In this document: piece by piece, positions 1 to 64,000 of the stretch
How positions within the stretch are numbered: the first letter of the stretch is position 1
Layout: each line of letters opens with the position of its first letter
Assembly (NCBI RefSeq): GCF_900102615.1
Contig: NZ_FMYV01000002.1
Location: 248,001-312,000, forward strand
Direction: 5' to 3'
From: Geotoga petraea
GTDB lineage: Bacteria > Thermotogota > Thermotogae > Petrotogales > Petrotogaceae
DNA: 64,000 nucleotides
Translations under genes and position numbers: made by a program
Notes under the pieces: model-generated
What the model was told of the DNA's origin: nothing
What the model saw: the letters and a program-made list of their open reading frames with translations, nothing else
Databases searched by the model: none

Positions 1-778
1 TGGAATCTGACATCTCTATATTTTCTCTTTCTTTTTCTGTAAAAGTCTTTACAATTTTATCTTTTTCAATTATTATAAACTCAGTATCTTTTGGTAAGTA
101 AGATAACAAAGTAGCTTTATTTTTATGAAAAAGAGAAGGAAAATAATTGAGCATATCTATATTTAGTTCTTCAATTTCTTTAAACTTTTTCATTTCCGAT
201 TTCAATCTTTCATTCATCAAATTTATGTTAAATTGATCATAGAAAATTTCACTGCCAGGAACTAAATCAAATTTTTCAATCTTTTTTATAGATTTTTGAT
301 TTAAAGGATCAAAATAATTTAACCTCTCTATTTCATCATCAAAAAGTTCCAACCTTATAGGGTTTTTATATATTGGAACAAAAATGTCTCTTATAAATCC
401 TCTCTTTGAATATTCTGATGGCTCTGTTATTTCAAAAACATTTTTATAACCTATCTCATATAATTCATCAATGAAATTATCACCATAAGAATAATTTTTT
501 ATATAAAAATTTTCTGGTGGTATAGTGAATCTTGTCATAGAATGAAGAGTTGTAACAAGGTTTAAATCTTTACCTTTGATTAATTTATACATAATATTCA
601 GTCTTTGTTTCTTTATTTTCGAAGAGATGTCTATGTCTTCAAAAGGAAAAATATCATAATCAGGAAAAACATTCAGATTTTCATCTTCTATTTCTAAATT
701 GGTGTATTCAGGGAAAATAAAAACTCTTGTTTTATTTGTAGGGTTATCTTTTATATATTTTATAATATCTTTGTTCAT
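1..778 (-). CDS. mfd: Transcription-repair coupling factor Mfd, N-terminal part (cut by window edge)
   Basis: Open frame from an ATG at 778, with GGAGG just upstream, running off the window start, so about 259 residues are visible. Mfd is the ATP-dependent translocase that removes stalled RNA polymerase and recruits UvrA. The visible part matches the UvrB-like N-terminal module: the stretch FPDYDIFPFEDIDISSK corresponds to the FPDWETLPYD region, and further on come YSKRGFIRDIF, PIRLELFDDEIERL and FDPLNQKS, which is the Mfd/UvrB signature. The helicase motifs lie outside the window. The protein starts close to the FPDWE-like block, so the domain-1a N-terminus is about 40 residues shorter than in E. 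coli. It is the last visible gene of the flagellar operon. Identity is well supported; only the missing part is unknown. Confidence 0.88.
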   Translation of the reverse strand, partial: MNKDIIKYIKDNPTNKTRVFIFPEYTNLEIEDENLNVFPDYDIFPFEDIDISSKIKKQRLNIMYKLIKGKDLNLVTTLHSMTRFTIPPENFYIKNYSYGDNFIDELYEIGYKNVFEITEPSEYSKRGFIRDIFVPIYKNPIRLELFDDEIERLNYFDPLNQKSIKKIEKFDLVPGSEIFYDQFNINLMNERLKSEMKKFKEIEELNIDMLNYFPSLFHKNKATLLSYLPKDTEFIIIEKDKIVKTFTEKERENIEMSDS

Positions 779-782
779 TTTA

Positions 783-1475
783 TTACCTCCGGATAAACTT
801 CAAATATTTCTCATCTGTTGAAACATCAATAAAAGCTATAGAATCGAGATATAGATCTACGCTTTTTTCTATTTTACACACTAAATTACCTTTATTCCAT
901 GAGTAAAAAACTTCTTTACCAATTGGAACAGACTTGAAAAAACCAAAAAATTTTACGTTTGATAATTTTAAACTTTCTTCTTGAACCAATTCCAAAACAA
1001 GTTGTTTTATGTAATTTTTATTAACATTTCTCTTCAATTGATTGATAGCTAATTTTTCGATTACTTTTTTTGGTTTTACCTTTTTTAATTTTATATCGTA
1101 ATTAATATCAAATCTATATACCGTTGCATTAAACCCTTCTGAATAAAATAATTTTAGGTCAAATATAAAATTAACAGTATTTTTTAAAGGTTCTTCAAAG
1201 GAAATTTTTGCCAATAGCTTGTTTGTTTCAATATCTAAAGCTTCAATTTTTTTCGTTTCGAACAAATCATATAAATTGCGTTTTTCTACCTTTTCAACTT
1301 CCAATCCATTGTTTATTTCAATGTTAAATCTATCTATTTTATTATTAACACAAACAAAACGCGGACTCATATTGTTCATGTCCGCTGTTTTTAAATTACT
1401 AATATTATTTTCTTTAGGTCTAAGATAAAATTGAATGTCCATTTCTTTTACTTGTGACTTTCGTTTGAAGAGCAT
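783..1475 (-). CDS. Conserved hypothetical protein between fliA and mfd
   Basis: 230 residues, no recognised domain. The sequence is a mix of predicted beta strands and a basic middle segment (KLKKVKPKKVIEKLAINQLK, about 128-147), with no signal peptide or membrane segment. It overlaps the upstream unknown gene by 28 bases from the ATG at 1475. A second ATG at 1442 lies 5 bases after the upstream stop and would give 219 residues; neither start has a strong ribosome site. The stop lies 4 bases before the mfd start, so it is co-transcribed with motility genes and mfd. A motility or envelope role is only suggested by position. I do not recognise the family. Confidence 0.6.
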   Translation of the reverse strand: MLFKRKSQVKEMDIQFYLRPKENNISNLKTADMNNMSPRFVCVNNKIDRFNIEINNGLEVEKVEKRNLYDLFETKKIEALDIETNKLLAKISFEEPLKNTVNFIFDLKLFYSEGFNATVYRFDINYDIKLKKVKPKKVIEKLAINQLKRNVNKNYIKQLVLELVQEESLKLSNVKFFGFFKSVPIGKEVFYSWNKGNLVCKIEKSVDLYLDSIAFIDVSTDEKYLKFIRR

Positions 1476-1954
1476 ATAAATTCTAAAGCCTCTTTTAATC
1501 TTATGAATGGTTCAGATAAATTAAAATATTCAGCATTATCTTTAATTTTCCCAATCAGATCTTCTCCAGCTTTTTTGGAAAAAATTAATTTGTATGTTTT
1601 TTTATCTGATATATTTATAAAAGTTTCGTTTTCTTTTTCACTTTTTTCCATATCAGAATAAGATTCTTTTATGTAAACGAGAAGTTTATCAGTATCTATA
1701 AAATCTAAAATTTCATTATCATCTATAAAAAAATAATCTATATCATTTTCACCTTCTAATATTTTTTTACCAATTATTTCAGAAGCCAAAAAACTTTTTA
1801 AATTATTTCCATAAATTATTTTTTGTATTTTACTTGGTTTTATCGGCTCAGTATATTTGAAATTAGTTGGAAGTCCTTTGTCATTCAAAGTCATCAAACC
1901 ACCAGAATATTTGTCTTCGGGAGATTTGTAAATCATAAAATATCCGATCATCAT
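1448..1954 (-). CDS. Conserved unknown protein with GGLM...YTEPIKPSKIQ motif
   Basis: 168 residues. The N-terminus carries a striking block, roughly residues 18-48, reading GGLMTLNDKGLP, then FKYTEPIKPSKIQKIIYG. I recall similar blocks in small uncharacterised proteins of several bacterial phyla, but cannot name a function. No membrane segment or signal peptide; the C-terminal half is charged and probably helical. A ribosome site (AAAGGAAG) sits upstream of tandem ATG codons at 1954 and 1951. It lies in the flagellar operon downstream of fliA and a small linker protein and overlaps the next unknown gene. A role in motility or signalling is inferred from position only. Confidence 0.65.
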   Translation of the reverse strand: MMIGYFMIYKSPEDKYSGGLMTLNDKGLPTNFKYTEPIKPSKIQKIIYGNNLKSFLASEIIGKKILEGENDIDYFFIDDNEILDFIDTDKLLVYIKESYSDMEKSEKENETFINISDKKTYKLIFSKKAGEDLIGKIKDNAEYFNLSEPFIRLKEALEFICSSNESHK

Positions 1955-1964
1955 TTCACTTCCT

Positions 1965-2276
1965 TTAAAGTCTAACGTCTATAGTATTTCCTCGATATTC
2001 ATCAAATTTAAAATTATTTTTTTTATCTATATCTTTATTCTCTTTTTGAGAATTGAAATTCATAATGTTATTTTTATTTTTCCCATCCGGATTTACTTTA
2101 CTATTTTCTGTTTTATTGTTCTCATTAACTTTCTTTTTACTCTCTTGAAATTGTTTAACTTTATTGAAGAGGCTTATCATTCTTGAAGAATCTTGAGCAT
2201 TAGAAATACCTTGAATATTTTGAGAAGCTTGAACATTTTTTTGAACCATAATTTGGTAATTATGTAGTTCTGACAT
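1965..2276 (-). CDS. Small Asn/Lys-rich protein downstream of fliA
   Basis: 103 residues from the ATG at 2276; an in-frame ATG at 2285 sits directly against the AAGGAG ribosome site, so the later start with 9-base spacing is preferred. It slightly overlaps the fliA stop or follows it by 1 base. The protein is polar: an N-terminal Gln/Ser/Asn-rich helix-like segment, a low-complexity Lys/Asn middle and a short conserved-looking tail, YRGNTIDVRL. Small proteins ending in a similar Ile-Asp-hydrophobic-Arg tail occur near sigma-28 genes in other bacteria, as I recall, but no function can be given. No membrane segment. Confidence 0.55.
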   Translation of the reverse strand: MSELHNYQIMVQKNVQASQNIQGISNAQDSSRMISLFNKVKQFQESKKKVNENNKTENSKVNPDGKNKNNIMNFNSQKENKDIDKKNNFKFDEYRGNTIDVRL

Positions 2277-2277
2277 A

Positions 2278-2973
2278 TCAATCATCTCCTTGATTCATTT
2301 TCTTCTTTAATTTAATAATTATAGAAGAATGAATCTGTGATATTCTTGATTCGCTAACCCCAATCACTTCTCCAATTTCCTTAAAAGTCAACTCTTTTTC
2401 ATAATATAAAGACAAAATTAATTGTTCTTTTTCTTTTAAGGTTTTTATCTGTTCCTTCAATTCATTTTCTAAAATTTCTTTATAAGCAGATATCTCAGGA
2501 TCATTTTCATTATTTTTTTCCTTTGCTTCTATAAAATCTTCACCTATATTGAGAAGATAATTATCTAATTCTAAAATCTGAGATTTGTTAATAGAATACT
2601 TAATCTTTTGAATATCAGTGAGTTCTACTTCAAGTTCTTTTGCAATTTCTTCATCAGTAAAATTCTCATCCTGGTGTTTATAAACAAACTCTTCATATTT
2701 TTTTATCAAATGCCTAATCTCTTTTGGAAGCCAATCTATCTTTCTAAGATAATCAAGCATTGAACCTTTTATCCTGGTCAAAGCATACGTATAAAAGGTT
2801 GCTCCTTGGGTAGGATCATACCTTTCATAGGATTGTAGTAACCCAATAACTCCTTCTTGAATAAGGTCATCTAAATCAACGCTTTTTGGAAGTGTATTAA
2901 GAAGGTTAATAGCTATTGCTTTTATTTTGGGCAAAAAATTTCTGACTATTTGGTCTTTATCCATTTTATACAT
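2278..2973 (-). CDS. fliA: RNA polymerase sigma factor FliA (sigma-28 family)
   Basis: 231 residues, the usual FliA/WhiG length. Directs transcription of late flagellar and chemotaxis genes. Region 2 is clear: LDDLIQEGVIGLLQSYERYD (about 34-53), then FYTYALTRIKGSMLDYLRKI (60-79), the FliA hallmark, followed by region 3. Region 4 ends with the helix-turn-helix LTFKEIGEVIGVSESRISQI (about 193-212). It follows cheD on the same strand by 13 bases, with an AAGGGTGAG site upstream. Placement after cheC/cheD and downstream of flhF/flhG matches the Thermotoga order. No flgM anti-sigma gene is seen in this window. Confidence 0.95.
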   Translation of the reverse strand: MYKMDKDQIVRNFLPKIKAIAINLLNTLPKSVDLDDLIQEGVIGLLQSYERYDPTQGATFYTYALTRIKGSMLDYLRKIDWLPKEIRHLIKKYEEFVYKHQDENFTDEEIAKELEVELTDIQKIKYSINKSQILELDNYLLNIGEDFIEAKEKNNENDPEISAYKEILENELKEQIKTLKEKEQLILSLYYEKELTFKEIGEVIGVSESRISQIHSSIIIKLKKKMNQGDD

Positions 2974-2986
2974 ATACTCACCCTTT

Positions 2987-3478
2987 TTAGATTACTTTTA
3001 TTTCAACCTTTTCTCCACCACCAACTTTTTTTATCATCAGTTCAGAATTGTTTACATTAAATTCTATACTTCTTGCTCTATTTCCCCCTGTATCTTCTGC
3101 AACTATTCTTATATTTTCTTGTTTTAGTATATTTTTTATAGCTTCAACGTTTCTCTTTCCAATATCCATAGTTTTGCTGGAATTTCCAAACATTGCTGCT
3201 CCACCAGCTATCTTTGCTTCTATACTTGATAAATTTGCGCCTTTATTTTTCATTTCATTCAATACTATTTTTATACCTGAATCAGCATACTTACCTGGTT
3301 TAGGAGTATCTTTTCCCCCTGAATCAGGTAGCATGACATGAATCATTGCTCCTATTTTCTTTTTTTTATCAAGCAAACATACCCCTACACAAGATCCCAG
3401 TCCAAGGGTTACGATCAATTCTTCATTATCATTGGAAACTGTATATTCGCCTATACCAATTATTTTTTTATTCTTCAT
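2987..3478 (-). CDS. cheD: Chemoreceptor glutamine deamidase CheD
   Basis: 163 residues from the ATG at 3478 (a TTG one codon earlier is also possible). CheD deamidates receptor glutamines and binds CheC to stimulate its phosphatase activity. The catalytic triad is visible: Thr24, Cys30 in LGLGSCVGVCLLD and His47 in MIHVMLPDS, the same spacing as in the well-studied Thermotoga protein. A later block KIAGGAAMFG is also typical. The start overlaps the end of cheC by 11 bases, implying translational coupling of this functional pair. It acts in the cytoplasm at the receptor array. Confidence 0.95.
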   Translation of the reverse strand: MKNKKIIGIGEYTVSNDNEELIVTLGLGSCVGVCLLDKKKKIGAMIHVMLPDSGGKDTPKPGKYADSGIKIVLNEMKNKGANLSSIEAKIAGGAAMFGNSSKTMDIGKRNVEAIKNILKQENIRIVAEDTGGNRARSIEFNVNNSELMIKKVGGGEKVEIKVI

Positions 3479-4100
3479 CAATTCCCAGCCCCATAGTTTT
3501 CAATATTTTATTCAAAGAAGCTTCATCTGGAATATAAATGATATATCCTGAAATTTCTTTTTCAAAATCTTCTACACTCATATTTGTTTCTATCAATATA
3601 AGATAATCTGAACCATCGGTTGTTATAAGAGATACTTCAGAAACTATGGCTGCAATCATATCAACTACAACCTTAGGTGGTAACGAATGAATGTTTAAAT
3701 TAGTAAATTGAGATAATGAAACAACATAAGAACTACACATAATATTTCCCAATTCTCCTATAGCAGATCTATTCATTTCATCAAGTTCTGTAAGATCTTC
3801 TGGTTTTGGAAGCATCATCATTTCCAAAACTTTTTTTATATCTTCAGTTCCCATTAAAAATAATATTGCTCCATCTAACTCTCCACCAACACCAATCATT
3901 GCACCAGCTGTTATTTCTTCAGGATCCTTAAATATTTTCCATAAATCAGATAAAGAAATTAGCTTTACTTCGGGAACATTTATATCAGTTTTTTTGTTTA
4001 GCATCATTGAAATTGAAGTAGCTGCATTTCCAGCTCCAATATTGCCAAATTCTTTAAGTGCATCTAAATGCATTTTATTTATTTTTTCATATAAAGACAT
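3468..4100 (-). CDS. cheC: CheY-P phosphatase CheC
   Basis: 210 residues. CheC hydrolyses phospho-CheY. Both copies of the conserved phosphatase signature are present: DALKEFGNIGAGNAATS near the N-terminus (Glu17, Asn20) and RSAIGELGNIMCSSY in the middle (Glu116, Asn119). Both Glu-x-x-Asn pairs are intact, so two active sites are expected. It starts 12 bases after the PilZ gene and overlaps cheD. No cheX, cheR or cheB is seen here, so adaptation in this window rests on the CheC/CheD branch. A GGGGGT-type ribosome site precedes the ATG. Confidence 0.95.
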   Translation of the reverse strand: MSLYEKINKMHLDALKEFGNIGAGNAATSISMMLNKKTDINVPEVKLISLSDLWKIFKDPEEITAGAMIGVGGELDGAILFLMGTEDIKKVLEMMMLPKPEDLTELDEMNRSAIGELGNIMCSSYVVSLSQFTNLNIHSLPPKVVVDMIAAIVSEVSLITTDGSDYLILIETNMSVEDFEKEISGYIIYIPDEASLNKILKTMGLGIDEE

Positions 4101-4112
4101 ATTAACCCCCCA

Positions 4113-4802
4113 TTAAAGTCTGTTCCTCTTCATAGATTGAATTTCATACCTAAAAACAAATTTAACAAATTTTTTCTCTGTTTTTGTATCTAAGTTCGTA
4201 AATTCCAAACCAAAAATTTTTCTTCCTACATCTGTTTCGCCAATTTTCCTCACAACTTCTGCTTCAAAGTTTTCTATTTTAAGACCTTCTTTTATATTCA
4301 TATTTATGAAAACTCTATCTCCTTCTACAAGGTCATAATCTGAAACTATAGAAAGTCCACCTGCAGAAAAATCTTTACTGACAAACTTATGTTTAGGTGG
4401 ATCGTCCATTTCTTCGTATTCCTTTTTTAAATAGAAATATCCATCTTCGGAAATTGGAATTCTCACATATTTTCTTCTTTGAACTTTATATATAACCTCA
4501 GGGACTTTAACTACCAAAAACCTTATATTATTTTCTTGTCCCGATTGTAGTATGATAGTTTTAAATAAAAATACTGCTGTATTTGAATAAATTCTAATTC
4601 TAATTTTAATGCCTTTTGGAAGTTTTATTAAAGCACCTTTATACATTGGAATTCCTATTTTAGCATAACCAGACTTACTATTATATTCGTGTATTATACT
4701 TTTATAGTTGCCTTCATAATATTCTTCATCTACCTCTATTTCAATAGGCATATTTATAGATATATTTCTCTTGGCAGAAACTTTTTCAACAAAATCAGAC
4801 AT
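4113..4802 (-). CDS. YcgR-like flagellar brake protein with PilZ domain
   Basis: 229 residues with the two-domain YcgR layout: an N-terminal beta-barrel domain (about 1-105) and a C-terminal PilZ domain. The c-di-GMP motifs are intact: RRKYVR at 109-114 and DFSAGG at 144-149. Such proteins bind c-di-GMP and slow or bias the flagellar motor. It lies inside the flagellar operon between cheC and a diverged relative, with a diguanylate cyclase gene at the head of the same operon, so a local c-di-GMP circuit is plausible. Start ATG 4802 follows a GGGGGAAT site. Confidence 0.9.
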   Translation of the reverse strand: MSDFVEKVSAKRNISINMPIEIEVDEEYYEGNYKSIIHEYNSKSGYAKIGIPMYKGALIKLPKGIKIRIRIYSNTAVFLFKTIILQSGQENNIRFLVVKVPEVIYKVQRRKYVRIPISEDGYFYLKKEYEEMDDPPKHKFVSKDFSAGGLSIVSDYDLVEGDRVFINMNIKEGLKIENFEAEVVRKIGETDVGRKIFGLEFTNLDTKTEKKFVKFVFRYEIQSMKRNRL

Positions 4803-4814
4803 ATTATTCCCCCA

Positions 4815-5393
4815 TTAGACATAGTATTCTATTAATTTGTTGAACATCTCAATAGCTTTTTGTGAATTTTTTGAATTGACTTTTACAACGACCCTTTCCA
4901 TATTGAATAATTCATCTCTTACTTTTTCGCATTTCCCTTCTAATATTATATCATCTATATTTTTCGTTTTTATTGAAATTAAATCTCCGTATTTTATTTC
5001 TCCTTTAAAAGCTAACAAAGCTAAATAATTTGAAGAATTAAAATCAACTAAAACTGCATTAATTTTATCATTAATAATAATAGGAATAAACAACGGAATT
5101 CTAAAATCTTTTCTTTTAGTAATATATTGAAAATCTTCTTTAATCTTAAGTGTTATGTCGTGCTCGTTTTTATCAACACATACTCCATTTAACTTAAAAG
5201 TCCCATTATACACTATATCAAGTAATAGGTTATCATTTTCATTAACATCGAAAGTGGGCTTTACTATTTTTAATCGTTTGTTTTTATATGAAATTATTCT
5301 TGCTTCATCTAAAAATTGTTTACTTCTTACTTTTATTAAGTTTCCCCTGCTTAGTGCTAGTTTTAATATTATGTAAATTATTTCATTTTTCAT
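4815..5393 (-). CDS. Degenerate YcgR/PilZ-like protein
   Basis: 192 residues. It has the same outline as the neighbouring PilZ protein: an N-terminal beta-rich domain, then KRKDFRIP at about 93-100, which resembles the RxxxR motif (Arg94, Arg98). The second PilZ motif, normally D-x-S-x-x-G, reads DFNSSN at 117-122, so the Ser and Gly positions are Asn. It probably folds like a PilZ protein but may not bind c-di-GMP, or may bind it differently. It sits between flhG and the canonical PilZ gene in the operon. The assignment is by motif and context, not by a database match. Confidence 0.6.
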   Translation of the reverse strand: MKNEIIYIILKLALSRGNLIKVRSKQFLDEARIISYKNKRLKIVKPTFDVNENDNLLLDIVYNGTFKLNGVCVDKNEHDITLKIKEDFQYITKRKDFRIPLFIPIIINDKINAVLVDFNSSNYLALLAFKGEIKYGDLISIKTKNIDDIILEGKCEKVRDELFNMERVVVKVNSKNSQKAIEMFNKLIEYYV

Positions 5394-5397
5394 ATAA

Positions 5398-6249
5398 TCA
5401 ACTCATCCCAAAAATATTTTTAAATCTTTTAGTAAAGCTTTTTTCATTATTTGGCTCAATATTCAAGATGTCATCTACAATCAGTTCTAAGGATTTTTTA
5501 AATTTGTTGTTTATGTTTTGATTTACTATGGGTGTTTGGCTTTTGATTGAGTCATGTACTCTTTTATCATAATAAACATCGTAAAAATTAGCAATATCTT
5601 TTCCAAGAAAGTTGCTAACAGTTTTTTTGATTACCTGTTTAACAGGCTCTATCTCACTTTTTTCTCTTATCATATTTAATATTATATCAAGTTCTGAATG
5701 TACTCCTATAAAAGACAGGGCTTTTATAAGGGTGTATGCATTTACAATGGCAGTTGGCTCTGGTATTGTGATTAAAAATATTTTATCTGAGGCCAAGTAA
5801 AAAGAGTTTAATTTATCCGAATAACCAGCACCAATATCTATAATTAAATAATCATGATCTTTTGCTTTTAAAAAGAAATCTTCTGTCATTGAAGAAGTGA
5901 ATCCATTCTGAAAAAGTTTCCAATCTTTAAAATCAAATCCAGAACTTATTACATCCACACCGTATTTAGTTTCTTGAATACATTGATCAAGAGTAGCTCT
6001 TCCATCTATGTAATCACTCATATTATATTTAACATTTTTACCGAGTAATATTGCAGCGTTTGCAAACCCAGCATCAGAATCAAATAATAACACTGATTTT
6101 TCTCTTTTGGCTAATTCGGCAGAGAGATTTACGGCAAAAACTGATTTCCCAACCCCACCTTTTCCTCCAGATATAGATATAATTTTTGTATCAGATTTTT
6201 TAAATTGACTTCTTAAACTTTCTGCTTGATCTTGGTATCCCGGACTCAT
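5398..6249 (-). CDS. flhG: Flagellar number regulator FlhG (MinD-like ATPase, YlxH)
   Basis: 283 residues. A ParA/MinD ATPase that controls flagellar placement with FlhF. The deviant Walker A GGKGGVGKS is at 28-36, followed by DSDAGFANAAILLG and later YLIIDIGAGYSD. The N-terminus contains DQAESLR (7-13), matching the DQAxxLR helix known to activate the FlhF GTPase. The C-terminus ends in a short amphipathic segment (TKRFKNIFGMS) that fits the membrane-targeting helix. It overlaps the flhF stop by 4 bases (ATGA), as expected for partners. Confidence 0.94.
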   Translation of the reverse strand: MSPGYQDQAESLRSQFKKSDTKIISISGGKGGVGKSVFAVNLSAELAKREKSVLLFDSDAGFANAAILLGKNVKYNMSDYIDGRATLDQCIQETKYGVDVISSGFDFKDWKLFQNGFTSSMTEDFFLKAKDHDYLIIDIGAGYSDKLNSFYLASDKIFLITIPEPTAIVNAYTLIKALSFIGVHSELDIILNMIREKSEIEPVKQVIKKTVSNFLGKDIANFYDVYYDKRVHDSIKSQTPIVNQNINNKFKKSLELIVDDILNIEPNNEKSFTKRFKNIFGMS

Positions 6250-7640
6250 TTCACGACCCCCTTGATAACCTCTGAGACTAATTTATCATAATCCGGCTTT
6301 TCAATATCATCAGGGACCTTTTGTCCTGTAGTTATATAATCAACTGGTAAATTAGTATATTTAGACAAAGAAATTATTTGTCCAAATGAAGAGGTTTCAT
6401 CCAATTTTGTAAATATCAAAGAATTTGGATTAGAAATACTAAACTTTTCATATATATCTATTAAATCATTAGTATTTACATTAGAAGAGCAAACCAATAT
6501 TTTTTTATCAGGATTAACAGTATCCATGAAAGCTTTCAACTCTCCTAATTGAAGATCATTTTTATGACTTCTTCCTGCAGTATCTATTAAAATTGTGTCC
6601 ATTTCTCGCAAAGATTCTATAGTTAGCTGTAAATCTTTTGGAGTATAACAAACATAAGCAGGTATACCCATTATATCTGCATAAATCTTCAGTTGGTCTG
6701 CTGCTGCTATCCTATATGTATCAATAGTTACAATTGCAACTTTCTTATTCTTTCTTTTTATTATTGCTGCAATTTTTGCAAGTGTTGTCGTTTTTCCAAT
6801 ACCTGTTGGTCCAACTAACATTATCTTACCTTGTAAATTTTCTTCTTTATTTATTTGGATATCTTTCATTAGAATGTTCTTTATTTTATTTAAAAGTGTT
6901 ACATCACTTTTCCAATTTTCTGTAATATTTTCAGAATCTACTTCTTCCATTATTTCATTTACTATATCTTTACTAAGACCAGACTCTTTTAAATTATCTT
7001 TTAACTCTGAAACAAACTCATTTCCAGAGTTTATTTTGTTGTTCAACTTGTTTATAAGGTTTTTTATTTCATCTAAATTCTCATTAGAGTTATCTTTTTT
7101 CTCATCTATTTTTTTCCTTTCTAAGCTTTGATTAGAATAGCCTGACGGGCTCTTTTTTGTTATCTCTTTTTTTTGTTTTTCTTGATCATATTTTATACTC
7201 TGATAATTGTTTTTTTGATTATTGTAAAAGCTTTTTGCTTCTTCATCTATACTTTTAGAAACTTCTCTTTGTGAATTTATAAGTTCTAGCAAAGACTGCA
7301 TATCTTCATTCTCTTTTATGTCTAATTTCTCTCCAGTATTTTGATCACTATTACCATTTTTATTTGAATTTATTCTATCATTCAACCTTTTATTTCTATT
7401 AACCATATCGTTCATTGAATATATTGAATTCGATTGGGAGGTATAATTATCATTGTCTTTTTTATTTTTTTCTTTCTCGCTAAGTACGGTTACCTCAACA
7501 TATTTTTCTCCACCAAAGCCAAAAAAACCACCTTTTTTCACTTTTTTAGTATCCAAAATATATGCATCGTCACCAAAATCATTTCTTATTTGGTCCATTG
7601 CTTCAGATATATTTTTAACCATATACTTTTTTACTTTCAT
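6246..7640 (-). CDS. flhF: Flagellar biosynthesis GTPase FlhF
   Basis: 464 residues. SRP-family GTPase that positions flagella. A basic N-terminal B domain (1-55) is followed by a Lys/Asn/Ser-rich low-complexity linker (about 57-190), a helical N domain and the G domain: GPTGIGKTT from 277, IDTYRIAAADQLKIYA, LIDTAGRS and TKLDETS. Start ATG 7640 has AGGAGG upstream and lies 11 bases after the flhA stop. It is followed immediately by flhG, whose N-terminal motif should contact it. The long polar linker is typical of AT-rich genomes. Confidence 0.94.
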   Translation of the reverse strand: MKVKKYMVKNISEAMDQIRNDFGDDAYILDTKKVKKGGFFGFGGEKYVEVTVLSEKEKNKKDNDNYTSQSNSIYSMNDMVNRNKRLNDRINSNKNGNSDQNTGEKLDIKENEDMQSLLELINSQREVSKSIDEEAKSFYNNQKNNYQSIKYDQEKQKKEITKKSPSGYSNQSLERKKIDEKKDNSNENLDEIKNLINKLNNKINSGNEFVSELKDNLKESGLSKDIVNEIMEEVDSENITENWKSDVTLLNKIKNILMKDIQINKEENLQGKIMLVGPTGIGKTTTLAKIAAIIKRKNKKVAIVTIDTYRIAAADQLKIYADIMGIPAYVCYTPKDLQLTIESLREMDTILIDTAGRSHKNDLQLGELKAFMDTVNPDKKILVCSSNVNTNDLIDIYEKFSISNPNSLIFTKLDETSSFGQIISLSKYTNLPVDYITTGQKVPDDIEKPDYDKLVSEVIKGVVK

Positions 7641-7651
7641 AAAAATACCTC

Positions 7652-9754
7652 CTAAATGGTAATAACTTCATCAACATTCAAAGATAAATCAGAAGGAACT
7701 TCTTCATATGCTATTATATTTATATTTTGAACAAATCTTAAGATTAAGTTTGCAAGTGGAAATCTTATACTTTTTGAACAAATTAATATTGGATTATATC
7801 CTTTCATCATTATATTCTCTAAAGATTTAGAAATTTTTTCTATCATTAGATTACTATATTCTGGTTCCAATGCAACTAAACGTCCTTCTTCACCTTCAGT
7901 AATTGATTCTAATATTTTCTTCTCAACAGAAGAGTCAAGAGCAACTACATGTACCTGATTATCTGAAGATTTTAATCCCTCACAAATTTGTCTCCCTAAT
8001 CCAATTCTTACATTTTCAACTAATTTTTCCAAATCGTATCCATGTTTATCCGCAGTTTCTATTAAGTTTTCAAAAATAACTGGCATATTTCTTATAGAAA
8101 TATTTTCATAAAGAAGTGCTTTAATTACATTTTTAATTTCATGCATTTTCAACATATTTGGAACAAGTGTATCAACTAAAGTTGCATTTTTAACTCTTAG
8201 ACCTTCTATTATAATTTCCAATTCTCTTATTCCTATTATTTCATGCGCATATTTTTTGATTAATTCTGAAAGATGAGTTGCAAAAACACTTGGAGCATCA
8301 ACCACAGTATATCCAGAACTTATAGCCTCTTCTTTTTGATTTTCATCTATCCAATAAGCTTTTAATCCAAAGGCTGGCTCTTCTGATTCTATACCAGATA
8401 ATTCTGTAGAGGCCATACCAGAATTTATTGCAAATAGCCTATCTGGGATCAATTCAAACCTTCCTATTTCAACACCCTTCAGTTTTATCATATACTCATT
8501 GGAACTCAATAAAACGCTGTCTCTTATTCTTACTGGAGCTATTACTATACCCATTTCATAAGCAATTTGCTTTCTAACTATGGTTATTCTGTCCAGTAAA
8601 TCCCCACCTTGCTGAGGATCTGCTAATGGTATCAAACCATAACCAATATCAACCTCTATAGTATCGTTTTGAATAACTTCTGATACTTCATTAGGAGATG
8701 TTAAAGGTGGAGAAGATGACCTTTTTTGCTCTTCAGCTGATTCACCTTTATCTGAAGATGCAAACGAGTCAACATTTCCTCCTCCAGCTCCCTGCAAAGC
8801 TACTTCTTGTTTCATATTCCTATTCTCTACGTATGCAATAGTTATTAAGCCACCTCCAAGAATTAATGAAGGTAAAATAGGAAGTGGGGATACTAACCCG
8901 ATAGTTATTAAAACTCCGCCTGTTATATTCATAACTTTTTTATCACTTGTCAATTCTCTGACAACGTCGTTACCAAAGTTTTCTTTGGAAGCTGCACGAG
9001 ACACAACCATACCAGATGCTGTAGAAATAAGTAATGCAGGAATTTGAGCAACTAAACCATCACCAACTGTTAAAAGTGTGTATAATTGGGCAGCATCTCC
9101 AATAGACATTCCATGTGTTATAGAACCTATCAAAAGGCCACCAACAACGTTTATAACAGTTATAATAAGCCCTGCAATGGCGTCTCCTCTAACAAACTTA
9201 CTGGCACCATCCATTGCACCATAAAAATCTGCTTCTCTTCTTATTTCTTCTCTTTTGGTTTTGGCATCTTCTTCTGAAATTAAACCAGAAGACAAATCAG
9301 CATCTATGCTCATTTGTTTTCCAGGCATAGCGTCCAGCGTAAACCTGGCAGTAACTTCAGAAATTCTCTCTGCACCTTTGGTTATAACCAAAAATTGGAT
9401 TATAACTAAAATCAAAAATATTACTATACCTACTATGAAGTTACCTCCAACGACAAAATCACCAAAAGCTCTAATAACTTGTCCGTCAAAATCTTCACCT
9501 TGGAGTAAAATTAACCTTGTAGATGATACGTTTAATGATAGCCTAAGTAAAGTAGTTATCAAAAGTAAGGATGGAAAAGAAGATATATCAAGCGCTCTCT
9601 TTACATAAAGAGAGGATAATAAAATTATAATAGATAATGCAATATTAAACAATTGCAATAAATCAAGTAAGAAAGATGGTATCGGCAAAACCATTAAAAG
9701 AACCATTCCTACAATTAGCAATGCAATTAATACATCTAATCCTTTAAAATTCAT
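7652..9754 (-). CDS. flhA: Flagellar type III export gate protein FlhA
   Basis: 700 residues, the usual FlhA length. The N-terminal half has about eight membrane segments; the FHIPEP-family signature is seen as GASKFVRGDAIAGLIIT in the cytoplasmic loop. A charged linker (about 320-350) leads to the large cytoplasmic domain that forms the nonameric ring and docks chaperone-substrate complexes. It lies between flhB and flhF, 9 bases from the flhB stop. Start ATG 9754 has a GAGGTG site. Confidence 0.96.
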   Translation of the reverse strand: MNFKGLDVLIALLIVGMVLLMVLPIPSFLLDLLQLFNIALSIIILLSSLYVKRALDISSFPSLLLITTLLRLSLNVSSTRLILLQGEDFDGQVIRAFGDFVVGGNFIVGIVIFLILVIIQFLVITKGAERISEVTARFTLDAMPGKQMSIDADLSSGLISEEDAKTKREEIRREADFYGAMDGASKFVRGDAIAGLIITVINVVGGLLIGSITHGMSIGDAAQLYTLLTVGDGLVAQIPALLISTASGMVVSRAASKENFGNDVVRELTSDKKVMNITGGVLITIGLVSPLPILPSLILGGGLITIAYVENRNMKQEVALQGAGGGNVDSFASSDKGESAEEQKRSSSPPLTSPNEVSEVIQNDTIEVDIGYGLIPLADPQQGGDLLDRITIVRKQIAYEMGIVIAPVRIRDSVLLSSNEYMIKLKGVEIGRFELIPDRLFAINSGMASTELSGIESEEPAFGLKAYWIDENQKEEAISSGYTVVDAPSVFATHLSELIKKYAHEIIGIRELEIIIEGLRVKNATLVDTLVPNMLKMHEIKNVIKALLYENISIRNMPVIFENLIETADKHGYDLEKLVENVRIGLGRQICEGLKSSDNQVHVVALDSSVEKKILESITEGEEGRLVALEPEYSNLMIEKISKSLENIMMKGYNPILICSKSIRFPLANLILRFVQNINIIAYEEVPSDLSLNVDEVITI

Positions 9755-9763
9755 GTAAACACC

Positions 9764-10900
9764 TCAAGACTTATTTAAATTATAAACATAAGCAAGAACC
9801 TCGGCAACAGGTTTATATAATTCTTCAGTTATTTCCTCGTCAATATCAACATCCCTATATAACGTTCTTGCCAATACTGGATTTTCAACAATAGGAACAC
9901 TATTTTCCCGAGCAACTTCTTTTATTTTAAACGCAATTTCATCCATACCTTTTGCAACAACTTTTGGTGCAGGCATAGCCCCAGATTCATATTTTATGGC
10001 AACAGAATAATGAGTAGGATTAGTAACAACAACATCTGCAGTTGGTACCTCTTGAATCATCCTTGAAAAAACTATTTTTTGCATAAATTCCTTTTGTTTT
10101 TTCTTAACTTCTGGATTTCCTTCCATGTCTTTATACTCGTCTTTTACTTCTTTTTTTGTCATTCTCAAGTTCTTCTTATATTCGTACCTTTGATACCAAA
10201 AATCTATTAAGCTAATTATCAAAAGGGCTATACCAAGCTGAAACATAATTTGCATTATCAATGATACTGTAAAGGTTATTGATGCAGAAATATCTTCATC
10301 AACCAATCCCGTAACTGCTTCCATATTTCCAACAATTATCTGGTAAGATAAAATACCAACAACCGCCAATTTAGCCAAACTTTTAAGCAATTCTACGACC
10401 TTTTTCATACTGAACAGATTTTTAAATCCCTTAATAGGGTTTATTTTTGATATATCAAATTTAATTGCTTTTGGAGCTAAAAGAAATCTGGTTTGAATAA
10501 GGCCGAGCATCAATGAAATTAATGCTCCTCCTATAAAAAGAATTGCTACCTTTAAATATAAACCCAAATGTTTAGTCATTCCATAGGTAATTAGATTCTG
10601 ATCAATAATCTCAGTATTAAGGTCAAAATAATCATAAAAAACTTTGACTACATCATCGACAAGTGTACTACCTATAAAATATAGTAAAGCGGTTACACCT
10701 AAAAAACTAATAGCCATATTAAATTCTTTTGATTGTGCTACATTGCCTTCTTCTCTTGCTTTATCAATTCTTCTCTGAGTTGGATCTTCAGTTTTATCCG
10801 GATCAGCGAAGAGCTGTAAATCTATTGAGAAAGAAGAATCATCGACTTTTTCACCCAATAATACATCTCTAAAAATATCTGTGATATTTCTTCTTCCCAT
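9764..10900 (-). CDS. flhB: Flagellar type III export switch protein FlhB
   Basis: 378 residues. The membrane part begins after a soluble N-terminus holding DLQLFAD and KTEDPTQRRIDKAREEG, typical of FlhB, and has four membrane segments. The self-cleaving site TNPTH is intact (Asn294-Pro295), which sets the rod/hook-to-filament specificity switch. The ATG at 10900 has a good site, GGTGGTGAT, but lies 79 bases inside the end of fliR, an unusually long overlap. The extra N-terminal residues before the conserved LQLFA block could be real or the true start could be a TTG at codon 15. Confidence 0.93.
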   Translation of the reverse strand: MGRRNITDIFRDVLLGEKVDDSSFSIDLQLFADPDKTEDPTQRRIDKAREEGNVAQSKEFNMAISFLGVTALLYFIGSTLVDDVVKVFYDYFDLNTEIIDQNLITYGMTKHLGLYLKVAILFIGGALISLMLGLIQTRFLLAPKAIKFDISKINPIKGFKNLFSMKKVVELLKSLAKLAVVGILSYQIIVGNMEAVTGLVDEDISASITFTVSLIMQIMFQLGIALLIISLIDFWYQRYEYKKNLRMTKKEVKDEYKDMEGNPEVKKKQKEFMQKIVFSRMIQEVPTADVVVTNPTHYSVAIKYESGAMPAPKVVAKGMDEIAFKIKEVARENSVPIVENPVLARTLYRDVDIDEEITEELYKPVAEVLAYVYNLNKS

Positions 10901-11592
10901 GTTACGATCACCACCATAATAATTAAAAACCCCACTAGAATGTTGAGTGGTAAACCTACCATAAAAACGTTCATTTGAGGGATTAATCTTGAAATAATTC
11001 CCAATGCAACCTTTATAAAAATCATAAATGCAGTTATTGGCATAGCAAATTGTAGACCTATAACTAATATATCACCCAACTTTTGTGCAAATATTATATA
11101 AGATCCTCCATCTAAATTAAACAATACGGGAACCTTTTCAAAAGAAGAAATTATAAGTTCATACATGAGTATATGACCTTTTAAAAGAAAAAAAATAACA
11201 GATGCAAACAAAAAAGATAACTGTGAAATTAATGATACTTGTTCATTTAAATTCGGATCTAAAACGTTTGCAAGAGCAAAACCCATTTGGATACCCATAA
11301 ACTCTCCTGCAAATTGGATCGCATAAAAAACAAGTTGGATCATTATCCCTATGGTTACTCCCAAAATAAAATTGATCAATATATGATAAACAATCATTAA
11401 AACATTGCCATCTATAGGAAATACTTGATTCACGGTAGGAAGAATTAGATAGGACAAAAAAACAACAATAAAAACTTTGACGACATTTGGAACAAAAGTG
11501 GAGCTGAAATAAGGTATCAACAAAGTTACTCCCACTAATCTTGCCATTATAAAAAACAAAATCCACAATTTGTAATCTAACAGTATTTCCAC
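10822..11592 (-). CDS. fliR: Flagellar export gate protein FliR
   Basis: 256 residues, normal size, about six hydrophobic segments. FliR forms the core of the FliPQR export gate. Recognised by the block FAGEFMGIQMGFALANVLDP near residue 90 and by its place between fliQ and flhB. It starts 1 base after the fliQ stop. Its last 25 codons overlap flhB in another frame; the tail ending in VKKSMILLSQ is plausible for a FliR C-terminus, so both frames appear coding. Confidence 0.94.
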   Translation of the reverse strand: MEILLDYKLWILFFIMARLVGVTLLIPYFSSTFVPNVVKVFIVVFLSYLILPTVNQVFPIDGNVLMIVYHILINFILGVTIGIMIQLVFYAIQFAGEFMGIQMGFALANVLDPNLNEQVSLISQLSFLFASVIFFLLKGHILMYELIISSFEKVPVLFNLDGGSYIIFAQKLGDILVIGLQFAMPITAFMIFIKVALGIISRLIPQMNVFMVGLPLNILVGFLIIMVVIVTWEEEISQIFLEMYYWVKKSMILLSQ

Positions 11593-11593
11593 A

Positions 11594-11866
11594 TTAAATC
11601 ATTCCCATATACTCTGTAAGCAACATTGTGGTATAATCAGCAATTTCTTGTATCATCCATCCAAAAAATAATGCTATAGCCAAAAAAGTAACGATTATTT
11701 TTGGAGCAAATGTTAAAGTTTGCTCTTGAATTTGAGTAACAGCTTGAAATATACTTATGATAAGTCCAACTGCAATACTTATCAATAAGATTGGGGTTAT
11801 AGTAGTTAAGAAAACATTAATCCCCGAAACAAAAGCCTCAATAAATAACTCTTCAGTCATATTCAA
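11594..11866 (-). CDS. fliQ: Flagellar export gate protein FliQ
   Basis: 90 residues, two membrane helices, normal FliQ size. The loop and second helix carry IISIFQAVTQIQEQTLTFAP, the FliQ/SctS signature. It assembles with FliP and FliR into the export pore. The start overlaps the fliP stop by 4 bases (ATGA) and the stop is 1 base before fliR, so the three gate genes are tightly coupled. Confidence 0.96.
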   Translation of the reverse strand: MNMTEELFIEAFVSGINVFLTTITPILLISIAVGLIISIFQAVTQIQEQTLTFAPKIIVTFLAIALFFGWMIQEIADYTTMLLTEYMGMI

Positions 11867-12630
11867 ACACCCCTAAAACTTCTAATTAAGCTACCTATTA
11901 GTAAATCCCATCCATTTACAATAACAAAAAGCATAATTTTAAAAGGTAAAGAAATCAAAACTGGTGGAATCATCATCATGCCCATAGAAAGAAGTATACT
12001 TGCAACAACCATATCAACTAAAATGAAAGGTATATAAATTAAAACACCCATTTTAAAAGCAATTTCCAGTTCGCTCAAAGCAAATGCTGGAACCAATATT
12101 TGAAATGGAGTATCATTTATATCTTCAACGGGTTGCTCAAGATAGTTTGCCAACATAAAAACATCATCTTGATTTTTATGGGCAATAATTTCACTAGTCA
12201 TGAATTCTTTGAATTGATTCCAACCTTCGTTTAAAGCTTCTTCATAACCTATTTCACCATCGTTATATGGAACTATGGCATTGTCATAAACATTAGTGAA
12301 AACTGGAAACATTATCATAACTGTTAAAAATAAAGCTAAAGCTAAAAGAACTTGATTAGGGGGTGCTTGCCTTGTACCCAACGCCTGTCTTAAAAAACCC
12401 AGAACAACCACTATCCTTGTAAAACTAGTTAACAACATCAAAAAGCCGGGGGCTAAAGAAATTACAGTTATAATTAAAATTATTTCTAATGTTGGTGTTA
12501 GAGAATTAGTTGCATCTCCTTCAATACTAATAGTTACATCTGGCAACCCTGGAGTTGTTTGAGTAAATGAAGAGACAGAAATCAATAGTACAATTATAAT
12601 TAATATAATTCTTAAAACTTTATTTTTCAT
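11863..12630 (-). CDS. fliP: Flagellar export gate protein FliP
   Basis: 255 residues. It has a cleavable-looking signal segment at 1-24, then the FliP motifs: SFTRIVVVLGFLRQALGTRQ (about 70-89), PPNQVLLALALFLT, a periplasmic loop with a helical stretch and, near the C-terminus, FILVDMVVASILLSMGMMM. FliP forms the pentameric base of the FliPQR gate. The start overlaps the fliO gene by 11 bases. The order fliO-fliP-fliQ-fliR-flhB-flhA is the classical one. Confidence 0.96.
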   Translation of the reverse strand: MKNKVLRIILIIIVLLISVSSFTQTTPGLPDVTISIEGDATNSLTPTLEIILIITVISLAPGFLMLLTSFTRIVVVLGFLRQALGTRQAPPNQVLLALALFLTVMIMFPVFTNVYDNAIVPYNDGEIGYEEALNEGWNQFKEFMTSEIIAHKNQDDVFMLANYLEQPVEDINDTPFQILVPAFALSELEIAFKMGVLIYIPFILVDMVVASILLSMGMMMIPPVLISLPFKIMLFVIVNGWDLLIGSLIRSFRGV

Positions 12631-13006
12631 TACCCTTACTCTCCTTATTTAGAACAGATGCAAAAGTATTTACAAAACTACTTTTATTTTCAAGCAATTC
12701 TTGTATTTCATCGTAGTCTATTTTTTTTATAACTTCACTTGAAGAGTTTGAGAATAAAACCATATAATATTCGTCAAAAATTTTTAGAATACCTATATAA
12801 AAATTTTTATCAATATAAAATTTTTTAATGAGTCCAATTTTTGTATTCCTTTTACCACCCTTCATAAGTCTGTTAAGCAAAAAATAAAGTAACCCCATTA
12901 AAACTAAAACGAGTATAATTGTTAGCAACCAAAAAAAGATAGAAATTCCTCCACTGCTACTCAATGCTGTGGAGGATGCTTCATTACTGACTTGTTCTAA
13001 ATTCAT
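12620..13006 (-). CDS. fliO: FliO-like flagellar export gate assembly protein
   Basis: 128 residues. A Ser-rich N-terminus, one membrane helix (about 22-46, FFWLLTIILVLVLMGLLYFL) and a cytoplasmic beta-rich domain, the layout of FliO/FliZ, which stabilises FliP during gate assembly. FliO sequences are poorly conserved, so the call leans on topology and its place immediately before fliP. The start codon shares one base with the cheY stop. Confidence 0.82.
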   Translation of the reverse strand: MNLEQVSNEASSTALSSSGGISIFFWLLTIILVLVLMGLLYFLLNRLMKGGKRNTKIGLIKKFYIDKNFYIGILKIFDEYYMVLFSNSSSEVIKKIDYDEIQELLENKSSFVNTFASVLNKESKGNEK

Positions 13007-13371
13007 TAACTTTGCTCCAATTTTTGAATGGCTTCTATAACTCTATTTGATTGGAATGGTTTTACTATAAAATCTTTTGCTCCAGCTTGAATAGCTTCTA
13101 TAACCATTGCCTGTTGCCCCATAGCTGAACAAACAATTATTTTAGCCTCAGCATCAATTTTCTTTATTTCTTTTATAGCTTGAATACCGTCCATAACTGG
13201 CATAGTTATATCCATAGTAACAAAATCAGGACTTAATTCTTTATATTTTTCTATTGCTTCCTGACCATTAGCAGCTTCTCCCGCTATTTCATATCCAGCT
13301 TTAGTTAAAGTATCTTTCAAAATCATTCTCATAAATGCAGCATCATCTGTAATTAAAACGCTTTTAGCCAT
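13006..13371 (-). CDS. cheY: Chemotaxis response regulator CheY
   Basis: 121 residues, a lone receiver domain. Acidic pocket Asp9-Asp10, phospho-acceptor Asp54 in VTMDITMPVMDG, the Ser/Thr position in VCSAMG and the conserved Lys in DFIVKPF are all present. The start is the ATG at 13371 with GGGAGGTGC upstream; the longer frame from a TTG at 13389 would begin inside that ribosome site. Phospho-CheY binds the motor switch and is dephosphorylated by CheC of this operon. Confidence 0.96.
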   Translation of the reverse strand: MAKSVLITDDAAFMRMILKDTLTKAGYEIAGEAANGQEAIEKYKELSPDFVTMDITMPVMDGIQAIKEIKKIDAEAKIIVCSAMGQQAMVIEAIQAGAKDFIVKPFQSNRVIEAIQKLEQS

Positions 13372-13397
13372 TAAAAAGGCACCTCCCAAAATTTATC

Positions 13398-13823
13398 CTA
13401 ATCTATTTTTTCTAAATTTAAAACCGCTCTAATATCTAAATATATTATTAAACGGTTTTGTACTTTAATTGTTCCTTTTACTTTCCCCGTGTAGACATCA
13501 TTTTTTGATTGAATATTTTCAAGATTGGATTCATCTATTGATAAAACATTTTTTACTTCATCAACAAAAACACCAATTTCTTGTTCGTCAATTTTTAATA
13601 TCAATATATTATCAAATTCATGTTCTTCAGGTAATTTTATGTTAATTTTTTTTGTTAAATCAACAACAGGAACTATTCTACCTCTTAAATTTATAACACC
13701 ATTGATAAATTCTTTTGAATTTGGCACAGGGGTTACTTCTTCTATATCAACTACACTTTCTATTTCTTCAACATCTATGGCATATTCTTGATTATGAATT
13801 TGAAATGAAAGAACATCTGTCAT
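13398..13823 (-). CDS. cheW: Chemotaxis coupling protein CheW
   Basis: 141 residues, a single CheW domain. Hallmarks are EYAIDVEEIESVVDI near the N-terminus, PNSKEFINGVINLRGRIVPV (about 34-53) and IGVFVDEVKNVLSI. It scaffolds CheA onto receptors. It lies 14 bases after cheA and 26 bases before the cheY start, in the same transcript. Start ATG 13823 with AGGAGG upstream. Confidence 0.96.
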   Translation of the reverse strand: MTDVLSFQIHNQEYAIDVEEIESVVDIEEVTPVPNSKEFINGVINLRGRIVPVVDLTKKINIKLPEEHEFDNILILKIDEQEIGVFVDEVKNVLSIDESNLENIQSKNDVYTGKVKGTIKVQNRLIIYLDIRAVLNLEKID

Positions 13824-13837
13824 AAAAATACCTCCTG

Positions 13838-15880
13838 TTAAATTAATGACGCAACATCTAAAATTAATGCAATGCTACCGTCTCCAAGTATTGCCCCACC
13901 ACTAAATTCTTTTACATCAGTTAATAAAGAACCTAATGATTTAATTACGATATCATCTTGACCCAACAACTTATCAACAATAACTCCAAACTTCTTATTA
14001 CCAACTTTTATGATAACAATATTTTCTTGCTCATTATTTTGTTTTCTTTCATAACCAAATATTTCTCTCAATCGTACTGTAGGTATAACTTCGCCTCTAA
14101 GCATAAATACTTCTCTGTCTTGTACTTCTTTTAACTCCCCATCACTAATCTTTTGAGTTGTGTCTATATTTGCAATAGGTATTGCATAAACTTGCTTATT
14201 GACTGTGATTAACAATGCTTCAATAATAGCCAATGTCAAAGGAAGCCTAATTGTAACTTTTGTTCCCTTGCCTTTTTCAGATTCTATAGATACAGTCCCG
14301 TTTAAACTTTCTACTGTAGATTTAACTACATCCATTCCAACTCCTCTACCAGATAATTCTGTAGCCTGTTCTTTTGTAGAAAAACCGGATTCAAAGACTA
14401 AATTAAAAACTTCTTCATCCGAGAAAGATTGAGCTTTTTGTTGATCAACTATACCTCTACTTATAGCTTTGTTTATTATTTGTTCTCTATCTAATCCATT
14501 TCCATCGTCTTCTATTTCAATTATTACTCCATTGCCTTCGTGTCTTGCAGAGAGCTTTATTGTACCAGTTTTTGATTTTCCTCTTGAAATTCTTTTTTGA
14601 GGAGATTCTATACCATGGTCTAATGAGTTTCTTATTAAATGGATTAAAGGATCTCCGATTTCATCAGCAACAGTTCTATCTAATTCTGTATCTTCTCCTT
14701 CGATTATAAGATTAATTTCTTTCTTCAAATCTTTTGATATATCCCTTACAAGCCTTGGAAATCTATTGAAAACAAAAGACACAGGAACCATTCTAACTTT
14801 CATAACTATATTCTGTAAGTCTAAAGTAATTCTTGAAAGTTGTGACAAGCTTTCATCTACTTCTTTTATGTTGTACTTTTTAAGTGTTTCAAGTATTCTA
14901 CTTCTTGATATAACAAGTTCTGCCATAAGATTCATTAATTCATCTAACTTTTTAATATCGACTCTGATTGATTGAGTAGTTTTAATTCTTTTCTTTGATG
15001 ATTTATCATCTGCATTATTGTTTTCTTCTTTTTCCTGCTCTTCGATTACTTCTTTTTCAAAAAGTTTCTCATCGAAATCTTCTATCAACACAAAATCCAC
15101 TTCAGAAACAGATTTAACAGCAGAAATTATTTTATTTTTTGAGTGCTTCGAAATAACCCCAAAAATAAGTTCTCTATCAAATTTTTCCTCTTCAATCTCT
15201 TCACTTGTTGGTTTTGAATAAACTATTTCGCTATTCATTTCTTCAAATTTATGAACAATCATGAATGCTCTTGCTAATTTTAGTTGAACACCTTCTTTTA
15301 AAATAACTTTTACAAAATAAAAATTCAAGCCATCTTCTTTGGCTTTTTCTTGGACCTTTTCCATAGTTTCTTTTGTTGGATCATCCATATCTATAAAAAA
15401 TTCATCCTCAGATAAATTTTCAATTTTATTTTCTGTTTCTTCTGGAGGTTTTTCTTCAGAAGCAGCATTCAAAGATGAGTCTTTTGAAATCCTTCCTTCC
15501 TTTAGCAAGATCTCAAATTTTTTATTAGTTTTTTCTACTGAGTCAGTATGCCCTCTTCCACCTTCTTGTATATCATTAAGTGAATCTTCAAGAGCATCCA
15601 ACCCTTCAAAAAGAAGATCTAATACATCACCGTTTATTTGTATTTTTTCATTTCTTATATTATCAAGACTATTTTCCATAGAATGACACATTTTTGCCAA
15701 TTCATCAAAACCTAATGTTCCTGCCATCCCTTTTAGAGTATGCATAATTCTAAAAATTTCATTTAGTATTTCAGGATTTTTTTTATCATTTTCTAAACTT
15801 AGTAAATTGTCATTAAGATTCTGGACATTTTCTCTCGCCTCTTCCAAAAATACACTTAAATAAACATCCATATCACTCAT
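13838..15880 (-). CDS. cheA: Chemotaxis histidine kinase CheA
   Basis: 680 residues with the full P1-P5 layout. P1 Hpt domain holds His47 in [14 protein letters not shown]2-like response-regulator-binding domain lies about 155-275, then P3 dimerisation helices with [15 protein letters not shown], the P4 kinase domain with [22 protein letters not shown] and [10 protein letters not shown], and the P5 CheW-like domain to the end. It autophosphorylates and feeds CheY. The start overlaps the cinA stop by 8 bases. All kinase motifs look intact. Confidence 0.96.
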
Positions 15881-17078
15881 TAGATAACCTCCCTGTCATT
15901 TGAAGTAGATCAAGTGCTTTCCATAAACTATAGTACACAGCCTTTTCTTTAACATCTTCTCTTTCTCCATTGAATATTTTTTTAAATGAGTATTCTTCAT
16001 CATCTATAATTAAACCAAAATACACAGTTCCTACAGGTTTTTCTTTTGTTCCACCTGTTGGACCAGCAATTCCAGATATTGATATACATACATCTGAATT
16101 TGTAATATTTTTTAACCCTTTTGACATTTCTAACACACATTCTTTTGAAACAGCACCAAATCTATTAAGAGTATTCAAATTTACATTCAAAATTTTGTTT
16201 TTTAACTCATTTGAATAAGTTATGAAACTTCCCTTGAAAAATTTAGAAGAACCGCTTTTACTCGTTATGTAATCTGATAGTTTCCCACCAGTGCATGATT
16301 CAGCTAATGCTAAGGTCAATTTATTATTAATAAAAATTTCAAAAAAATTTTCTAAAAGATTTTTTGTACCTAAAAATCTACTTCCGTATTCATTCCTAAA
16401 GAATTTAAAAATCTCTTCATCATAGTTAATATCAAGCCTTAACCCCAAATTTTTTATGATATATATTCCGTAATCTTCTTTTATTTTTAAATATTCAATT
16501 TTTTTGGTTAAATCCATTTCAGTAACACCATAAAAATACAAATTCGATTTTATCTTATCATCATTTTTAAAAATATCAAATTTATCATAAATATTATCAA
16601 AAACATTCGAAAATTCATGTGGTGGCCCTGGTAGTATAATTATCATCTTATTGTCTATTTTTATTACCTGTCCAGGGGCCGTTCCAAAATCATTGTAAAA
16701 TATTTCAGCACTTTTTATAACTTTCGATTGTTTTTTTACTCCAAACTCACTAATTTGCCCTTTATTTTTATGGTAATTCAAGATCTTTTCTTTGACCTTT
16801 CTATCCTCTATCAATTCAAGACCATAAAAATCTGATACTGATTCTATTGTTATGTCATCTAAGGTTGGTCCTAACCCCCCAATTATAAATATAATATCAG
16901 AATCTTCGGATAAAAACTTTAAAGATTTATAAAAACTTTCTCTATCATCTTTAATAGCCAAAATATTTTTTATATTTAAACTTTCACTACGAATTTTTTC
17001 TACAATATACTTAGAATTTGTCTCTTCCACCTTTTTATCAACTATTTCGTTTCCAGTAGCAAGTATGGATACTTTCAA
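15873..17078 (-). CDS. cinA: CinA-family protein (nicotinamide-nucleotide amidohydrolase)
   Basis: 401 residues with two domains: an N-terminal MoaB/MogA-like domain (about 1-165) with [20 protein letters not shown] and ILPGPPHEF, and a C-terminal CinA amidohydrolase domain with [15 protein letters not shown] and [11 protein letters not shown]. It recycles NMN or ADP-ribose-type pyridine nucleotides. The start is a TTG at 17078 with AAGGAG 8 bases upstream. It lies between a GGDEF regulator and cheA, so a housekeeping salvage gene is embedded near the front of the motility operon, a linkage also seen in Thermotoga as I recall. Confidence 0.93.
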
Positions 17079-17092
17079 TATTATTCTCCTTT

Positions 17093-17953
17093 TTATATCA
17101 CTATTTGATTTTTTCCGTTGCTTTTTGCAATATACAACTTCGAATCTGCTATCTCTATTATATCAGAATAATTATCAATATTTGAATTATCAGCTACACC
17201 ACCAGAAATAGTTACTTTTATGTTTTTATAAAATAACTTATCTTCAATTTTTTTTCTTAATTCTTCTGCAACTAAGTAAGCTTTTTGACGATCGTATTTT
17301 TTTATCAGGATAGAAAATTCTTCTCCACCATATCTAAAGGGAACTATCATTTTGTTCTCATACTTTTTTATTATTTTGCCTAATTCTTCGAGAATATGGT
17401 CTCCAGTCATATGACCATACGTATCGTTTATTTGTTTAAAATCGTCTATATCAATAAATAAGACAGAGAAAACGTCTTCCTCATAAACTACTTTTTTTAA
17501 ATTTTCATAAAACTGACTTTTATTATATAATTCAGTTAGAAAGTCTCTTTTGTTTAACTCTTCTAATTTATCTATGTAATTTTTTAATTTAATATATGTT
17601 TTTAATCTCGCAATTATCTCAGGTTCTCTAAGTGGTTTTAAAATAAAATCATCAGCGCCAGATTTAAAAGCTTTTTCCAAAGTTTCATCGGTATCTTGAG
17701 AAGTCATAATAAAAATATAACTATCTAAATCAGAAAGCTTTTTTAAAATTTTGCATGTCTTCAACCCATCGATTCCTGGCAAAATAACATCCAAAAAAAT
17801 AAAATCAGGTTTTTTTATTTTCATCTCTATAAAATTCAGTAATTCTTCGGAACTATTAAAAAGAGATATATTTATGTCTTCAAAATTTTTTTCTATTGTA
17901 TCCTTTAATTTTTTTTGAATCAATACTGAATCATCCACTATGAATAAATTCAT
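17093..17953 (-). CDS. Response regulator with GGDEF diguanylate cyclase domain
   Basis: 286 residues from the ATG at 17953, which has GAGGTG upstream; the longer open frame from 18019 lacks such a site. N-terminal receiver domain with acidic FIVDDS and acceptor Asp in FIFLDVILPGIDG, then a GGDEF domain from about residue 125: FSVLFIDIDDFKQIND and the active-site RYGGEEFS. The inhibitory I-site, RxxD five residues before GGEEF, reads NKMI, so product inhibition through it is unlikely. PleD-like enzymes make c-di-GMP upon phosphorylation. First gene of the minus-strand motility operon, divergent from nth. Confidence 0.92.
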   Translation of the reverse strand: MNLFIVDDSVLIQKKLKDTIEKNFEDINISLFNSSEELLNFIEMKIKKPDFIFLDVILPGIDGLKTCKILKKLSDLDSYIFIMTSQDTDETLEKAFKSGADDFILKPLREPEIIARLKTYIKLKNYIDKLEELNKRDFLTELYNKSQFYENLKKVVYEEDVFSVLFIDIDDFKQINDTYGHMTGDHILEELGKIIKKYENKMIVPFRYGGEEFSILIKKYDRQKAYLVAEELRKKIEDKLFYKNIKVTISGGVADNSNIDNYSDIIEIADSKLYIAKSNGKNQIVI

Positions 17954-18029
17954 ATTACACCTCATATAATAAACTATATAATTATTATATAATAAATTAA
18001 CTAAATTATAAAATCTCAAAGGAGGAATT

Positions 18030-18659
18030 ATGAGAAATTACGACAAAGAAGCAAAGATAATCATAGAAAATTTTCCATACCTACATGAATTTACTGACCC
18101 ATACATCGTATTAGTATCCACGGTCCTTTCTCAAAGAACAAAAGATGAAAATACTCGAAAAGCAACCATAAGGCTCTTTGAAAAATACAAAGGCATAAAC
18201 GAAATAGCAAAACTAAATCCAGAAGACATCTATGATTTAATAAAACCAGCAGGAATGTACAAACAGAAGTCAGAGAGAATAATAAATTTGTCCAAGATAA
18301 TTGTAGAACAATACAACTCAAAAGTTCCTGAAAATATAAATGATTTAATCAAGTTACCTGGAGTTGGTAGAAAAACAGCAAACATAGTACTTTATGTATC
18401 CTTTGGTCAAGAAGCCATGGCAGTAGATACACACGTTCACAGAATAGCCAATAGATTGGGATGGATAGATACAAAAAAACCTGAAGATTCTGAATTAGAA
18501 ATAATGGAAATAATATCAAAAGAATTCTGGGGACCTTTAAACGGATCAATGGTTGCTTTTGGTCAACAAGTTTGCAAGCCAAGAAACCCGAAGTGTAATA
18601 AATGTCCATTAAACGGTTTTTGTGATTATTATAAAGAAAATTCAAGCGAAGTAGTTTAA
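18030..18659 (+). CDS. nth: Endonuclease III (DNA glycosylase/AP lyase)
   Basis: 209 residues. Removes oxidised pyrimidines and cleaves the abasic site. The helix-hairpin-helix LPGVGRKTANIVL holds catalytic Lys115, and catalytic Asp133 follows in VDTHVHR. The [4Fe-4S] loop has the standard C-x6-C-x2-C-x5-C spacing (Cys182, 189, 192, 198). Start ATG with AAAGGAGGAATT upstream. Its stop codon lies in the left arm of an intrinsic terminator. Divergent from the motility operon; the 76-base gap holds several TATAAT-like boxes. Confidence 0.96.
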   Translation: MRNYDKEAKIIIENFPYLHEFTDPYIVLVSTVLSQRTKDENTRKATIRLFEKYKGINEIAKLNPEDIYDLIKPAGMYKQKSERIINLSKIIVEQYNSKVPENINDLIKLPGVGRKTANIVLYVSFGQEAMAVDTHVHRIANRLGWIDTKKPEDSELEIMEIISKEFWGPLNGSMVAFGQQVCKPRNPKCNKCPLNGFCDYYKENSSEVV

Positions 18660-18683
18660 CTTTTTGTTAAACTACTTTTTTTT
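18651..18683 (+). terminator. Intrinsic terminator after nth
   Basis: A 10-bp perfect stem, GTAGTTTAAC (18651-18660) with GTTAAACTAC (18666-18675), loop TTTTT, followed by a T run. The left arm includes the nth stop codon. Confidence 0.9.
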
Positions 18684-18684
18684 A

Positions 18685-18713
18685 TTGAAATTTTTATACT
18701 TTTCATGTATAAT
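18685..18713 (+). promoter_or_regulatory. Sigma-A promoter for polC
   Basis: TTGAAA (18685-18690), 17-base spacer ending in TG, TATAAT (18708-18713). It lies just behind the nth terminator and 29 bases before the polC start, so polC has its own promoter. Confidence 0.75.
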
Positions 18714-18741
18714 TATACATAAGTATAAAGGAGGGGTTTTC

Positions 18742-21732
18742 ATGAAAAAAGATAAAATTCTTTCAGTAAAAAAAGCTTTAAAATATAGATTAACAAAACA
18801 ATACATAAGCTTATATGGGAAAATCTTTCTCATCGATGAAGACGATAAAAAAGATTACACACAAGTTTTTATAACAGATAACGAAGACGCTGTTATACTT
18901 AAAATATTTGAAAAGAACCTTCCATACAAAAAATACGACATTATAAAAGCAGAAGGATACTTTGAATTTGACGATATTAATGGGGATTACTCTTTTTCAG
19001 TAATTGCTCACAAAGAATATTTCAACTTCGAAAAAAAAGACAGCTCAATAGAAAAAAGAGTCGAATTACACCTGCACTCTAAATTAAGTGAACAAGATTC
19101 CATTGTGGATATAGAAGAACTATTAAAAACATTGAAGTATTGGGGTCATACCCATGTAGCTATAACAGACCACGAATCTGTTCAAAACATACCAGTTTTT
19201 TGGAACCTTTCTAAACGATATGATATAAAGCCTGTATTTGGTGCTGAACTTACAGTATTTGAACCATTTCTAAATGACTTTTTTCATATAACAGTATTGG
19301 TAAAAAATAAAAGTGGCTTAAAAAATCTGTACAAAATAATATCTAAATCTCATATGAATTTAAACGATAGGAATCCAGTAATAAATGCACAAGATATTGA
19401 AAAATATAGAGAAGGGATGTACATAGGTAGTGCTTGTACAAAGAACATCTTGATGTATTTCTACCTCAAGCAGGAGGAGGAAATGTTTCTAAAAAAAGTT
19501 AAGTTTTTTGACTACATAGAAATACAGCCATTAGACGCAAAAGAGGATGATAGAGTAACAAAAGAAAAACTCAAAGAGTTTTATTTAAAAATAACTGAAG
19601 CAGCAGAAAACGAAAATATACCTGTAATACTAACAGGAAATGTCCATTACATATATGAAAAAGATAAAGAAATTCACAACGCCCTGCAAAAAGGAACAGA
19701 AACTCTAAAAAAATTCAATAAAATATACAATTCTAAAAGGTATCTTAAAACAACAGAAGAAATGATTCAATCGGGTATAGAGATTTTTGGAAAAAGAGGA
19801 AAGGCAAAAAAGATAGCAGTTAGAAATGTGAAAAAATTGGTAGACTCTATAGAAAATATATCCCCCCTTGATAACAAATTACACGCACCAAAAATAAAAG
19901 ACGAAAATTTAAAGCTCAGAAATTTAGCCTACCAAAAAGCAAAAAAGATTTACGGAGAAAACCTTCACCCTATTATAGAAGATAGAATAGAAAAAGAACT
20001 AAATCCTATAATACAAAATGGATATGCAATTATCTTTCTACTTGCAAGAGAAATGATTTTAAAATCAAAAGAAGATGGATATCCTGTTGGATCGAGGGGA
20101 TCAGTTGGCTCTTCTTTAATAGCTTTTATACTTGGAATATCTGAAGTAAATCCACTTCCCCCTCATTATTACTGTAAATGCGGATACGTTGATTTCGTAG
20201 ATAACTTAAACATATGTGGGTTTGATCTGGAAAGAAAGAAATGCCCAAAATGCGGAAAAGATCTAAAAAGCGATGGACATAACATAAGGTTTGAAATATT
20301 CATGGGGTTTGAAGGGAAGAAAATTCCAGATATAGACATAAACTTCTCTGGAGAATATCAAACTAAAATACACAGATATTTGGAAGAAAAATTTGGAAGA
20401 GAACACTGCTTCAAAGCTGGAACTATAAACACAATAGCAAAAAGATCCGCACTAAAATTCTCCGAAAAATACCTAAAAAAAGAAGGCCACATAGCAAAAA
20501 TATTTTATTATGCTGAAAAACTAAACGGGGTAAAAATGACAACAGGCCAACACACGAGCGCAATGATAATAATTCCACAAGAAAACGAAATAAACGATTT
20601 TACTCCGTACCAATATTCGGCAAACGACAAAGAGAAAGGAATTCTAACAACACATTTTGATTATGAAGCTTTGGAAAATGATCTTTTAAAAATAGATGCT
20701 TTAGCACACGATGCACCAACATTTTTGAAAAAACTTAAAGATTTAACAGGAATAAACTATGAAAATCTCCCGATGAATGACAAAGACGTTCTCGAACTTT
20801 TTTCATCCCTAAAGCCACTGAAAATAAATTTGGATGAAATAGAAGTAGAAATAGGAACTCTTGGAATACCAGAAGTATGGACACCTTTTGCACACAGGAT
20901 GTTATCTGAAACGAAACCAAAATCATTCTACGATTTAGCCAGAACATCCAGCCTTTCACACGGAACAAACATATGGTTCAACAACGCAAGAGAGTTAGTA
21001 CTCAAAAAGCAAGTATCTGTAAATCAAGTTGTTTCCTGTAGAGATGACATTTTACTAACTCTGGAACACTATGGAATAGAATCGAAAAAAGCATTTAATA
21101 TAATGGAAAAAGTCAGAAAAGGCAAAAAACTAACTGAAGAAGAATTAAATTTATTAACATCAAAAAAAGTCCCAAAATGGTACATCGAATCACTAATAAA
21201 AATAAAATACCTTTTCCCAAGATCTCACGCAGTAGCCTATATGTTCATGGCATATAAAATAGCCTTTTACAAACTTTACTACAGATTGGAGTTCTACTCA
21301 GTCTATTTTAGTGTTAGAGCAAAAATATTTGATATAGATACAATATTCAACGAAGAACTTATGATGAAAAAGATAGAAGAATTATCAGATATATCCTACA
21401 AACACGACTTTGAAAAATTCCTGACTTATTCTGTATTGAGAACGGCCTACGAAATGAAAAAACAGGGGTACTATTTTCTTCCACCTGACATATACAAATC
21501 ACACATAACTGATTTTGTCATAGAGGGAAAAAATCTGAGAATTCCTTTAACCAAGATCCCAAATATCGGAATAAAAGGAGCTGAGAATATTTTCAAAGAA
21601 AGAGAGAAAAAATTTATATCAATAGAAGATTTCAAAAAGAGGACAAAAATAAGTAAAAGAATAATAGAAAAACTAAAAACCACAGGTTTCTTCAAAAACA
21701 TGCCAGAAAAAAGCCAAATACCTCTATTCTAA
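18742..21732 (+). CDS. polC: PolC-type DNA polymerase III alpha subunit lacking the exonuclease domain
   Basis: 996 residues from the ATG at 18742 (AAAGGAGGGG upstream; the longer frame from 18664 begins inside the terminator). Order: N-terminal OB-like region, PHP domain (VELHLHSK, AITDHES, GAELTVFE, TGNVHYI), palm with VGSRGSVGSS, the zinc knuckle with CKC and CPKC after NPLPPHYY, catalytic PDIDINFSGEYQ (Asp530, Asp532) and a third Asp near 652 in LLKIDALAHD, then fingers and tail. The PHP runs straight from GAELTVFE to HITVLVKNKSGLKNLYKI, so the roughly 190-residue 3'-5' exonuclease normally inserted there is absent. The conserved TTGQHPGG reads TTGQHTSA. Probably the replicative polymerase; proofreading must come from elsewhere. 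Confidence 0.93.
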   Translation: MKKDKILSVKKALKYRLTKQYISLYGKIFLIDEDDKKDYTQVFITDNEDAVILKIFEKNLPYKKYDIIKAEGYFEFDDINGDYSFSVIAHKEYFNFEKKDSSIEKRVELHLHSKLSEQDSIVDIEELLKTLKYWGHTHVAITDHESVQNIPVFWNLSKRYDIKPVFGAELTVFEPFLNDFFHITVLVKNKSGLKNLYKIISKSHMNLNDRNPVINAQDIEKYREGMYIGSACTKNILMYFYLKQEEEMFLKKVKFFDYIEIQPLDAKEDDRVTKEKLKEFYLKITEAAENENIPVILTGNVHYIYEKDKEIHNALQKGTETLKKFNKIYNSKRYLKTTEEMIQSGIEIFGKRGKAKKIAVRNVKKLVDSIENISPLDNKLHAPKIKDENLKLRNLAYQKAKKIYGENLHPIIEDRIEKELNPIIQNGYAIIFLLAREMILKSKEDGYPVGSRGSVGSSLIAFILGISEVNPLPPHYYCKCGYVDFVDNLNICGFDLERKKCPKCGKDLKSDGHNIRFEIFMGFEGKKIPDIDINFSGEYQTKIHRYLEEKFGREHCFKAGTINTIAKRSALKFSEKYLKKEGHIAKIFYYAEKLNGVKMTTGQHTSAMIIIPQENEINDFTPYQYSANDKEKGILTTHFDYEALENDLLKIDALAHDAPTFLKKLKDLTGINYENLPMNDKDVLELFSSLKPLKINLDEIEVEIGTLGIPEVWTPFAHRMLSETKPKSFYDLARTSSLSHGTNIWFNNARELVLKKQVSVNQVVSCRDDILLTLEHYGIESKKAFNIMEKVRKGKKLTEEELNLLTSKKVPKWYIESLIKIKYLFPRSHAVAYMFMAYKIAFYKLYYRLEFYSVYFSVRAKIFDIDTIFNEELMMKKIEELSDISYKHDFEKFLTYSVLRTAYEMKKQGYYFLPPDIYKSHITDFVIEGKNLRIPLTKIPNIGIKGAENIFKEREKKFISIEDFKKRTKISKRIIEKLKTTGFFKNMPEKSQIPLF

Positions 21733-21762
21733 TATAATTTACTTATTTTTTAAGAATAATAA

Positions 21763-21800
21763 AATAAATACTTCTAAAGCTTTAGAAGTATTTATTCTTC
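21763..21800. terminator. Bidirectional intrinsic terminator between polC and ktrB
   Basis: A perfect 34-base palindrome: 17-base arms 21763-21779 and 21780-21796, centre AAAG/CTTT, with T-rich tails on either strand. It serves the converging polC (+) and ktrB (-) transcripts. Confidence 0.85.
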
Positions 21801-21814
21801 TTTTATAATTATAT

Positions 21815-23143
21815 TTAAATAGCTAAATCAGTTTCTTTATTATCAAAAATCAATTTCGGTTTTACAAACAATGCTGCACCAAAAGTTAATGGTCCAGTTC
21901 TTCCCACTAACATAAGTAATATAATAGAAACTTTACCAATTACAGTAAGAGAACTCGTTAACCCCATGCTCAAACCAACAGTTCCTAAAGCAGAAGCAGC
22001 TTCAAAAGCAACACTAATAAAATCTGTGTTTTCAGTTAAAGAAAGTATATAAACTCCTAAAGCTAAAACTACAAAATAAAAGACAAAACCAGCAGCGGCA
22101 CTATTAACTCTTGATTTTGGAACTTTAGCTTTCCAAAAATAAACGTCATCTTTCCCTTGTAGAGTACTTTTTACAAGTCCATAAACAGCTGTAAAAGTTG
22201 TTGTTTTAAGTCCTCCACCAGTACCAGAAGGCGAAGCTCCAATAATCATATATATAGTTGTAAAAAACAACACTGATTTCATCAAACCACCAACATTGAT
22301 AGTGTTAAATCCAACAGTAGTTATAGATGTCATTACCTGAAAAAATGATGTAATAAGTCTTTCATGTGCAGGTAAATCAGCTATAGATGGTTCTGAAATA
22401 AACACTAAAAATGTCCCAAATATAACCAGATAAAAAGTTGTTCTCAAAATTATTTTTGAAGTTAAGGTTATTGCTTCAGTTTTTCTTCTTATTTTTCTCC
22501 AATAGTCAACAAAAACAATGAAACCAATAGCTCCTGAAAAACTTAACCCTGAAATAGTCAAATTTAACCAAAAATTATTATAAAAATCTACAAAACTATT
22601 GTTAAATAAACTAAACCCCGCTGTACAAAATGCTGATACACTGTGAAAAATTGCCTGCCAAATCGCGTTATCTACTCCTTCATTAATAAAAATAAAATAC
22701 AAAACAAAAGCTCCAATGGTTTCAATTATGACAGTAAAAAATATAACTGAATAAATGAACTTTTCTATTACGAAATTTTTAGGAATGGAAAAAACAGTTT
22801 GTGAAACTTCAGAAACATTTTTTGGTAACTGTTTTTTTCTTGTTAGTATTACAAAAGATGAAAAAGTCATATAACCTATACCGCCAAGTTGAATTAAAAG
22901 AAGAATTACAAATTCTCCAAAAAATGTATAACTATCAGAAACAGAAACCGTTGTTAAACCTGTTGTAGAAACAGCTGAAGTGGCTATAAAAAGATTATCC
23001 AGTGATCCTACAAAATTCACGGTTGAAATAGGTAGAGATAACATTATCCAACCAAAAACTATATAAAATACATATCCAAATAAAACTAATTTAACAGGAT
23101 TTACTGTAGATAAATAATCTTTCAAATGTTCAATTGCTTTCAT
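21815..23143 (-). CDS. ktrB: KtrB/TrkH-type potassium transporter, membrane subunit
   Basis: 442 residues with about eight to ten membrane segments. The four pore loops of the Trk/Ktr/HKT family are visible: SAVSTTGLTTVSVS, HSVSAFCTAGFSLF, MTSITTVGFNTIN and SALGTVGLSMGLT, each with the selectivity-filter Gly. Length matches KtrB. The regulatory KtrA/TrkA ring subunit is not in this window. It lies 3 bases downstream of a response regulator whose kinase is upstream, suggesting that potassium uptake or osmotic state is tied to that two-component pair. Start ATG with GGAGGATTAAGAT. Confidence 0.9.
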   Translation of the reverse strand: MKAIEHLKDYLSTVNPVKLVLFGYVFYIVFGWIMLSLPISTVNFVGSLDNLFIATSAVSTTGLTTVSVSDSYTFFGEFVILLLIQLGGIGYMTFSSFVILTRKKQLPKNVSEVSQTVFSIPKNFVIEKFIYSVIFFTVIIETIGAFVLYFIFINEGVDNAIWQAIFHSVSAFCTAGFSLFNNSFVDFYNNFWLNLTISGLSFSGAIGFIVFVDYWRKIRRKTEAITLTSKIILRTTFYLVIFGTFLVFISEPSIADLPAHERLITSFFQVMTSITTVGFNTINVGGLMKSVLFFTTIYMIIGASPSGTGGGLKTTTFTAVYGLVKSTLQGKDDVYFWKAKVPKSRVNSAAAGFVFYFVVLALGVYILSLTENTDFISVAFEAASALGTVGLSMGLTSSLTVIGKVSIILLMLVGRTGPLTFGAALFVKPKLIFDNKETDLAI

Positions 23144-23146
23144 ATC

Positions 23147-23698
23147 TTAATCCTCCAATTTCTGATTTGTTAAATTATCCAATTTTTCAGCAACTTTATG
23201 AAAAAACTCCTTATATATCTCACCTTTTTTCCCCCCAATAAAATCGCCCAATTTTCTATATATTTCTGGATCAATAGGATTTATGGAAAACATATCTTTG
23301 ATTTTAGTAAATTCTTCATTTGAATAATAGCTGTTAATTTTAGCTGTTTCCATATTTTTTAAAGTATTTTCTAACCTTTCAAAAGTAAAAGGTTTTTGAA
23401 TATAAGCGACTGTTCCTAATTTTGTACATTCTATTGCATTTTTAACTGTTCCATAAGCTGTCATTATAACAACATCTGTATGATCATCTTTATTCCTCAT
23501 CTCTTTCAATATTTTTGTCCCAGAAATTTTTGGCATTTTGATATCTAAAAATATCAAATCATATTTATTGTGATTGATTTTTCTTAAAGCTTCTTCCCCA
23601 TCTATTGCTTCTTCTACATCATACCCTTTATTTTTCATACCTAAAACTAACAAATTCCTAATATTTTTAGTATCATCAGCTATCAGAATTTTCTTCAT
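23147..23698 (-). CDS. Response regulator (receiver domain plus short helical tail)
   Basis: 183 residues from the ATG at 23698, which has AAAAGGAGAT upstream; the longer frame extends into the kinase gene without a site. The receiver domain is complete: ILIADDTKNIR, acceptor Asp in LIFLDIKMPKISG, VVIMTAYG and YIQKPFTFE. The last about 60 residues are helical with no recognised DNA-binding or enzymatic domain. Output may be by protein contact. It overlaps the kinase gene by 23 bases and precedes ktrB. Confidence 0.88.
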   Translation of the reverse strand: MKKILIADDTKNIRNLLVLGMKNKGYDVEEAIDGEEALRKINHNKYDLIFLDIKMPKISGTKILKEMRNKDDHTDVVIMTAYGTVKNAIECTKLGTVAYIQKPFTFERLENTLKNMETAKINSYYSNEEFTKIKDMFSINPIDPEIYRKLGDFIGGKKGEIYKEFFHKVAEKLDNLTNQKLED

Positions 23699-25526
23699 TT
23701 TTATTATCTCCTTTTGAGAACGTGATGATAAATTTAGTCCCTTTTTCATTTTGACTTTCTATCTCAATTGAAGCTCCATGACTATCTAAAATCTCTTTAG
23801 ATATAGTTAGTCCCATTCCAGAATCATCAACATAATTCGTTTTATTTTCTCTACTTGAATAATATTTTTTAAAAATATTTTCAATTTTATCTGCTTTAAT
23901 TCCTTTTCCAGTATCAGCTATTTCAAAAATGACATTTTCATTATCGTTTTGATAAGTTTTTATAGCTATATCGTCATTCTCCTTTGTATGTTTTAAAGAA
24001 TTTGAAATAAGGTTATTTATTACCCAACTAATCTTCACTTTATCTATATAAATGTTTGGAATTTCTTGAAGATCAACATAAATATTTTTATTCTCTTTAT
24101 TAGCTTGAAATTCAAACTGCTCTACACTTGTTCTAACAATTTCATTTAAATCTTCATAGTCATACTCATAAAAAGCGTCTATATCATCTATTTTCCTTAG
24201 ATTCACAAGATTAGAAATGAGATTGGAAATTTTTTCGACATCTTCTTTAATAGTTAAAACCAACTCTTCATTTTCGCTATCAATATTTTTGATTTTTTCT
24301 TCTAAAATAGAAAGGCCAAGAATAATAGAGGTCAACGGAGTTTTAAATTCATGAGATACACTTGAAATTAAGCCTAATCTCATATTTTCAAATTCTTTTT
24401 CTTTAGTTATATTTCTTAAAGAAACTATTATTCCGTTTAAATTAGCGTTTACATCTCTTATTTTAGTAGCCAAAACATTGAAAAAATATTTTTGATCTTC
24501 GATTTCAATTTTAATAACTCTATAATCATTTTCTTTATCGCTCTTCACCAAATTAGACAGTATATCGTATAAATCAAGATTTTTTACTATATCAAAAATA
24601 AACTTATGTTTAACTTCCTCTTTGCATTTAAAAAATTCTTTAAATGCATAATTAGTCAATATCAATTTCATATTTTCATCTAACACAAAAATAGGATCTG
24701 GAATATTGTTAATAAGTGCCACAGATTTACTTTTTTCTTCGCCAAGCTGTTCAATAGTTGATTTTTCAAACTCTTTTATTCTCTCAGTCATTTTATTAAA
24801 CTCTTGAATCAAAATACCAAGTTCATCATTTGTTTCTATGTCCAGCGGTTCTCTTTTACTCATAGATTTAATAGTTTTAATTTCATTAATCAATTTAAAA
24901 AGTGGACTTAAAAATCTTTTGATCAAAAATAAAGATAAATATATACTCATAAAAACAGAAAAAACCGTTATCACTACAATCAAAACTGTGACATTTCTCC
25001 ATTTATCAACTAACTCATCTCTTGAACCAAAAATAGAATTTTCATTTATCTTGATTAATTCATCAATGTTGTTTAAAATTTCAGAATATAAAGGTCTTAT
25101 GCTATCAGCATATAATCCTTCAATAAATTCTGTATCTTCTCTGTTATTTTTTAATTCATCAAAAAGATTTAGATATTTATTATAATTACTATTAAGGTTT
25201 TGGACTAAATCATTCTCTCCTTCTTCGGTAATATTGTTATTTTGAAATTCTAAGGCATCTTCAAAATTGTTTCTTTCATTATAAAAGGTCTCGACATTCA
25301 ATATTGAGAAGTTTCTAATTAAATTTGCAATTGCGTTATTTTGCTCTTTTATAGAATATTTCATTTGATTTAAAACTTTTATAGAATCATAATTATTTGA
25401 TATTAATAACTCTACCTCATTAGTCATTCTATAAAGACTTGAAGAGGAAAAAATACCTAATACCCCAATTATAACGATTAATATAATTACCAAAAATAAA
25501 AATTTAGACTTAAGACTATTTAACAT
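23676..25526 (-). CDS. Membrane sensor histidine kinase (HAMP-PAS-HisKA-HATPase)
   Basis: 616 residues from the ATG at 25526, with AGAGGTGAT upstream. Two membrane helices (about 8-28 and 182-204) flank a helical extracytoplasmic sensor of about 150 residues that resembles a four-helix bundle. Then a HAMP linker, a PAS domain (about 270-385), HisKA with phospho-acceptor His in SSVSHEFKTPLTS, and the ATPase domain with NNLISNSLKHT, DTGKGI and SGMGLTISKEI. Co-transcribed with a response regulator and a K+ transporter. The signal sensed is unknown. Confidence 0.93.
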   Translation of the reverse strand: MLNSLKSKFLFLVIILIVIIGVLGIFSSSSLYRMTNEVELLISNNYDSIKVLNQMKYSIKEQNNAIANLIRNFSILNVETFYNERNNFEDALEFQNNNITEEGENDLVQNLNSNYNKYLNLFDELKNNREDTEFIEGLYADSIRPLYSEILNNIDELIKINENSIFGSRDELVDKWRNVTVLIVVITVFSVFMSIYLSLFLIKRFLSPLFKLINEIKTIKSMSKREPLDIETNDELGILIQEFNKMTERIKEFEKSTIEQLGEEKSKSVALINNIPDPIFVLDENMKLILTNYAFKEFFKCKEEVKHKFIFDIVKNLDLYDILSNLVKSDKENDYRVIKIEIEDQKYFFNVLATKIRDVNANLNGIIVSLRNITKEKEFENMRLGLISSVSHEFKTPLTSIILGLSILEEKIKNIDSENEELVLTIKEDVEKISNLISNLVNLRKIDDIDAFYEYDYEDLNEIVRTSVEQFEFQANKENKNIYVDLQEIPNIYIDKVKISWVINNLISNSLKHTKENDDIAIKTYQNDNENVIFEIADTGKGIKADKIENIFKKYYSSRENKTNYVDDSGMGLTISKEILDSHGASIEIESQNEKGTKFIITFSKGDNKNEENSDS

Positions 25527-25680
25527 TATTATCACCTCTGATACCATTATATTTCTTAGATTGAATAATTTTAGCTTTTTTATCTAGCTGGTTATAGCCA
25601 ATTATACTAGATTATCTTCGATTATGATATTATTTCTTTATTATATTAAACCTTATACGAAGAAAGTAATTAATAAATTA

Positions 25681-25720
25681 TTAAATATATTATATCAATA
25701 AATTGATATAATATATTTAA
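25681..25720. repeat. 40-bp perfect palindrome in a divergent intergenic region
   Basis: Arms 25681-25699 and 25702-25720 are perfect reverse complements (19 bases each) around AA. Each arm contains ATATTATATCAAT or its complement, so a TATAAT box occurs on both strands. It lies between the histidine-kinase gene (minus) and a 57-residue ORF (plus), 27 bases before the latter. It could be a symmetric operator, a divergent promoter core or an RNA hairpin. Confidence 0.75.
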
Positions 25721-25746
25721 CTAAAAACATTATAGGAGCTGATAAA

Positions 25747-25920
25747 ATGAAAAAAACTGAAATAAAAAATTATCTGAGTAATTTTTCAAAAAAACAATTA
25801 ATAGATGAATTATCTTCTATTATTATGAGCAATAGGGATTTAAAAGAAAAATATTATATCTTGGTAAATATTGATAATAAAAAACAAATAACTGATTATG
25901 TAAAAGATATTGAGGTATAA
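25747..25920 (+). CDS. Small 57-residue protein
   Basis: ATG at 25747 with a good site, AGGAGCTGAT, ending in TAA at 25920. The predicted protein starts MKKTEIKNYLSNFSKKQL and continues with an Ile/Leu-rich helix and a short polar tail; it looks like a small helical soluble protein with no Cys or membrane segment. Small proteins with a similar YL..FSKKQLIDEL opening exist in other bacteria, but I cannot name a function. A TATAAT box within the upstream palindrome may drive it. No terminator is evident before the next gene. Confidence 0.55.
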   Translation: MKKTEIKNYLSNFSKKQLIDELSSIIMSNRDLKEKYYILVNIDNKKQITDYVKDIEV

Positions 25921-26018
25921 TTAATTTCTTTTATAAGTTTTATTTTTAAACTATTATTTTTGACTAAGTTCTTATTTTGTATTAAAATTTAAGTAAGAAA
26001 TTTGATTTGGGGGATGTT

Positions 26019-26873
26019 ATGAAGAATTTTCTTAAAAGTTTTGAAGATAATAAATTTTTCTATTTTGTGAAAAATTTGTATAATAAATCGAGAGAAGATG
26101 ACGTCGGTTTTATTGCCGGTTATATATCTTTTTTTCTTTTGTTATCTATTTTTCCATTTTTGATTTTTTTCTTTAATTTGTTGAGGTATACTCCTATAGC
26201 TAATCAAGATTTTATCGAAAACATTTTGATAGAGATACCACCTGAAACACGAGATATTTTAGAGACTATTATTAACGAGACTATTAATTCGAGTTCGCAG
26301 ACTCTTTTATCAGTTAGTTTAATTTTTTCTATTTGGGCAGGTTCTAATGGAATCACTGCTATTATCAGCTCAATTAACAAGGCTTACAGTATACAAAAAA
26401 AATTACCTTATTGGAAGTTGAAATTGATTTCCATAGTTTTTACAGTATTGCTGGTTGTTCTTATAATATTTGTACTTTTCACCCTTGTTTTTGGGGAGAT
26501 TATTACTAATGAGATTTTTAATGAATTACAAGCTAATGGCTCTTTTTATTCTTTTTGGAATGTCATGAGAATTATTATTCCTTTTGTTTCTATGGTTTTG
26601 ATTTTTGGCCTTTTATACAAATTTAGTATTTCATTTAATAAGAGAACTAGTACTAAGTTTATTTACACTTTACCAGGTTCTATTTTTACAACTGTTGGTT
26701 GGATTATCAGCTCTTCTATTTTTTCTGATTATATTAATAATTTCAATATTTTTTCAACAACCTATGGAAGTTTGGGAGGAATAGTTATTTCTCTTATTTG
26801 GATTTATATAATTAGTCTTATGATTATTATTGGAGCAGAGATCAACGGATGTCTGCATTTAAACAATAATTAA
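26019..26873 (+). CDS. YihY/UPF0761 family inner membrane protein
   Basis: 284 residues from the ATG at 26019, with GGGGGAT upstream; a TTG 4 codons earlier lies in that site. Six hydrophobic segments. Family features include GFIAGYISFFLLLSIFPFL near residue 33, SIWAGSNGITAIISSINKAY around 105 and a C-terminal GGIVISLIWIYIISLMIIIG. Once annotated as ribonuclease BN, but that activity belongs to another protein; the role of YihY proteins is unclear. It is followed by a terminator shared with the converging exporter gene. Confidence 0.9.
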   Translation: MKNFLKSFEDNKFFYFVKNLYNKSREDDVGFIAGYISFFLLLSIFPFLIFFFNLLRYTPIANQDFIENILIEIPPETRDILETIINETINSSSQTLLSVSLIFSIWAGSNGITAIISSINKAYSIQKKLPYWKLKLISIVFTVLLVVLIIFVLFTLVFGEIITNEIFNELQANGSFYSFWNVMRIIIPFVSMVLIFGLLYKFSISFNKRTSTKFIYTLPGSIFTTVGWIISSSIFSDYINNFNIFSTTYGSLGGIVISLIWIYIISLMIIIGAEINGCLHLNNN

Positions 26874-26874
26874 A

Positions 26875-26910
26875 AACCCACTCTTTAAAAAAGAATGGGT
26901 TTAATTTTTA
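26875..26910. terminator. Intrinsic terminator after yihY, shared with the converging gene
   Basis: Stem AACCCACTCTTT / AAAGAATGGGTT (about 26875-26900, one mismatch), then TTAATTTTTATTT on the plus strand and an A/T-rich tail on the other. Confidence 0.75.
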
Positions 26911-26911
26911 T

Positions 26912-27949
26912 TTATTTATCCAACTGTGGTTGAACGTAGTGGTTCCAGAATACTTTTATTACAAGTGCTGATGGGGCAGCAATTAGAGAGCCTATGAATC
27001 CAAAAGCTGCTCCGAATATGAGTATGGATAATATTACCCCAACTGGATTTATTCTTGCCCTTCCCTTCATTATATTTAGGAAAAACACGAAAGCTGCTCC
27101 ATGTAATATTGACATTATAATCAGAAGTATTAGCATTTTTACAAGCCCGCTGGAGATCCCAACAATTATTAATGGAATGAATTCAAAAACCACACCGACA
27201 ATAGGAATGAAGTTGGTTATTCCTGCCCAGAAACTAAGCAAGAGTGAATATCTAATGTCAAGAAAATTCAATGCTATAAAGGCCCCAACACCGACGAATA
27301 ATGATGCAAAAATTGTAGAAATAACAAAATTATTCAAATTTATATGCAAGTCTTTCAAGAAATTAACTGCTATTTTTCTGGTGTTTCTGGGATAGATTTT
27401 GTGTATGTTTGTTTTAAAAGAGTCAAAATAAAAACTTAGATATATTGTTATTAATATATGAAAAAATACAAAGGACCCTAATTTTTGGCCAATATTTGGC
27501 AATTCCACAATCCACTGGTTGAAAAACTCTATTATCTTTGGTTGTAAAGATGCCAAATACTCTGAGAAGTTCTTCTCTATTTCTGGAAATACGTTGCTTT
27601 CCGTTCCCAAAATTCCAGATGATCCTTCAAAAAGTGATTCCCATGTTCTGTTTTCAAAGAAGTTGTTTATAAATATTACAAAATTTCTGACTTCACCAAA
27701 AACCATTGGTACTAAGAAAAACATTAAGAAAGCTAACCCTGTAAATATTATTATTAACGAAAGAGATATAGATAGATTTTGTGGAATTTTAAATAGTTTA
27801 ATCAGATTTTTAGAGAAGAGTTGCACTACAAGCACCATTCCAATTGAAAAAACAATTGTTGAAAAGACACTCATGGAAAATACTCCCACTAAAAAAAATA
27901 AACTTATATAGACTATTGAAAAAATACCAGCTATAATCCTTTTATCCAC
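26912..27949 (-). CDS. AI-2E/PerM family transporter
   Basis: 345 residues from a GTG at 27949 placed 8 bases after AGAGG; an earlier GTG at 27958 overlaps that site. About eight membrane segments and a central extracytoplasmic region (about 115-155). The C-terminal half has FWAGITNFIPIVGVVFEFIP and a Gly/Ala-rich last helix (FGAAFGFIGSLIAAPSAL), typical of the family that includes the AI-2 exporter TqsA and Na+/H+ exchangers. Substrate unknown. Convergent with yihY. Confidence 0.9.
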   Translation of the reverse strand: MDKRIIAGIFSIVYISLFFLVGVFSMSVFSTIVFSIGMVLVVQLFSKNLIKLFKIPQNLSISLSLIIIFTGLAFLMFFLVPMVFGEVRNFVIFINNFFENRTWESLFEGSSGILGTESNVFPEIEKNFSEYLASLQPKIIEFFNQWIVELPNIGQKLGSFVFFHILITIYLSFYFDSFKTNIHKIYPRNTRKIAVNFLKDLHINLNNFVISTIFASLFVGVGAFIALNFLDIRYSLLLSFWAGITNFIPIVGVVFEFIPLIIVGISSGLVKMLILLIIMSILHGAAFVFFLNIMKGRARINPVGVILSILIFGAAFGFIGSLIAAPSALVIKVFWNHYVQPQLDK

Positions 27950-27958
27950 AAAAAACAC

Positions 27959-28203
27959 CTCTTGCCAAAAATTTTACTTCTTTTTATTATTATACCATTG
28001 CTATATATATAGTAACTAAAAATTGTATGATAAATATTGTATAATTTTAATAAGTTTTTAAAAAAGATAATCTTGGATGAAGAGATTTGGTTTTATTTTC
28101 TCATTATTTTCTTAATTTTTTTGTAAAGTTTGATTGTTATACTGAGATTGTTAATAATTGAACAATTAAATATTTTCCCTAAGATGAAGGAATTTTTCTG
28201 ACA
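27959..28203. other. AT-rich spacer upstream of the hydrogenase-maturation leader
   Basis: No gene of credible length on either strand. It holds the promoter for the minus-strand exporter and a likely extended -10 for the plus strand (see next entry). A six-codon frame at 28183-28200 is too short to call. Confidence 0.5.
28135..28143 (+). promoter_or_regulatory. Possible extended -10 promoter for the hyd operon
   Basis: TGTTATACT: an extended -10 (TG-n-TATACT) with no good -35 at standard spacing; TTGTAA occurs 11 bases upstream. A start near 28150 would give a leader of about 160 bases. Confidence 0.4.
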
Positions 28204-28305
28204 TCAAAGGAAGACGAAAATGAACGGAATCATCTCGTGCTTATTAGTACGTGATTTGATATATTGTTTCCTCTTCCTTTGAGAATTTTATAACAAGGAG
28301 GAGGA
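28204..28305 (+). promoter_or_regulatory. Structured leader RNA with alternative pairings before the hyd operon
   Basis: Segment A (TCAAAGGAAG, 28204-28213) is perfectly complementary to segment B (CTTCCTTTGA, 28273-28282). The overlapping segment TCCTCTTCCTT (28269-28279) is also complementary, with one G-U pair, to the operon's ribosome site AAGGAGGAGGA (28295-28305). The two 10-11-bp helices cannot form together. Inside the A:B helix are two further stems (28228-28232 with 28252-28256; 28236-28240 with 28247-28251, loop of six). This is the layout of a translational on/off switch. I match it to no known riboswitch class. Confidence 0.6.
28220..28282 (+). CDS. Possible 20-residue leader ORF inside the hyd leader
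   Basis: ATG at 28220 with AAAGGAAG 6 bases upstream, ending at TGA 28280-28282. The peptide starts MNGIISCLLV and ends in FLFL; hydrophobic with two Cys and one Tyr. Its ribosome site is segment A and its stop lies in segment B of the alternative RNA structure, so its translation would directly influence pairing. It may be coincidental. Confidence 0.35.
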   Translation: MNGIISCLLVRDLIYCFLFL

Positions 28306-28312
28306 TTTTTTT

Positions 28313-28561
28313 ATGGATGTTAAGACGGCTATGATTTCCATTGCAATTACAGATAGAGAAAATGCCTATAGTAAAGTTAATGAAGTGCTTCATTTAAATG
28401 CTGAAAATATTAATTTGAGGGTAGGCTATCCAATGAAAGAAGATAATGTTGCTATTATTTTTGTTGTTTTTAAGGGAACTACAGACCAAATTGGTTCTTT
28501 AAATGGAAAGTTAGGTCAGATAAACGGAGTTAAGGTTAAATCACATACTTTAAAATATTAG
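28313..28561 (+). CDS. TM1266-family putative iron-only hydrogenase regulator
   Basis: 82 residues, an ACT-like fold protein. It reads MDVKTAMISIAITDRE, continues through EVLHLNAENINLRVGYP and ends with GVKVKSHTL, as in the small TM1266 proteins encoded with hydrogenase maturases. Thought to be a regulator or sensor, but its ligand is not established. Ribosome site AAGGAGGAGG at 8-base spacing, which the leader can sequester. 10 bases before hydG. Confidence 0.85.
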   Translation: MDVKTAMISIAITDRENAYSKVNEVLHLNAENINLRVGYPMKEDNVAIIFVVFKGTTDQIGSLNGKLGQINGVKVKSHTLKY

Positions 28562-28571
28562 AGGTGGTATT

Positions 28572-29984
28572 ATGTTTTATTTAAAAGACAACAACACTAA
28601 GACTTTTATAGATGAAGAAAAAATCAAGAACTTACTGGAAAAAGCTAAAAATCCAGAAAAAGAAAGAGTAGAAGAAATAATAAACAAATCTTTGAACAAA
28701 AATAGATTAGATTTAGAAGAGATGGCTGTTCTTTTAAACTGTGAAGAAGAAGAATTAGTCAAAAAGATTTTTGAAGGGGCAAAAACACTAAAACAAAAAA
28801 TTTATGGAAATAGAATTGTTCTTTTTGCACCTTTGTATATTGGTAATGAATGTATTAATAATTGTGAATATTGTGGTTTTAGAATCAGCAATAAAGAAAT
28901 TTTTCGAAATTCTTTGAGTTTAGAACAAGTGAAAAATGAAACAACTTCTTTAGTAAATAGCGGACACAAAAGGTTGATCCTTGTTTATGGGGAACATCCT
29001 CAATATGATGCGGATTTTATTGCTGATACGGTGAAAGAAGTTTATTCTGTTAAGAGTGGAAAAGGTAATATAAGAAGAGTTAATATAAATGCCGCACCAC
29101 AGACTGTTGAAGATTTTAAGAAAATAAAAGATGTTGGCATTGGTACTTACCAAGTTTTTCAAGAAACATATCACCAAGAGACTTATAAAAAGGTTCACCC
29201 AAGTGGCCCTAAATCCAGCTATAGATGGAGACTCTATTCTTTAGATAGAGCTTTTAAAGCTGGCATAGATGATGTTGGAATAGGTGCATTGTTCGGATTG
29301 TACGACTGGAAGTTTGAAATGATGGGACTATTATCTCATACTATACATTTTGAAGAAAGATTCAATGTTGGGCCTCATACTATTTCTTTTCCAAGAATAG
29401 AGCCCGCTTTGAACACGCCAATATCCGAACAACCACCACATTTAGTTGATGATTACACTTTTAAAAAACTCGTCGCTATTTTGAGGCTGGCCGTTCCTTA
29501 TACAGGGTTAATTTTAACAGCAAGGGAATCACTTGAAATTAGAAACGAATTAATGCAGTTTGGGGTATCACAAATTGATGCAGGTTCAAATATAGGGGTA
29601 GGAGCTTATTCAACCAATGATAAAGAAGCTTATAAAAAATCGCAATTTGTACTTGGAGATCAAAGAACTTTAGATGATGTAATAAGACAGCTAACTGATG
29701 AAGATTACCTTCCTTCTTTTTGTACTGGTTGTTATAGACTTGGAAGAACTGGTGAGCACTTTATGGAATTTGCCATTCCTGGATTTGTAAAGAGATTTTG
29801 TACTCCAAATGCTGTAAGTACTCTCATGGAATACGCAGTTGATTATGCTTCTGAAGAAACTAAGGCATCTTGTTTGAGAGTTATAGGCAAAGAAATCAAA
29901 AATATAAAAGACGAAAAGATGAAAGATGCATTAAAGGCAAATATAGATAGAATCAAAACTGGCGAAAGAGATTTATACTTTTAG
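28572..29984 (+). CDS. hydG: [FeFe]-hydrogenase maturase HydG (tyrosine lyase)
   Basis: 470 residues, full length. Radical SAM enzyme that cleaves tyrosine to give CO and cyanide for the H-cluster. The radical SAM cysteines are C-x3-C-x2-C (Cys94, 98, 101). The C-terminal auxiliary cluster has Cys384, Cys387 and Cys410 (C-x2-C-x22-C), which is specific to HydG over the thiamine enzyme ThiH. Followed by hydE after 9 bases. No hydrogenase structural gene is in the window. Confidence 0.96.
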   Translation: MFYLKDNNTKTFIDEEKIKNLLEKAKNPEKERVEEIINKSLNKNRLDLEEMAVLLNCEEEELVKKIFEGAKTLKQKIYGNRIVLFAPLYIGNECINNCEYCGFRISNKEIFRNSLSLEQVKNETTSLVNSGHKRLILVYGEHPQYDADFIADTVKEVYSVKSGKGNIRRVNINAAPQTVEDFKKIKDVGIGTYQVFQETYHQETYKKVHPSGPKSSYRWRLYSLDRAFKAGIDDVGIGALFGLYDWKFEMMGLLSHTIHFEERFNVGPHTISFPRIEPALNTPISEQPPHLVDDYTFKKLVAILRLAVPYTGLILTARESLEIRNELMQFGVSQIDAGSNIGVGAYSTNDKEAYKKSQFVLGDQRTLDDVIRQLTDEDYLPSFCTGCYRLGRTGEHFMEFAIPGFVKRFCTPNAVSTLMEYAVDYASEETKASCLRVIGKEIKNIKDEKMKDALKANIDRIKTGERDLYF

Positions 29985-29993
29985 AGGTGCTTT

Positions 29994-31049
29994 ATGTTTG
30001 AATCAATTTACAACAAATTAAATACTAAAGGTAAAAAACTTTTGGATTATTTTACTGAAAACAAAACTCTTAACAAAGAATTTATTCTCTATATTTTAGG
30101 GTTAGAAAAAGATGATCCGCAAAGAAATTTGCTTTATAAAGCTTCTTCTATAGTAAAAGAAAACTTTACTGCTAATTATGTTTCTATAAAAGGATTAATA
30201 GAGTTCAGCAATTACTGTTCAAAAAACTGTTATTACTGTGGAATTAGAAGAGATAATAAAACCCTAAAAAGATATAGAATGACAGAAGAAGACATATTAG
30301 AAGCAGTTGAGAAAGTGAAAAAATTGGGGTTAGATACAATAATTCTTCAGAGTGGAGAAGATTATTTTTACGATGATGATAAGATCATAGCACTTATAAA
30401 AAAAATAAAAAAATTAACCAAATTACCAATTTCTATTTCTATTGGAGAAAGAGATTTTGAATCTTATTTCAAATATAAAAAAGCAGGGGCGATAAGAACA
30501 CTTTTAAAACACGAAACAGTTAACAGAGAACTTTTTGAAAAAGTAAATCCAGATAAAAAATATGAAAAAAGATTGGGCCTCTTGAAATACGCCAATTCAA
30601 TTGGGTATGTTACTGGTTCTGGTTTTATTATCGGATTGCCCGGGCAAACCAATTCAGACATTGCAGATGATCTGCTTTTTATAAGAGATGAAAAGGTTAT
30701 TATGATTGGGATAGGACCACTAATTGCTTCTAAGAACACTCCCTATGAAAATATGGAAAATGGCTCTATAACAAAGACATTGAACGCCTGCTGTGCCGCG
30801 AGATTTGTTGTTCCTAATTCGCAAATGCCAGTTACAACCGCTTTGGGAACTCTTGATATAAAAACACACTACGATGCATTAGAATATTTTTGCAATGTTG
30901 TTATGGTAAACATAACTCCAGATAAATTTAGAAAGAATTACAACATATACGACAACAAGGCCAAAATAGATTTTTTTGAAACCATAGACGAACTTGAAAA
31001 GAGGGAAATAAAGATTTGTCCTATAACTACAAAAGCTTTGGGAAGGTGA
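29994..31049 (+). CDS. hydE: [FeFe]-hydrogenase maturase HydE (radical SAM)
   Basis: 351 residues. Radical SAM motif NYCSKNCYYCGIRR with Cys75, 79, 82. Other blocks include LQSGEDYFYDD, GSGFIIGLPGQT and IGIGPLIASKNTPY, as in HydE. It acts on the HydG product on the way to the dithiolate-bridged diiron unit. It is 4 bases upstream of hydF; start ATG with AGAGGTGC. Confidence 0.95.
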   Translation: MFESIYNKLNTKGKKLLDYFTENKTLNKEFILYILGLEKDDPQRNLLYKASSIVKENFTANYVSIKGLIEFSNYCSKNCYYCGIRRDNKTLKRYRMTEEDILEAVEKVKKLGLDTIILQSGEDYFYDDDKIIALIKKIKKLTKLPISISIGERDFESYFKYKKAGAIRTLLKHETVNRELFEKVNPDKKYEKRLGLLKYANSIGYVTGSGFIIGLPGQTNSDIADDLLFIRDEKVIMIGIGPLIASKNTPYENMENGSITKTLNACCAARFVVPNSQMPVTTALGTLDIKTHYDALEYFCNVVMVNITPDKFRKNYNIYDNKAKIDFFETIDELEKREIKICPITTKALGR

Positions 31050-31053
31050 AAAA

Positions 31054-32217
31054 ATGTCATTAGGCGGATATAGATTAAACATAATTATAACCGGGAAGAG
31101 AAATGTTGGAAAATCTTCTTTAATCAACGCCCTTTTAAAACAAGATATAGCTCTTGTTTCTGATACACCAGGAACCACAACAGATCCTGTTTATAAGACT
31201 ATGGAATTACAACCAATTGGTCCAGTTACCCTAATCGATACTCCGGGAATAGATGATGTAGGGTATATTGGAGAAAAAAGAGTGAAGAGGGCTGAAAGGG
31301 CTTTTATGAAAGGAGATATCGGCCTTTTAGTTATAGATAAGAATTTAGACGACTTTGACTACAAGATTATTAATACTTTTAAGAAACACAAGATTCCTTA
31401 TTTAATAGTTTTAAATAAAATAGATGTAGCTAATATAGAAATAGATGAAGAAAATTTAGTCAAGGTTTCAGCTAAAAATGGTGAAGGAATAGAAAATTTA
31501 AAACAAAAAATAACAGAAATAAAACCAGAAGAAAAAGAAGTTCCTTTGATTCCAGAATTCATTCAAGAAAACGACATAGTAGTTTTGGTTATACCTGTTG
31601 ATACTGGAGCCCCAAAAGGAAGATTAATAATGCCACAGGTTACAGCTATAAGAGAAATTTTGGATAGAAAGGCCTTCCCAATTCAAACTTCTGTTGAAGG
31701 AATACCTGAAGTTTTATCTAATCTAAAAGGAAAACCGAAACTTGTTATAACAGATTCTCAAGCTGTTAAAGAAGTTAATAAAAAAGTTCCAGAAGATATT
31801 AATCTGACTACTTTTTCTATTTTAGAAGCAAGACATAAAGGTGATTTAAGTATTTTGTCAAAAGATATTGATATCATTGAAAAACTGGAAAATGGTGATA
31901 GAGTTTTGATAATGGAAGGCTGTTCACATAGACCTTTAGCAGAAGATATAGGAAGAGTTAAAATACCAAAATGGTTAAAAAAATACACCAATAAAAAGCT
32001 TATATTTGATTTTATTGCAGGTAAAGAATTCCCGGATGAAAAAGATACTCAAGACACCAAGATAATAATTCATTGTGGAGGTTGTACACTGACAAGAACT
32101 ATGATGATGAGGAGGTTAGAACATATAAAAAGGCTGAATATTCCTATTTTTAATTATGGTGTTTTAATATCTTATCTTCATGGTGTTTTGGATAGGGTTA
32201 TTTTGGAAGATTTTTAG
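31054..32217 (+). CDS. hydF: [FeFe]-hydrogenase maturation GTPase HydF
   Basis: 387 residues. N-terminal GTPase domain: TGKRNVGKSS (from 13), DTPGTTTDPVYK, LIDTPGIDDVG and LNKID. A middle dimerisation domain and a C-terminal iron-sulfur domain follow, with Cys290-x-His292 (MEGCSHRP) and IIHCGGCTLTR (Cys341, Cys344). It is the scaffold that carries the diiron precursor to the hydrogenase. Last gene of the maturation operon. Confidence 0.96.
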   Translation: MSLGGYRLNIIITGKRNVGKSSLINALLKQDIALVSDTPGTTTDPVYKTMELQPIGPVTLIDTPGIDDVGYIGEKRVKRAERAFMKGDIGLLVIDKNLDDFDYKIINTFKKHKIPYLIVLNKIDVANIEIDEENLVKVSAKNGEGIENLKQKITEIKPEEKEVPLIPEFIQENDIVVLVIPVDTGAPKGRLIMPQVTAIREILDRKAFPIQTSVEGIPEVLSNLKGKPKLVITDSQAVKEVNKKVPEDINLTTFSILEARHKGDLSILSKDIDIIEKLENGDRVLIMEGCSHRPLAEDIGRVKIPKWLKKYTNKKLIFDFIAGKEFPDEKDTQDTKIIIHCGGCTLTRTMMMRRLEHIKRLNIPIFNYGVLISYLHGVLDRVILEDF

Positions 32218-32241
32218 TTTTCCCTTTTTTGATTGTTAATA

Positions 32242-32250
32242 TGGTATAAT
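32242..32250 (+). promoter_or_regulatory. Extended -10 promoter for the secreted protein gene
   Basis: TGGTATAAT at 32242-32250, a TG-n-TATAAT extended -10, 42 bases before the next start codon. No terminator was found after hydF, so readthrough is also possible. Confidence 0.5.
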
Positions 32251-32291
32251 TTTATTAATAATATCTTAATAATCAGAAAGGGGTTTTTATT

Positions 32292-34004
32292 ATGTATAGA
32301 AAAGTTACCTTTATCGTCTTTTTAGTTCTAAGTATTATAACATTTTCAATTACTTTTGAAGAATATGAAAAACAAACTAATTACGAATATACTGGAAACT
32401 TTTTTGACGGGACAAATATTCTGGTAACACATGTCTTAGAAAATAAATTATACGATATTATAGGTTGGGATACTTCTGATTTAGATAATATAAACCAGAT
32501 TTATGAGGGCGAAAGTTTTTTTGATTACAGCGTGTCTAAAGATGGCCTTAAGTTTACCGGTATTAATAAAAATGGGATGGTAATTGTTTATAATTCTGAA
32601 AATGATTTGAACTATATTATTTTAAAAAAAGCAGCCAATGTTTATTTTCACCCCAATGGAGATATGATAATAGTAAAGGTTATCAAAGATGGTAAATCAG
32701 AGTTTTATTTTGTAGATTATAAAAACAACGAAGATAGATTAGTTTTGAAATATTCTGAAAATAACAAGCCTTTTTCTTCTAAAGCAAAAATGCACATTTT
32801 TAATGATTATTTTATTATATCTGACTATAAGGGGCAAGAAAATGGTAACAAATATGATGATAATTATATAAGATACTTTTCAGATCCACAAAATAATTAT
32901 CTATATTTTAAATCTCTTTCGGATGAATATATTTTCGACATAGATGAGAAATGGGTTTATCACCATAATAATTTTGTGGATGCAGTCAATACAGTGCTAA
33001 TAAACCTACAAGATAAAACTTTTACAAAAATAGCTTTGGGAAATATCGGTTCTTTTTTATCTACAAATATTGCTTATATAGACTCAAAAAAAGCTTCAAG
33101 AGTCAAAAAATATTTTGCCCTTAAACACCAGTTGGAAGAAGTATATACTGGAGAGTATTTTTTATACAATGATCGATTTGTTTTAGTCAACCCAATAGAT
33201 ATTCCTGATCAGGTTAACGTCCATGGATATGACAGTAAAAACAATAAACACATTTATTTATCTCAAGGTAATATTTTGCAAGTAGATAGCTATGATAATA
33301 ACCCTTATAAACAGATGGATACTTATTTCAACAACTTAGAACTTTTGAATATTGGTTTTGACAATGTTATTGAAGATATTGTAGAAACAATGAATATAGC
33401 CGGAATGGAATTTTTAGCTTATAACGAAGATAGATTTTTCGGAGATAGTTTGAACACATCCTATTACAATAAAACCAATTTGATTTTAGAAGAGGTGAAA
33501 ACTCTTTTAAATAAATCAGAAACAACTAAATTTGACATGAACTTTGTTTATAAAAAAATAGTGCAATACTCTTTGTTGGCTAACTACACAAAAAATTATG
33601 GCGAAGCTGAAAAAGCAGTAGTTTTTTTAAAAAACTTAAAAACTGATTATCCTAATATTGTTAATTGGAATAAATTGTTTAAAAATTTAGTGCTTATTGA
33701 AGCTCTAACTATATCAAATAAAACTGGTACAAAAGAAGCTTACTATCATATTTTAGATCAAGACGGTTTCCTATATAATGAAGAAAATGAACTTGATACT
33801 TATATGGAAGAATACCCAGAAATTTTTACAAACTTATTGAAAGACAAAAAGAAATTGTCATATTTTTCTGGAATACCAGAAGACAAACTTTCAAGTTTTG
33901 AAAATTCTTACAAAGCAGGAGAAGCATTAGAAAATAAAGAGGATATATACAAATTCGATGATTTTTTAAAGAATAATAAGAAAAATATCAACGATCTTAT
34001 GTGA
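32292..34004 (+). CDS. Secreted protein of unknown function, propeller-like N-half
   Basis: 570 residues with a signal peptide at 1-20 (VTFIVFLVLSIITFSIT). No lipobox Cys. Residues about 25-320 are rich in short beta strands with repeated aromatic/Asp/Gly turns, as in irregular beta-propellers. Residues about 340-570 are mainly helical and charged. I do not recognise the family. It follows the hydrogenase-maturation operon but has its own promoter-like box and a terminator. A periplasmic or outer-sheath location is inferred. Confidence 0.7.
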   Translation: MYRKVTFIVFLVLSIITFSITFEEYEKQTNYEYTGNFFDGTNILVTHVLENKLYDIIGWDTSDLDNINQIYEGESFFDYSVSKDGLKFTGINKNGMVIVYNSENDLNYIILKKAANVYFHPNGDMIIVKVIKDGKSEFYFVDYKNNEDRLVLKYSENNKPFSSKAKMHIFNDYFIISDYKGQENGNKYDDNYIRYFSDPQNNYLYFKSLSDEYIFDIDEKWVYHHNNFVDAVNTVLINLQDKTFTKIALGNIGSFLSTNIAYIDSKKASRVKKYFALKHQLEEVYTGEYFLYNDRFVLVNPIDIPDQVNVHGYDSKNNKHIYLSQGNILQVDSYDNNPYKQMDTYFNNLELLNIGFDNVIEDIVETMNIAGMEFLAYNEDRFFGDSLNTSYYNKTNLILEEVKTLLNKSETTKFDMNFVYKKIVQYSLLANYTKNYGEAEKAVVFLKNLKTDYPNIVNWNKLFKNLVLIEALTISNKTGTKEAYYHILDQDGFLYNEENELDTYMEEYPEIFTNLLKDKKKLSYFSGIPEDKLSSFENSYKAGEALENKEDIYKFDDFLKNNKKNINDLM

Positions 34005-34005
34005 A

Positions 34006-34036
34006 AAAGAGGTGATTTAAATCACCTCTTTTTTTG
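34006..34036 (+). terminator. Intrinsic terminator
   Basis: 13-bp perfect inverted repeat, AAAGAGGTGATTT (34006-34018) and AAATCACCTCTTT (34019-34031), followed by T residues, immediately after the stop of the secreted protein gene. Confidence 0.85.
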
Positions 34037-34086
34037 TGAATAATTTTTGCTAACCGTTTAAATTTAAAATTTATTTGTAGACTTCA

Positions 34087-34545
34087 TTAACTATTATCTT
34101 CTTCAAAAGTTTCTATGTTTTCTATGAAGTTTAAATAGTCAGGTGATATTAGATCTTTAGCTTTAAGCATATTTTCTATATAGAACTTTGGAGGTTTCAG
34201 ATTATTATCTATCCATTCTGGTTGAGCTATATAAACAATAGCTTGAACAACTCCCCCATCAGTTTCTACATCGATCCTATATTTGCTATATTGAGTTGGA
34301 AATCCCTCTTTTTTATCTATTTCTTTCATTTCACCATCATCTAATTCATAGAGAATTCCCTCTATAACATCTTCACCGTTTCCAGTTTGTTCTATATTGG
34401 CAAAAGAATAATTTTCATCTTTTGCTTTTTTGTTGAAAATAATCCTATAACCTCTTATAATTCCTTTCTTCCTTGTAAAAAATTCAACACCTTGTTCCTT
34501 GAAAATATCGGGATTCATGTTGTTCCCGTAAGCAAAATAGTACAT
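34087..34545 (-). CDS. Gamma-glutamylcyclotransferase-like protein
   Basis: 152 residues from the ATG at 34545 (GGGAGGAGAT upstream; the longer frame from 34578 spans that site). N-terminal YYFAYGNNMN is the substrate-binding YGxN loop of the GGCT/AIG2 fold, and IDKKEGFP holds the catalytic Glu. The family releases 5-oxoproline from gamma-glutamyl amines. The specific substrate cannot be told. Convergent with the secreted protein gene, single-gene unit. Confidence 0.85.
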   Translation of the reverse strand: MYYFAYGNNMNPDIFKEQGVEFFTRKKGIIRGYRIIFNKKAKDENYSFANIEQTGNGEDVIEGILYELDDGEMKEIDKKEGFPTQYSKYRIDVETDGGVVQAIVYIAQPEWIDNNLKPPKFYIENMLKAKDLISPDYLNFIENIETFEEDNS

Positions 34546-34709
34546 GTTAATCTCCTCCCAATGAGATATTTTTTTCACTATATATAAATATTATACAATA
34601 ACATTACAAAAAATTAAAGAAATTATTTAAATTTAAACAAATGAATAGTTTGTAATACTTATAAAATTATATATAATATAATAGAGAAAACATTATAGGG
34701 AGGTACAAT

Positions 34710-35588
34710 ATGATTCTAAGAAAAGCTCTAATTGATGACAGAGATGATATAAATAAAATCTCAGAAGTTACTTGGGAAGGTCACGATTATCTAAAAAATA
34801 TATTTGATAAATGGATAAATGAAAAAGATAGTGATTTTTCTGTTTTAGAAAAAGATGGAAAAGTAATAGGTACTATAAAATTAACCTATCTACAAAATAG
34901 AGAGTACTGGTTAGAGGGGCTGAGAATCCACCCAGATTATCAGGGAAGAGGTTATGCAAAATATTTGACAAAAGAATATTTAAAAAAGATAAAAAATCTT
35001 GATTTTGATCTAGTTTCCATGGCTACTTTCTACACCAGCAAAAGTGTTGATATCGTTAAAAAATATGGTTTCTATTTATTAAATTCTTTAAAAATATATC
35101 GAATAAATGAGAAAAAAGAAATAAATGACATTAAAAATTATGAGGTTGTAGAAAATTACAATGATGTTATGTTTATTTTAGATTCAGAACAATTAAAAGT
35201 TAGAAAAGGTTACTTTACTTTTGATTGGACAGCTATAAATGCAAGTGCTGAATTAATAAAAAAATTAGTGGATAGAAAAGAAGTTTACGTGAAAAAAATT
35301 GAAGGAAAGATAGTTTCTCTGATAATTTTAAGTAAAATGTACAACAAAGAAGGAATAATGTCTATATCTTTTATCTGGGGCGAAAATCATTTTGATGAGG
35401 CTTTGGATTTTGCAATAAGTAAATATAATGACGTTTACAGGCCTGGATCCGAATTTTTATATATGTGTGAAGATGATGAACAACTTAGAAATATACTAGT
35501 TAAAAAAGGTTTTGAAGAAGCATCCAAAGAAAAGAATGACTTTGTTATTTACGGTGTTCGTTCTCCAGAAGAAATCAAAAATATATAA
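34710..35588 (+). CDS. GNAT-family N-acetyltransferase, two-domain
   Basis: 292 residues. The first GNAT domain (about 1-130) has the acetyl-CoA loop LRIHPDYQGRGYAKYLTKEY. The second half (about 140-290) has the length and pattern of a diverged second GNAT domain (RPGSEFLYMCEDDEQLRNIL near the end) without a clear CoA loop. Substrate unknown. Ribosome site TAGGGAGG; own promoter region with TATAAT near 34675 and its own terminator. Confidence 0.85.
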   Translation: MILRKALIDDRDDINKISEVTWEGHDYLKNIFDKWINEKDSDFSVLEKDGKVIGTIKLTYLQNREYWLEGLRIHPDYQGRGYAKYLTKEYLKKIKNLDFDLVSMATFYTSKSVDIVKKYGFYLLNSLKIYRINEKKEINDIKNYEVVENYNDVMFILDSEQLKVRKGYFTFDWTAINASAELIKKLVDRKEVYVKKIEGKIVSLIILSKMYNKEGIMSISFIWGENHFDEALDFAISKYNDVYRPGSEFLYMCEDDEQLRNILVKKGFEEASKEKNDFVIYGVRSPEEIKNI

Positions 35589-35589
35589 T

Positions 35590-35620
35590 CTAAATCTGGC
35601 TTTTTAGCCAGATTTTTTAT
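35590..35620 (+). terminator. Intrinsic terminator after the GNAT gene
   Basis: Stem AAATCTGGCT (35590-35599) with AGCCAGATTT (35604-35613), loop TTTT, then a T run. Confidence 0.88.
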
Positions 35621-35660
35621 TTAACTATTGTAAAATGTGTTTAAGCATTTATATTTAATC

Positions 35661-35714
35661 TTAAGAATTATTTAAGAATTTTAAAAGAATTTTTATAGTC
35701 TTATAACTTATAAT
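35661..35714 (+). promoter_or_regulatory. Direct repeats and promoter before the two-component/efflux operon
   Basis: TTAAGAATT at 35661-35669 and 35672-35680, with a weaker copy AAAAGAATT at 35683-35691: an 11-base period on one DNA face, the pattern of OmpR/PhoB-family binding sites. A TATAAT box at 35709-35714 follows, so the repeats cover the -35 position. This suggests positive autoregulation by the regulator encoded next. Confidence 0.55.
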
Positions 35715-35746
35715 ATATTATTGATAAAAGTTTTTGAGGTGATCTT

Positions 35747-36439
35747 ATGGATAAAAATATTTTGATTATTGACGACGAAATTGAAATTAGAAATTTGATA
35801 GAAATTTATTTGAAAAGTGAAAACTATAATATTTTTCAAGCAGAAAATGGGAAACAGGGGTTGGATATTCTAAAAAAAGAAGATATAGATTTGATAATTC
35901 TTGATTTGATGATGCCTGAGATGAATGGAACTGATTTTTGTATCGCTGCCAGAAAAAAATATGATACACCAATTATTATGTTGACAGCAAAAGACCAAGA
36001 TTTAGATATTATTCTTGGACTCAATCTTGGTGCAGATGATTACATCACAAAACCTTTTAATCCTCTTGAATTAATTGCAAGAATAAAATCACAACTAAGA
36101 AGATCAGATTTCAATAAAGCGAAAAAAACAAAGGATAAAAATGAATATATTCATAAAGGGCTCTATTTGAACACTATTACAAGGGAAGTTAAGATTAACA
36201 ACGAAGAAGTAACCCTTACCCCTACAGAATTTGAAATTTTAAAACTTTTGTTGATAAATAAAGGAAACGTTATGAGAATGGACAAAATTTACGAAGAAGT
36301 TTGGGGAAATGACTTCATGGATTCCAAAAATACCGTTATGGTTCACATTAGAAAATTGAGGGAAAAAATTGAGTTAGATCCCAAAAATCCTGATTTCATT
36401 AAGACCATATGGGGAGTTGGATATAAAATTGAAAAATAA
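35747..36439 (+). CDS. OmpR-family response regulator
   Basis: 230 residues. Receiver domain with LIIDDEIEIR, acceptor Asp in LIILDLMMPEMNG, IIMLTAKDQ and DDYITKPFNPLEL; C-terminal winged helix (about 133-230) with LTPTEFEILKLLLINKGNV and TVMVHIRKLREKIE. It likely regulates the downstream efflux genes, with which it is co-directional, and perhaps itself through the upstream repeats. ATG with GAGGTGATC. Confidence 0.95.
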   Translation: MDKNILIIDDEIEIRNLIEIYLKSENYNIFQAENGKQGLDILKKEDIDLIILDLMMPEMNGTDFCIAARKKYDTPIIMLTAKDQDLDIILGLNLGADDYITKPFNPLELIARIKSQLRRSDFNKAKKTKDKNEYIHKGLYLNTITREVKINNEEVTLTPTEFEILKLLLINKGNVMRMDKIYEEVWGNDFMDSKNTVMVHIRKLREKIELDPKNPDFIKTIWGVGYKIEK

Positions 36440-37853
36440 AACCCTTCGAGGTTATTTTTTAATGGCTTTTATAATAAGCTTTTGTTCTGCAATAATTATA
36501 AACATTATATTTTTGAGTATATATTCAAAACTTACTTTTGAATATAGAGAAAACAGCATAAACAAAGTTTTAGATAATCTTGAATTACACACAGAAAAAG
36601 GCCAAGATCTTACTGAAGTTCTAAATGATTTTGTAAATAATTTTGATTTGGGAAATGGTGCGATTGGAATTATTGATAAAGAAAAAAATTTAATAGCTTC
36701 CAATCAATCTATTAACAATATAGCTTTTGATAGATTTAATTTTGATGAATTCAACATTGAAAATAACAATTTTTTGGAATTTACCTTTTATAATTTTAAG
36801 CCCGATCCACCAATTAGACCAGCTGTTAGAAGAGAACAATACATATATATCCCCTTTGTAGTCAACAATAACCAATATTACCTCATTATTGATTTTGAAC
36901 CTGGTAAAACTATTGGAATGCTTTTAAATAGAGATACTATGTTTTTCACATCAATGATTTTTTCTATTATAATTTTTCTAATAATATTCTATTTGATTAC
37001 CAACAAAAAGATAAAATATATTAATGAGATTTCAAAAGAAATATCTAAAAAATCTATTGGAAAATTAGATCATAAGATAGAAATAAAAGGTAGTGACGAA
37101 ATAGCTGAAATAGCAAAAAATATAAACTATATGTCAGAAGAAATAAACCATCAAATAGAAAACGAAAGAAAAGCAGAAAAAGAAAAATACGAATTGATTT
37201 CTAATATATCTCATGATCTTAGAACACCTTTAACTTCTGTTATTGGTTATTTGGACTTGATAAATAATGCTAATTTTGAAGATGAAAATCAATTAAAAGA
37301 ATATTCAAATATAGCCCACAAAAAATCCATAAAGATCAAAGAATTGGTGGATGATCTTTTTGAATTTACAAAATACAACAACAAAGATATAAAATTTTCC
37401 AAGATGAGAGTAAATTTAAACGATTTTATTGAACAATTTATTTATGAAATGGCTGATTATGAAAAAAAATACAACAAAAAAATCAAAAAACATTTCAATA
37501 AGGAAGATGTTTTTGTGGAGCTAGATCCTCAACTCTATTTTAGAGTATTTCAAAATTTATGCATAAATGCTTTTAAATATTCTAAAGATAATTCTGATAT
37601 CGATATCTACGTCAATGAAAATACAAAAGAAATTTATATAACAATATCTAATTATATTAATGAAGGAGAAGATATAGACGTTGATAAAATATTCAATAGA
37701 TTTTATAAAGAAGATAAATCAAGAAATACAAATAAAGGTGGTTCAGGATTGGGGCTTTCCATAGTAAAAAGTATTTTGGATATACACCAACATGAAATTA
37801 TAGCAGAAAAAATAGATAACAAAATTTCATTTAAAATAATTATTACAAAATAA
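36429..37853 (+). CDS. Membrane sensor histidine kinase
   Basis: 474 residues from a TTG at 36429, 12 bases after GGGGAG; a TTG at 36417 abuts that site and is less likely. Either start overlaps the regulator gene. Two membrane helices flank an extracytoplasmic domain of about 140 residues, followed by HAMP, HisKA with ISNISHDLRTPLTSV, and the ATPase domain with CINAFKYS and SGLGLSIVKSIL. Partner of the OmpR-type regulator. The stop is 16 bases before the first TolC-like gene. Confidence 0.92.
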   Translation: MKNKTLRGYFLMAFIISFCSAIIINIIFLSIYSKLTFEYRENSINKVLDNLELHTEKGQDLTEVLNDFVNNFDLGNGAIGIIDKEKNLIASNQSINNIAFDRFNFDEFNIENNNFLEFTFYNFKPDPPIRPAVRREQYIYIPFVVNNNQYYLIIDFEPGKTIGMLLNRDTMFFTSMIFSIIIFLIIFYLITNKKIKYINEISKEISKKSIGKLDHKIEIKGSDEIAEIAKNINYMSEEINHQIENERKAEKEKYELISNISHDLRTPLTSVIGYLDLINNANFEDENQLKEYSNIAHKKSIKIKELVDDLFEFTKYNNKDIKFSKMRVNLNDFIEQFIYEMADYEKKYNKKIKKHFNKEDVFVELDPQLYFRVFQNLCINAFKYSKDNSDIDIYVNENTKEIYITISNYINEGEDIDVDKIFNRFYKEDKSRNTNKGGSGLGLSIVKSILDIHQHEIIAEKIDNKISFKIIITK

Positions 37854-37868
37854 CAGGGAGGAATTTTA

Positions 37869-38867
37869 ATGAAAAAAGGATTAGTAACAACAATTGTATT
37901 GGTCGTTTTTATTTTTGCTTTTACAGCAAGCATTACAGATTTATATCATCAAGCAAAAGAGGTATCTAACGATTATAAACTTATAGAAATTGATAGAGAA
38001 ATTGCTTTAATGGATTATGAAAAAGCAAAAATTGAATCTTTTAACAAAAGAACAGATTTATCAGCAGAACTAAGTTATGTTCAAAACATGAATAATTACT
38101 ATTCATCTTTGAAGAATTATTATAATTTAATAAATTCAATAGTTTATGATTATAAAATAGCAGAATTAGACCTCAAGGTACTAGAATTACAAATTGAAAA
38201 TGCTGAAATTAATTTTAACAACAGCGAAAAACTATATGAAAAAAATTTAATATCAGAAAATGAACTAAAAAATAGCAAAATATCACTAAATGATATAAAA
38301 AACTCTCTTGTTAATGTTAAAAACAATTTTAATCAGAAAAAGGAAGAATACGAAAAATATTTTGACACTGATCTTGATTCAATAGAATATGAAATAAATT
38401 TAGATAATTTGAATTATACAGACGAAACTTATGTTGCAAGTTCTCTTTTGGTTAAACAGAATAAACTGAATTTGGAGTTAACAAAGTACAATTTTGATAC
38501 TTTACCACAAAATAGTTCTCAATATGATAAAAGAATAGCAGAATTAAACGTAAAGAAATCTATAATAAATTTAGAAAATACAGTAGAAAACATTGAAAAA
38601 CAAAATAAAACTTCTTACGTGAATTTAGAAGCACAGAAAAATACAGTAAATAATTTATATGAAACAGTTTCCATAAAATTAAACAATTTAGAAAATGATC
38701 AAAATAGTTTTGAAAATGGTTTAATTTCAAAAACCGAACTAAACCAAACAAAAATAGACTACTACAACACTTTAAAAAATCTTTATTCTAACGAAAAGAA
38801 TCTTTTAAATAACTTAATCAATTACATATTAAATGTTCAAGTATCTCCGGAGGAGGTAATGAATTGA
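37869..38867 (+). CDS. TolC-like coiled-coil protein with little or no barrel
   Basis: 332 residues with an N-terminal signal segment (about 5-22). Almost all helical coiled coil with two TolC-type repeats: LYEKNLISENELKNSKISL and FENGLISKTELNQTKIDYY, the helix-turn signatures that contact adaptor tips. Long beta strands for the outer-membrane barrel are not apparent. It may be a diverged outer-membrane factor subunit or a periplasmic partner. Overlaps the next TolC-like gene by 4 bases. Confidence 0.65.
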   Translation: MKKGLVTTIVLVVFIFAFTASITDLYHQAKEVSNDYKLIEIDREIALMDYEKAKIESFNKRTDLSAELSYVQNMNNYYSSLKNYYNLINSIVYDYKIAELDLKVLELQIENAEINFNNSEKLYEKNLISENELKNSKISLNDIKNSLVNVKNNFNQKKEEYEKYFDTDLDSIEYEINLDNLNYTDETYVASSLLVKQNKLNLELTKYNFDTLPQNSSQYDKRIAELNVKKSIINLENTVENIEKQNKTSYVNLEAQKNTVNNLYETVSIKLNNLENDQNSFENGLISKTELNQTKIDYYNTLKNLYSNEKNLLNNLINYILNVQVSPEEVMN

Positions 38868-40138
38868 ATTTTAAAAATATAATTTTATCTTTATTCTTGA
38901 TAATTTCCATATTTTCATTTTCTAATGTCAATTCTATCATTGAAGAGAAATTAAATGAAAGCAGTAATTATCAAAAGTCTTTAGAAAACTTTGTTTCAAC
39001 AAATTACAGTAATTCTATATATAATAATTGGTTTCAACCTTATTTGAGTTTATCCACCAACCAATTGAGTGGTTTTACAATAACTGAAGATGGCGTTAGT
39101 GATATTGGATTAAATGCTGATATTAACATTGCAAATTTTTATGGAGTTAATTTTGGAGTTCAAATACCCTTTGAAATAAAAACAGAAGATAATCTCGATT
39201 TTGACTTAAAAAAAGAAAATATAAGTCTATCAATAACATATGGATTGAAAACAGAGTATTTTTCGAATAAATTAACCAAAGAATCCAACCTTTTATCTTC
39301 TCAGTATAATCTTGAAGAAGTTGAAGATTCAATTACCACTACCACTTTTAAAGAAATATTTAATTACTACTATTTGAAAAATAACATTGAATTACAAAAT
39401 CAAAAATTAGAATTATTACAACAAAAGTATGAAGCTTCAGAATTAGAAGATGAAAAAGAAAATTTAAAAAAACAAATTTTAAATCAAGAATCTCTTATTT
39501 TGTCTTTGAAAAAATCTTTTGGAACCATTAATTTGGATTTTTCCGAAAATCTATACATTGATTCTAAATCAAGGATAAAAAACATCACTGAAAATGATTA
39601 TGATTTATCTATTGAAAATAGAAAAGATGTTGAAGCTTTAGAAATAGCAAAGGAAGTAGATAAAAGAAATACTAACTTGTGGTTTTTACCCTTTTTACCA
39701 GATTTAAACTTTTCTTTCGGAGTAAGAGACTATGAAAATTGGAACTGGGAGTTTGGAATTAATTTTCAATACGATATTTTTGATAGAGGTGAAAGACTTG
39801 GAGAATCTTTAACAAGAAAAAACAATATATCAAATTTAGAATACAATGAAAAAATAGACAATATAAATAGAACAATAAATAACTATAAAAACAACATAGA
39901 ATCAATGTATCTTGAATTACAGATTTTTGAAATAGACTATGAAAATTTGATAGAAGATTTTCAAAAGTCAGAAATTTTGAATAACCATGGATATATAACT
40001 GATATAGATTACAAATTGAATCAGATTAGTCTTGAACTTAAAAAGTTAGAAATTGAAAATAAAAGAAATGAAATTCTTTTAGAAAAACTCGAGTTATTAA
40101 ATGAAAGAGGCTTATACATTAGAGGTGAATTAGATTGA
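38864..40138 (+). CDS. TolC-family outer membrane factor
   Basis: 424 residues, TTG start after CCGGAGGAGG. Signal peptide at about 1-20. It has two groups of alternating beta strands (about 47-130, and around FLPDLNFSFGVRDY to FGINFQYDIFD) and long coiled-coil helices after each, as in TolC. The C-terminal helix includes LNNHGYITDIDYKLNQISLE, a TolC-like turn. It should form the exit duct in the outer membrane or toga for the adaptor/ABC pump encoded next. Confidence 0.75.
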   Translation: MNFKNIILSLFLIISIFSFSNVNSIIEEKLNESSNYQKSLENFVSTNYSNSIYNNWFQPYLSLSTNQLSGFTITEDGVSDIGLNADINIANFYGVNFGVQIPFEIKTEDNLDFDLKKENISLSITYGLKTEYFSNKLTKESNLLSSQYNLEEVEDSITTTTFKEIFNYYYLKNNIELQNQKLELLQQKYEASELEDEKENLKKQILNQESLILSLKKSFGTINLDFSENLYIDSKSRIKNITENDYDLSIENRKDVEALEIAKEVDKRNTNLWFLPFLPDLNFSFGVRDYENWNWEFGINFQYDIFDRGERLGESLTRKNNISNLEYNEKIDNINRTINNYKNNIESMYLELQIFEIDYENLIEDFQKSEILNNHGYITDIDYKLNQISLELKKLEIENKRNEILLEKLELLNERGLYIRGELD

Positions 40139-41193
40139 AAAAAGTTTTTTTAATTATAATAGTAATTATTGTTGCTGTTCTTTCAGTATTTTTTATAATC
40201 AACACAAACAGAAATACAGAAGAAAACACAGCTCAGAATAATATACAAAATATATTTACAACTTATACAATAGAAAACAGTGAAATTGGGGATTATATTG
40301 AAATAACTGGCACAGTTGAAGCAGATGAAAGAAATGTTCTTTCAGAAGTTTCAGGGAAAATAATTGATTTATATGTCGAAAAAGGCCAAAAAGTAAGTGA
40401 AGGAGATCTTTTAGTAAAATTTGAAGATTTAGAATATAGAATTGCTTATTTAAATGACCTTAGAAACTATGAATTAGCTATTAATGACAGCTCTCGAATA
40501 AAAGAAATAAAAGAACTTCAATTAGAATTATCAAAAAGAAATTTAGAAAATACTGAATTGAAATCCCCAGTTAATGGAACGATTAGTGAAGTTTATATTG
40601 GTGAAGACGATTTTGTTCCTACCAATCAAAAAATTATAAGTATAGTTGATACAAATTCATTGAGAATTGAAAGCGTTGTCGATGAAATAGACCTATCAAA
40701 AGTACAAGTTGGGATGGAAGCTTTAGTAGAATTTGATCAATTGAACGTTTCAATCCCAGCAAAAATCACATTAATAAATCCAGTTGCTGTTAATTCTGGT
40801 GGATTAACCACCATACCTATTGAATTAGAATTCTCTGAAGATGCTAACAAATACGGAGTTATTCCTGGTATCACTGGTAATGTAAAATTAATTATATTGA
40901 ATGCAGAAAACGAAATTGTAATACCAACAAATGCTTTGAACCAAGATGCAAATGGTAATTATTTTGTATTTTTAAAAACTGAAAACGAACCAAAAAAAAT
41001 TAATATTGAAATAGGAGATAAAACTGATGATAAAGCCATAGTTAAATCAGGTTTGAATTTTGGTCAAACTTTAATAATTTATCCTGATGAAGAAGAACTA
41101 CAAAGATTAGAAAATAAATATAATGGCTCAAACATGCCATTCATTCCAGGTCAAGGTGCATCTAGAAATTCTCCAGGCGGTGGGAATCAATGA
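40135..41193 (+). CDS. Periplasmic adaptor subunit (HlyD/MacA-type membrane fusion protein)
   Basis: 352 residues from a TTG that overlaps the previous stop, with AGAGGTGAA upstream. An N-terminal membrane anchor (4-24), a lipoyl half with GTVEADERNVLSEVSGKI, a short hairpin and the second lipoyl half LKSPVNGTISEVYIGED, then a beta-barrel and a Pro/Gly-rich tail. It links the MacB-type transporter to the TolC-like proteins. Overlaps the ATPase gene by 4 bases. Confidence 0.9.
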   Translation: MKKVFLIIIVIIVAVLSVFFIINTNRNTEENTAQNNIQNIFTTYTIENSEIGDYIEITGTVEADERNVLSEVSGKIIDLYVEKGQKVSEGDLLVKFEDLEYRIAYLNDLRNYELAINDSSRIKEIKELQLELSKRNLENTELKSPVNGTISEVYIGEDDFVPTNQKIISIVDTNSLRIESVVDEIDLSKVQVGMEALVEFDQLNVSIPAKITLINPVAVNSGGLTTIPIELEFSEDANKYGVIPGITGNVKLIILNAENEIVIPTNALNQDANGNYFVFLKTENEPKKINIEIGDKTDDKAIVKSGLNFGQTLIIYPDEEELQRLENKYNGSNMPFIPGQGASRNSPGGGNQ

Positions 41194-41864
41194 ACGTAAT
41201 GACTCTGAAAAACATCAGAAAAACCTACCATATGGGTAAAATTGATGTTCATGCTTTGAAAGATATAAGCTTTGAAGTAGAAAAAGGTGATTTTACGATT
41301 ATTATAGGACCTTCTGGATCTGGTAAATCGACCCTTTTGCAAATTTTAGGCGGTTTAGACAGACCTACTTCTGGAGATGTTATTATAGAAAGAGAAAATA
41401 TATCTAACATGAAAGATCAAGAATTGGCGATAGTTAGAAATAAAAAGATTGGTTTTGTTTTTCAAAAATTTAACTTGCTTAGTAATATGACTGCATTAGA
41501 AAATGTTGCATTACCAATGGTTTACGCAGGAGTTGGTTTATCAGAAAGAAAAGAAAAAGCAAAAGAATTGTTAGATCTTGTTGGACTTGGAAATAGGGTT
41601 ACACATAAACCAAATGAACTATCAGGTGGACAGCAACAAAGAGTTGCCATAGCAAGAGCTCTTGCCAATGACCCTACCTTTTTACTGGCAGATGAACCAA
41701 CAGGCAACCTTGATACAAAAAGCGGAATAGATATTTTGAAGGTTTTTCATAAATTACATTCTATGGGCAAAACTTTAGTAATAGTTACGCACGATCCAGA
41801 AATGGTTGATGAAGGAAATAAAGTCGTTAAAATAAGAGACGGCCTCATTGAAGAGGTGAATTAA
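41190..41864 (+). CDS. MacB/LolD-type ABC transporter ATPase
   Basis: 224 residues. Walker [10 protein letters not shown] (about 40-48), Q-loop [18 protein letters not shown], signature [17 protein letters not shown], Walker [13 protein letters not shown] and switch His in VIVTHDPEM. The LSGGQQQR plus TGNLDT pattern is typical of MacB/FtsE/LolD. It pairs with the permease that starts immediately after its stop codon. Confidence 0.96.
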
Positions 41865-43088
41865 ATGGAAATACTTAGAGAAACTATTAGATCATTAGTA
41901 TCTAACAAAATGAGAACATTTTTATCCATGTTAGGAATAATTATAGGAATTACATCCGTTATTGCTGTTATTTCTTTAGGACAGGGAACAACTCAAAATT
42001 TAACTGATACTGTTTCTTCCCTTGGTTCAAATGTACTAATAATAACACCTGGGAGAACAACTATCAGAGCAGGCACCAGTTCTTCAAACAACACTTTGAC
42101 AGTAAATGATGCTAATGACATAAAAAATTACGCTCCAAGTGTTAAATCAACCGCACCAGTTCTACAAGGATCATTTTTGCTAAAAAATAATGATTTGAAT
42201 ATAAATTCAACTCTTTTATCTTCAAATAATGATGTTTTTTCTATTCTAAAATTAGAATTGTCTGATGGAAGATTTTATAATTTTGAAGATATCGAGCAAA
42301 AAAGAAATGTTATGGTTATAGGATACGAAATAGCAAATGAACTTTTCCCCAATGAAAATCCAATTGGTAAAAACATTTCTGTTATGCAGAATGTCTCAAA
42401 CTCTTTTACTAGAAAAATCAACTTTGAAATAATAGGTGTCATTAAAGAAACAGGCAGTAAATTGTTATACAACATAGATACTACCGTATTAATACCTATC
42501 TCAACTGGAGATGCAAGATTATTTCAAACAAATGGTAATGTTCCACAAATTTTAGCATCGGCACAATCACAGGAACTGTCTAATTCTGCTCAAATTGAAA
42601 TCGATACTATTTTGTACAACAAATTTGGTTCTGAATCATTTAATATAATGAGTCAAGATGCTATTTTAGATGTTATTGGAAACATTACTGGTATTATGAG
42701 CTTTATTCTTGTTGCAATAGCAGCAATTTCTCTTGTTGTTGGCGGCATAGGAATAATGAATATTATGCTTGTATCCGTTTCTGAAAGAACTAAAGAAATA
42801 GGAATTAAAATGGCAATAGGTGCAAGTAGAAGAAGAATTCTTTTCGAGTTTATTTTTGAAAGTATTGCTATAACTTTCATTGCAGGAATCATAGGAATTA
42901 TTTTTGGAATATTATTGTCTAATGGAATAGCCTCTTTAGCAAGAGAATATAGTTTAAGTGCTTTGATAAGTTGGCAGTCCATTTTGAGTTCTTTTGGTAT
43001 TTCTGTTGCTGTTGGGTTGTTCTTTGGAATATATCCAGCAAATAAAGCTTCAAAATTAAGTCCAATTGAAGCCCTAAGATATGAATAA
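41865..43088 (+). CDS. MacB-type ABC transporter permease (FtsX family)
   Basis: 407 residues, four membrane helices: one near the N-terminus (SMLGIIIGITSVIAVISLG), a large periplasmic domain (about 45-270) and three near the C-terminus with GGIGIMNIMLVSVSERTKEI and IGASRRRILFEFIFES, the FtsX signatures. Mechanotransmission-type efflux with the adaptor and TolC. Substrate unknown; the kinase suggests induction by an envelope signal, possibly an antibiotic or peptide (inference). Last gene of the operon. Confidence 0.94.
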   Translation: MEILRETIRSLVSNKMRTFLSMLGIIIGITSVIAVISLGQGTTQNLTDTVSSLGSNVLIITPGRTTIRAGTSSSNNTLTVNDANDIKNYAPSVKSTAPVLQGSFLLKNNDLNINSTLLSSNNDVFSILKLELSDGRFYNFEDIEQKRNVMVIGYEIANELFPNENPIGKNISVMQNVSNSFTRKINFEIIGVIKETGSKLLYNIDTTVLIPISTGDARLFQTNGNVPQILASAQSQELSNSAQIEIDTILYNKFGSESFNIMSQDAILDVIGNITGIMSFILVAIAAISLVVGGIGIMNIMLVSVSERTKEIGIKMAIGASRRRILFEFIFESIAITFIAGIIGIIFGILLSNGIASLAREYSLSALISWQSILSSFGISVAVGLFFGIYPANKASKLSPIEALRYE

Positions 43089-43095
43089 CTTTTAT

Positions 43096-43123
43096 ATGCC
43101 GTCTTTTAAGACGGCATTTTTTA
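43096..43123 (+). terminator. Intrinsic terminator after the efflux operon
   Basis: Stem ATGCCGTCTT (43096-43105) with AAGACGGCAT (43108-43117), very tight loop, then TTTTTT. Confidence 0.9.
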
Positions 43124-43154
43124 ATGTATAATACTATAAAAGGGGGAGTTTAAT

Positions 43155-44090
43155 TTGATTTTTTCTTTAACTATGAATCCATCTTTAGACAGGTTTTTAT
43201 ATGTAGACGAATTAAAATCTGATGACACAATAAGAGTTAAAAAGGTAAATGATTACCCTGCAGGAAAAGGTATAGATGTTTCGAGAGTAATTGAAGAATT
43301 AGGTGGAGAAACCGCAGCTATTTCTATTCTTGGAGGAGAAGCGGGTGAACAAATATTGTATATGCTTCAAGACGAAGGTGTTATAACCATACCAGTTTGG
43401 ATAAAAACCGAAACAAGAACAAATGTTATGATCGAAACGAAATCTGAACAATTTAGAATGAGCCTTCCAACTTATGAGATTAAAGGCGAAGATATTGAAA
43501 TGATCAAAGAAATTGTGGAAAAATTTGTTAAAAAAGATACTAGCATAGTTATTTCTGGTAGTCTTCCAAATGGCTTAAAAAGTTCTTTTTATTCTAATAT
43601 AATCTCTGATCTTAAAAAAGATCATATTAAAGTTTATTTTGATGCCGATGGAGAAAAACTCAGAGAAGGCTTAAAATCAAAACCACATTGTATAAAGCCT
43701 AATTTACACGAATTTGAAAGGTTAATAGATAAAAAATTACTTTCAAAAACTCAAATAATAGATGAAGGAATTAAAGCAAGAAAAAATTTTGATCTTGGAA
43801 TACTATTAATATCTCTTGGTTCTGAAGGGGCTTTGGCTTTTTCAGAAGATGGTGTCTATGAGTGTAAGCCATTAGAAATAGAAGTAGATAGCTCAGTTGG
43901 TTCTGGAGATTCTTTTCTCGCTGCTTTTGTCTATTATAAAGAGCAACTAAATTTATCGACTGAGGAATCTCTTAGAGCAGCAAATGCTGCTGGTGCTGCT
44001 ACAGCTATGACTCCTGGAACTGAATTGCTACATAAAAAAGATTTTTTAGCATTATATAAAAAATCAATTGTAGAAAAAGTTAACTTATAA
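43155..44090 (+). CDS. PfkB-family kinase, probably 1-phosphofructokinase
   Basis: 311 residues from a TTG with GGGGGAG upstream. It has the FruK/LacC pattern: SLTMNPSLDRFLYVDEL at the start, YPAGKGIDVSRVIEELGG (about 37-54), SGSLPNGL and the anion hole/catalytic SVGSGDSFLAAFVYY. It probably phosphorylates fructose 1-phosphate or a related sugar phosphate with ATP. No PTS gene is nearby, so the substrate is uncertain. A TATAAT precedes it within the tail of the upstream terminator. Confidence 0.85.
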   Translation: MIFSLTMNPSLDRFLYVDELKSDDTIRVKKVNDYPAGKGIDVSRVIEELGGETAAISILGGEAGEQILYMLQDEGVITIPVWIKTETRTNVMIETKSEQFRMSLPTYEIKGEDIEMIKEIVEKFVKKDTSIVISGSLPNGLKSSFYSNIISDLKKDHIKVYFDADGEKLREGLKSKPHCIKPNLHEFERLIDKKLLSKTQIIDEGIKARKNFDLGILLISLGSEGALAFSEDGVYECKPLEIEVDSSVGSGDSFLAAFVYYKEQLNLSTEESLRAANAAGAATAMTPGTELLHKKDFLALYKKSIVEKVNL

Positions 44091-44091
44091 T

Positions 44092-44120
44092 TTGACTTTT
44101 GTTATTTTTTTTGATAATAT
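44092..44120 (+). promoter_or_regulatory. Promoter for the asparagine synthetase leader
   Basis: TTGACT (44092-44097), 17-base spacer, TAATAT (44115-44120), starting just after the kinase stop. A start near 44127 would give a leader of about 195 bases. Confidence 0.6.
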
Positions 44121-44158
44121 TGATTAAACTTAATTAAACTAAATGACAGGTGATTATT

Positions 44159-44236
44159 ATGAAATTTCTTTCAATATCCATAAAATTTAATATTTATAAT
44201 AATAATTTAAACAGCGTACGGTTAAAACGCGAGTAA
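44159..44236 (+). CDS. Asn-rich attenuator leader peptide
   Basis: 25 codons, ATG 44159, TAA 44234-44236, with AGGTGA 5 bases upstream. Residues 11-18 read NIYNNNLN: five Asn in eight residues, using AAT four times and AAC once. The Asn codons sit just before RNA segment 1 of the attenuator, and the stop lies just after it, the expected positions for charge-dependent stalling and release. The product itself probably has no function. Confidence 0.85.
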   Translation: MKFLSISIKFNIYNNNLNSVRLKRE

Positions 44237-44296
44237 TGTTTTTGCATATATAACCGGCGCTGTTTTTTGTATTCAGCGCTGGTTTTTTTATTTTTC
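44211..44296 (+). promoter_or_regulatory. Ribosome-mediated transcription attenuator of the asparagine synthetase gene
   Basis: Three segments: 1 (44211-44223), 2 (44252-44263), 3 (44274-44284). Segments 1:2 pair over 11 bp with a small internal loop (ACAGCG and CGGTT with AACCG and CGCTGT). Segments 2:3 pair over 11 bp (one G-U) and run into a T tract from 44283, an intrinsic terminator. The pairings exclude each other. When Asn-tRNA is scarce the ribosome stalls upstream, 1:2 forms and transcription continues; otherwise the ribosome covers segment 1 and 2:3 terminates. Confidence 0.85.
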
Positions 44297-44323
44297 CGTG
44301 AAAAATACTAAGGAGGGATTTTT

Positions 44324-45277
44324 ATGGAAAGGTTAGAAAAAAGAAAGGTTGATACAGTTTCATTGGTAAAGTCATATGTTGAGAATGATTACTATTCTAA
44401 TTTATTAATCATTCAATCATCTATTTTACAGTCTATGAGAGAATTTATGATTTCTGAAGGTTTTTTAGAAATTTTACCAGTTATCATTTCTCCTATAACA
44501 GATCCACTTAATCATGATATTTTTGATGCATCGATCGATTACTATGGTTATTCATATTCTATTACTAAATCGATGATACTTCAAAAACAGGTGAGCACAT
44601 TAGTTACAGATAGAATTTTTTCTATGTCTCCTAATTTGAGGTTAGAATTAGAAAATCGTTATGAAGACAAAAGACATCTTATTGAGTTTGTTCAAATGGA
44701 CATGGAAGTTGCTAATGCAAAAAGAGAAGAAGTTATGGATATTATGGAAAGACTTTTGATTCGAATTATTTCTGAGATCACTGTAAAACACACAAAAATC
44801 ATTGAAAAATATAATTCTGGTTTAGTCATTCCTAAAAAGAACTTTAAAAGAATTAGAGTTCAAGACGCAATTGAAAAATATGGAGATTCTTATGAAAAAA
44901 TATTGTCAGCAAATGCAAAAGAACCTTTCTGGTTAATCGATATTCCGATTATGGACAGAGAATTTTATGATAAACAAAATCCTAATGACCCAGATTTTTT
45001 ATTAGACTTTGATCTGATTTATCCTTTTGGCTATGGAGAGGCAATATCTGGTGGTGAAAGAGAACATGAATATGATCAAATTATAAAAAGAATGGATTTA
45101 AAAGGAAACTCAAAAAATATATTTAAAGATTATCTCGATTTATCAAAGGAAGGCCTTTTAAAACCAACTGCTGGTTGTGGAATTGGAATTGAAAGATTGA
45201 CAAGATATATCCTTGGTTTGGAGCATATCGAAAAAGCACGATTATTTGCTAAATCTCCCGGTAAAATCTCTATATAA
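44324..45277 (+). CDS. Asparagine synthetase of the aminoacyl-tRNA-synthetase-like type (AsnRS/AspRS paralogue)
   Basis: 317 residues. A class II synthetase catalytic core without the N-terminal anticodon-binding domain found in AspRS and AsnRS. Motif 2 is seen as DKRHLIEFVQMDMEVA (about 115-130), the flipping/acid region as GYGEAISGGEREHEYDQI and motif 3 as GCGIGIERLTRYILGL near the C-terminus (Arg291). This matches the archaeal-type asparagine synthetase, related to AsnRS, that amidates aspartate with ammonia and ATP. The Asn-codon attenuator upstream independently supports asparagine formation. Plain asnA (E. coli type) is less likely on motif grounds. GGAGGGATT ribosome site. Confidence 0.85.
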   Translation: MERLEKRKVDTVSLVKSYVENDYYSNLLIIQSSILQSMREFMISEGFLEILPVIISPITDPLNHDIFDASIDYYGYSYSITKSMILQKQVSTLVTDRIFSMSPNLRLELENRYEDKRHLIEFVQMDMEVANAKREEVMDIMERLLIRIISEITVKHTKIIEKYNSGLVIPKKNFKRIRVQDAIEKYGDSYEKILSANAKEPFWLIDIPIMDREFYDKQNPNDPDFLLDFDLIYPFGYGEAISGGEREHEYDQIIKRMDLKGNSKNIFKDYLDLSKEGLLKPTAGCGIGIERLTRYILGLEHIEKARLFAKSPGKISI

Positions 45278-45280
45278 CTT

Positions 45281-45311
45281 AAATCTCACTTTTTAGTGAG
45301 ATTTTTTATTT
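45281..45311 (+). terminator. Intrinsic terminator after the asparagine synthetase gene
   Basis: Stem AAATCTCACT (45281-45290) with AGTGAGATTT (45295-45304), loop TTTT, then a T run. Confidence 0.9.
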
Positions 45312-45339
45312 TGATAATAAGCCTCAATTATTATATAAT
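45311..45339 (+). promoter_or_regulatory. Strong sigma-A promoter before a small ORF and the ZIP gene
   Basis: TTGATA (45311-45316), 17-base spacer, TATAAT (45334-45339). One of the best consensus matches in the window. Confidence 0.75.
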
Positions 45340-45362
45340 GTTTTTATAGGGAGTTAACAATT

Positions 45363-45506
45363 ATGAAAAAGCATTTAACTATAATTGAGTACACTCTGCT
45401 TAAACTTATTTCTCTCGTTTTAAAATTTTTATTTGATTCCTTTCAAATTAGTGCGAAATTTATAAAACAATACATATACAGTAACTTTTATTTTTACCAA
45501 AAATAG
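45363..45506 (+). CDS. Small 47-residue ORF upstream of the ZIP transporter
   Basis: ATG 45363, stop TAG 45504-45506, with GGGAG 10 bases upstream and a strong promoter. The peptide starts MKKHLTIIEYTLLKLISLVL; hydrophobic/aromatic and basic, possibly one short membrane-associated helix. No His or Cys cluster for metal binding. It could be a small membrane protein, or an untranslated leader by chance. 32 bases before the transporter start. Confidence 0.4.
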   Translation: MKKHLTIIEYTLLKLISLVLKFLFDSFQISAKFIKQYIYSNFYFYQK

Positions 45507-45538
45507 TGAAATTTTTCTAAATATGAAGGAGTATTAAT

Positions 45539-46297
45539 ATGGAAAACTTAAACGTATTTGTTTTAGGAAGTTTAGCTAGTTTAATTGCTGGGTTGGCTAC
45601 ATCCTTAGGAGCGATACCAGTTTTATTTCTGAAAAAACAACCTTCAGAAAAGCAGTTAGATATGTACTTAGCTTTTGCATCAGGGGTAATGCTTGCTGCG
45701 ACGATGTTTTCTCTAATTGTTCCATCTATCGATATAGGCGGACCTCTAATTATGGTTATAGGTGTTGTTTTAGGAGCGGTTACCATAGAACTATTTGATG
45801 TTTTTTCTCCACATGAACATTTTTTAAAAGGCCATGAAGGTCCTAACACTGCTTTAGTAAAAAAGGTTTGGCTATTTGTAATTGCCATAACCTTACACAA
45901 TTTCCCAGAAGGTATGGCTGTAGGAGTTAGTTTTGGAGGGGAAATGATTAAAAATGGTTTAGTTGTAGCTACTGCAATTGGTATTCAAAATATCCCAGAA
46001 GGAACTGCAACGGCATTTTCATTTATACAAGCTGGATATTCTAAAAAGAGATCTTTTTTTATGTCCACTTTAACTGGTTTAGTTGAACCTCTTGGAGGAA
46101 TATTAGGAGCATCTCTGGTTGTTTTTATGAAACCTGCATTACCTTTTTTCTTAGCTTTTGCAGCTGGAGCTATGTTATATGTTATAAGCGACGAAATAAT
46201 TCCAGAAACTCACTCCCATGGTAATGAAAGAATCGCAACTTTTTCTTTAATTGTTGGTTTTTTATTAATGACCGTATTAGATAATACTTTAGGATAA
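45539..46297 (+). CDS. ZIP-family divalent metal transporter
   Basis: 252 residues, about eight membrane segments. Metal-binding helices IV and V are HNFPEGMAVGVSFGG and GIQNIPEGTATAFSF, diagnostic for ZIP (ZupT/GufA type). The His-containing loop PHEHFLKGHEGP (about 100) between helices III and IV is typical, as is ISDEIIPETHSHGNE near the end. Imports Zn2+, Fe2+ or Mn2+. Ribosome site AAGGAGTATTAAT. Confidence 0.94.
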   Translation: MENLNVFVLGSLASLIAGLATSLGAIPVLFLKKQPSEKQLDMYLAFASGVMLAATMFSLIVPSIDIGGPLIMVIGVVLGAVTIELFDVFSPHEHFLKGHEGPNTALVKKVWLFVIAITLHNFPEGMAVGVSFGGEMIKNGLVVATAIGIQNIPEGTATAFSFIQAGYSKKRSFFMSTLTGLVEPLGGILGASLVVFMKPALPFFLAFAAGAMLYVISDEIIPETHSHGNERIATFSLIVGFLLMTVLDNTLG

Positions 46298-46365
46298 GTA
46301 TATATTAGTATTTAAAACTTTATTAAATAGTAATTCTTTAAAGTTTAGAATCAAACATATTAGAA

Positions 46366-47526
46366 GTGAATAACAACTCTATGCTTTTTACAACCTTTAT
46401 ATCGATTCTATCTATTGTTTTAATATTGATCGCTTCATTTTATATAGCAATGCTGATTAAAAATAAAATTTCAGATTTAAACAAAAAAATTAATTCTTTT
46501 AAAGATGGAGATTTAAAAACCAATTTTGAAACATCTTCCAAAGATGAATTTGGAATAATGTCTTCAAATTTACAAAATATGGCTAATACTCTTAAAAATT
46601 CTTTTAAAAATATATATGATATTTCTTATAATATAGACAATACAGCAAATGATTTGACAAAAGTTTCTAAAGATAATGATAATATAATAAACGAAATAAA
46701 TAAAAAAACTTCTTCAATTTCTTCTAACTCTGACGAAGTTGAAGAAGAAGTACTAAAAATTTCTAACAGCATACAAGAAATTTCTGATGCTTCATACAAT
46801 ATTTCAGGTATTGCCAATGAGCTAAATCAAAAAGCCTCAAATGCAACAAATTCGGCAAAAGAAGGAGTTAGTTCCATTTTTTCTATAACAAATAAAATAA
46901 ACATTGCTGTGGATACTTCATTAGAAACAAAAAATAATATCAGCGAACTTGTTAAGCATTCTGAAAATGTCAAAGAAATACTAAACACCATTGACAGCAT
47001 TACAGAACAAACAAGTTTATTAGCATTGAATGCTGCTATAGAAGCCGCAAGGGCTGGAGAAGCTGGGAAAGGTTTTGCTGTTGTTGCAGAAGAAATAAGA
47101 AAGTTGGCTGATGGTTCCAAAAAATCAACTGAAGAAATATCAAATATTCTAACAAAAATTTCAGATAGCACATATAAAGTTAACAACGCTTCTGATTCGA
47201 ATGTTAATTCTGTAAAAGATATCGAAAAAGAAATACAATCTATTAAATCTCAGTTTAATGGAATTATGAAAGATATCGAATTAATGAATTCAGAAATAGA
47301 AAATATGGCTTCAAGTTCAGAAGAACAATCTGCAAACCTTGAATCAATGAATTTTTCGATGAAAACTGTTCAAAAGTCAGTTTCAAATATATCTGATCAA
47401 ATAAAAGAGATAGACGATAGTATAGATAATATGTCAGAAAGTTCAAATAGCGTTTCTAATAGTGCTGAAGTTCTTTCCAAAAATTCAGAAAATTTAATTA
47501 ATTACATCAAAATTTTTAAATTCTAA
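46366..47526 (+). CDS. Methyl-accepting chemotaxis protein without an extracytoplasmic sensor
   Basis: 386 residues from a GTG at 46366; an ATG at 46381 is an alternative and neither has a strong ribosome site. One N-terminal membrane helix (about 7-30) is followed directly by HAMP ([19 protein letters not shown]) and a signalling domain with the conserved hairpin tip [20 protein letters not shown] and [17 protein letters not shown]. There is no periplasmic ligand domain and no CheR-tethering pentapeptide at the tail. It probably senses through membrane or cytoplasmic input, feeding the CheA/CheW encoded in this window. Confidence 0.88.
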
Positions 47527-47548
47527 TAAGGCCATTAGGAGGTAAAAC

Positions 47549-47953
47549 ATGAAAATTGCAATTCCAGTTTTAGAAGACAAGTTTACAGAATCTGAGATTT
47601 ATCATAAATTTGAAACAACCAAAAATTTAGCTTTAATTGATTTATACGAAGATAGATATAATATAGATATTTTAAAAACAAATCTGAATAATTTATCTTT
47701 AGAAGAAATATCAAATTATTTGTCTGAAAAAGATGTAGAAGTAGTAATCGCACAAAAGATAACAGACGATCTTTCAAAACTGTTATCAAAAAAAAATATT
47801 ATGGTTGTGTACAAAGCACAAGGTAAGGTTGAAAATATAATTGGTTCATTTGAAGCAATGCTTTCTAATCAAAAACACGGATGTTCAGGCAATTGTAATG
47901 GATGCGGTGGAGATAATAACCACGAAAATGCTTGTTTTACAAAAGATAAATAA
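47549..47953 (+). CDS. NifX/NafY-like dinitrogenase cofactor-domain protein with Cys-rich tail
   Basis: 134 residues. The N-terminal about 105 residues form the NifB/NifX/MTH1175-like fold (MKIAIPVLEDKFTESEI, VVIAQKI, VVYKAQGKVENIIG). The tail HGCSGNCNGCGGDNNHENAC has four Cys and two His and could bind metal or a cluster. Not evidence for nitrogen fixation by itself: such proteins occur in many anaerobes without nif genes. AGGAGG ribosome site. Faces the marR gene across a shared terminator. Confidence 0.85.
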   Translation: MKIAIPVLEDKFTESEIYHKFETTKNLALIDLYEDRYNIDILKTNLNNLSLEEISNYLSEKDVEVVIAQKITDDLSKLLSKKNIMVVYKAQGKVENIIGSFEAMLSNQKHGCSGNCNGCGGDNNHENACFTKDK

Positions 47954-47992
47954 AGTGTATTGGAAAATGTGTAAGAAAAAACGGCCTAATAA

Positions 47993-48028
47993 AAAAGAGT
48001 TGCAATCTTATGATTGTAACTCTTTTTT
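47993..48028. terminator. Bidirectional intrinsic terminator between the NifX-like and marR genes
   Basis: Arms 47993-48007 and 48012-48026 (15 bp with one G-U), loop TTAT, A tract before and T tract after. The marR stop codon lies in the loop. Confidence 0.85.
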
Positions 48029-48460
48029 ATTGAAATTATTAATTGCTCTAACTATTAAATCGTTTAAAATTTCTCTTTCTTCTTTATCAAATCCTTCAAA
48101 AATTATATTTGAAAGTTCTTCAGAGATTTTGTTAAAGTCTTTTTGAAATATCTTAGCTTTTTCAGTTACTACGACATAAGTAACTCTTTTATCTTTGGTA
48201 CATTTTACTTTTTTTAAATAACCTTTTTTAACAAGTTTTTTAATAGACTCAGTTATTGTTGATTTTTGTTTTAAAAGGGAATCATAAATTTCTCCTATCT
48301 TTACTTTTCCTCCATTTCTACATACTATACATAAAACAGATGCATTACTTGGGTTTATATCTTTATATCCATATTCCTTAAATTTTTCTTTAATAAAATC
48401 ATCTATTTTATTTATCAATACTGAATTGTATGCTGCTATTTCTTTTGATTTTTCATGCAT
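48008..48460 (-). CDS. MarR-family transcriptional regulator
   Basis: 150 residues. Winged-helix domain: KIGEIYDSLLKQKSTITESI (recognition helix about 67-80), then GYLKKVKCTKDKRVTYVVVT, the wing with the conserved D-K-R. Helical dimerisation arms on both ends. It lies 10 bases downstream of an iron-sulfur flavoprotein gene and probably regulates that operon. Ligand unknown. Confidence 0.9.
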   Translation of the reverse strand: MHEKSKEIAAYNSVLINKIDDFIKEKFKEYGYKDINPSNASVLCIVCRNGGKVKIGEIYDSLLKQKSTITESIKKLVKKGYLKKVKCTKDKRVTYVVVTEKAKIFQKDFNKISEELSNIIFEGFDKEEREILNDLIVRAINNFNKKELQS

Positions 48461-48470
48461 TAATTATCAC

Positions 48471-49100
48471 TCACCTAATAAAGTTAGTAGATTTTTTTCT
48501 TTCTACTTCAGGCTTATTTATTCTCGATTGGTCAATTACCTTCAATAACCACGCCATATTCTTACCAAGTATTCTCATTATTTGAATTCCTTCTTCATCT
48601 TGATGAATATCTCCTGGTTTTGCACCATATATAACGTTCCAATAATTTGAGGTTGGAATAACCATTTCTGAATAGTTCAAATAATTGTTTAGTTCATTAA
48701 AAGCTGGCAACCCGCCCGCTCTTCTAACTGCAACCAACGCAGCTCCAACTTTATGTCTAAATAAATTTTTGTTTGCTCCTGAAGTATAAAATACTCTATC
48801 CAAAAAAGCTTTCATATTGCCAGCAATTGAAGCATAGTGAACAGATGAAGCTAATAGTATTCCTTCAGCAGCTTTCATCTTTTGAATGCTTTCATTAACT
48901 ATATCATCTTTTAAAATGCATTTTTCGTCTCTTGTTTTAAAACAATCATTACAAGCTAAACATCCAGATATTTTCTTGTTACCTACATGAATAATTTCGC
49001 TATCTATATTCTCATTTTTAAGCTCTTCGAGAACTATGTTTAAAGCTTCAAACGTATTTCCTTTTTTATGCGGACTTCCATTTATTGCTATAACTTTCAC
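48471..49100 (-). CDS. Iron-sulfur flavoprotein / NADPH-dependent FMN reductase family
   Basis: 209 residues. Flavodoxin-like fold with the FMN phosphate loop NGSPHKKGNT (7-16) and SVHYASIAGNMKAFLDRV. A compact cysteine motif C-x2-C-x2-C-x7-C (Cys47, 50, 53, 61) matches the iron-sulfur flavoproteins of anaerobes that handle electron transfer or oxygen/peroxide detoxification. First gene of a two-gene operon with marR; divergent from niaP. Confidence 0.88.
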   Translation of the reverse strand: MKVIAINGSPHKKGNTFEALNIVLEELKNENIDSEIIHVGNKKISGCLACNDCFKTRDEKCILKDDIVNESIQKMKAAEGILLASSVHYASIAGNMKAFLDRVFYTSGANKNLFRHKVGAALVAVRRAGGLPAFNELNNYLNYSEMVIPTSNYWNVIYGAKPGDIHQDEEGIQIMRILGKNMAWLLKVIDQSRINKPEVERKKSTNFIR

Positions 49101-49185
49101 AAAATCAACTCCTTTAAAACCTCTATTTAAATGTTACTTCGAAAATCAAACAAAGTCAACACCTAAAAAATATTTTAATAAAATA

Positions 49186-49213
49186 TTGACAATAGAATTT
49201 ATTATGTTATAAT
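49186..49213 (+). promoter_or_regulatory. Sigma-A promoter for niaP-niaR
   Basis: Consensus TTGACA (49186-49191), 16-base spacer, TATAAT (49208-49213). The start would be near 49220. Confidence 0.8.
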
Positions 49214-49226
49214 AATTTTGTATAGA

Positions 49227-49238
49227 CTGTATATACAG
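49227..49238 (+). promoter_or_regulatory. Probable NiaR operator (12-bp palindrome)
   Basis: CTGTATATACAG, a perfect palindrome lying 13 bases after the -10 box and touching the ribosome site of niaP. A related half, TGTATA, occurs at 49219-49224. The position suits a repressor and the operon encodes NiaR, so autoregulation is likely; the exact NiaR motif for this group was not checked. Confidence 0.55.
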
Positions 49239-49248
49239 GAGGGAAAAT

Positions 49249-50520
49249 ATGACTTTAGATAACTTGGTAGAAAACGTGGTAGATAAAAAATTACAGAGAA
49301 AATTATTGTTCACTACATCCTTTGGTTGGGCTTTAGTTGCTGCTTATGTTATGATTATGTCTTTTACTATTAGTCCAATATCTCAAGAATGGAACTTGTC
49401 TGTTCAATTATCTTCTTTATTAGCCTCTTCAACTTTTATCGGAATGTTTTTTGGGGCATTAATTGCGGGGAATGTATCTGATTTAATAGGTAGAAAAAAA
49501 ACTTCAATCTTATTTCTTTTTCAAGGTGTTGTTTTTGCATTTCTTGTATACTTTACAAATTCTCCAGAGACTTTCATTATAGTTAGAATTTTATCTGGAA
49601 TTGGATTTGGTGGTTTGTTACCTAGTTTAAATGCTTATTTAACAGAATTTCTTTCTGTAGGAATAAGAGGAAAATATTTGGTTTACCTCGAAACAAGTTG
49701 GGCATTTGGAAGTATATATATTGGTTTAATACACCTTATTTTTGGAGCTAATATAGATTGGAAATTGGATTATGTATCATTAGTAATAGGAGTTATACCC
49801 TTAATTATTCTTTTAAAAATCCCAGAATCTCCAAAATATCTCATAGTTAACAATAAATTAGAAATATTTAAGAAGCAGTTTAACTACTCAATAACAGAAA
49901 ATATAGAAATAGAAGAATCTAAGAAAGTATCTTTTTTAAATCTATTCACAAAAAAATATTTGAATAGAACCTTAAACATTTATCTTTTATGGTTTACAAT
50001 GAGTTTTGGATACTACGGTATATTTATTTGGGTTAAAGGCATTTTGTTGAGCAAAGGAATATCTTTAGTTCAATCGGATTGGTTTACATTTTACATGTTT
50101 TTAGCTCAACTGCCAGGATATTTATTATCTGCATATTTGATTGAAAAAATAGGCAGAAAACCTTCGTTGTTATTATTTACTTTTGGTACATCTCTTTCAG
50201 CTTTGTTTTTTGCTTTTTCAAGTTCACCAAGCATGGTAATAGTTTCCAGCTTAATTGTTTCTATTTTTTGTATGGGGGCCTGGGGATTAACATATGCCTA
50301 TACGCCAGAATTATATCCAACCAAGTTCAGAGGTGCTGCAAATGGTTCATCTGCCGCTTTAACAAGATTAGCTGGATTTATTGCCCCATTTTACACTTCA
50401 TATTTTTTAAGTCAAGATATGATCTATGTTGGTTTAATAGGAATTTCGATCTTATTTATAATAACTGGTATATCAAATTATATATCTCTTCCTGAAACCA
50501 AAAATAAGGAGGTATCCTAA
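49249..50520 (+). CDS. niaP: Niacin transporter NiaP (MFS)
   Basis: 423 residues, twelve membrane segments, MFS sugar-porter-like. Signature loops: GNVSDLIGRKK after helix 2, RILSGIGFGGLLPSLNAYLTE (helix 4 to 5), ETSWAFGS, and in the second half YLIEKIGRKPS and TPELYPTKFRGAANG. The pairing with niaR identifies it as the niacin/nicotinate importer rather than a sugar porter. ATG with AGGAGGG. Confidence 0.88.
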   Translation: MTLDNLVENVVDKKLQRKLLFTTSFGWALVAAYVMIMSFTISPISQEWNLSVQLSSLLASSTFIGMFFGALIAGNVSDLIGRKKTSILFLFQGVVFAFLVYFTNSPETFIIVRILSGIGFGGLLPSLNAYLTEFLSVGIRGKYLVYLETSWAFGSIYIGLIHLIFGANIDWKLDYVSLVIGVIPLIILLKIPESPKYLIVNNKLEIFKKQFNYSITENIEIEESKKVSFLNLFTKKYLNRTLNIYLLWFTMSFGYYGIFIWVKGILLSKGISLVQSDWFTFYMFLAQLPGYLLSAYLIEKIGRKPSLLLFTFGTSLSALFFAFSSSPSMVIVSSLIVSIFCMGAWGLTYAYTPELYPTKFRGAANGSSAALTRLAGFIAPFYTSYFLSQDMIYVGLIGISILFIITGISNYISLPETKNKEVS

Positions 50521-51018
50521 TTGACTTCTGAGGAAAGAAGACATAAAATAATGTCATTACTTAGAATGAATGGAAGGGCAATAACTGGTAATGAATTTGC
50601 AGAAATGTTTTCTGTAACTAGGCAAGTTATAGTTAAAGATATCGCCATATTAAAAGCAGAAGGAATAGATATTATTTCAACACATGCAGGTTATAAACTC
50701 AAGTCTAATAAAAATATAAAAATTATCGCAGTTAAACACACTGAAGACCAAATCAGAAAAGAGCTTGAGACAATTGTTGAAAATGGTGGAAAAGTTTTAG
50801 ATATAACTGTTGAACATCCTATTTATGGAGAATTAACAGGAAATCTTGGTTTAGAAAATCAAATTGATATAGAGATTTTTATGGCTAAAATAAAAAATTC
50901 TAAACCTCTTGCAATTATTAATGATGGATTGCATTTACATAGGATTGAGATTGATAGTGAAGAGTCATTTGTTAACATAAAGCAAAAACTCGATGATTTA
51001 GGAATTTTAGTTAAGTAA
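50521..51018 (+). CDS. niaR: Niacin-responsive repressor NiaR
   Basis: 165 residues from a TTG directly after the niaP stop, with AAGGAGG upstream. N-terminal HTH_11 domain (RRHKIMSLLRMNG, then FSVTRQVIVKDIAILKAEG) and a C-terminal 3H domain with its three conserved His groups: VKHTEDQ, VEHPIYGEL and DGLHLHRIE. It represses niacin uptake/NAD synthesis genes when nicotinate is plentiful. It likely acts at the palindrome before niaP. Confidence 0.93.
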   Translation: MTSEERRHKIMSLLRMNGRAITGNEFAEMFSVTRQVIVKDIAILKAEGIDIISTHAGYKLKSNKNIKIIAVKHTEDQIRKELETIVENGGKVLDITVEHPIYGELTGNLGLENQIDIEIFMAKIKNSKPLAIINDGLHLHRIEIDSEESFVNIKQKLDDLGILVK

Positions 51019-51029
51019 ATATAGATCAA

Positions 51030-51058
51030 AAAAGCTGGATTAAAATCCAGCTTTTTTA
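51030..51058. terminator. Bidirectional terminator between niaR and the 144-residue gene
   Basis: Stem AAAAGCTGGAT (51030-51040) with ATCCAGCTTTT (51045-51055), loop TAAA, A and T tails on the two sides. Confidence 0.9.
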
Positions 51059-51490
51059 TGGCATTATAATATTTCCTGATCCTTTTCCATTTTTCTTCTT
51101 GTTACTGTCTAATTGATTGATAAAATTTGAAGGAGCAACAGATATATCTGCTTTTGAGTTTTCATTGTCAATCATCTCTTTCATTTGATCTTGATATTTT
51201 TTAATTCTATCTTTCATTTCCTCAAGATCATTATCAGCCCATTGAATAATACCTTTACTAACTTGTTTTATTTGAGCTTCTGATGCTTCATCTCTTTCTT
51301 CATCTAATTGTTTTAAAGCTTCAAATTCTTCTTTAACAGCTTTTTCTACATCTTCTTGGTTCAACATATCATTATCTCTCAATATTCTTACAGCAACGTT
51401 TGACCTAAATTTTATGTCCTCTAAAGATAATTCAATGTTTTCCAATTTAGCTAATATAACTTGTATAATTTGTTCTATACTTATTTGCAT
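51056..51490 (-). CDS. Hypothetical helical protein
   Basis: 144 residues, no recognised domain. An amphipathic N-terminal part (MQISIEQIIQVILAKLENIE), a long charged coiled-coil-like middle (about 45-115) rich in Glu/Asp/Lys, and a flexible Lys/Gly/Asn tail. No signal or membrane segment. AGGAGG ribosome site. It sits 78 bases after gpsA on the same strand and ends in the terminator shared with niaR, so it may be the last gene of the trmB-gpsA unit or have its own promoter. Confidence 0.65.
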   Translation of the reverse strand: MQISIEQIIQVILAKLENIELSLEDIKFRSNVAVRILRDNDMLNQEDVEKAVKEEFEALKQLDEERDEASEAQIKQVSKGIIQWADNDLEEMKDRIKKYQDQMKEMIDNENSKADISVAPSNFINQLDSNKKKNGKGSGNIIMP

Positions 51491-51568
51491 ACAAAACCTC
51501 CTATTTTTGATTGTATTATAACACTCTTTTATTAATTGTTGTTTATTATGTAATAATAAAAATATTAA

Positions 51569-52543
51569 TTATTCTGATTTCAAGTTTCTTGTCATTAATT
51601 CGTGAATTGCCTTTTTGGGATTAATATCATTGTATATCACTTCATAAAGCTTTTGAGCTATTGGCATTTCAATTTTATTTTTCAAAGCAATATTATGGAC
51701 TGCTTTCACTGTATAAATACCTTCTGCAACCATATTCATACTCTCAAGTATTTCATCAAGCTTTTTACCTCTTCCTAATTGTTCACCAAAATATCTATTT
51801 CTGGAATGTTGAGATGTACAAGTAACAATTAAATCACCGATTCCAGCTAATCCAGCATAAGTTTCTTTCTTGCCTCCAAAGTATTTACCGATTCTTGTCA
51901 TTTCAACAGAAGCCCTTGTTATTAAAGCAGCTTTAGTATTATCCCAATTACCCATACTATCTATTACTCCAGCAGCAATAGCATAAATATTCTTTACTGC
52001 TCCAGACACTTCAACTCCCTTTAAATCTGGGTTAGTATATATCCTAAAAGAAACATTTGAAAATTCCTTTTGAATTTTTTTAATATTTTTATCTTCTTTC
52101 CCAGCTAATACCACACTTGTTGGAATATCTCTTGCCACTTCTTCTGCATGAGATGGCCCACTTAAAGAAAAATAGTTTTCTGATTTTAAAACATCTTTTA
52201 CTACATCACTGATCAAATAACCAGTATTAATTTCAATTCCTTTAGATAAATTAACTATAATTTGATCTTTATAATCAATCTTTTCTATAACACTTCTTAC
52301 AGCTTGAGAAGGAACGGCCAAAACAATAACTTCTGTTTTATCTGTAGCTTTTTTAATATCGGTAGTAGCAATTAAATTCTTGGGTAAAGTAATACCGGGA
52401 AGAAAATGAGGATTTTCTCCATTATTTATATTATTCTTTACTTTTTCGTCTCTTGTCCATATTTTGACACTGTGACCATTATTTGCCAAAACTTTTCCCA
52501 TCGAAGTTCCCCATGAACCAGAACCCAATATGGAAATATTCAT
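51569..52543 (-). CDS. gpsA: NAD(P)-dependent glycerol-3-phosphate dehydrogenase
   Basis: 324 residues. Makes sn-glycerol 3-phosphate from dihydroxyacetone phosphate for phospholipids. N-terminal dinucleotide loop GSGSWGTSMGKVLANNGH (7-24), LSLSGPSHAEEVA with the conserved G-P-S/H region, catalytic Lys in GAVKNIYAIAAGV and GLAGIGDLIVTCTSQHSRN. Its start follows the trmB stop without a gap, so it is coupled to the upstream gene. Confidence 0.96.
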   Translation of the reverse strand: MNISILGSGSWGTSMGKVLANNGHSVKIWTRDEKVKNNINNGENPHFLPGITLPKNLIATTDIKKATDKTEVIVLAVPSQAVRSVIEKIDYKDQIIVNLSKGIEINTGYLISDVVKDVLKSENYFSLSGPSHAEEVARDIPTSVVLAGKEDKNIKKIQKEFSNVSFRIYTNPDLKGVEVSGAVKNIYAIAAGVIDSMGNWDNTKAALITRASVEMTRIGKYFGGKKETYAGLAGIGDLIVTCTSQHSRNRYFGEQLGRGKKLDEILESMNMVAEGIYTVKAVHNIALKNKIEMPIAQKLYEVIYNDINPKKAIHELMTRNLKSE

Positions 52544-53476
52544 TTAAATCGCCACCTTATTTGCTATTTTTTTTATAGCTTCTTTAACACCAGGAGTTCT
52601 AAAAGGAGTGGTCATAGGGTCTAATTTAATTAAATATTCATCATCTCTTTTAATTATTTCTATATAATACTCTTGAGTTAATTCTTTTTCAACAGTAATG
52701 GATCTCAAAATAATTTTTTCATCATTTTCAAATTTCTCTCTTATAATTGTTTTACCTGATACAGTGTTAAATTCTTCATTAATAATACTCTCTAATTTTT
52801 CTTTGGATAGATTTTTTATTTTTTGATGTGGCATGATTTCCTGCTCCTTTAATAATCTTTGAATCTCTTCACTTTTAACTTTTTTTATCTTTATAAGAAA
52901 TTTATCTCTTCCCATTTTATCCCATTTTTTTTCATATCTTGTTTTTATTTCTCTTTTAAAGTTTTTTTCAATATTTTCAACTTCAAATCTTTGATCTTTT
53001 GAAAAATATTCTTTTACCTCTTCAGCATACCACTCAACATCTGTAGCAAGTTCTAAATATCCTCCCTCTTTTAAAGAAGAAGCTAAAGTGTTTCTAAAGT
53101 ATTCAACAAAAATCCTTCGATTTTTATGCCTTTTTTTAGGCCAAGGGCATGGAAAATTTACTATGACTTTAGATATTGATTCATGTGAAAATATTTCTTT
53201 TAATAAAAACCTTGCATCTCCTATTATCAATCTAATATTTTTTAAGCCTTCATTATATATTTTCTTTTGAGCTCTATCACAAGCCGTTAAAGAAGTTTCA
53301 ATCCCAATAAAATTCGTTTCAAGATTTTTTTTTGCCATGGCTACAAGATATTCACCACCACCAAACCCAATTTCCACAACGACTCTTCTTTTATTTCCAA
53401 AAATTTCGTTCAAGTCCATTGGTAATTGTTTATATTTTTGTGGTGTGATCATATATTTTAAATGAGAAACAGTCAT
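52544..53476 (-). CDS. trmB: tRNA (guanine-N7-)-methyltransferase with C-terminal extension
   Basis: 310 residues from the ATG at 53476; the ATG 4 codons upstream contains the GGAGGG ribosome site. Methylates G46 of tRNA with SAM. SAM loop VVVEIGFGGGEYLVAMA, FIGIETSLTACDRA, then FPCPWPKKRHKNRR and later the TRYEKKW substrate loop. The usual enzyme is about 210-240 residues; here about 100 extra residues follow, charged and mixed alpha/beta, as I recall for other Thermotogota and Aquificota. Role of the tail unknown. Confidence 0.93.
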   Translation of the reverse strand: MTVSHLKYMITPQKYKQLPMDLNEIFGNKRRVVVEIGFGGGEYLVAMAKKNLETNFIGIETSLTACDRAQKKIYNEGLKNIRLIIGDARFLLKEIFSHESISKVIVNFPCPWPKKRHKNRRIFVEYFRNTLASSLKEGGYLELATDVEWYAEEVKEYFSKDQRFEVENIEKNFKREIKTRYEKKWDKMGRDKFLIKIKKVKSEEIQRLLKEQEIMPHQKIKNLSKEKLESIINEEFNTVSGKTIIREKFENDEKIILRSITVEKELTQEYYIEIIKRDDEYLIKLDPMTTPFRTPGVKEAIKKIANKVAI

Positions 53477-53492
53477 TTTACCCTCCATTATT

Positions 53493-53519
53493 TGAAAAAA
53501 CCCCAGCTTAGCTGGGGTT
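53493..53519 (-). terminator. Intrinsic terminator after rpsT
   Basis: Stem AACCCCAGC / GCTGGGGTT (53499-53507 and 53511-53519, loop of three), followed on the minus strand by a T run (53494-53500 complement). It separates rpsT from trmB. Confidence 0.92.
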
Positions 53520-53527
53520 GATTAATA

Positions 53528-53815
53528 TTATTCTGGTGCTACTTCGCCTAAATATTCCTTAACATGTTTATGCAATCTTGATTTTTTTCTTGAAGCAGTT
53601 CTTTTATGTATAATACCTTTTGAAGCAGCTTTATCAATTACTTTGAATGTGTTGCTTAATTCATTTAATAAGTCTTCTCTTTCGGTACCTTCTGTTTCCA
53701 TTTTCAATTTTAATACCTTAATTTGATTTTTAATTCTCGTTTTTACCGATTTGTTTCTCATTCTTCTCTTTTCGTTTTGCAAAACTCTTTTTTTTGCTGA
53801 TTTAGTATTTGGCAC
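53528..53815 (-). CDS. rpsT: 30S ribosomal protein S20
   Basis: 95 residues, basic helical. Starts MPNTKSAKKRVLQNEKRR and has the C-terminal KGIIHKRTASRKKSRLHKHV, as in S20. Binds 16S rRNA early in 30S assembly. It lies 21 bases after metK with AGGAGG upstream and is followed by a strong terminator. Confidence 0.97.
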   Translation of the reverse strand: MPNTKSAKKRVLQNEKRRMRNKSVKTRIKNQIKVLKLKMETEGTEREDLLNELSNTFKVIDKAASKGIIHKRTASRKKSRLHKHVKEYLGEVAPE

Positions 53816-53836
53816 TTAACCTACCTCCTTGAATTC

Positions 53837-55045
53837 TTAAAGCCCTAATGCAGCTTTTATTTCTTGTACCATATCTAGTCTTTCCCAAGGGAATTCTACA
53901 TCTGTTCTTCCAAAATGACCGTAAGCAGCCGATTTTTTGTAAAAAGGTTGGAGTAGATTCAAATTATGAATTATTGCTCCTGGTCTGAAATCAAATAACT
54001 CTTTTACAACTTTTACGATCTTTTCTTCATCAACTTTTGCAGTCCCTTTGGTATCGATGAGTAGAGACACTGGATGCGCAACGCCAATTGCATATCCTAA
54101 TTGAATCATCACTTCATCGGCAACACCTGCTGCAACTAAATTCTTAGCAACATATCTGGACATATAATGTGCAGATCTGTCAACTTTAGTTGGATCTTTT
54201 CCAGAGAAGGCTCCTCCTCCATGGGCTATCCAACCACCATATGTATCAACAATAATCTTCCTCCCGGTTAAACCTGCATCAGCTTGAGGACCGCCTAATA
54301 CAAATCTACCAGTAGGGTTGATTAAATATTTTGTGTGTTTATTCAAAAGACCTTCTGGAATAACTGGGGTAATTACCTTTTCTATTAAATCTTTTGACAT
54401 TTGATCCCTGGTAACGCCTTCTTCGTGTTGTGTAGAAATTAATACTGTGTCTATTGCTATTGGTTTATTATTCTCGTCATATTCTACAGTTACTTGTGTC
54501 TTTCCATCTGGTCTTAAATAATCTAAGGTTTTATCTTTTCTAACTACAGATAATTGCCTAGCTAATTTATGAGATAAAGAAATTGGAGTAGGCATATAAT
54601 CATTATTTTCATTTGTTGCATAACCAAACATTATACCCTGGTCTCCAGCACCTATTTTATCAAAGATTTCTTTTGTTGCTGAACCTTCTTTTGTTTCAAG
54701 GTTTTCATCTACACCCATAGCTATATCTGCTGATTGTTCATCTATGCTAACCATTACGGCACAAGTTTCTCCGTCAAAACCATACTTAGGGTTGTCATAT
54801 CCAATATCTAATATTGTTTGCCTTACTATTTTAGGAATATCAACATATGCATCTGTTCTCATTTCTCCGGCTACTATTGCCACGCCTGTAGTTACCATTG
54901 TTTCAACAGCTGACCTTGCATTTATTCTATTTTGTTCACTTTCTTTACTTAACATTTCATCAAGTATTGCATCGGAAATTTGGTCGGCTACTTTATCAGG
55001 ATGACCTTCAGTAACGCTTTCACTTGTAAAAAGTCTTTTGTTCAT
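53837..55045 (-). CDS. metK: S-adenosylmethionine synthetase
   Basis: 402 residues. Makes SAM from methionine and ATP. Motifs: [20 protein letters not shown] (8-27), [10 protein letters not shown], the Lys/P-loop region [20 protein letters not shown] and [16 protein letters not shown]. No SAM riboswitch is visible in the 81-base gap upstream. Start ATG with a GGGGGACAG site. Its product feeds the SAM enzymes around it (hydG/hydE, trmB, methyltransferase). Confidence 0.97.
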
Positions 55046-55126
55046 CTACTGTCCCCCTTAGTTGTTATAAATTCCAATATCTATTTTACAATAAAAAGTG
55101 TTAAATTTCTTTGTTTTTATGTTAAG

Positions 55127-56116
55127 TTATTTCTTAATAAAATTAATTTTGTATGCTTTAGAGCTTCCCCAAAAATCTTCTAATATAATAGTTCCATTAT
55201 ATTCAGCAAAATTAGAATTAATATATCTAGAAAGATTGTTATCTGTAATTATCAAGTTTTCGTTATTATCTGAATACATTTTTAACCAATAAATAGTTGA
55301 AGTAGACCCATATCCATATATTGGTGACGGATTATAAGCATTTTCAAAATAGACTTTTGAAAAACTTACTTTATAAACCAAATTTCCATCTATGAACAAA
55401 GAAACTTTTTTCGGTAAAATAGTTGAATTTTGTCCTAATTTTTCTCTGACTCTAACGTCTATTTTTGGGTAACTCCCTGTAAATTCAACTATTGTTTCAC
55501 CATTTTGGTTTATTGTATAATTACCTGTTGAATTTCTAACCTCTAATAACTCTAATATTTTTGTTCTTTCTTCTTTATAATTAATAAATTCTAACGCATC
55601 TAATACTACCTCACCAGCTGCAGTTTGCTCTCGAACTTCAAAATGCAGATGAGGAGCTAATGCCTCTCCGGTACTGCCTGAATAAGCTATGATTTCACCG
55701 GATTTTATTTGAAATTCGTTTTCTGGAAAAACAATTTCTATTCTCCCCGTAGAACCCTGAAAATCTTCCTTAACTAAATCAACATATTTCATGATACTAT
55801 CATTAAATTCATTTAAGTGCGCATAAACAGTTGTTAAATTTGAATCTGGATGGTTTACAAATAAAGCATTTCCATATATTGGATCGTTTATCCACACTTT
55901 TTTAAGGTAACCTTGAGAAGCAGAGTAAACATCTACGTTTTCTCTATAAAATGTAGAAAAATCAATACCAAGGTGATAATGGGGATTGTTACCAGTTCCT
56001 CTATACTCTCCAAACGAAGAAGTTATATAAGAGTTTTTGATTGGTGGTTCAAATATAGCAGAAAATATAGTTGTAATAAAAAACAACATCATTAATAGTA
56101 TGGATAGCTTTTTCAC
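55127..56116 (-). CDS. Secreted M23-family metallopeptidase
   Basis: 329 residues with a signal peptide at 1-20. LytM-type zinc site: HYHLGIDF (His48, Asp52) and PHLHFEVRE (His156, His158). It is an endopeptidase of the murein cross-link type by family. The catalytic domain is N-terminal (about 25-185) and a beta-rich domain of about 140 residues follows, unlike the common C-terminal placement. GGAGGAATAATT ribosome site, 2 bases after hflX. Confidence 0.9.
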   Translation of the reverse strand: MKKLSILLMMLFFITTIFSAIFEPPIKNSYITSSFGEYRGTGNNPHYHLGIDFSTFYRENVDVYSASQGYLKKVWINDPIYGNALFVNHPDSNLTTVYAHLNEFNDSIMKYVDLVKEDFQGSTGRIEIVFPENEFQIKSGEIIAYSGSTGEALAPHLHFEVREQTAAGEVVLDALEFINYKEERTKILELLEVRNSTGNYTINQNGETIVEFTGSYPKIDVRVREKLGQNSTILPKKVSLFIDGNLVYKVSFSKVYFENAYNPSPIYGYGSTSTIYWLKMYSDNNENLIITDNNLSRYINSNFAEYNGTIILEDFWGSSKAYKINFIKK

Positions 56117-56118
56117 AA

Positions 56119-57336
56119 TTATTCCTCCAGTTTTTTCTTTAATGAGTTTAGGATATAGTTTTTAGCTACTAATCTTTTTATAGAATAATTAAATTCATCT
56201 TTTTCTTCTAAAATACCGTATTTATCAGAAAATTCATATAATTTCCACATATCTTTAAAATTAATTTTTATTTTTTCTATCGATATATCTTCTATAATAT
56301 CTAAATTACTTTCAAGTTTTAATAAAAATTCTCTTGTTGAATTTTCTTTTATTGAACTAATAAAAAACGCATTTGGATACAATATTTTCATTTCATTCAA
56401 TTTTTCTTCAGATATTTTATCTATTTTGTTAAACACCAGTAATAATGGTATATTTTTAACTTCTATTTCTTCCAATATGCTGTTTACAGCCTTTATTTTT
56501 TTTTCATATACTTCATCTGATATGTCAACAATATGAACTATCAAATCCGACTTTATTACTTCTTTTAAAGTCGATTTAAAAGAATCAAATAAATTTTTAG
56601 GTAAATTTTTAATGAACCCAACAGTATCAGAAAAAATACCGGTAAAACCACATGGAAAAGAAACTTTTCTAAGAGATGGAGACAAAGTTGAAAAAAGATT
56701 TTCTGAAGTATATATTTTTTCATCTTTTGATATATTCTTCAGAAAAGTAGACTTCCCTGCACTTGTGTATCCTACTATAGATATCAACGGATAATCTCCA
56801 TTTTCTCTTTTTTTAGACGAGGTTTCATGATTTTTATCTACTTCTTTTATTTGCTTTTTTAAAAAATTTATTCTGTCATATATTCTTCTTCTATCTGTTT
56901 CCAGTTTCGTCTCACCCGGTCCTAAAGTTCCGATACCTGCTCCGGTATTTGACATATCCTTCCCTTTCCCAATTAACTTTGGTAATTCATATTGTAATTG
57001 AGCTAACTCTACCTTTAATTTGCTATCTTTTGTCCTGGCATTTTTTCTGAATATTTCAAGAATCACTTCATTTCTATCAATTATCTCTGTTTTTATTTCT
57101 TTTTCTATATTTCTTTTTTGAGAATTTGAAATATTGTTATAAAAAACAACGATATCCGTATCATAAGCTTTTGTAAAGTCTTTTATTTCAGAAATCTTAC
57201 CAGAACCTATGTAATAAGTTTTATCTGGTTTTTCTTTATTTTGAGTTATAATATTTTCAACTTCTATATCTATGTTTTCACATAATATTTTCAATTCATT
57301 TAAATCTTTTTCAATATCTTCATAGTGTTTTTTCAC
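56119..57336 (-). CDS. hflX: GTPase HflX
   Basis: 405 residues from the GTG at 57336. N-terminal HflX domain (YYIGSGKISEIKDF, VVFYNNISNSQKRNIEKE), the linker with GPGETKLETDRRRIYDRI, then the G domain GYTSAGKSTFLK, DTVGFIKNLP and NKID. HflX splits stalled or stress-damaged ribosomes. The GTG has no ribosome site; reading in frame upstream gives IKGLIIAV, which fits the usual first beta strand, and an ATA at 57357 sits 4-7 bases after GAGGTGG. The real start may therefore be a non-standard ATA. Follows hfq. Confidence 0.94.
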   Translation of the reverse strand: MKKHYEDIEKDLNELKILCENIDIEVENIITQNKEKPDKTYYIGSGKISEIKDFTKAYDTDIVVFYNNISNSQKRNIEKEIKTEIIDRNEVILEIFRKNARTKDSKLKVELAQLQYELPKLIGKGKDMSNTGAGIGTLGPGETKLETDRRRIYDRINFLKKQIKEVDKNHETSSKKRENGDYPLISIVGYTSAGKSTFLKNISKDEKIYTSENLFSTLSPSLRKVSFPCGFTGIFSDTVGFIKNLPKNLFDSFKSTLKEVIKSDLIVHIVDISDEVYEKKIKAVNSILEEIEVKNIPLLLVFNKIDKISEEKLNEMKILYPNAFFISSIKENSTREFLLKLESNLDIIEDISIEKIKINFKDMWKLYEFSDKYGILEEKDEFNYSIKRLVAKNYILNSLKKKLEE

Positions 57337-57368
57337 CGCTATTATTAAACCTTTTATGTTACCACCTC

Positions 57369-57602
57369 TTAGTTTTCATTCCCTTGGAAAAGTTTGATAT
57401 ACTTTTCTGGTACCATCATTTTTACAGCATGTTTATAAACTAATGATTGTTCTCCATTTTTTTCAAGTAAAATTGTATAATTATCAAAAGATTTTACAAA
57501 TCCAGATGTTTTAAAGCCTCCTTCAAAATAAATCTTAACCTCAACTTTGTTAATTCTCAAAATGTTTAAAAATCTGTCTTGCAAGTTAAATTTTTCCGGC
57601 AT
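57369..57602 (-). CDS. hfq: RNA chaperone Hfq
   Basis: 77 residues. Sm fold: FNLQDRFLNILRINKVEVKI, Sm1 FEGGFKTSGFVKSFDNYTILL and Sm2 LVYKHAVKMMVPEK (the usual YKHAISTI reads YKHAVKMM). It forms a hexamer that matches small RNAs to messages. Overlaps miaA by 17 bases and precedes hflX; the miaA-hfq-hflX order is the same as in E. coli. Confidence 0.96.
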   Translation of the reverse strand: MPEKFNLQDRFLNILRINKVEVKIYFEGGFKTSGFVKSFDNYTILLEKNGEQSLVYKHAVKMMVPEKYIKLFQGNEN

Positions 57603-58509
57603 TTTTAATCCCCCTTAAATCATTAATAATAAATTTTATAATTTTTCCTTTGGAATTGGATGTCATATCCAACCATTTTATATCTTTGTACTTTCTAAAG
57701 TAAATAATTTGCCTTCGTGCATAATTTCTTGTGTTTGTTTTTATATCTTCTTTGGCTTCTTCTAAAGATTTTTTACCTTTAATATATTCTATAATTTCTT
57801 TATATCCAATTGAATTCATTGAATTTAATTTTTCATTAATACCTTTATTCAATAAATCTTGAACTTCTTCAACTAAACCTTGTTCAATCATTTTTTCTAC
57901 TCTGAGGTTGATCCTTTTATGTAATTCTTTCCTATCTCTATTCAAAGCATAAATTTTATATTCTTTAAAAACAGGTTTAGATTCATCTTTTAATTGATTT
58001 CTATTTTTACCTGTTAAGATAAATATTTCGATAGCTCTTACTATTCTTTTTAAATCGTTTTCATGTATTTTTAAAAAAGATTTGCGATCAATTTTCTCTA
58101 AAATTTTTCTTAATGACCCTTTTTCTTGAGTTTCTATACGTTCTAAATAATTTCTAAGACCATAATCAGAACCAACTTTTATAAGTGGTTTTATTAATGA
58201 ATCAAGATAAAACCCAGTTCCGCCTGTAACAATAGGTATTTTATCTCTGTTTTTAATTTCTTCATAAACTTTGATAAAATCAGACTTATATTCGAAGGAT
58301 GAATAATGATCTTTTGGATCGACGAAATCAATCAAATGATGTTTTACTCTCCTTAATTCCTTTACATTCGGTTTTGCTGTTCCAATATTCATATATTTAT
58401 ATATTTGTCTTGAATCTAAATTTATAACTTCCCCATTTAATTTTTTGGCTAAATCTAAGACTAATTCAGTTTTTCCAACCGCAGTAGGGCCTACTATTAT
58501 TGGTATCAT
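57586..58509 (-). CDS. miaA: tRNA dimethylallyltransferase
   Basis: 307 residues. Adds a dimethylallyl group to A37 of tRNAs reading UNN codons. P-loop GPTAVGKTELVLDLA (8-22), NLDSRQIYKYMNIGTAKP, HHLIDFVDP, VTGGTGFYLDSL and a C-terminal QIIYFRKYKDIKWLD. Full length. Overlaps the methyltransferase gene upstream by 4 bases and hfq downstream. Confidence 0.96.
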   Translation of the reverse strand: MIPIIVGPTAVGKTELVLDLAKKLNGEVINLDSRQIYKYMNIGTAKPNVKELRRVKHHLIDFVDPKDHYSSFEYKSDFIKVYEEIKNRDKIPIVTGGTGFYLDSLIKPLIKVGSDYGLRNYLERIETQEKGSLRKILEKIDRKSFLKIHENDLKRIVRAIEIFILTGKNRNQLKDESKPVFKEYKIYALNRDRKELHKRINLRVEKMIEQGLVEEVQDLLNKGINEKLNSMNSIGYKEIIEYIKGKKSLEEAKEDIKTNTRNYARRQIIYFRKYKDIKWLDMTSNSKGKIIKFIINDLRGIKNAGKI

Positions 58510-59279
58510 TTTATTTTTATCACACCAAAATATACTCCACTATTTTTGCTCCCTACTTTTTCATCAAAAGTAAATTTATCCCACAAACTATCATTTTCTC
58601 TTGCTTTTATAACAACTCTTTTTTTAGCTATTCTCACCATATGCTCAAAATCTTCTTGTGAAATCTTGTCATATACAGCTAACTGTCTTATGGAATTAAG
58701 TGGCGAAGACTTCATTTGTGGATTTTCAAACATAGGATCGCAATAAACTACGTCGTAGGAGTTATCTTCAATATTCATTAAAATATTTTTATAATTATCA
58801 TTAATGATCTTAATTTTTTTTGAAGCTTTTTTCATCCATTCTTGCTTAAAATTATAATTATTCAATCCTTCTTTAACAACTAAATATAAAGGGAAAGAAG
58901 CTTCTACTCCAGTAACTTCTTTAACATAATTAGCCATAAATAGAGCTTCGCTTCCTAATCCCATGGTCAAATCTAAAACAGTTGCTTCAGGAGTTGCATC
59001 TATTGTTTTTATCAAATAATCGTTTTCTGAAGATTCATAGTTGTTATATCTTATCTTAGATATAGAAGGGTGATAAAAAATTTCACTATTTTTATCGGCA
59101 AATTTTACAGTAAAATCTCTTTCAACTATAAACATTCCATTTTCCTTGTCAATATCTCTAATATGTCTTCTATTCCTGTATTTTGATTTATATTCTTTTG
59201 ATAGTTTATAAGCTTTATCAATTTGTTCTTTATTTGGTTTGTGGGAAGTTGTGAAGATCCATTTGATAGAATGTGTCAC
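58506..59279 (-). CDS. Class I SAM-dependent methyltransferase, RsmJ-like
   Basis: 257 residues from a GTG at 59279. The N-terminus has WIFTTSHKPNKEQIDKAYKL, a small domain seen in this group. SAM motif I is VLDLTMGLGSEALFMA, and the active-site-like motif is VYCDPMFENP, similar to the D-P-M-F/Y-P of RsmJ (16S rRNA m2G1516). Target not certain. Overlaps the small membrane protein gene upstream by 50 bases and miaA by 4. Confidence 0.75.
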   Translation of the reverse strand: MTHSIKWIFTTSHKPNKEQIDKAYKLSKEYKSKYRNRRHIRDIDKENGMFIVERDFTVKFADKNSEIFYHPSISKIRYNNYESSENDYLIKTIDATPEATVLDLTMGLGSEALFMANYVKEVTGVEASFPLYLVVKEGLNNYNFKQEWMKKASKKIKIINDNYKNILMNIEDNSYDVVYCDPMFENPQMKSSPLNSIRQLAVYDKISQEDFEHMVRIAKKRVVIKARENDSLWDKFTFDEKVGSKNSGVYFGVIKIK

Positions 59280-59550
59280 CTTTTATTCCGACTCCTCTTT
59301 TTTCTAATCTTTTTTCTAAATTTTTTAATATTTCGTATTTTTCATTATATTCATTTTGGAGTTTAACTTCTTTTGCCTTTAATTCTTTGTATTGTTTTTC
59401 TAAAACTGTAAATAAATAAAACTGTCTGCCTATTTGAAATATTAAAAAAGATATAATAATCAAAATTATTATAATAAAAGATTTTTTTATATTGTTTTTA
59501 TTTTGTTTGTTTTCTTTTTTATCATAACTATTCAAATTTACGTAAGGCAT
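59230..59550 (-). CDS. FtsB/DivIC/FtsL-like small membrane coiled-coil protein
   Basis: 106 residues: a polar N-terminus (1-22), one membrane helix (about 23-42), then a heptad-like coiled coil rich in Lys/Glu/Leu (about 45-85) and a short tail. Topology and size match the septum-formation initiator proteins FtsB/DivIC/FtsL, which are poorly conserved. No other division gene is adjacent. The last about 17 codons overlap the methyltransferase gene. Confidence 0.55.
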   Translation of the reverse strand: MPYVNLNSYDKKENKQNKNNIKKSFIIIILIIISFLIFQIGRQFYLFTVLEKQYKELKAKEVKLQNEYNEKYEILKNLEKRLEKRGVGIKGDTFYQMDLHNFPQTK

Positions 59551-59559
59551 GTCATCACC

Positions 59560-61794
59560 TTATCCTTTCAGACCACTCTTTGCAATTCCTTCAACAAAGT
59601 ATCTTTGAAGAAAGATAAATATAATAACAATTGGAATCATAGAAAATGTTGAAGCAGCCATCAATAAGTTGTATATTTCACCAGATTCACTTCTAAATGT
59701 TTGTAGTCCTACAGCTAGTGTTCTCATTTCTGGACTTTTTGTAACTATTAATACCCATAAGAATGCATTCCAAGAACCAACGAACTTAAGCAAAGCACCT
59801 GTTAATATTGCTGGTCTGCTCAGAGGCACCATAACTGTCCAAAGAAATCTCCAAGAAGAAGAACCATCTATTTTCGCTGCATCCCAAAGATCATTCGGAA
59901 CAGTCATAAATTGTTGCCTTAATAAAAAGATAGCAAATACACTTACGATCCATGGAACAATTAAAGCATAATAACTGTCTAACCACTGAAATCTTGATAT
60001 AGTTATATAATTGGGTACCAAAAGAACTTCACCTGGTACCATCATAGTAGCAAGAAAAATGGTAAAAATCAAATTTTTACCCCAAAAGTTTAGCTTTGCA
60101 AAAGCAAAAGCAGCCATACTTGCTATTATAATTTCAAATACGGTTGTTGTAGTAGCCATTAAAACAGTATTTATATAATATTGTGAAAATGGTGCTGCAT
60201 TCCATGCAGTTACATAATTTTGAAATATATTTTTGAATACCTCTGAAAAGCTAAATTCAGCATTCGAGGCTGGATTTTCATCTAATAACCAACTCGAAAT
60301 AATTCCGTTCAGATATATTTCTATTTTAGAATTTTCTTTATATAAAATTTTATCTACATATTGGTTTTTTTCAATAATTTTAGCTTCAGAAGTGGAATCA
60401 CTGTAAAAACTTGAAAATTCATTTATAAAATGATCGTAAGATTTCCTCATCCCTAAAATTCTCTCTAATTCTTCTTTTTTTTCAGGTAACTGATTTTCTA
60501 AAAATTGGGCATTGTTTAAAGAAAGAATGTATTTATAATTTTCTAAATTACCTTCGTTTTCTGATAAGTTTCTCAATATATTACCATATATTGAGACCTC
60601 TGAACTTTCATCTGCCAAATTATTTGATATTTGATCAATCATTTCATTTTCAATTTCTGTTGTAACTAAGTCTTTTAAAGATTCAATATTAGATTCTTCA
60701 ACTAAATTTAAAACTAATTCTTTTAATTGAGGATTAAAATCTGAATTTTCTAAGGCTTCAATAAAATTTTCATACATCATTTGCGTTGTTGGAACTTTGA
60801 ATGAAATACTCAATTTATCAATATTATTTTTTTGTATTTTATTAAAAGAACTTGTAATTCTATCAAATGTTTTTAATGAATTAAAATTTAGTGCAAACGG
60901 TTCTTGAAGATTGTTCATTATTAGGCTATTAGCTCTATATAAAATATCGTCTTCATCAAAAATTTCAACCATAGATAAATAATCATTCAATTTATTTAGG
61001 AATAAACTGGCTTCATCTTGTTTTATTATGCCTATTCCACGAGAATTTTCGTCAAAAAAGTTTTTCATTGATTCCAATTCATTTTTCAAAGAATTAAGAT
61101 AGTTTATTAAATAGTCTTTCCTATTTTCGATATATTCTTTTTGTGAAGCAGGGGTATTTTCTGAAGTTCTTAGATATGGTAATCTATTTATATTGTTATT
61201 TATCATATTATCTATAAACCTTATGGCTGAATTAATATCCGACTTAATTGAATTGCCAATAGAAGTTTTTTTGAAATAACCATCTGTTTTTGAATATAAT
61301 TTAAAATAGATTTTTTCAAAACTTTCTACACTTTTTTCTTCGTATTCTAATATGCCTTTTAAAGTAGGCGTTAGATCAAAATCCTTTTTTATTTCGTCAA
61401 TTTCATCATATATTATTTGTAAATCCTCTTTTGAAGCATAATCAATATCATCATAATTTAATGAAATCGTTCCTCTCCTAACTGCATCATCATTTATATA
61501 ATAAACAATTTTATTTTCATCAAATCTCTTGTTATTTGATAAAGATCTAAACTCAGAAAGATTCAATGTCCCTCTTGTTGAAATCGTAGAAGGTGTAACT
61601 TCAACATTCAGTTCTCTTTCCGATAAAAAGTTTTTAGATGTCCAGGTTGGTGGCCATGAATTTACTTCTCCATCGGTTTTTAAAGAAGTCATAATCATCC
61701 ATGCAAAAGGCAAAATCATAATAAAAGCCCCACCAGCAACTAATATATATATAATTATTTTTGTTAAAAATTTAAGAAAGTTATTATATGTCAT
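59560..61794 (-). CDS. Sugar ABC transporter permease, MalG-type, with a large insertion
   Basis: 744 residues, against about 280-300 for usual MalG-type permeases. First membrane helix at about 10-34, then an extra region of about 470 residues (about 45-515), mainly helical and charged and presumably extracytoplasmic, then the other five membrane helices. The EAA loop that docks the ATPase is intact: LWDAAKIDGSSSWRFLWTV. Large MalG insertions are known in Thermotoga. Pairs with the MalF-type permease 12 bases upstream. No binding protein or ATPase is in the window. Confidence 0.9.
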   Translation of the reverse strand: MTYNNFLKFLTKIIIYILVAGGAFIMILPFAWMIMTSLKTDGEVNSWPPTWTSKNFLSERELNVEVTPSTISTRGTLNLSEFRSLSNNKRFDENKIVYYINDDAVRRGTISLNYDDIDYASKEDLQIIYDEIDEIKKDFDLTPTLKGILEYEEKSVESFEKIYFKLYSKTDGYFKKTSIGNSIKSDINSAIRFIDNMINNNINRLPYLRTSENTPASQKEYIENRKDYLINYLNSLKNELESMKNFFDENSRGIGIIKQDEASLFLNKLNDYLSMVEIFDEDDILYRANSLIMNNLQEPFALNFNSLKTFDRITSSFNKIQKNNIDKLSISFKVPTTQMMYENFIEALENSDFNPQLKELVLNLVEESNIESLKDLVTTEIENEMIDQISNNLADESSEVSIYGNILRNLSENEGNLENYKYILSLNNAQFLENQLPEKKEELERILGMRKSYDHFINEFSSFYSDSTSEAKIIEKNQYVDKILYKENSKIEIYLNGIISSWLLDENPASNAEFSFSEVFKNIFQNYVTAWNAAPFSQYYINTVLMATTTTVFEIIIASMAAFAFAKLNFWGKNLIFTIFLATMMVPGEVLLVPNYITISRFQWLDSYYALIVPWIVSVFAIFLLRQQFMTVPNDLWDAAKIDGSSSWRFLWTVMVPLSRPAILTGALLKFVGSWNAFLWVLIVTKSPEMRTLAVGLQTFRSESGEIYNLLMAASTFSMIPIVIIFIFLQRYFVEGIAKSGLKG

Positions 61795-61805
61795 TTTTAT
61801 CCCCC

Positions 61806-63170
61806 TTATGAATCATAATGGACTCTTCTATTACCGGTTCTTAGCTGAATAAACGTAAATAAAAGAATTACACCAAATAAAACATATGCTGCAGCACTTG
61901 CCTGTCCCATACGTTGTTGGCTGTAGAATTTATCGTAAATATAATAAACAACAGTCAAACCACTATTATTATATGGCCCTGGCATTCCAGAATAAAGTAC
62001 AAATATTTCAGAGAACACCTTGAAAGCGTTAATCATAGAAACGATCAATATGAAAAATGTTGTAGGGGATAATAATGGCCAAGTTATAAATTTGAATTTT
62101 TGCGTAAAACTAGCACCATCAACTTCTGCTGCTTCGTAGTAACTTCTGTCTATATTTTGAAGACCTGACAAGAATATAACTGAGTAATATCCAACTAATT
62201 TCCATATAGATATTATCGCTATTGTTGGTATAGTATATGCTTCATCTTTTAACCACAAAATTCTATCTATACCAAACATTGAAAGGATATAATTCAATAA
62301 ACCGTTGTCATTAAATATCCATTGCCAAACTAAAGAAACAGCGACAACACTGGTTACAAAGGGGATAAAATAAATTGTTCTGAAAAATGTTTTACCTTTT
62401 ATTTGATTGTTCAATAACAAAGCAATTATAAGTGCAAAGAAGATTGTTATCGGGGTTGATAAAATAACATAATAAGCTGTATTCCACAGAGCTTTGACAA
62501 AATCAGCTTCTTGTTTTGCCTGGGATATGTAAGCAAATATTTCATTTACTCCTATCAATTTTGCAAAAATAAAAACACTTACAAATATAAATAATCGGGC
62601 CATAAGCTTATCTGGGCTTTTCAAAATAAACCTTTTTGCTAACAATACCGTATAAATTACCAATAAAATAATCGATGCAATTATTCCAAATGTGGAATAA
62701 AAGCTTGTTAATATAAGGCCTGCTATTCCTATAAAAGATCCATATTTTATTGCATTTTTATATTTTTTATTTTGTATTTTTTTCATATCTAACAAAAAAT
62801 GCATTAAAAATATAAAAACCATTACAATTAATAAAGTATTAAAAAATGCAACATCAAAAGACATTTCTATTGGGTTATCAAGTTTGAATAATCTTGTATA
62901 ATTATCAAAACCAATAAAAATAGGGTTTCCCTGTGTTTGAAAATCCCATTTAAAAAAACTTAAGAAAAAAGAATAAAAAACTGGCCAAAAAATAAATATT
63001 GACAGAACTACAAATGCTGGTAATAAATATAGATAAGCTGTAATACTTTCTCTAGCTTTTCTGTAATTCACAGGCTTCAAGGTCGATCTAAAAACTCTTT
63101 TTAAAATCAACAAAATTGCAATGATTAAAAAAGTAATAAGAAGAATGCTATACTCTGCAGGAATTCCCAT
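61806..63170 (-). CDS. Sugar ABC transporter permease, MalF-type
   Basis: 454 residues. Extra N-terminal helix (6-25), LLPAFVVLSIFIFWPVFYSF, a further set of helices in the middle (about 120-215) that is absent from short permeases, then the conserved domain with TAYYVILSTPITIFFALIIA and the EAA loop YYEAAEVDGASFTQKFKFIT. MalF-like length. The substrate is probably an oligosaccharide by family. Follows fliI by 27 bases on the same strand. Confidence 0.9.
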   Translation of the reverse strand: MGIPAEYSILLITFLIIAILLILKRVFRSTLKPVNYRKARESITAYLYLLPAFVVLSIFIFWPVFYSFFLSFFKWDFQTQGNPIFIGFDNYTRLFKLDNPIEMSFDVAFFNTLLIVMVFIFLMHFLLDMKKIQNKKYKNAIKYGSFIGIAGLILTSFYSTFGIIASIILLVIYTVLLAKRFILKSPDKLMARLFIFVSVFIFAKLIGVNEIFAYISQAKQEADFVKALWNTAYYVILSTPITIFFALIIALLLNNQIKGKTFFRTIYFIPFVTSVVAVSLVWQWIFNDNGLLNYILSMFGIDRILWLKDEAYTIPTIAIISIWKLVGYYSVIFLSGLQNIDRSYYEAAEVDGASFTQKFKFITWPLLSPTTFFILIVSMINAFKVFSEIFVLYSGMPGPYNNSGLTVVYYIYDKFYSQQRMGQASAAAYVLFGVILLFTFIQLRTGNRRVHYDS

Positions 63171-63197
63171 TGAATTTACCCCCCAGGCCTTAAATAT

Positions 63198-64000
63198 TTA
63201 TGATTTTATTTTTTCATTGATATCTAACATAGTTTTAAGAGTTTCTTCATAAGTAAATTTTTCATCGGTAAGCTGAGTTAGGAATTGGTTTATTTCCTCT
63301 ATATGTTCTATAGATTTATCTATTTTTGGATTTGATCCTTTTTTGTAAGCTCCTACATCAATTAAATCTTTTGCATCTTGATATATTGCATAAATTTCTT
63401 TGATATTTCTGGCAGCTTCTATATGTTCTTTTGATGAAACTGTTGTCATAAGCCTTGATATACTTCCCAAAATTTCAATAGCTGGATAATGAGACGCATC
63501 CGCAAGTTTTCTCGAAAGAACAATATGCCCATCTACAATACCTCTTACCGTGTCTCCAATAGGATCATTAATATCGTCAGCTTCTACCAAAACTGTATAA
63601 ATTGCTGTCATATTGCCTTTCGACGAATTACCTGCTCTTTCGAGTATTTTAGGTAAATTTGCAAAAACACTTGGTGTATAACCTCTTGTAGCGGGAGGTT
63701 CTCCAATAGATAATCCAATTTCTCTTTGGGCCATTGCCCACCTCGTCAAAGAGTCAACCATAAGCATAACATTATAGCCCTTGTCTCTAAAATATTCGCT
63801 TAGAGAAGTTGCAGTTAACAGTGCTTTCACTCTCATGAGAGCAGGTTGATCAGAAGTAGATACAATAACTATTGACTTTTTTAAACCTTCTTCACCCAGG
63901 TCCCTTTCAATGAATTCTCTAACTTCTCTTCCTCTTTCGCCAATAAGGCCTATAATATTAATATCCGCTTCGGTATTCCTTGCAATCATTCCTAATAAAG
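63198..64000 (-). CDS. fliI: Flagellar export ATPase FliI, C-terminal part (cut by window edge)
   Basis: The frame continues past the window end (codons before the ATG at 63989 read Leu-Leu-Gly, as in FliI), so the N-terminus and Walker A loop are missing. Visible: IGLIGERGREVREFIERDLG, DSLTRWAMAQREIGLSIGEPPATRGYTPSVF and DPIGDTVRGIVDGHIVLSRKLA, diagnostic of FliI/SctN rather than the F1 beta subunit. It powers flagellar protein export. It is followed by sugar-transporter genes, away from the main flagellar cluster. Confidence 0.93.
   Translation of the reverse strand, partial: LLGMIARNTEADINIIGLIGERGREVREFIERDLGEEGLKKSIVIVSTSDQPALMRVKALLTATSLSEYFRDKGYNVMLMVDSLTRWAMAQREIGLSIGEPPATRGYTPSVFANLPKILERAGNSSKGNMTAIYTVLVEADDINDPIGDTVRGIVDGHIVLSRKLADASHYPAIEILGSISRLMTTVSSKEHIEAARNIKEIYAIYQDAKDLIDVGAYKKGSNPKIDKSIEHIEEINQFLTQLTDEKFTYEETLKTMLDINEKIKS

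Follow-up and report, generated by a model that had tools for sequence, protein, structure and literature searches.

We identified, upstream of an asparagine synthetase gene, a short leader ORF with a run of Asn codons followed by two alternative RNA pairings, and we consider it highly likely that this arrangement is a ribosome-mediated attenuator of transcription that senses charged tRNA-Asn specifically. The attenuator is predicted to switch on asparagine synthesis as Asn-tRNA charging falls. The locus lies on the forward strand of the 64-kb stretch of DNA that we analysed, which is called the window throughout.

Leader ORF, alternative pairings and downstream gene

Immediately 5′ of the leader lies a promoter-like site on the forward strand (44092..44120; TTGACT-17-TAATAT, 9/12 matches, with a TG preceding the −10 element). 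Promoter-like sites with at least 10/12 matches were found upstream of the leader at 28 of 44 loci, compared to 3.0 expected from shuffles. The leader has its own ribosome-binding site, AGGTGA (44148..44153, forward strand), with 5 nt from its end to the ATG, and relatives carry ribosome sites of the AGGTG or GGAG type at the equivalent place. The leader peptide ORF, MKFLSISIKFNIYNNNLNSVRLKRE (44159..44236, forward strand), has 25 codons and runs from the ATG at 44159 to the TAA at 44234-44236. Codons 11, 14, 15, 16 and 18 specify Asn, and the control region (44189..44212, forward strand) contains these five Asn codons within eight. An earlier note on this DNA had described a 25-codon ORF with its own ribosome site and five Asn codons in eight positions, and we found each of these elements in place. 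No other small ORF on either strand of the window combines a ribosome site with at least five Asn per eight codons, and no other has at least four identical residues per eight codons followed by a terminator. When the leader's own genome was searched with the five-Asn pattern, hits were no more numerous than with a reversed-pattern control, and none looked like a second leader on inspection.

Three RNA segments on the forward strand can form the alternative pairings. Segment 1 (AACAGCGTACGGTT, 44210..44223) is the 5′ arm of the antiterminator. Segment 2 (44252..44264, with AACCGGCGCTG at 44252-44262) is a shared arm, whose partner is either segment 1 in the antiterminator or segment 3 in the terminator. 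Segment 3 (CAGCGCTGGTT, 44274-44284) forms, together with a T tract, the 3′ arm of an intrinsic terminator (44274..44289) that lies ahead of the structural gene, and the relatives are organized likewise. The leader stop codon is located 10 nt 3′ of segment 1, and the antiterminator, which is exclusive of the terminator, has a 5′ arm that a ribosome at this stop codon could cover. The three segments, the T tract after the last of them and the stop codon shortly past segment 1 had all been proposed in the earlier note and were confirmed here. Its further claim of two mutually exclusive 11-bp pairings stood for the 2:3 terminator hairpin, which has 11 bp including one G-U (−18.0 kcal/mol); the 1:2 pairing contains a small internal loop and is not a perfect 11-bp helix. 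At −21.3 kcal/mol (z = −5.4), the 1:2 pairing was matched by 0/300 shuffles. The hairpin escaped a generic terminator scan on account of its 11-nt loop, and the overall folding energy of the leader region was unremarkable (z = −1.3). The evidence therefore comes from the specific pairing alternatives and their conservation.

The downstream gene (44324..45277, forward strand) encodes an asparagine synthetase A of the archaeal, AsnRS-derived type, 317 aa in length and without the anticodon-binding domain. It matches NF005054 (NCBIfam) with 408 bits against a cut-off of 309, which bears out its initial description as an AsnRS-like asparagine synthetase. The closest solved relatives, PDB 3p8t (‘Archaeal asparagine synthetase A’, E 3e-58) and 1nnh, are AsnRS-derived archaeal enzymes of the same family as the controlled enzyme. 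The gene product aligned along the 294-aa archaeal enzyme, and AsnRS models align only from about profile position 131. Judged from its sequence, the product is predicted to form free asparagine from aspartate and ammonia. No AsnB-type asparagine synthetase scored above the cut-off in the genome. A separate full-length gene is AsnRS-like by sequence resemblance alone. We also found gatB in the genome; tRNA-dependent Asn synthesis may therefore occur as well. A terminator-like hairpin at 45281-45304, directly 3′ of the asparagine synthetase gene, suggests a one-gene transcription unit.

Conservation and covariation across Thermotogota

The gene was matched in 49 of the 103 genomes of the phylum, and we examined the upstream DNA of 48 homologous loci from five families. 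Asn codons occupy the control position, directly before segment 1, at 48/48 loci, and 39 of the 48 have at least four Asn per eight codons. The nine weaker loci are eight of genus g11, with two or three Asn and in some cases Asp, and one other, L043, with Asp-Asn-Asp-Asn. Controls taken from neighbouring genes at the same loci had at most 3 Asn per 8 codons, and 0/17 reached 4; the sole ‘other’ hit in this control was a fragmented target gene. Both AAT and AAC occur in 38 of 44 Asn runs, and selection therefore acts on the amino acid and not on a DNA repeat. Outside the Asn run, the leader peptide is not conserved between subfamilies. An archaeal relative (L031) has no Asn leader, unlike the Thermotogota loci. 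A genome_contigs scan beyond the phylum gave three distant matches, and 398 genomes in the phylum of genome G105 gave none, at a threshold where the controls also gave none. We also considered asnS as a further attenuator target and ruled it out, as no Asn leader was found upstream of this gene in 11 genomes (0/11; maximum 3 Asn per 8 codons).

The alternative 1:2 and 2:3 pairings recur in the relatives, with a median antiterminator z of −5.0 in 42 scored loci; from this set L034, whose terminator had been mis-assigned, was dropped afterwards, and L035 and L038, which have a weak T tract, were left unscored. Stem sequences differ by family (GCGTCGGT, GGCCGATGG and GGCCGGTGAC types). Segments 1, 2 and 3 read CAGCGTCGG/CCGACGC/GCGTCGG in subfamily A1, CATCGGTC..GGGTT/AACCC..GGCCGGTG/CACCGGCC in subfamily A2 and GATCGGTC/GGCCGATGG/CCATCGGCC in subfamily A3. 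What the subfamilies have in common is limited to the Asn codons and the complementarity. The terminators showed two-sided changes in 10 cells (0/500 shuffles) and, in a second test, in 5 cells (0/500), counts that are not probabilities because the sequences are related. At some positions all three segments change together, from T-A-T to C-G-C. Antiterminator pairs co-vary weakly within subfamilies and often keep pairing through G-U. Compensatory change, as looked for in attenuators, is thus present, with weaker evidence for the antiterminator than for the terminator. The earlier note had proposed to look for Asn-rich ORFs upstream of orthologues and for covariation in the stems, and had named a lack of Asn enrichment or of stem conservation in close relatives as grounds to abandon its reading. 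We observed the opposite, with Asn codons at every locus and alternative stems kept through compensatory change.

A structured leader preceding a biosynthetic gene would also be expected if the RNA bound asparagine, uncharged tRNA-Asn or a protein directly, as a riboswitch, T-box or similar element, and the ORF were incidental. We regard this explanation as exceedingly improbable. No Rfam family scored at or above its gathering score in the window, and none of relevance appeared at a relaxed threshold in seven loci. The amino-acid leader families of Rfam (Trp, His, Leu, Thr and others) fell short of the gathering threshold and were not matched, and the T-box model was unmatched in both the window and the seven loci. 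T-boxes were not found among the Fusobacteria/Thermotogae genomes surveyed in PMC2494555. Across the subfamilies, moreover, there is no conserved aptamer-like core.

Nascent-RNA folding and the proposed switch

We modelled the attenuator by nascent folding, in which only the RNA 3′ of the ribosome footprint was folded, with the polymerase positioned where the terminator loop ends. The footprint was assumed to reach 13 nt past the first base of the A-site codon. With a ribosome stalled on the first Asn codon, the median probability that the terminator 5′ arm is sequestered was 0.85; it was 0.15 for a ribosome at the stop codon, and 0.81 for the untranslated leader. For the leader in the window, the corresponding values were 0.97 at codon 11, 0.90 at codon 14, 0.74 at codon 15, 0.00 at the stop codon and 0.96 without translation. 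A stall at codon 16 or 18 is predicted to mask segment 1 and to favour termination.

In the proposed mechanism, RNA polymerase would start near 44125 and a ribosome would translate the leader. If Asn-tRNA were scarce, the ribosome would stall at the first Asn codons (11, 14, 15) and leave segment 1 free to pair with the emerging segment 2; segment 3 would stay unpaired, and transcription would run on into the gene for asparagine synthetase. If Asn-tRNA were plentiful, the ribosome would reach the stop codon and cover part of segment 1, segments 2 and 3 would pair, and transcription would end near 44290. The asparagine made by the synthetase would close the regulatory loop. The dependence on asparagine itself is read from the codons and is, to that extent, presumptive. 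The trp/his-type attenuator logic first suggested for this locus is supported, as a prediction, by the Asn runs, the conserved alternative stems and the nascent folding.

Equilibrium folding of the complete leaders, which preceded the nascent folding, was uninformative as a test of the switch, since the terminator prevails at most loci even when a ribosome is stalled on the leader. The decision must therefore be kinetic and co-transcriptional, as in trp. The stability of the terminators and their dominance at equilibrium would equally suit a constitutive, asparagine-independent terminator, with the leader setting a basal level or serving translational coupling or reinitiation, and a leader ORF close to a gene can work through reinitiation (PMC4833913). 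Such a terminator would leave both the Asn runs at all loci and the conserved segment 1 unexplained, and the leader stop codon and the gene are separated by roughly 67-227 nt, too far for translational coupling in most members. We therefore judge this alternative to be very unlikely and retain the Asn-specific attenuator.

A protector hairpin that terminates transcription when the leader is not translated, which marks the trp-type subclass, was not found in most members. With no robust trp-like 1:2 protector there, the untranslated leader is therefore predicted to read through. Pairing of the Asn codons themselves with complementary sequence further 3′, possible in L036 and in some Petrotoga-type leaders, would supply a termination default without translation.

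Known attenuators and further sites in relatives

We found no Asn-specific leader-peptide attenuator in Rfam or in the literature searched. A 2013 survey listed attenuator specificities for His, Leu, Thr and Trp (in Rfam) as well as Ile/Val and Phe (PMC3766115). The proteobacterial trp, his, leu, thr, phe and ilv attenuators resemble the present one in their leader rich in the regulated residue, exclusive antiterminator and terminator, T tract and downstream biosynthetic gene; they differ from it in that the attenuator described here is specific for Asn, mostly has no strong 1:2 protector and occurs in Thermotogota. Vitreschak et al. reportedly predicted attenuators for other amino acids in some Thermotogales in 2004. 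The Corynebacterium ilvB-II uORF and ilvBNC attenuator (PMC10272879, PMC11857589) share with it a conserved uORF, alternative hairpins and a non-proteobacterial host, but concern branched-chain amino acids and other genes and sequences. The uORFC-8-2 upstream of cysS in Rhodobacterales (PMC8632094) is likewise a leader predicted by comparative genomics from the codons of one amino acid, but it has Cys codons, a tRNA synthetase as target, and another sequence and phylum. The T-box leaders of Firmicutes, including those of some asnS operons, likewise respond to tRNA charging and act on a terminator, but they bind the uncharged tRNA directly and have no leader peptide (PMC2494555). The mechanism is of a known, classical kind. 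What appears to be new, relative to the literature searched, is its specificity for Asn, the family of genes that it controls and the tail arrangement described below. If the attenuator operates as predicted, it would be a direct tRNA-charging sensor for asparagine in Thermotogota and would explain how an archaeal-type enzyme is controlled in bacteria.

We built covariance models from three subfamilies, which are available for annotating the Asn attenuator, and used them to search for further sites. An Asn leader with an attenuator lies directly 5′ of glnA (TIGR00653, type I glutamine synthetase) in three genomes (L116, L118 and L119; in L116 at 282-430, reverse complement). Five genomes of the Petrotoga-like genus g3 have a site between the gene for the glutamate synthase small subunit and amtB-glnK (L095 at G014:C22:26500, L096 at G012:C1:1972402, L097 at G016:C25:42957, and also in G002 and G018). 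Here there is no separate leader, and the Asn run is the C-terminal tail (...EYLISSNNNNNKQRRLKTL) of the glutamate synthase small subunit. In the 196-residue fragment used, TIGR01317 matches up to residue 183, and this match is followed by the Asn tail. The five genomes are 93-99% identical at this site, so that conservation is weak evidence and the structure, with an antiterminator z of −5.1, is the better support.

The same type of Asn leader thus precedes glnA and amtB-glnK, which would also be compatible with the sensing of another nitrogen cue, with the poly-Asn stretch serving to slow or arrest translation in general. Genus g8 has leaders of like build (L098, L099 and L101), with Asp codons where an aspartate--tRNA(Asn) ligase gene follows and Thr codons where thrS follows. 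These match the downstream enzymes, and codon identity therefore tracks the product, as expected of an attenuator and not of a general nitrogen cue. The residues outside the Asn run vary between subfamilies, which speaks against an arrest peptide, and we judge the nitrogen-cue explanation to be very unlikely. The glnA and amtB-glnK sites suggest that Asn-tRNA charging serves as a nitrogen-status signal. On balance we lean slightly towards a phylum-wide Asn-codon nitrogen circuit in Thermotogota, comprising asparagine synthetase and, in some lineages, glnA and amtB-glnK, with the g3 gltD tail as a sensor. As part of this circuit, the sensing codons in Petrotoga-like genomes would have shifted into the tail of the upstream enzyme, translation of the structural gene gltD would provide the sensor for the operon genes that follow it, and the end of a structural gene would take over the role of a leader peptide.

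The models also returned sites of other kinds. The weak hits L120, L122, L123 and L124 were set aside on inspection as chance or unclear. At L121, a His run (WHHHHS) precedes a His-tRNA-synthetase-like gene, with a weak antiterminator (z −1.2), and at L125 a Met-rich leader (MMAMMM) precedes an aspartate kinase gene, again with a weak antiterminator (z −2.3). L100 (579-679) has an attenuator-like site before an ABC transporter operon and a leader ORF without a clear amino-acid run. At L115 (225-382), an Asn leader (DNNNNN) and a terminator precede a 589-aa ORF that belongs to no Pfam or NCBIfam family.
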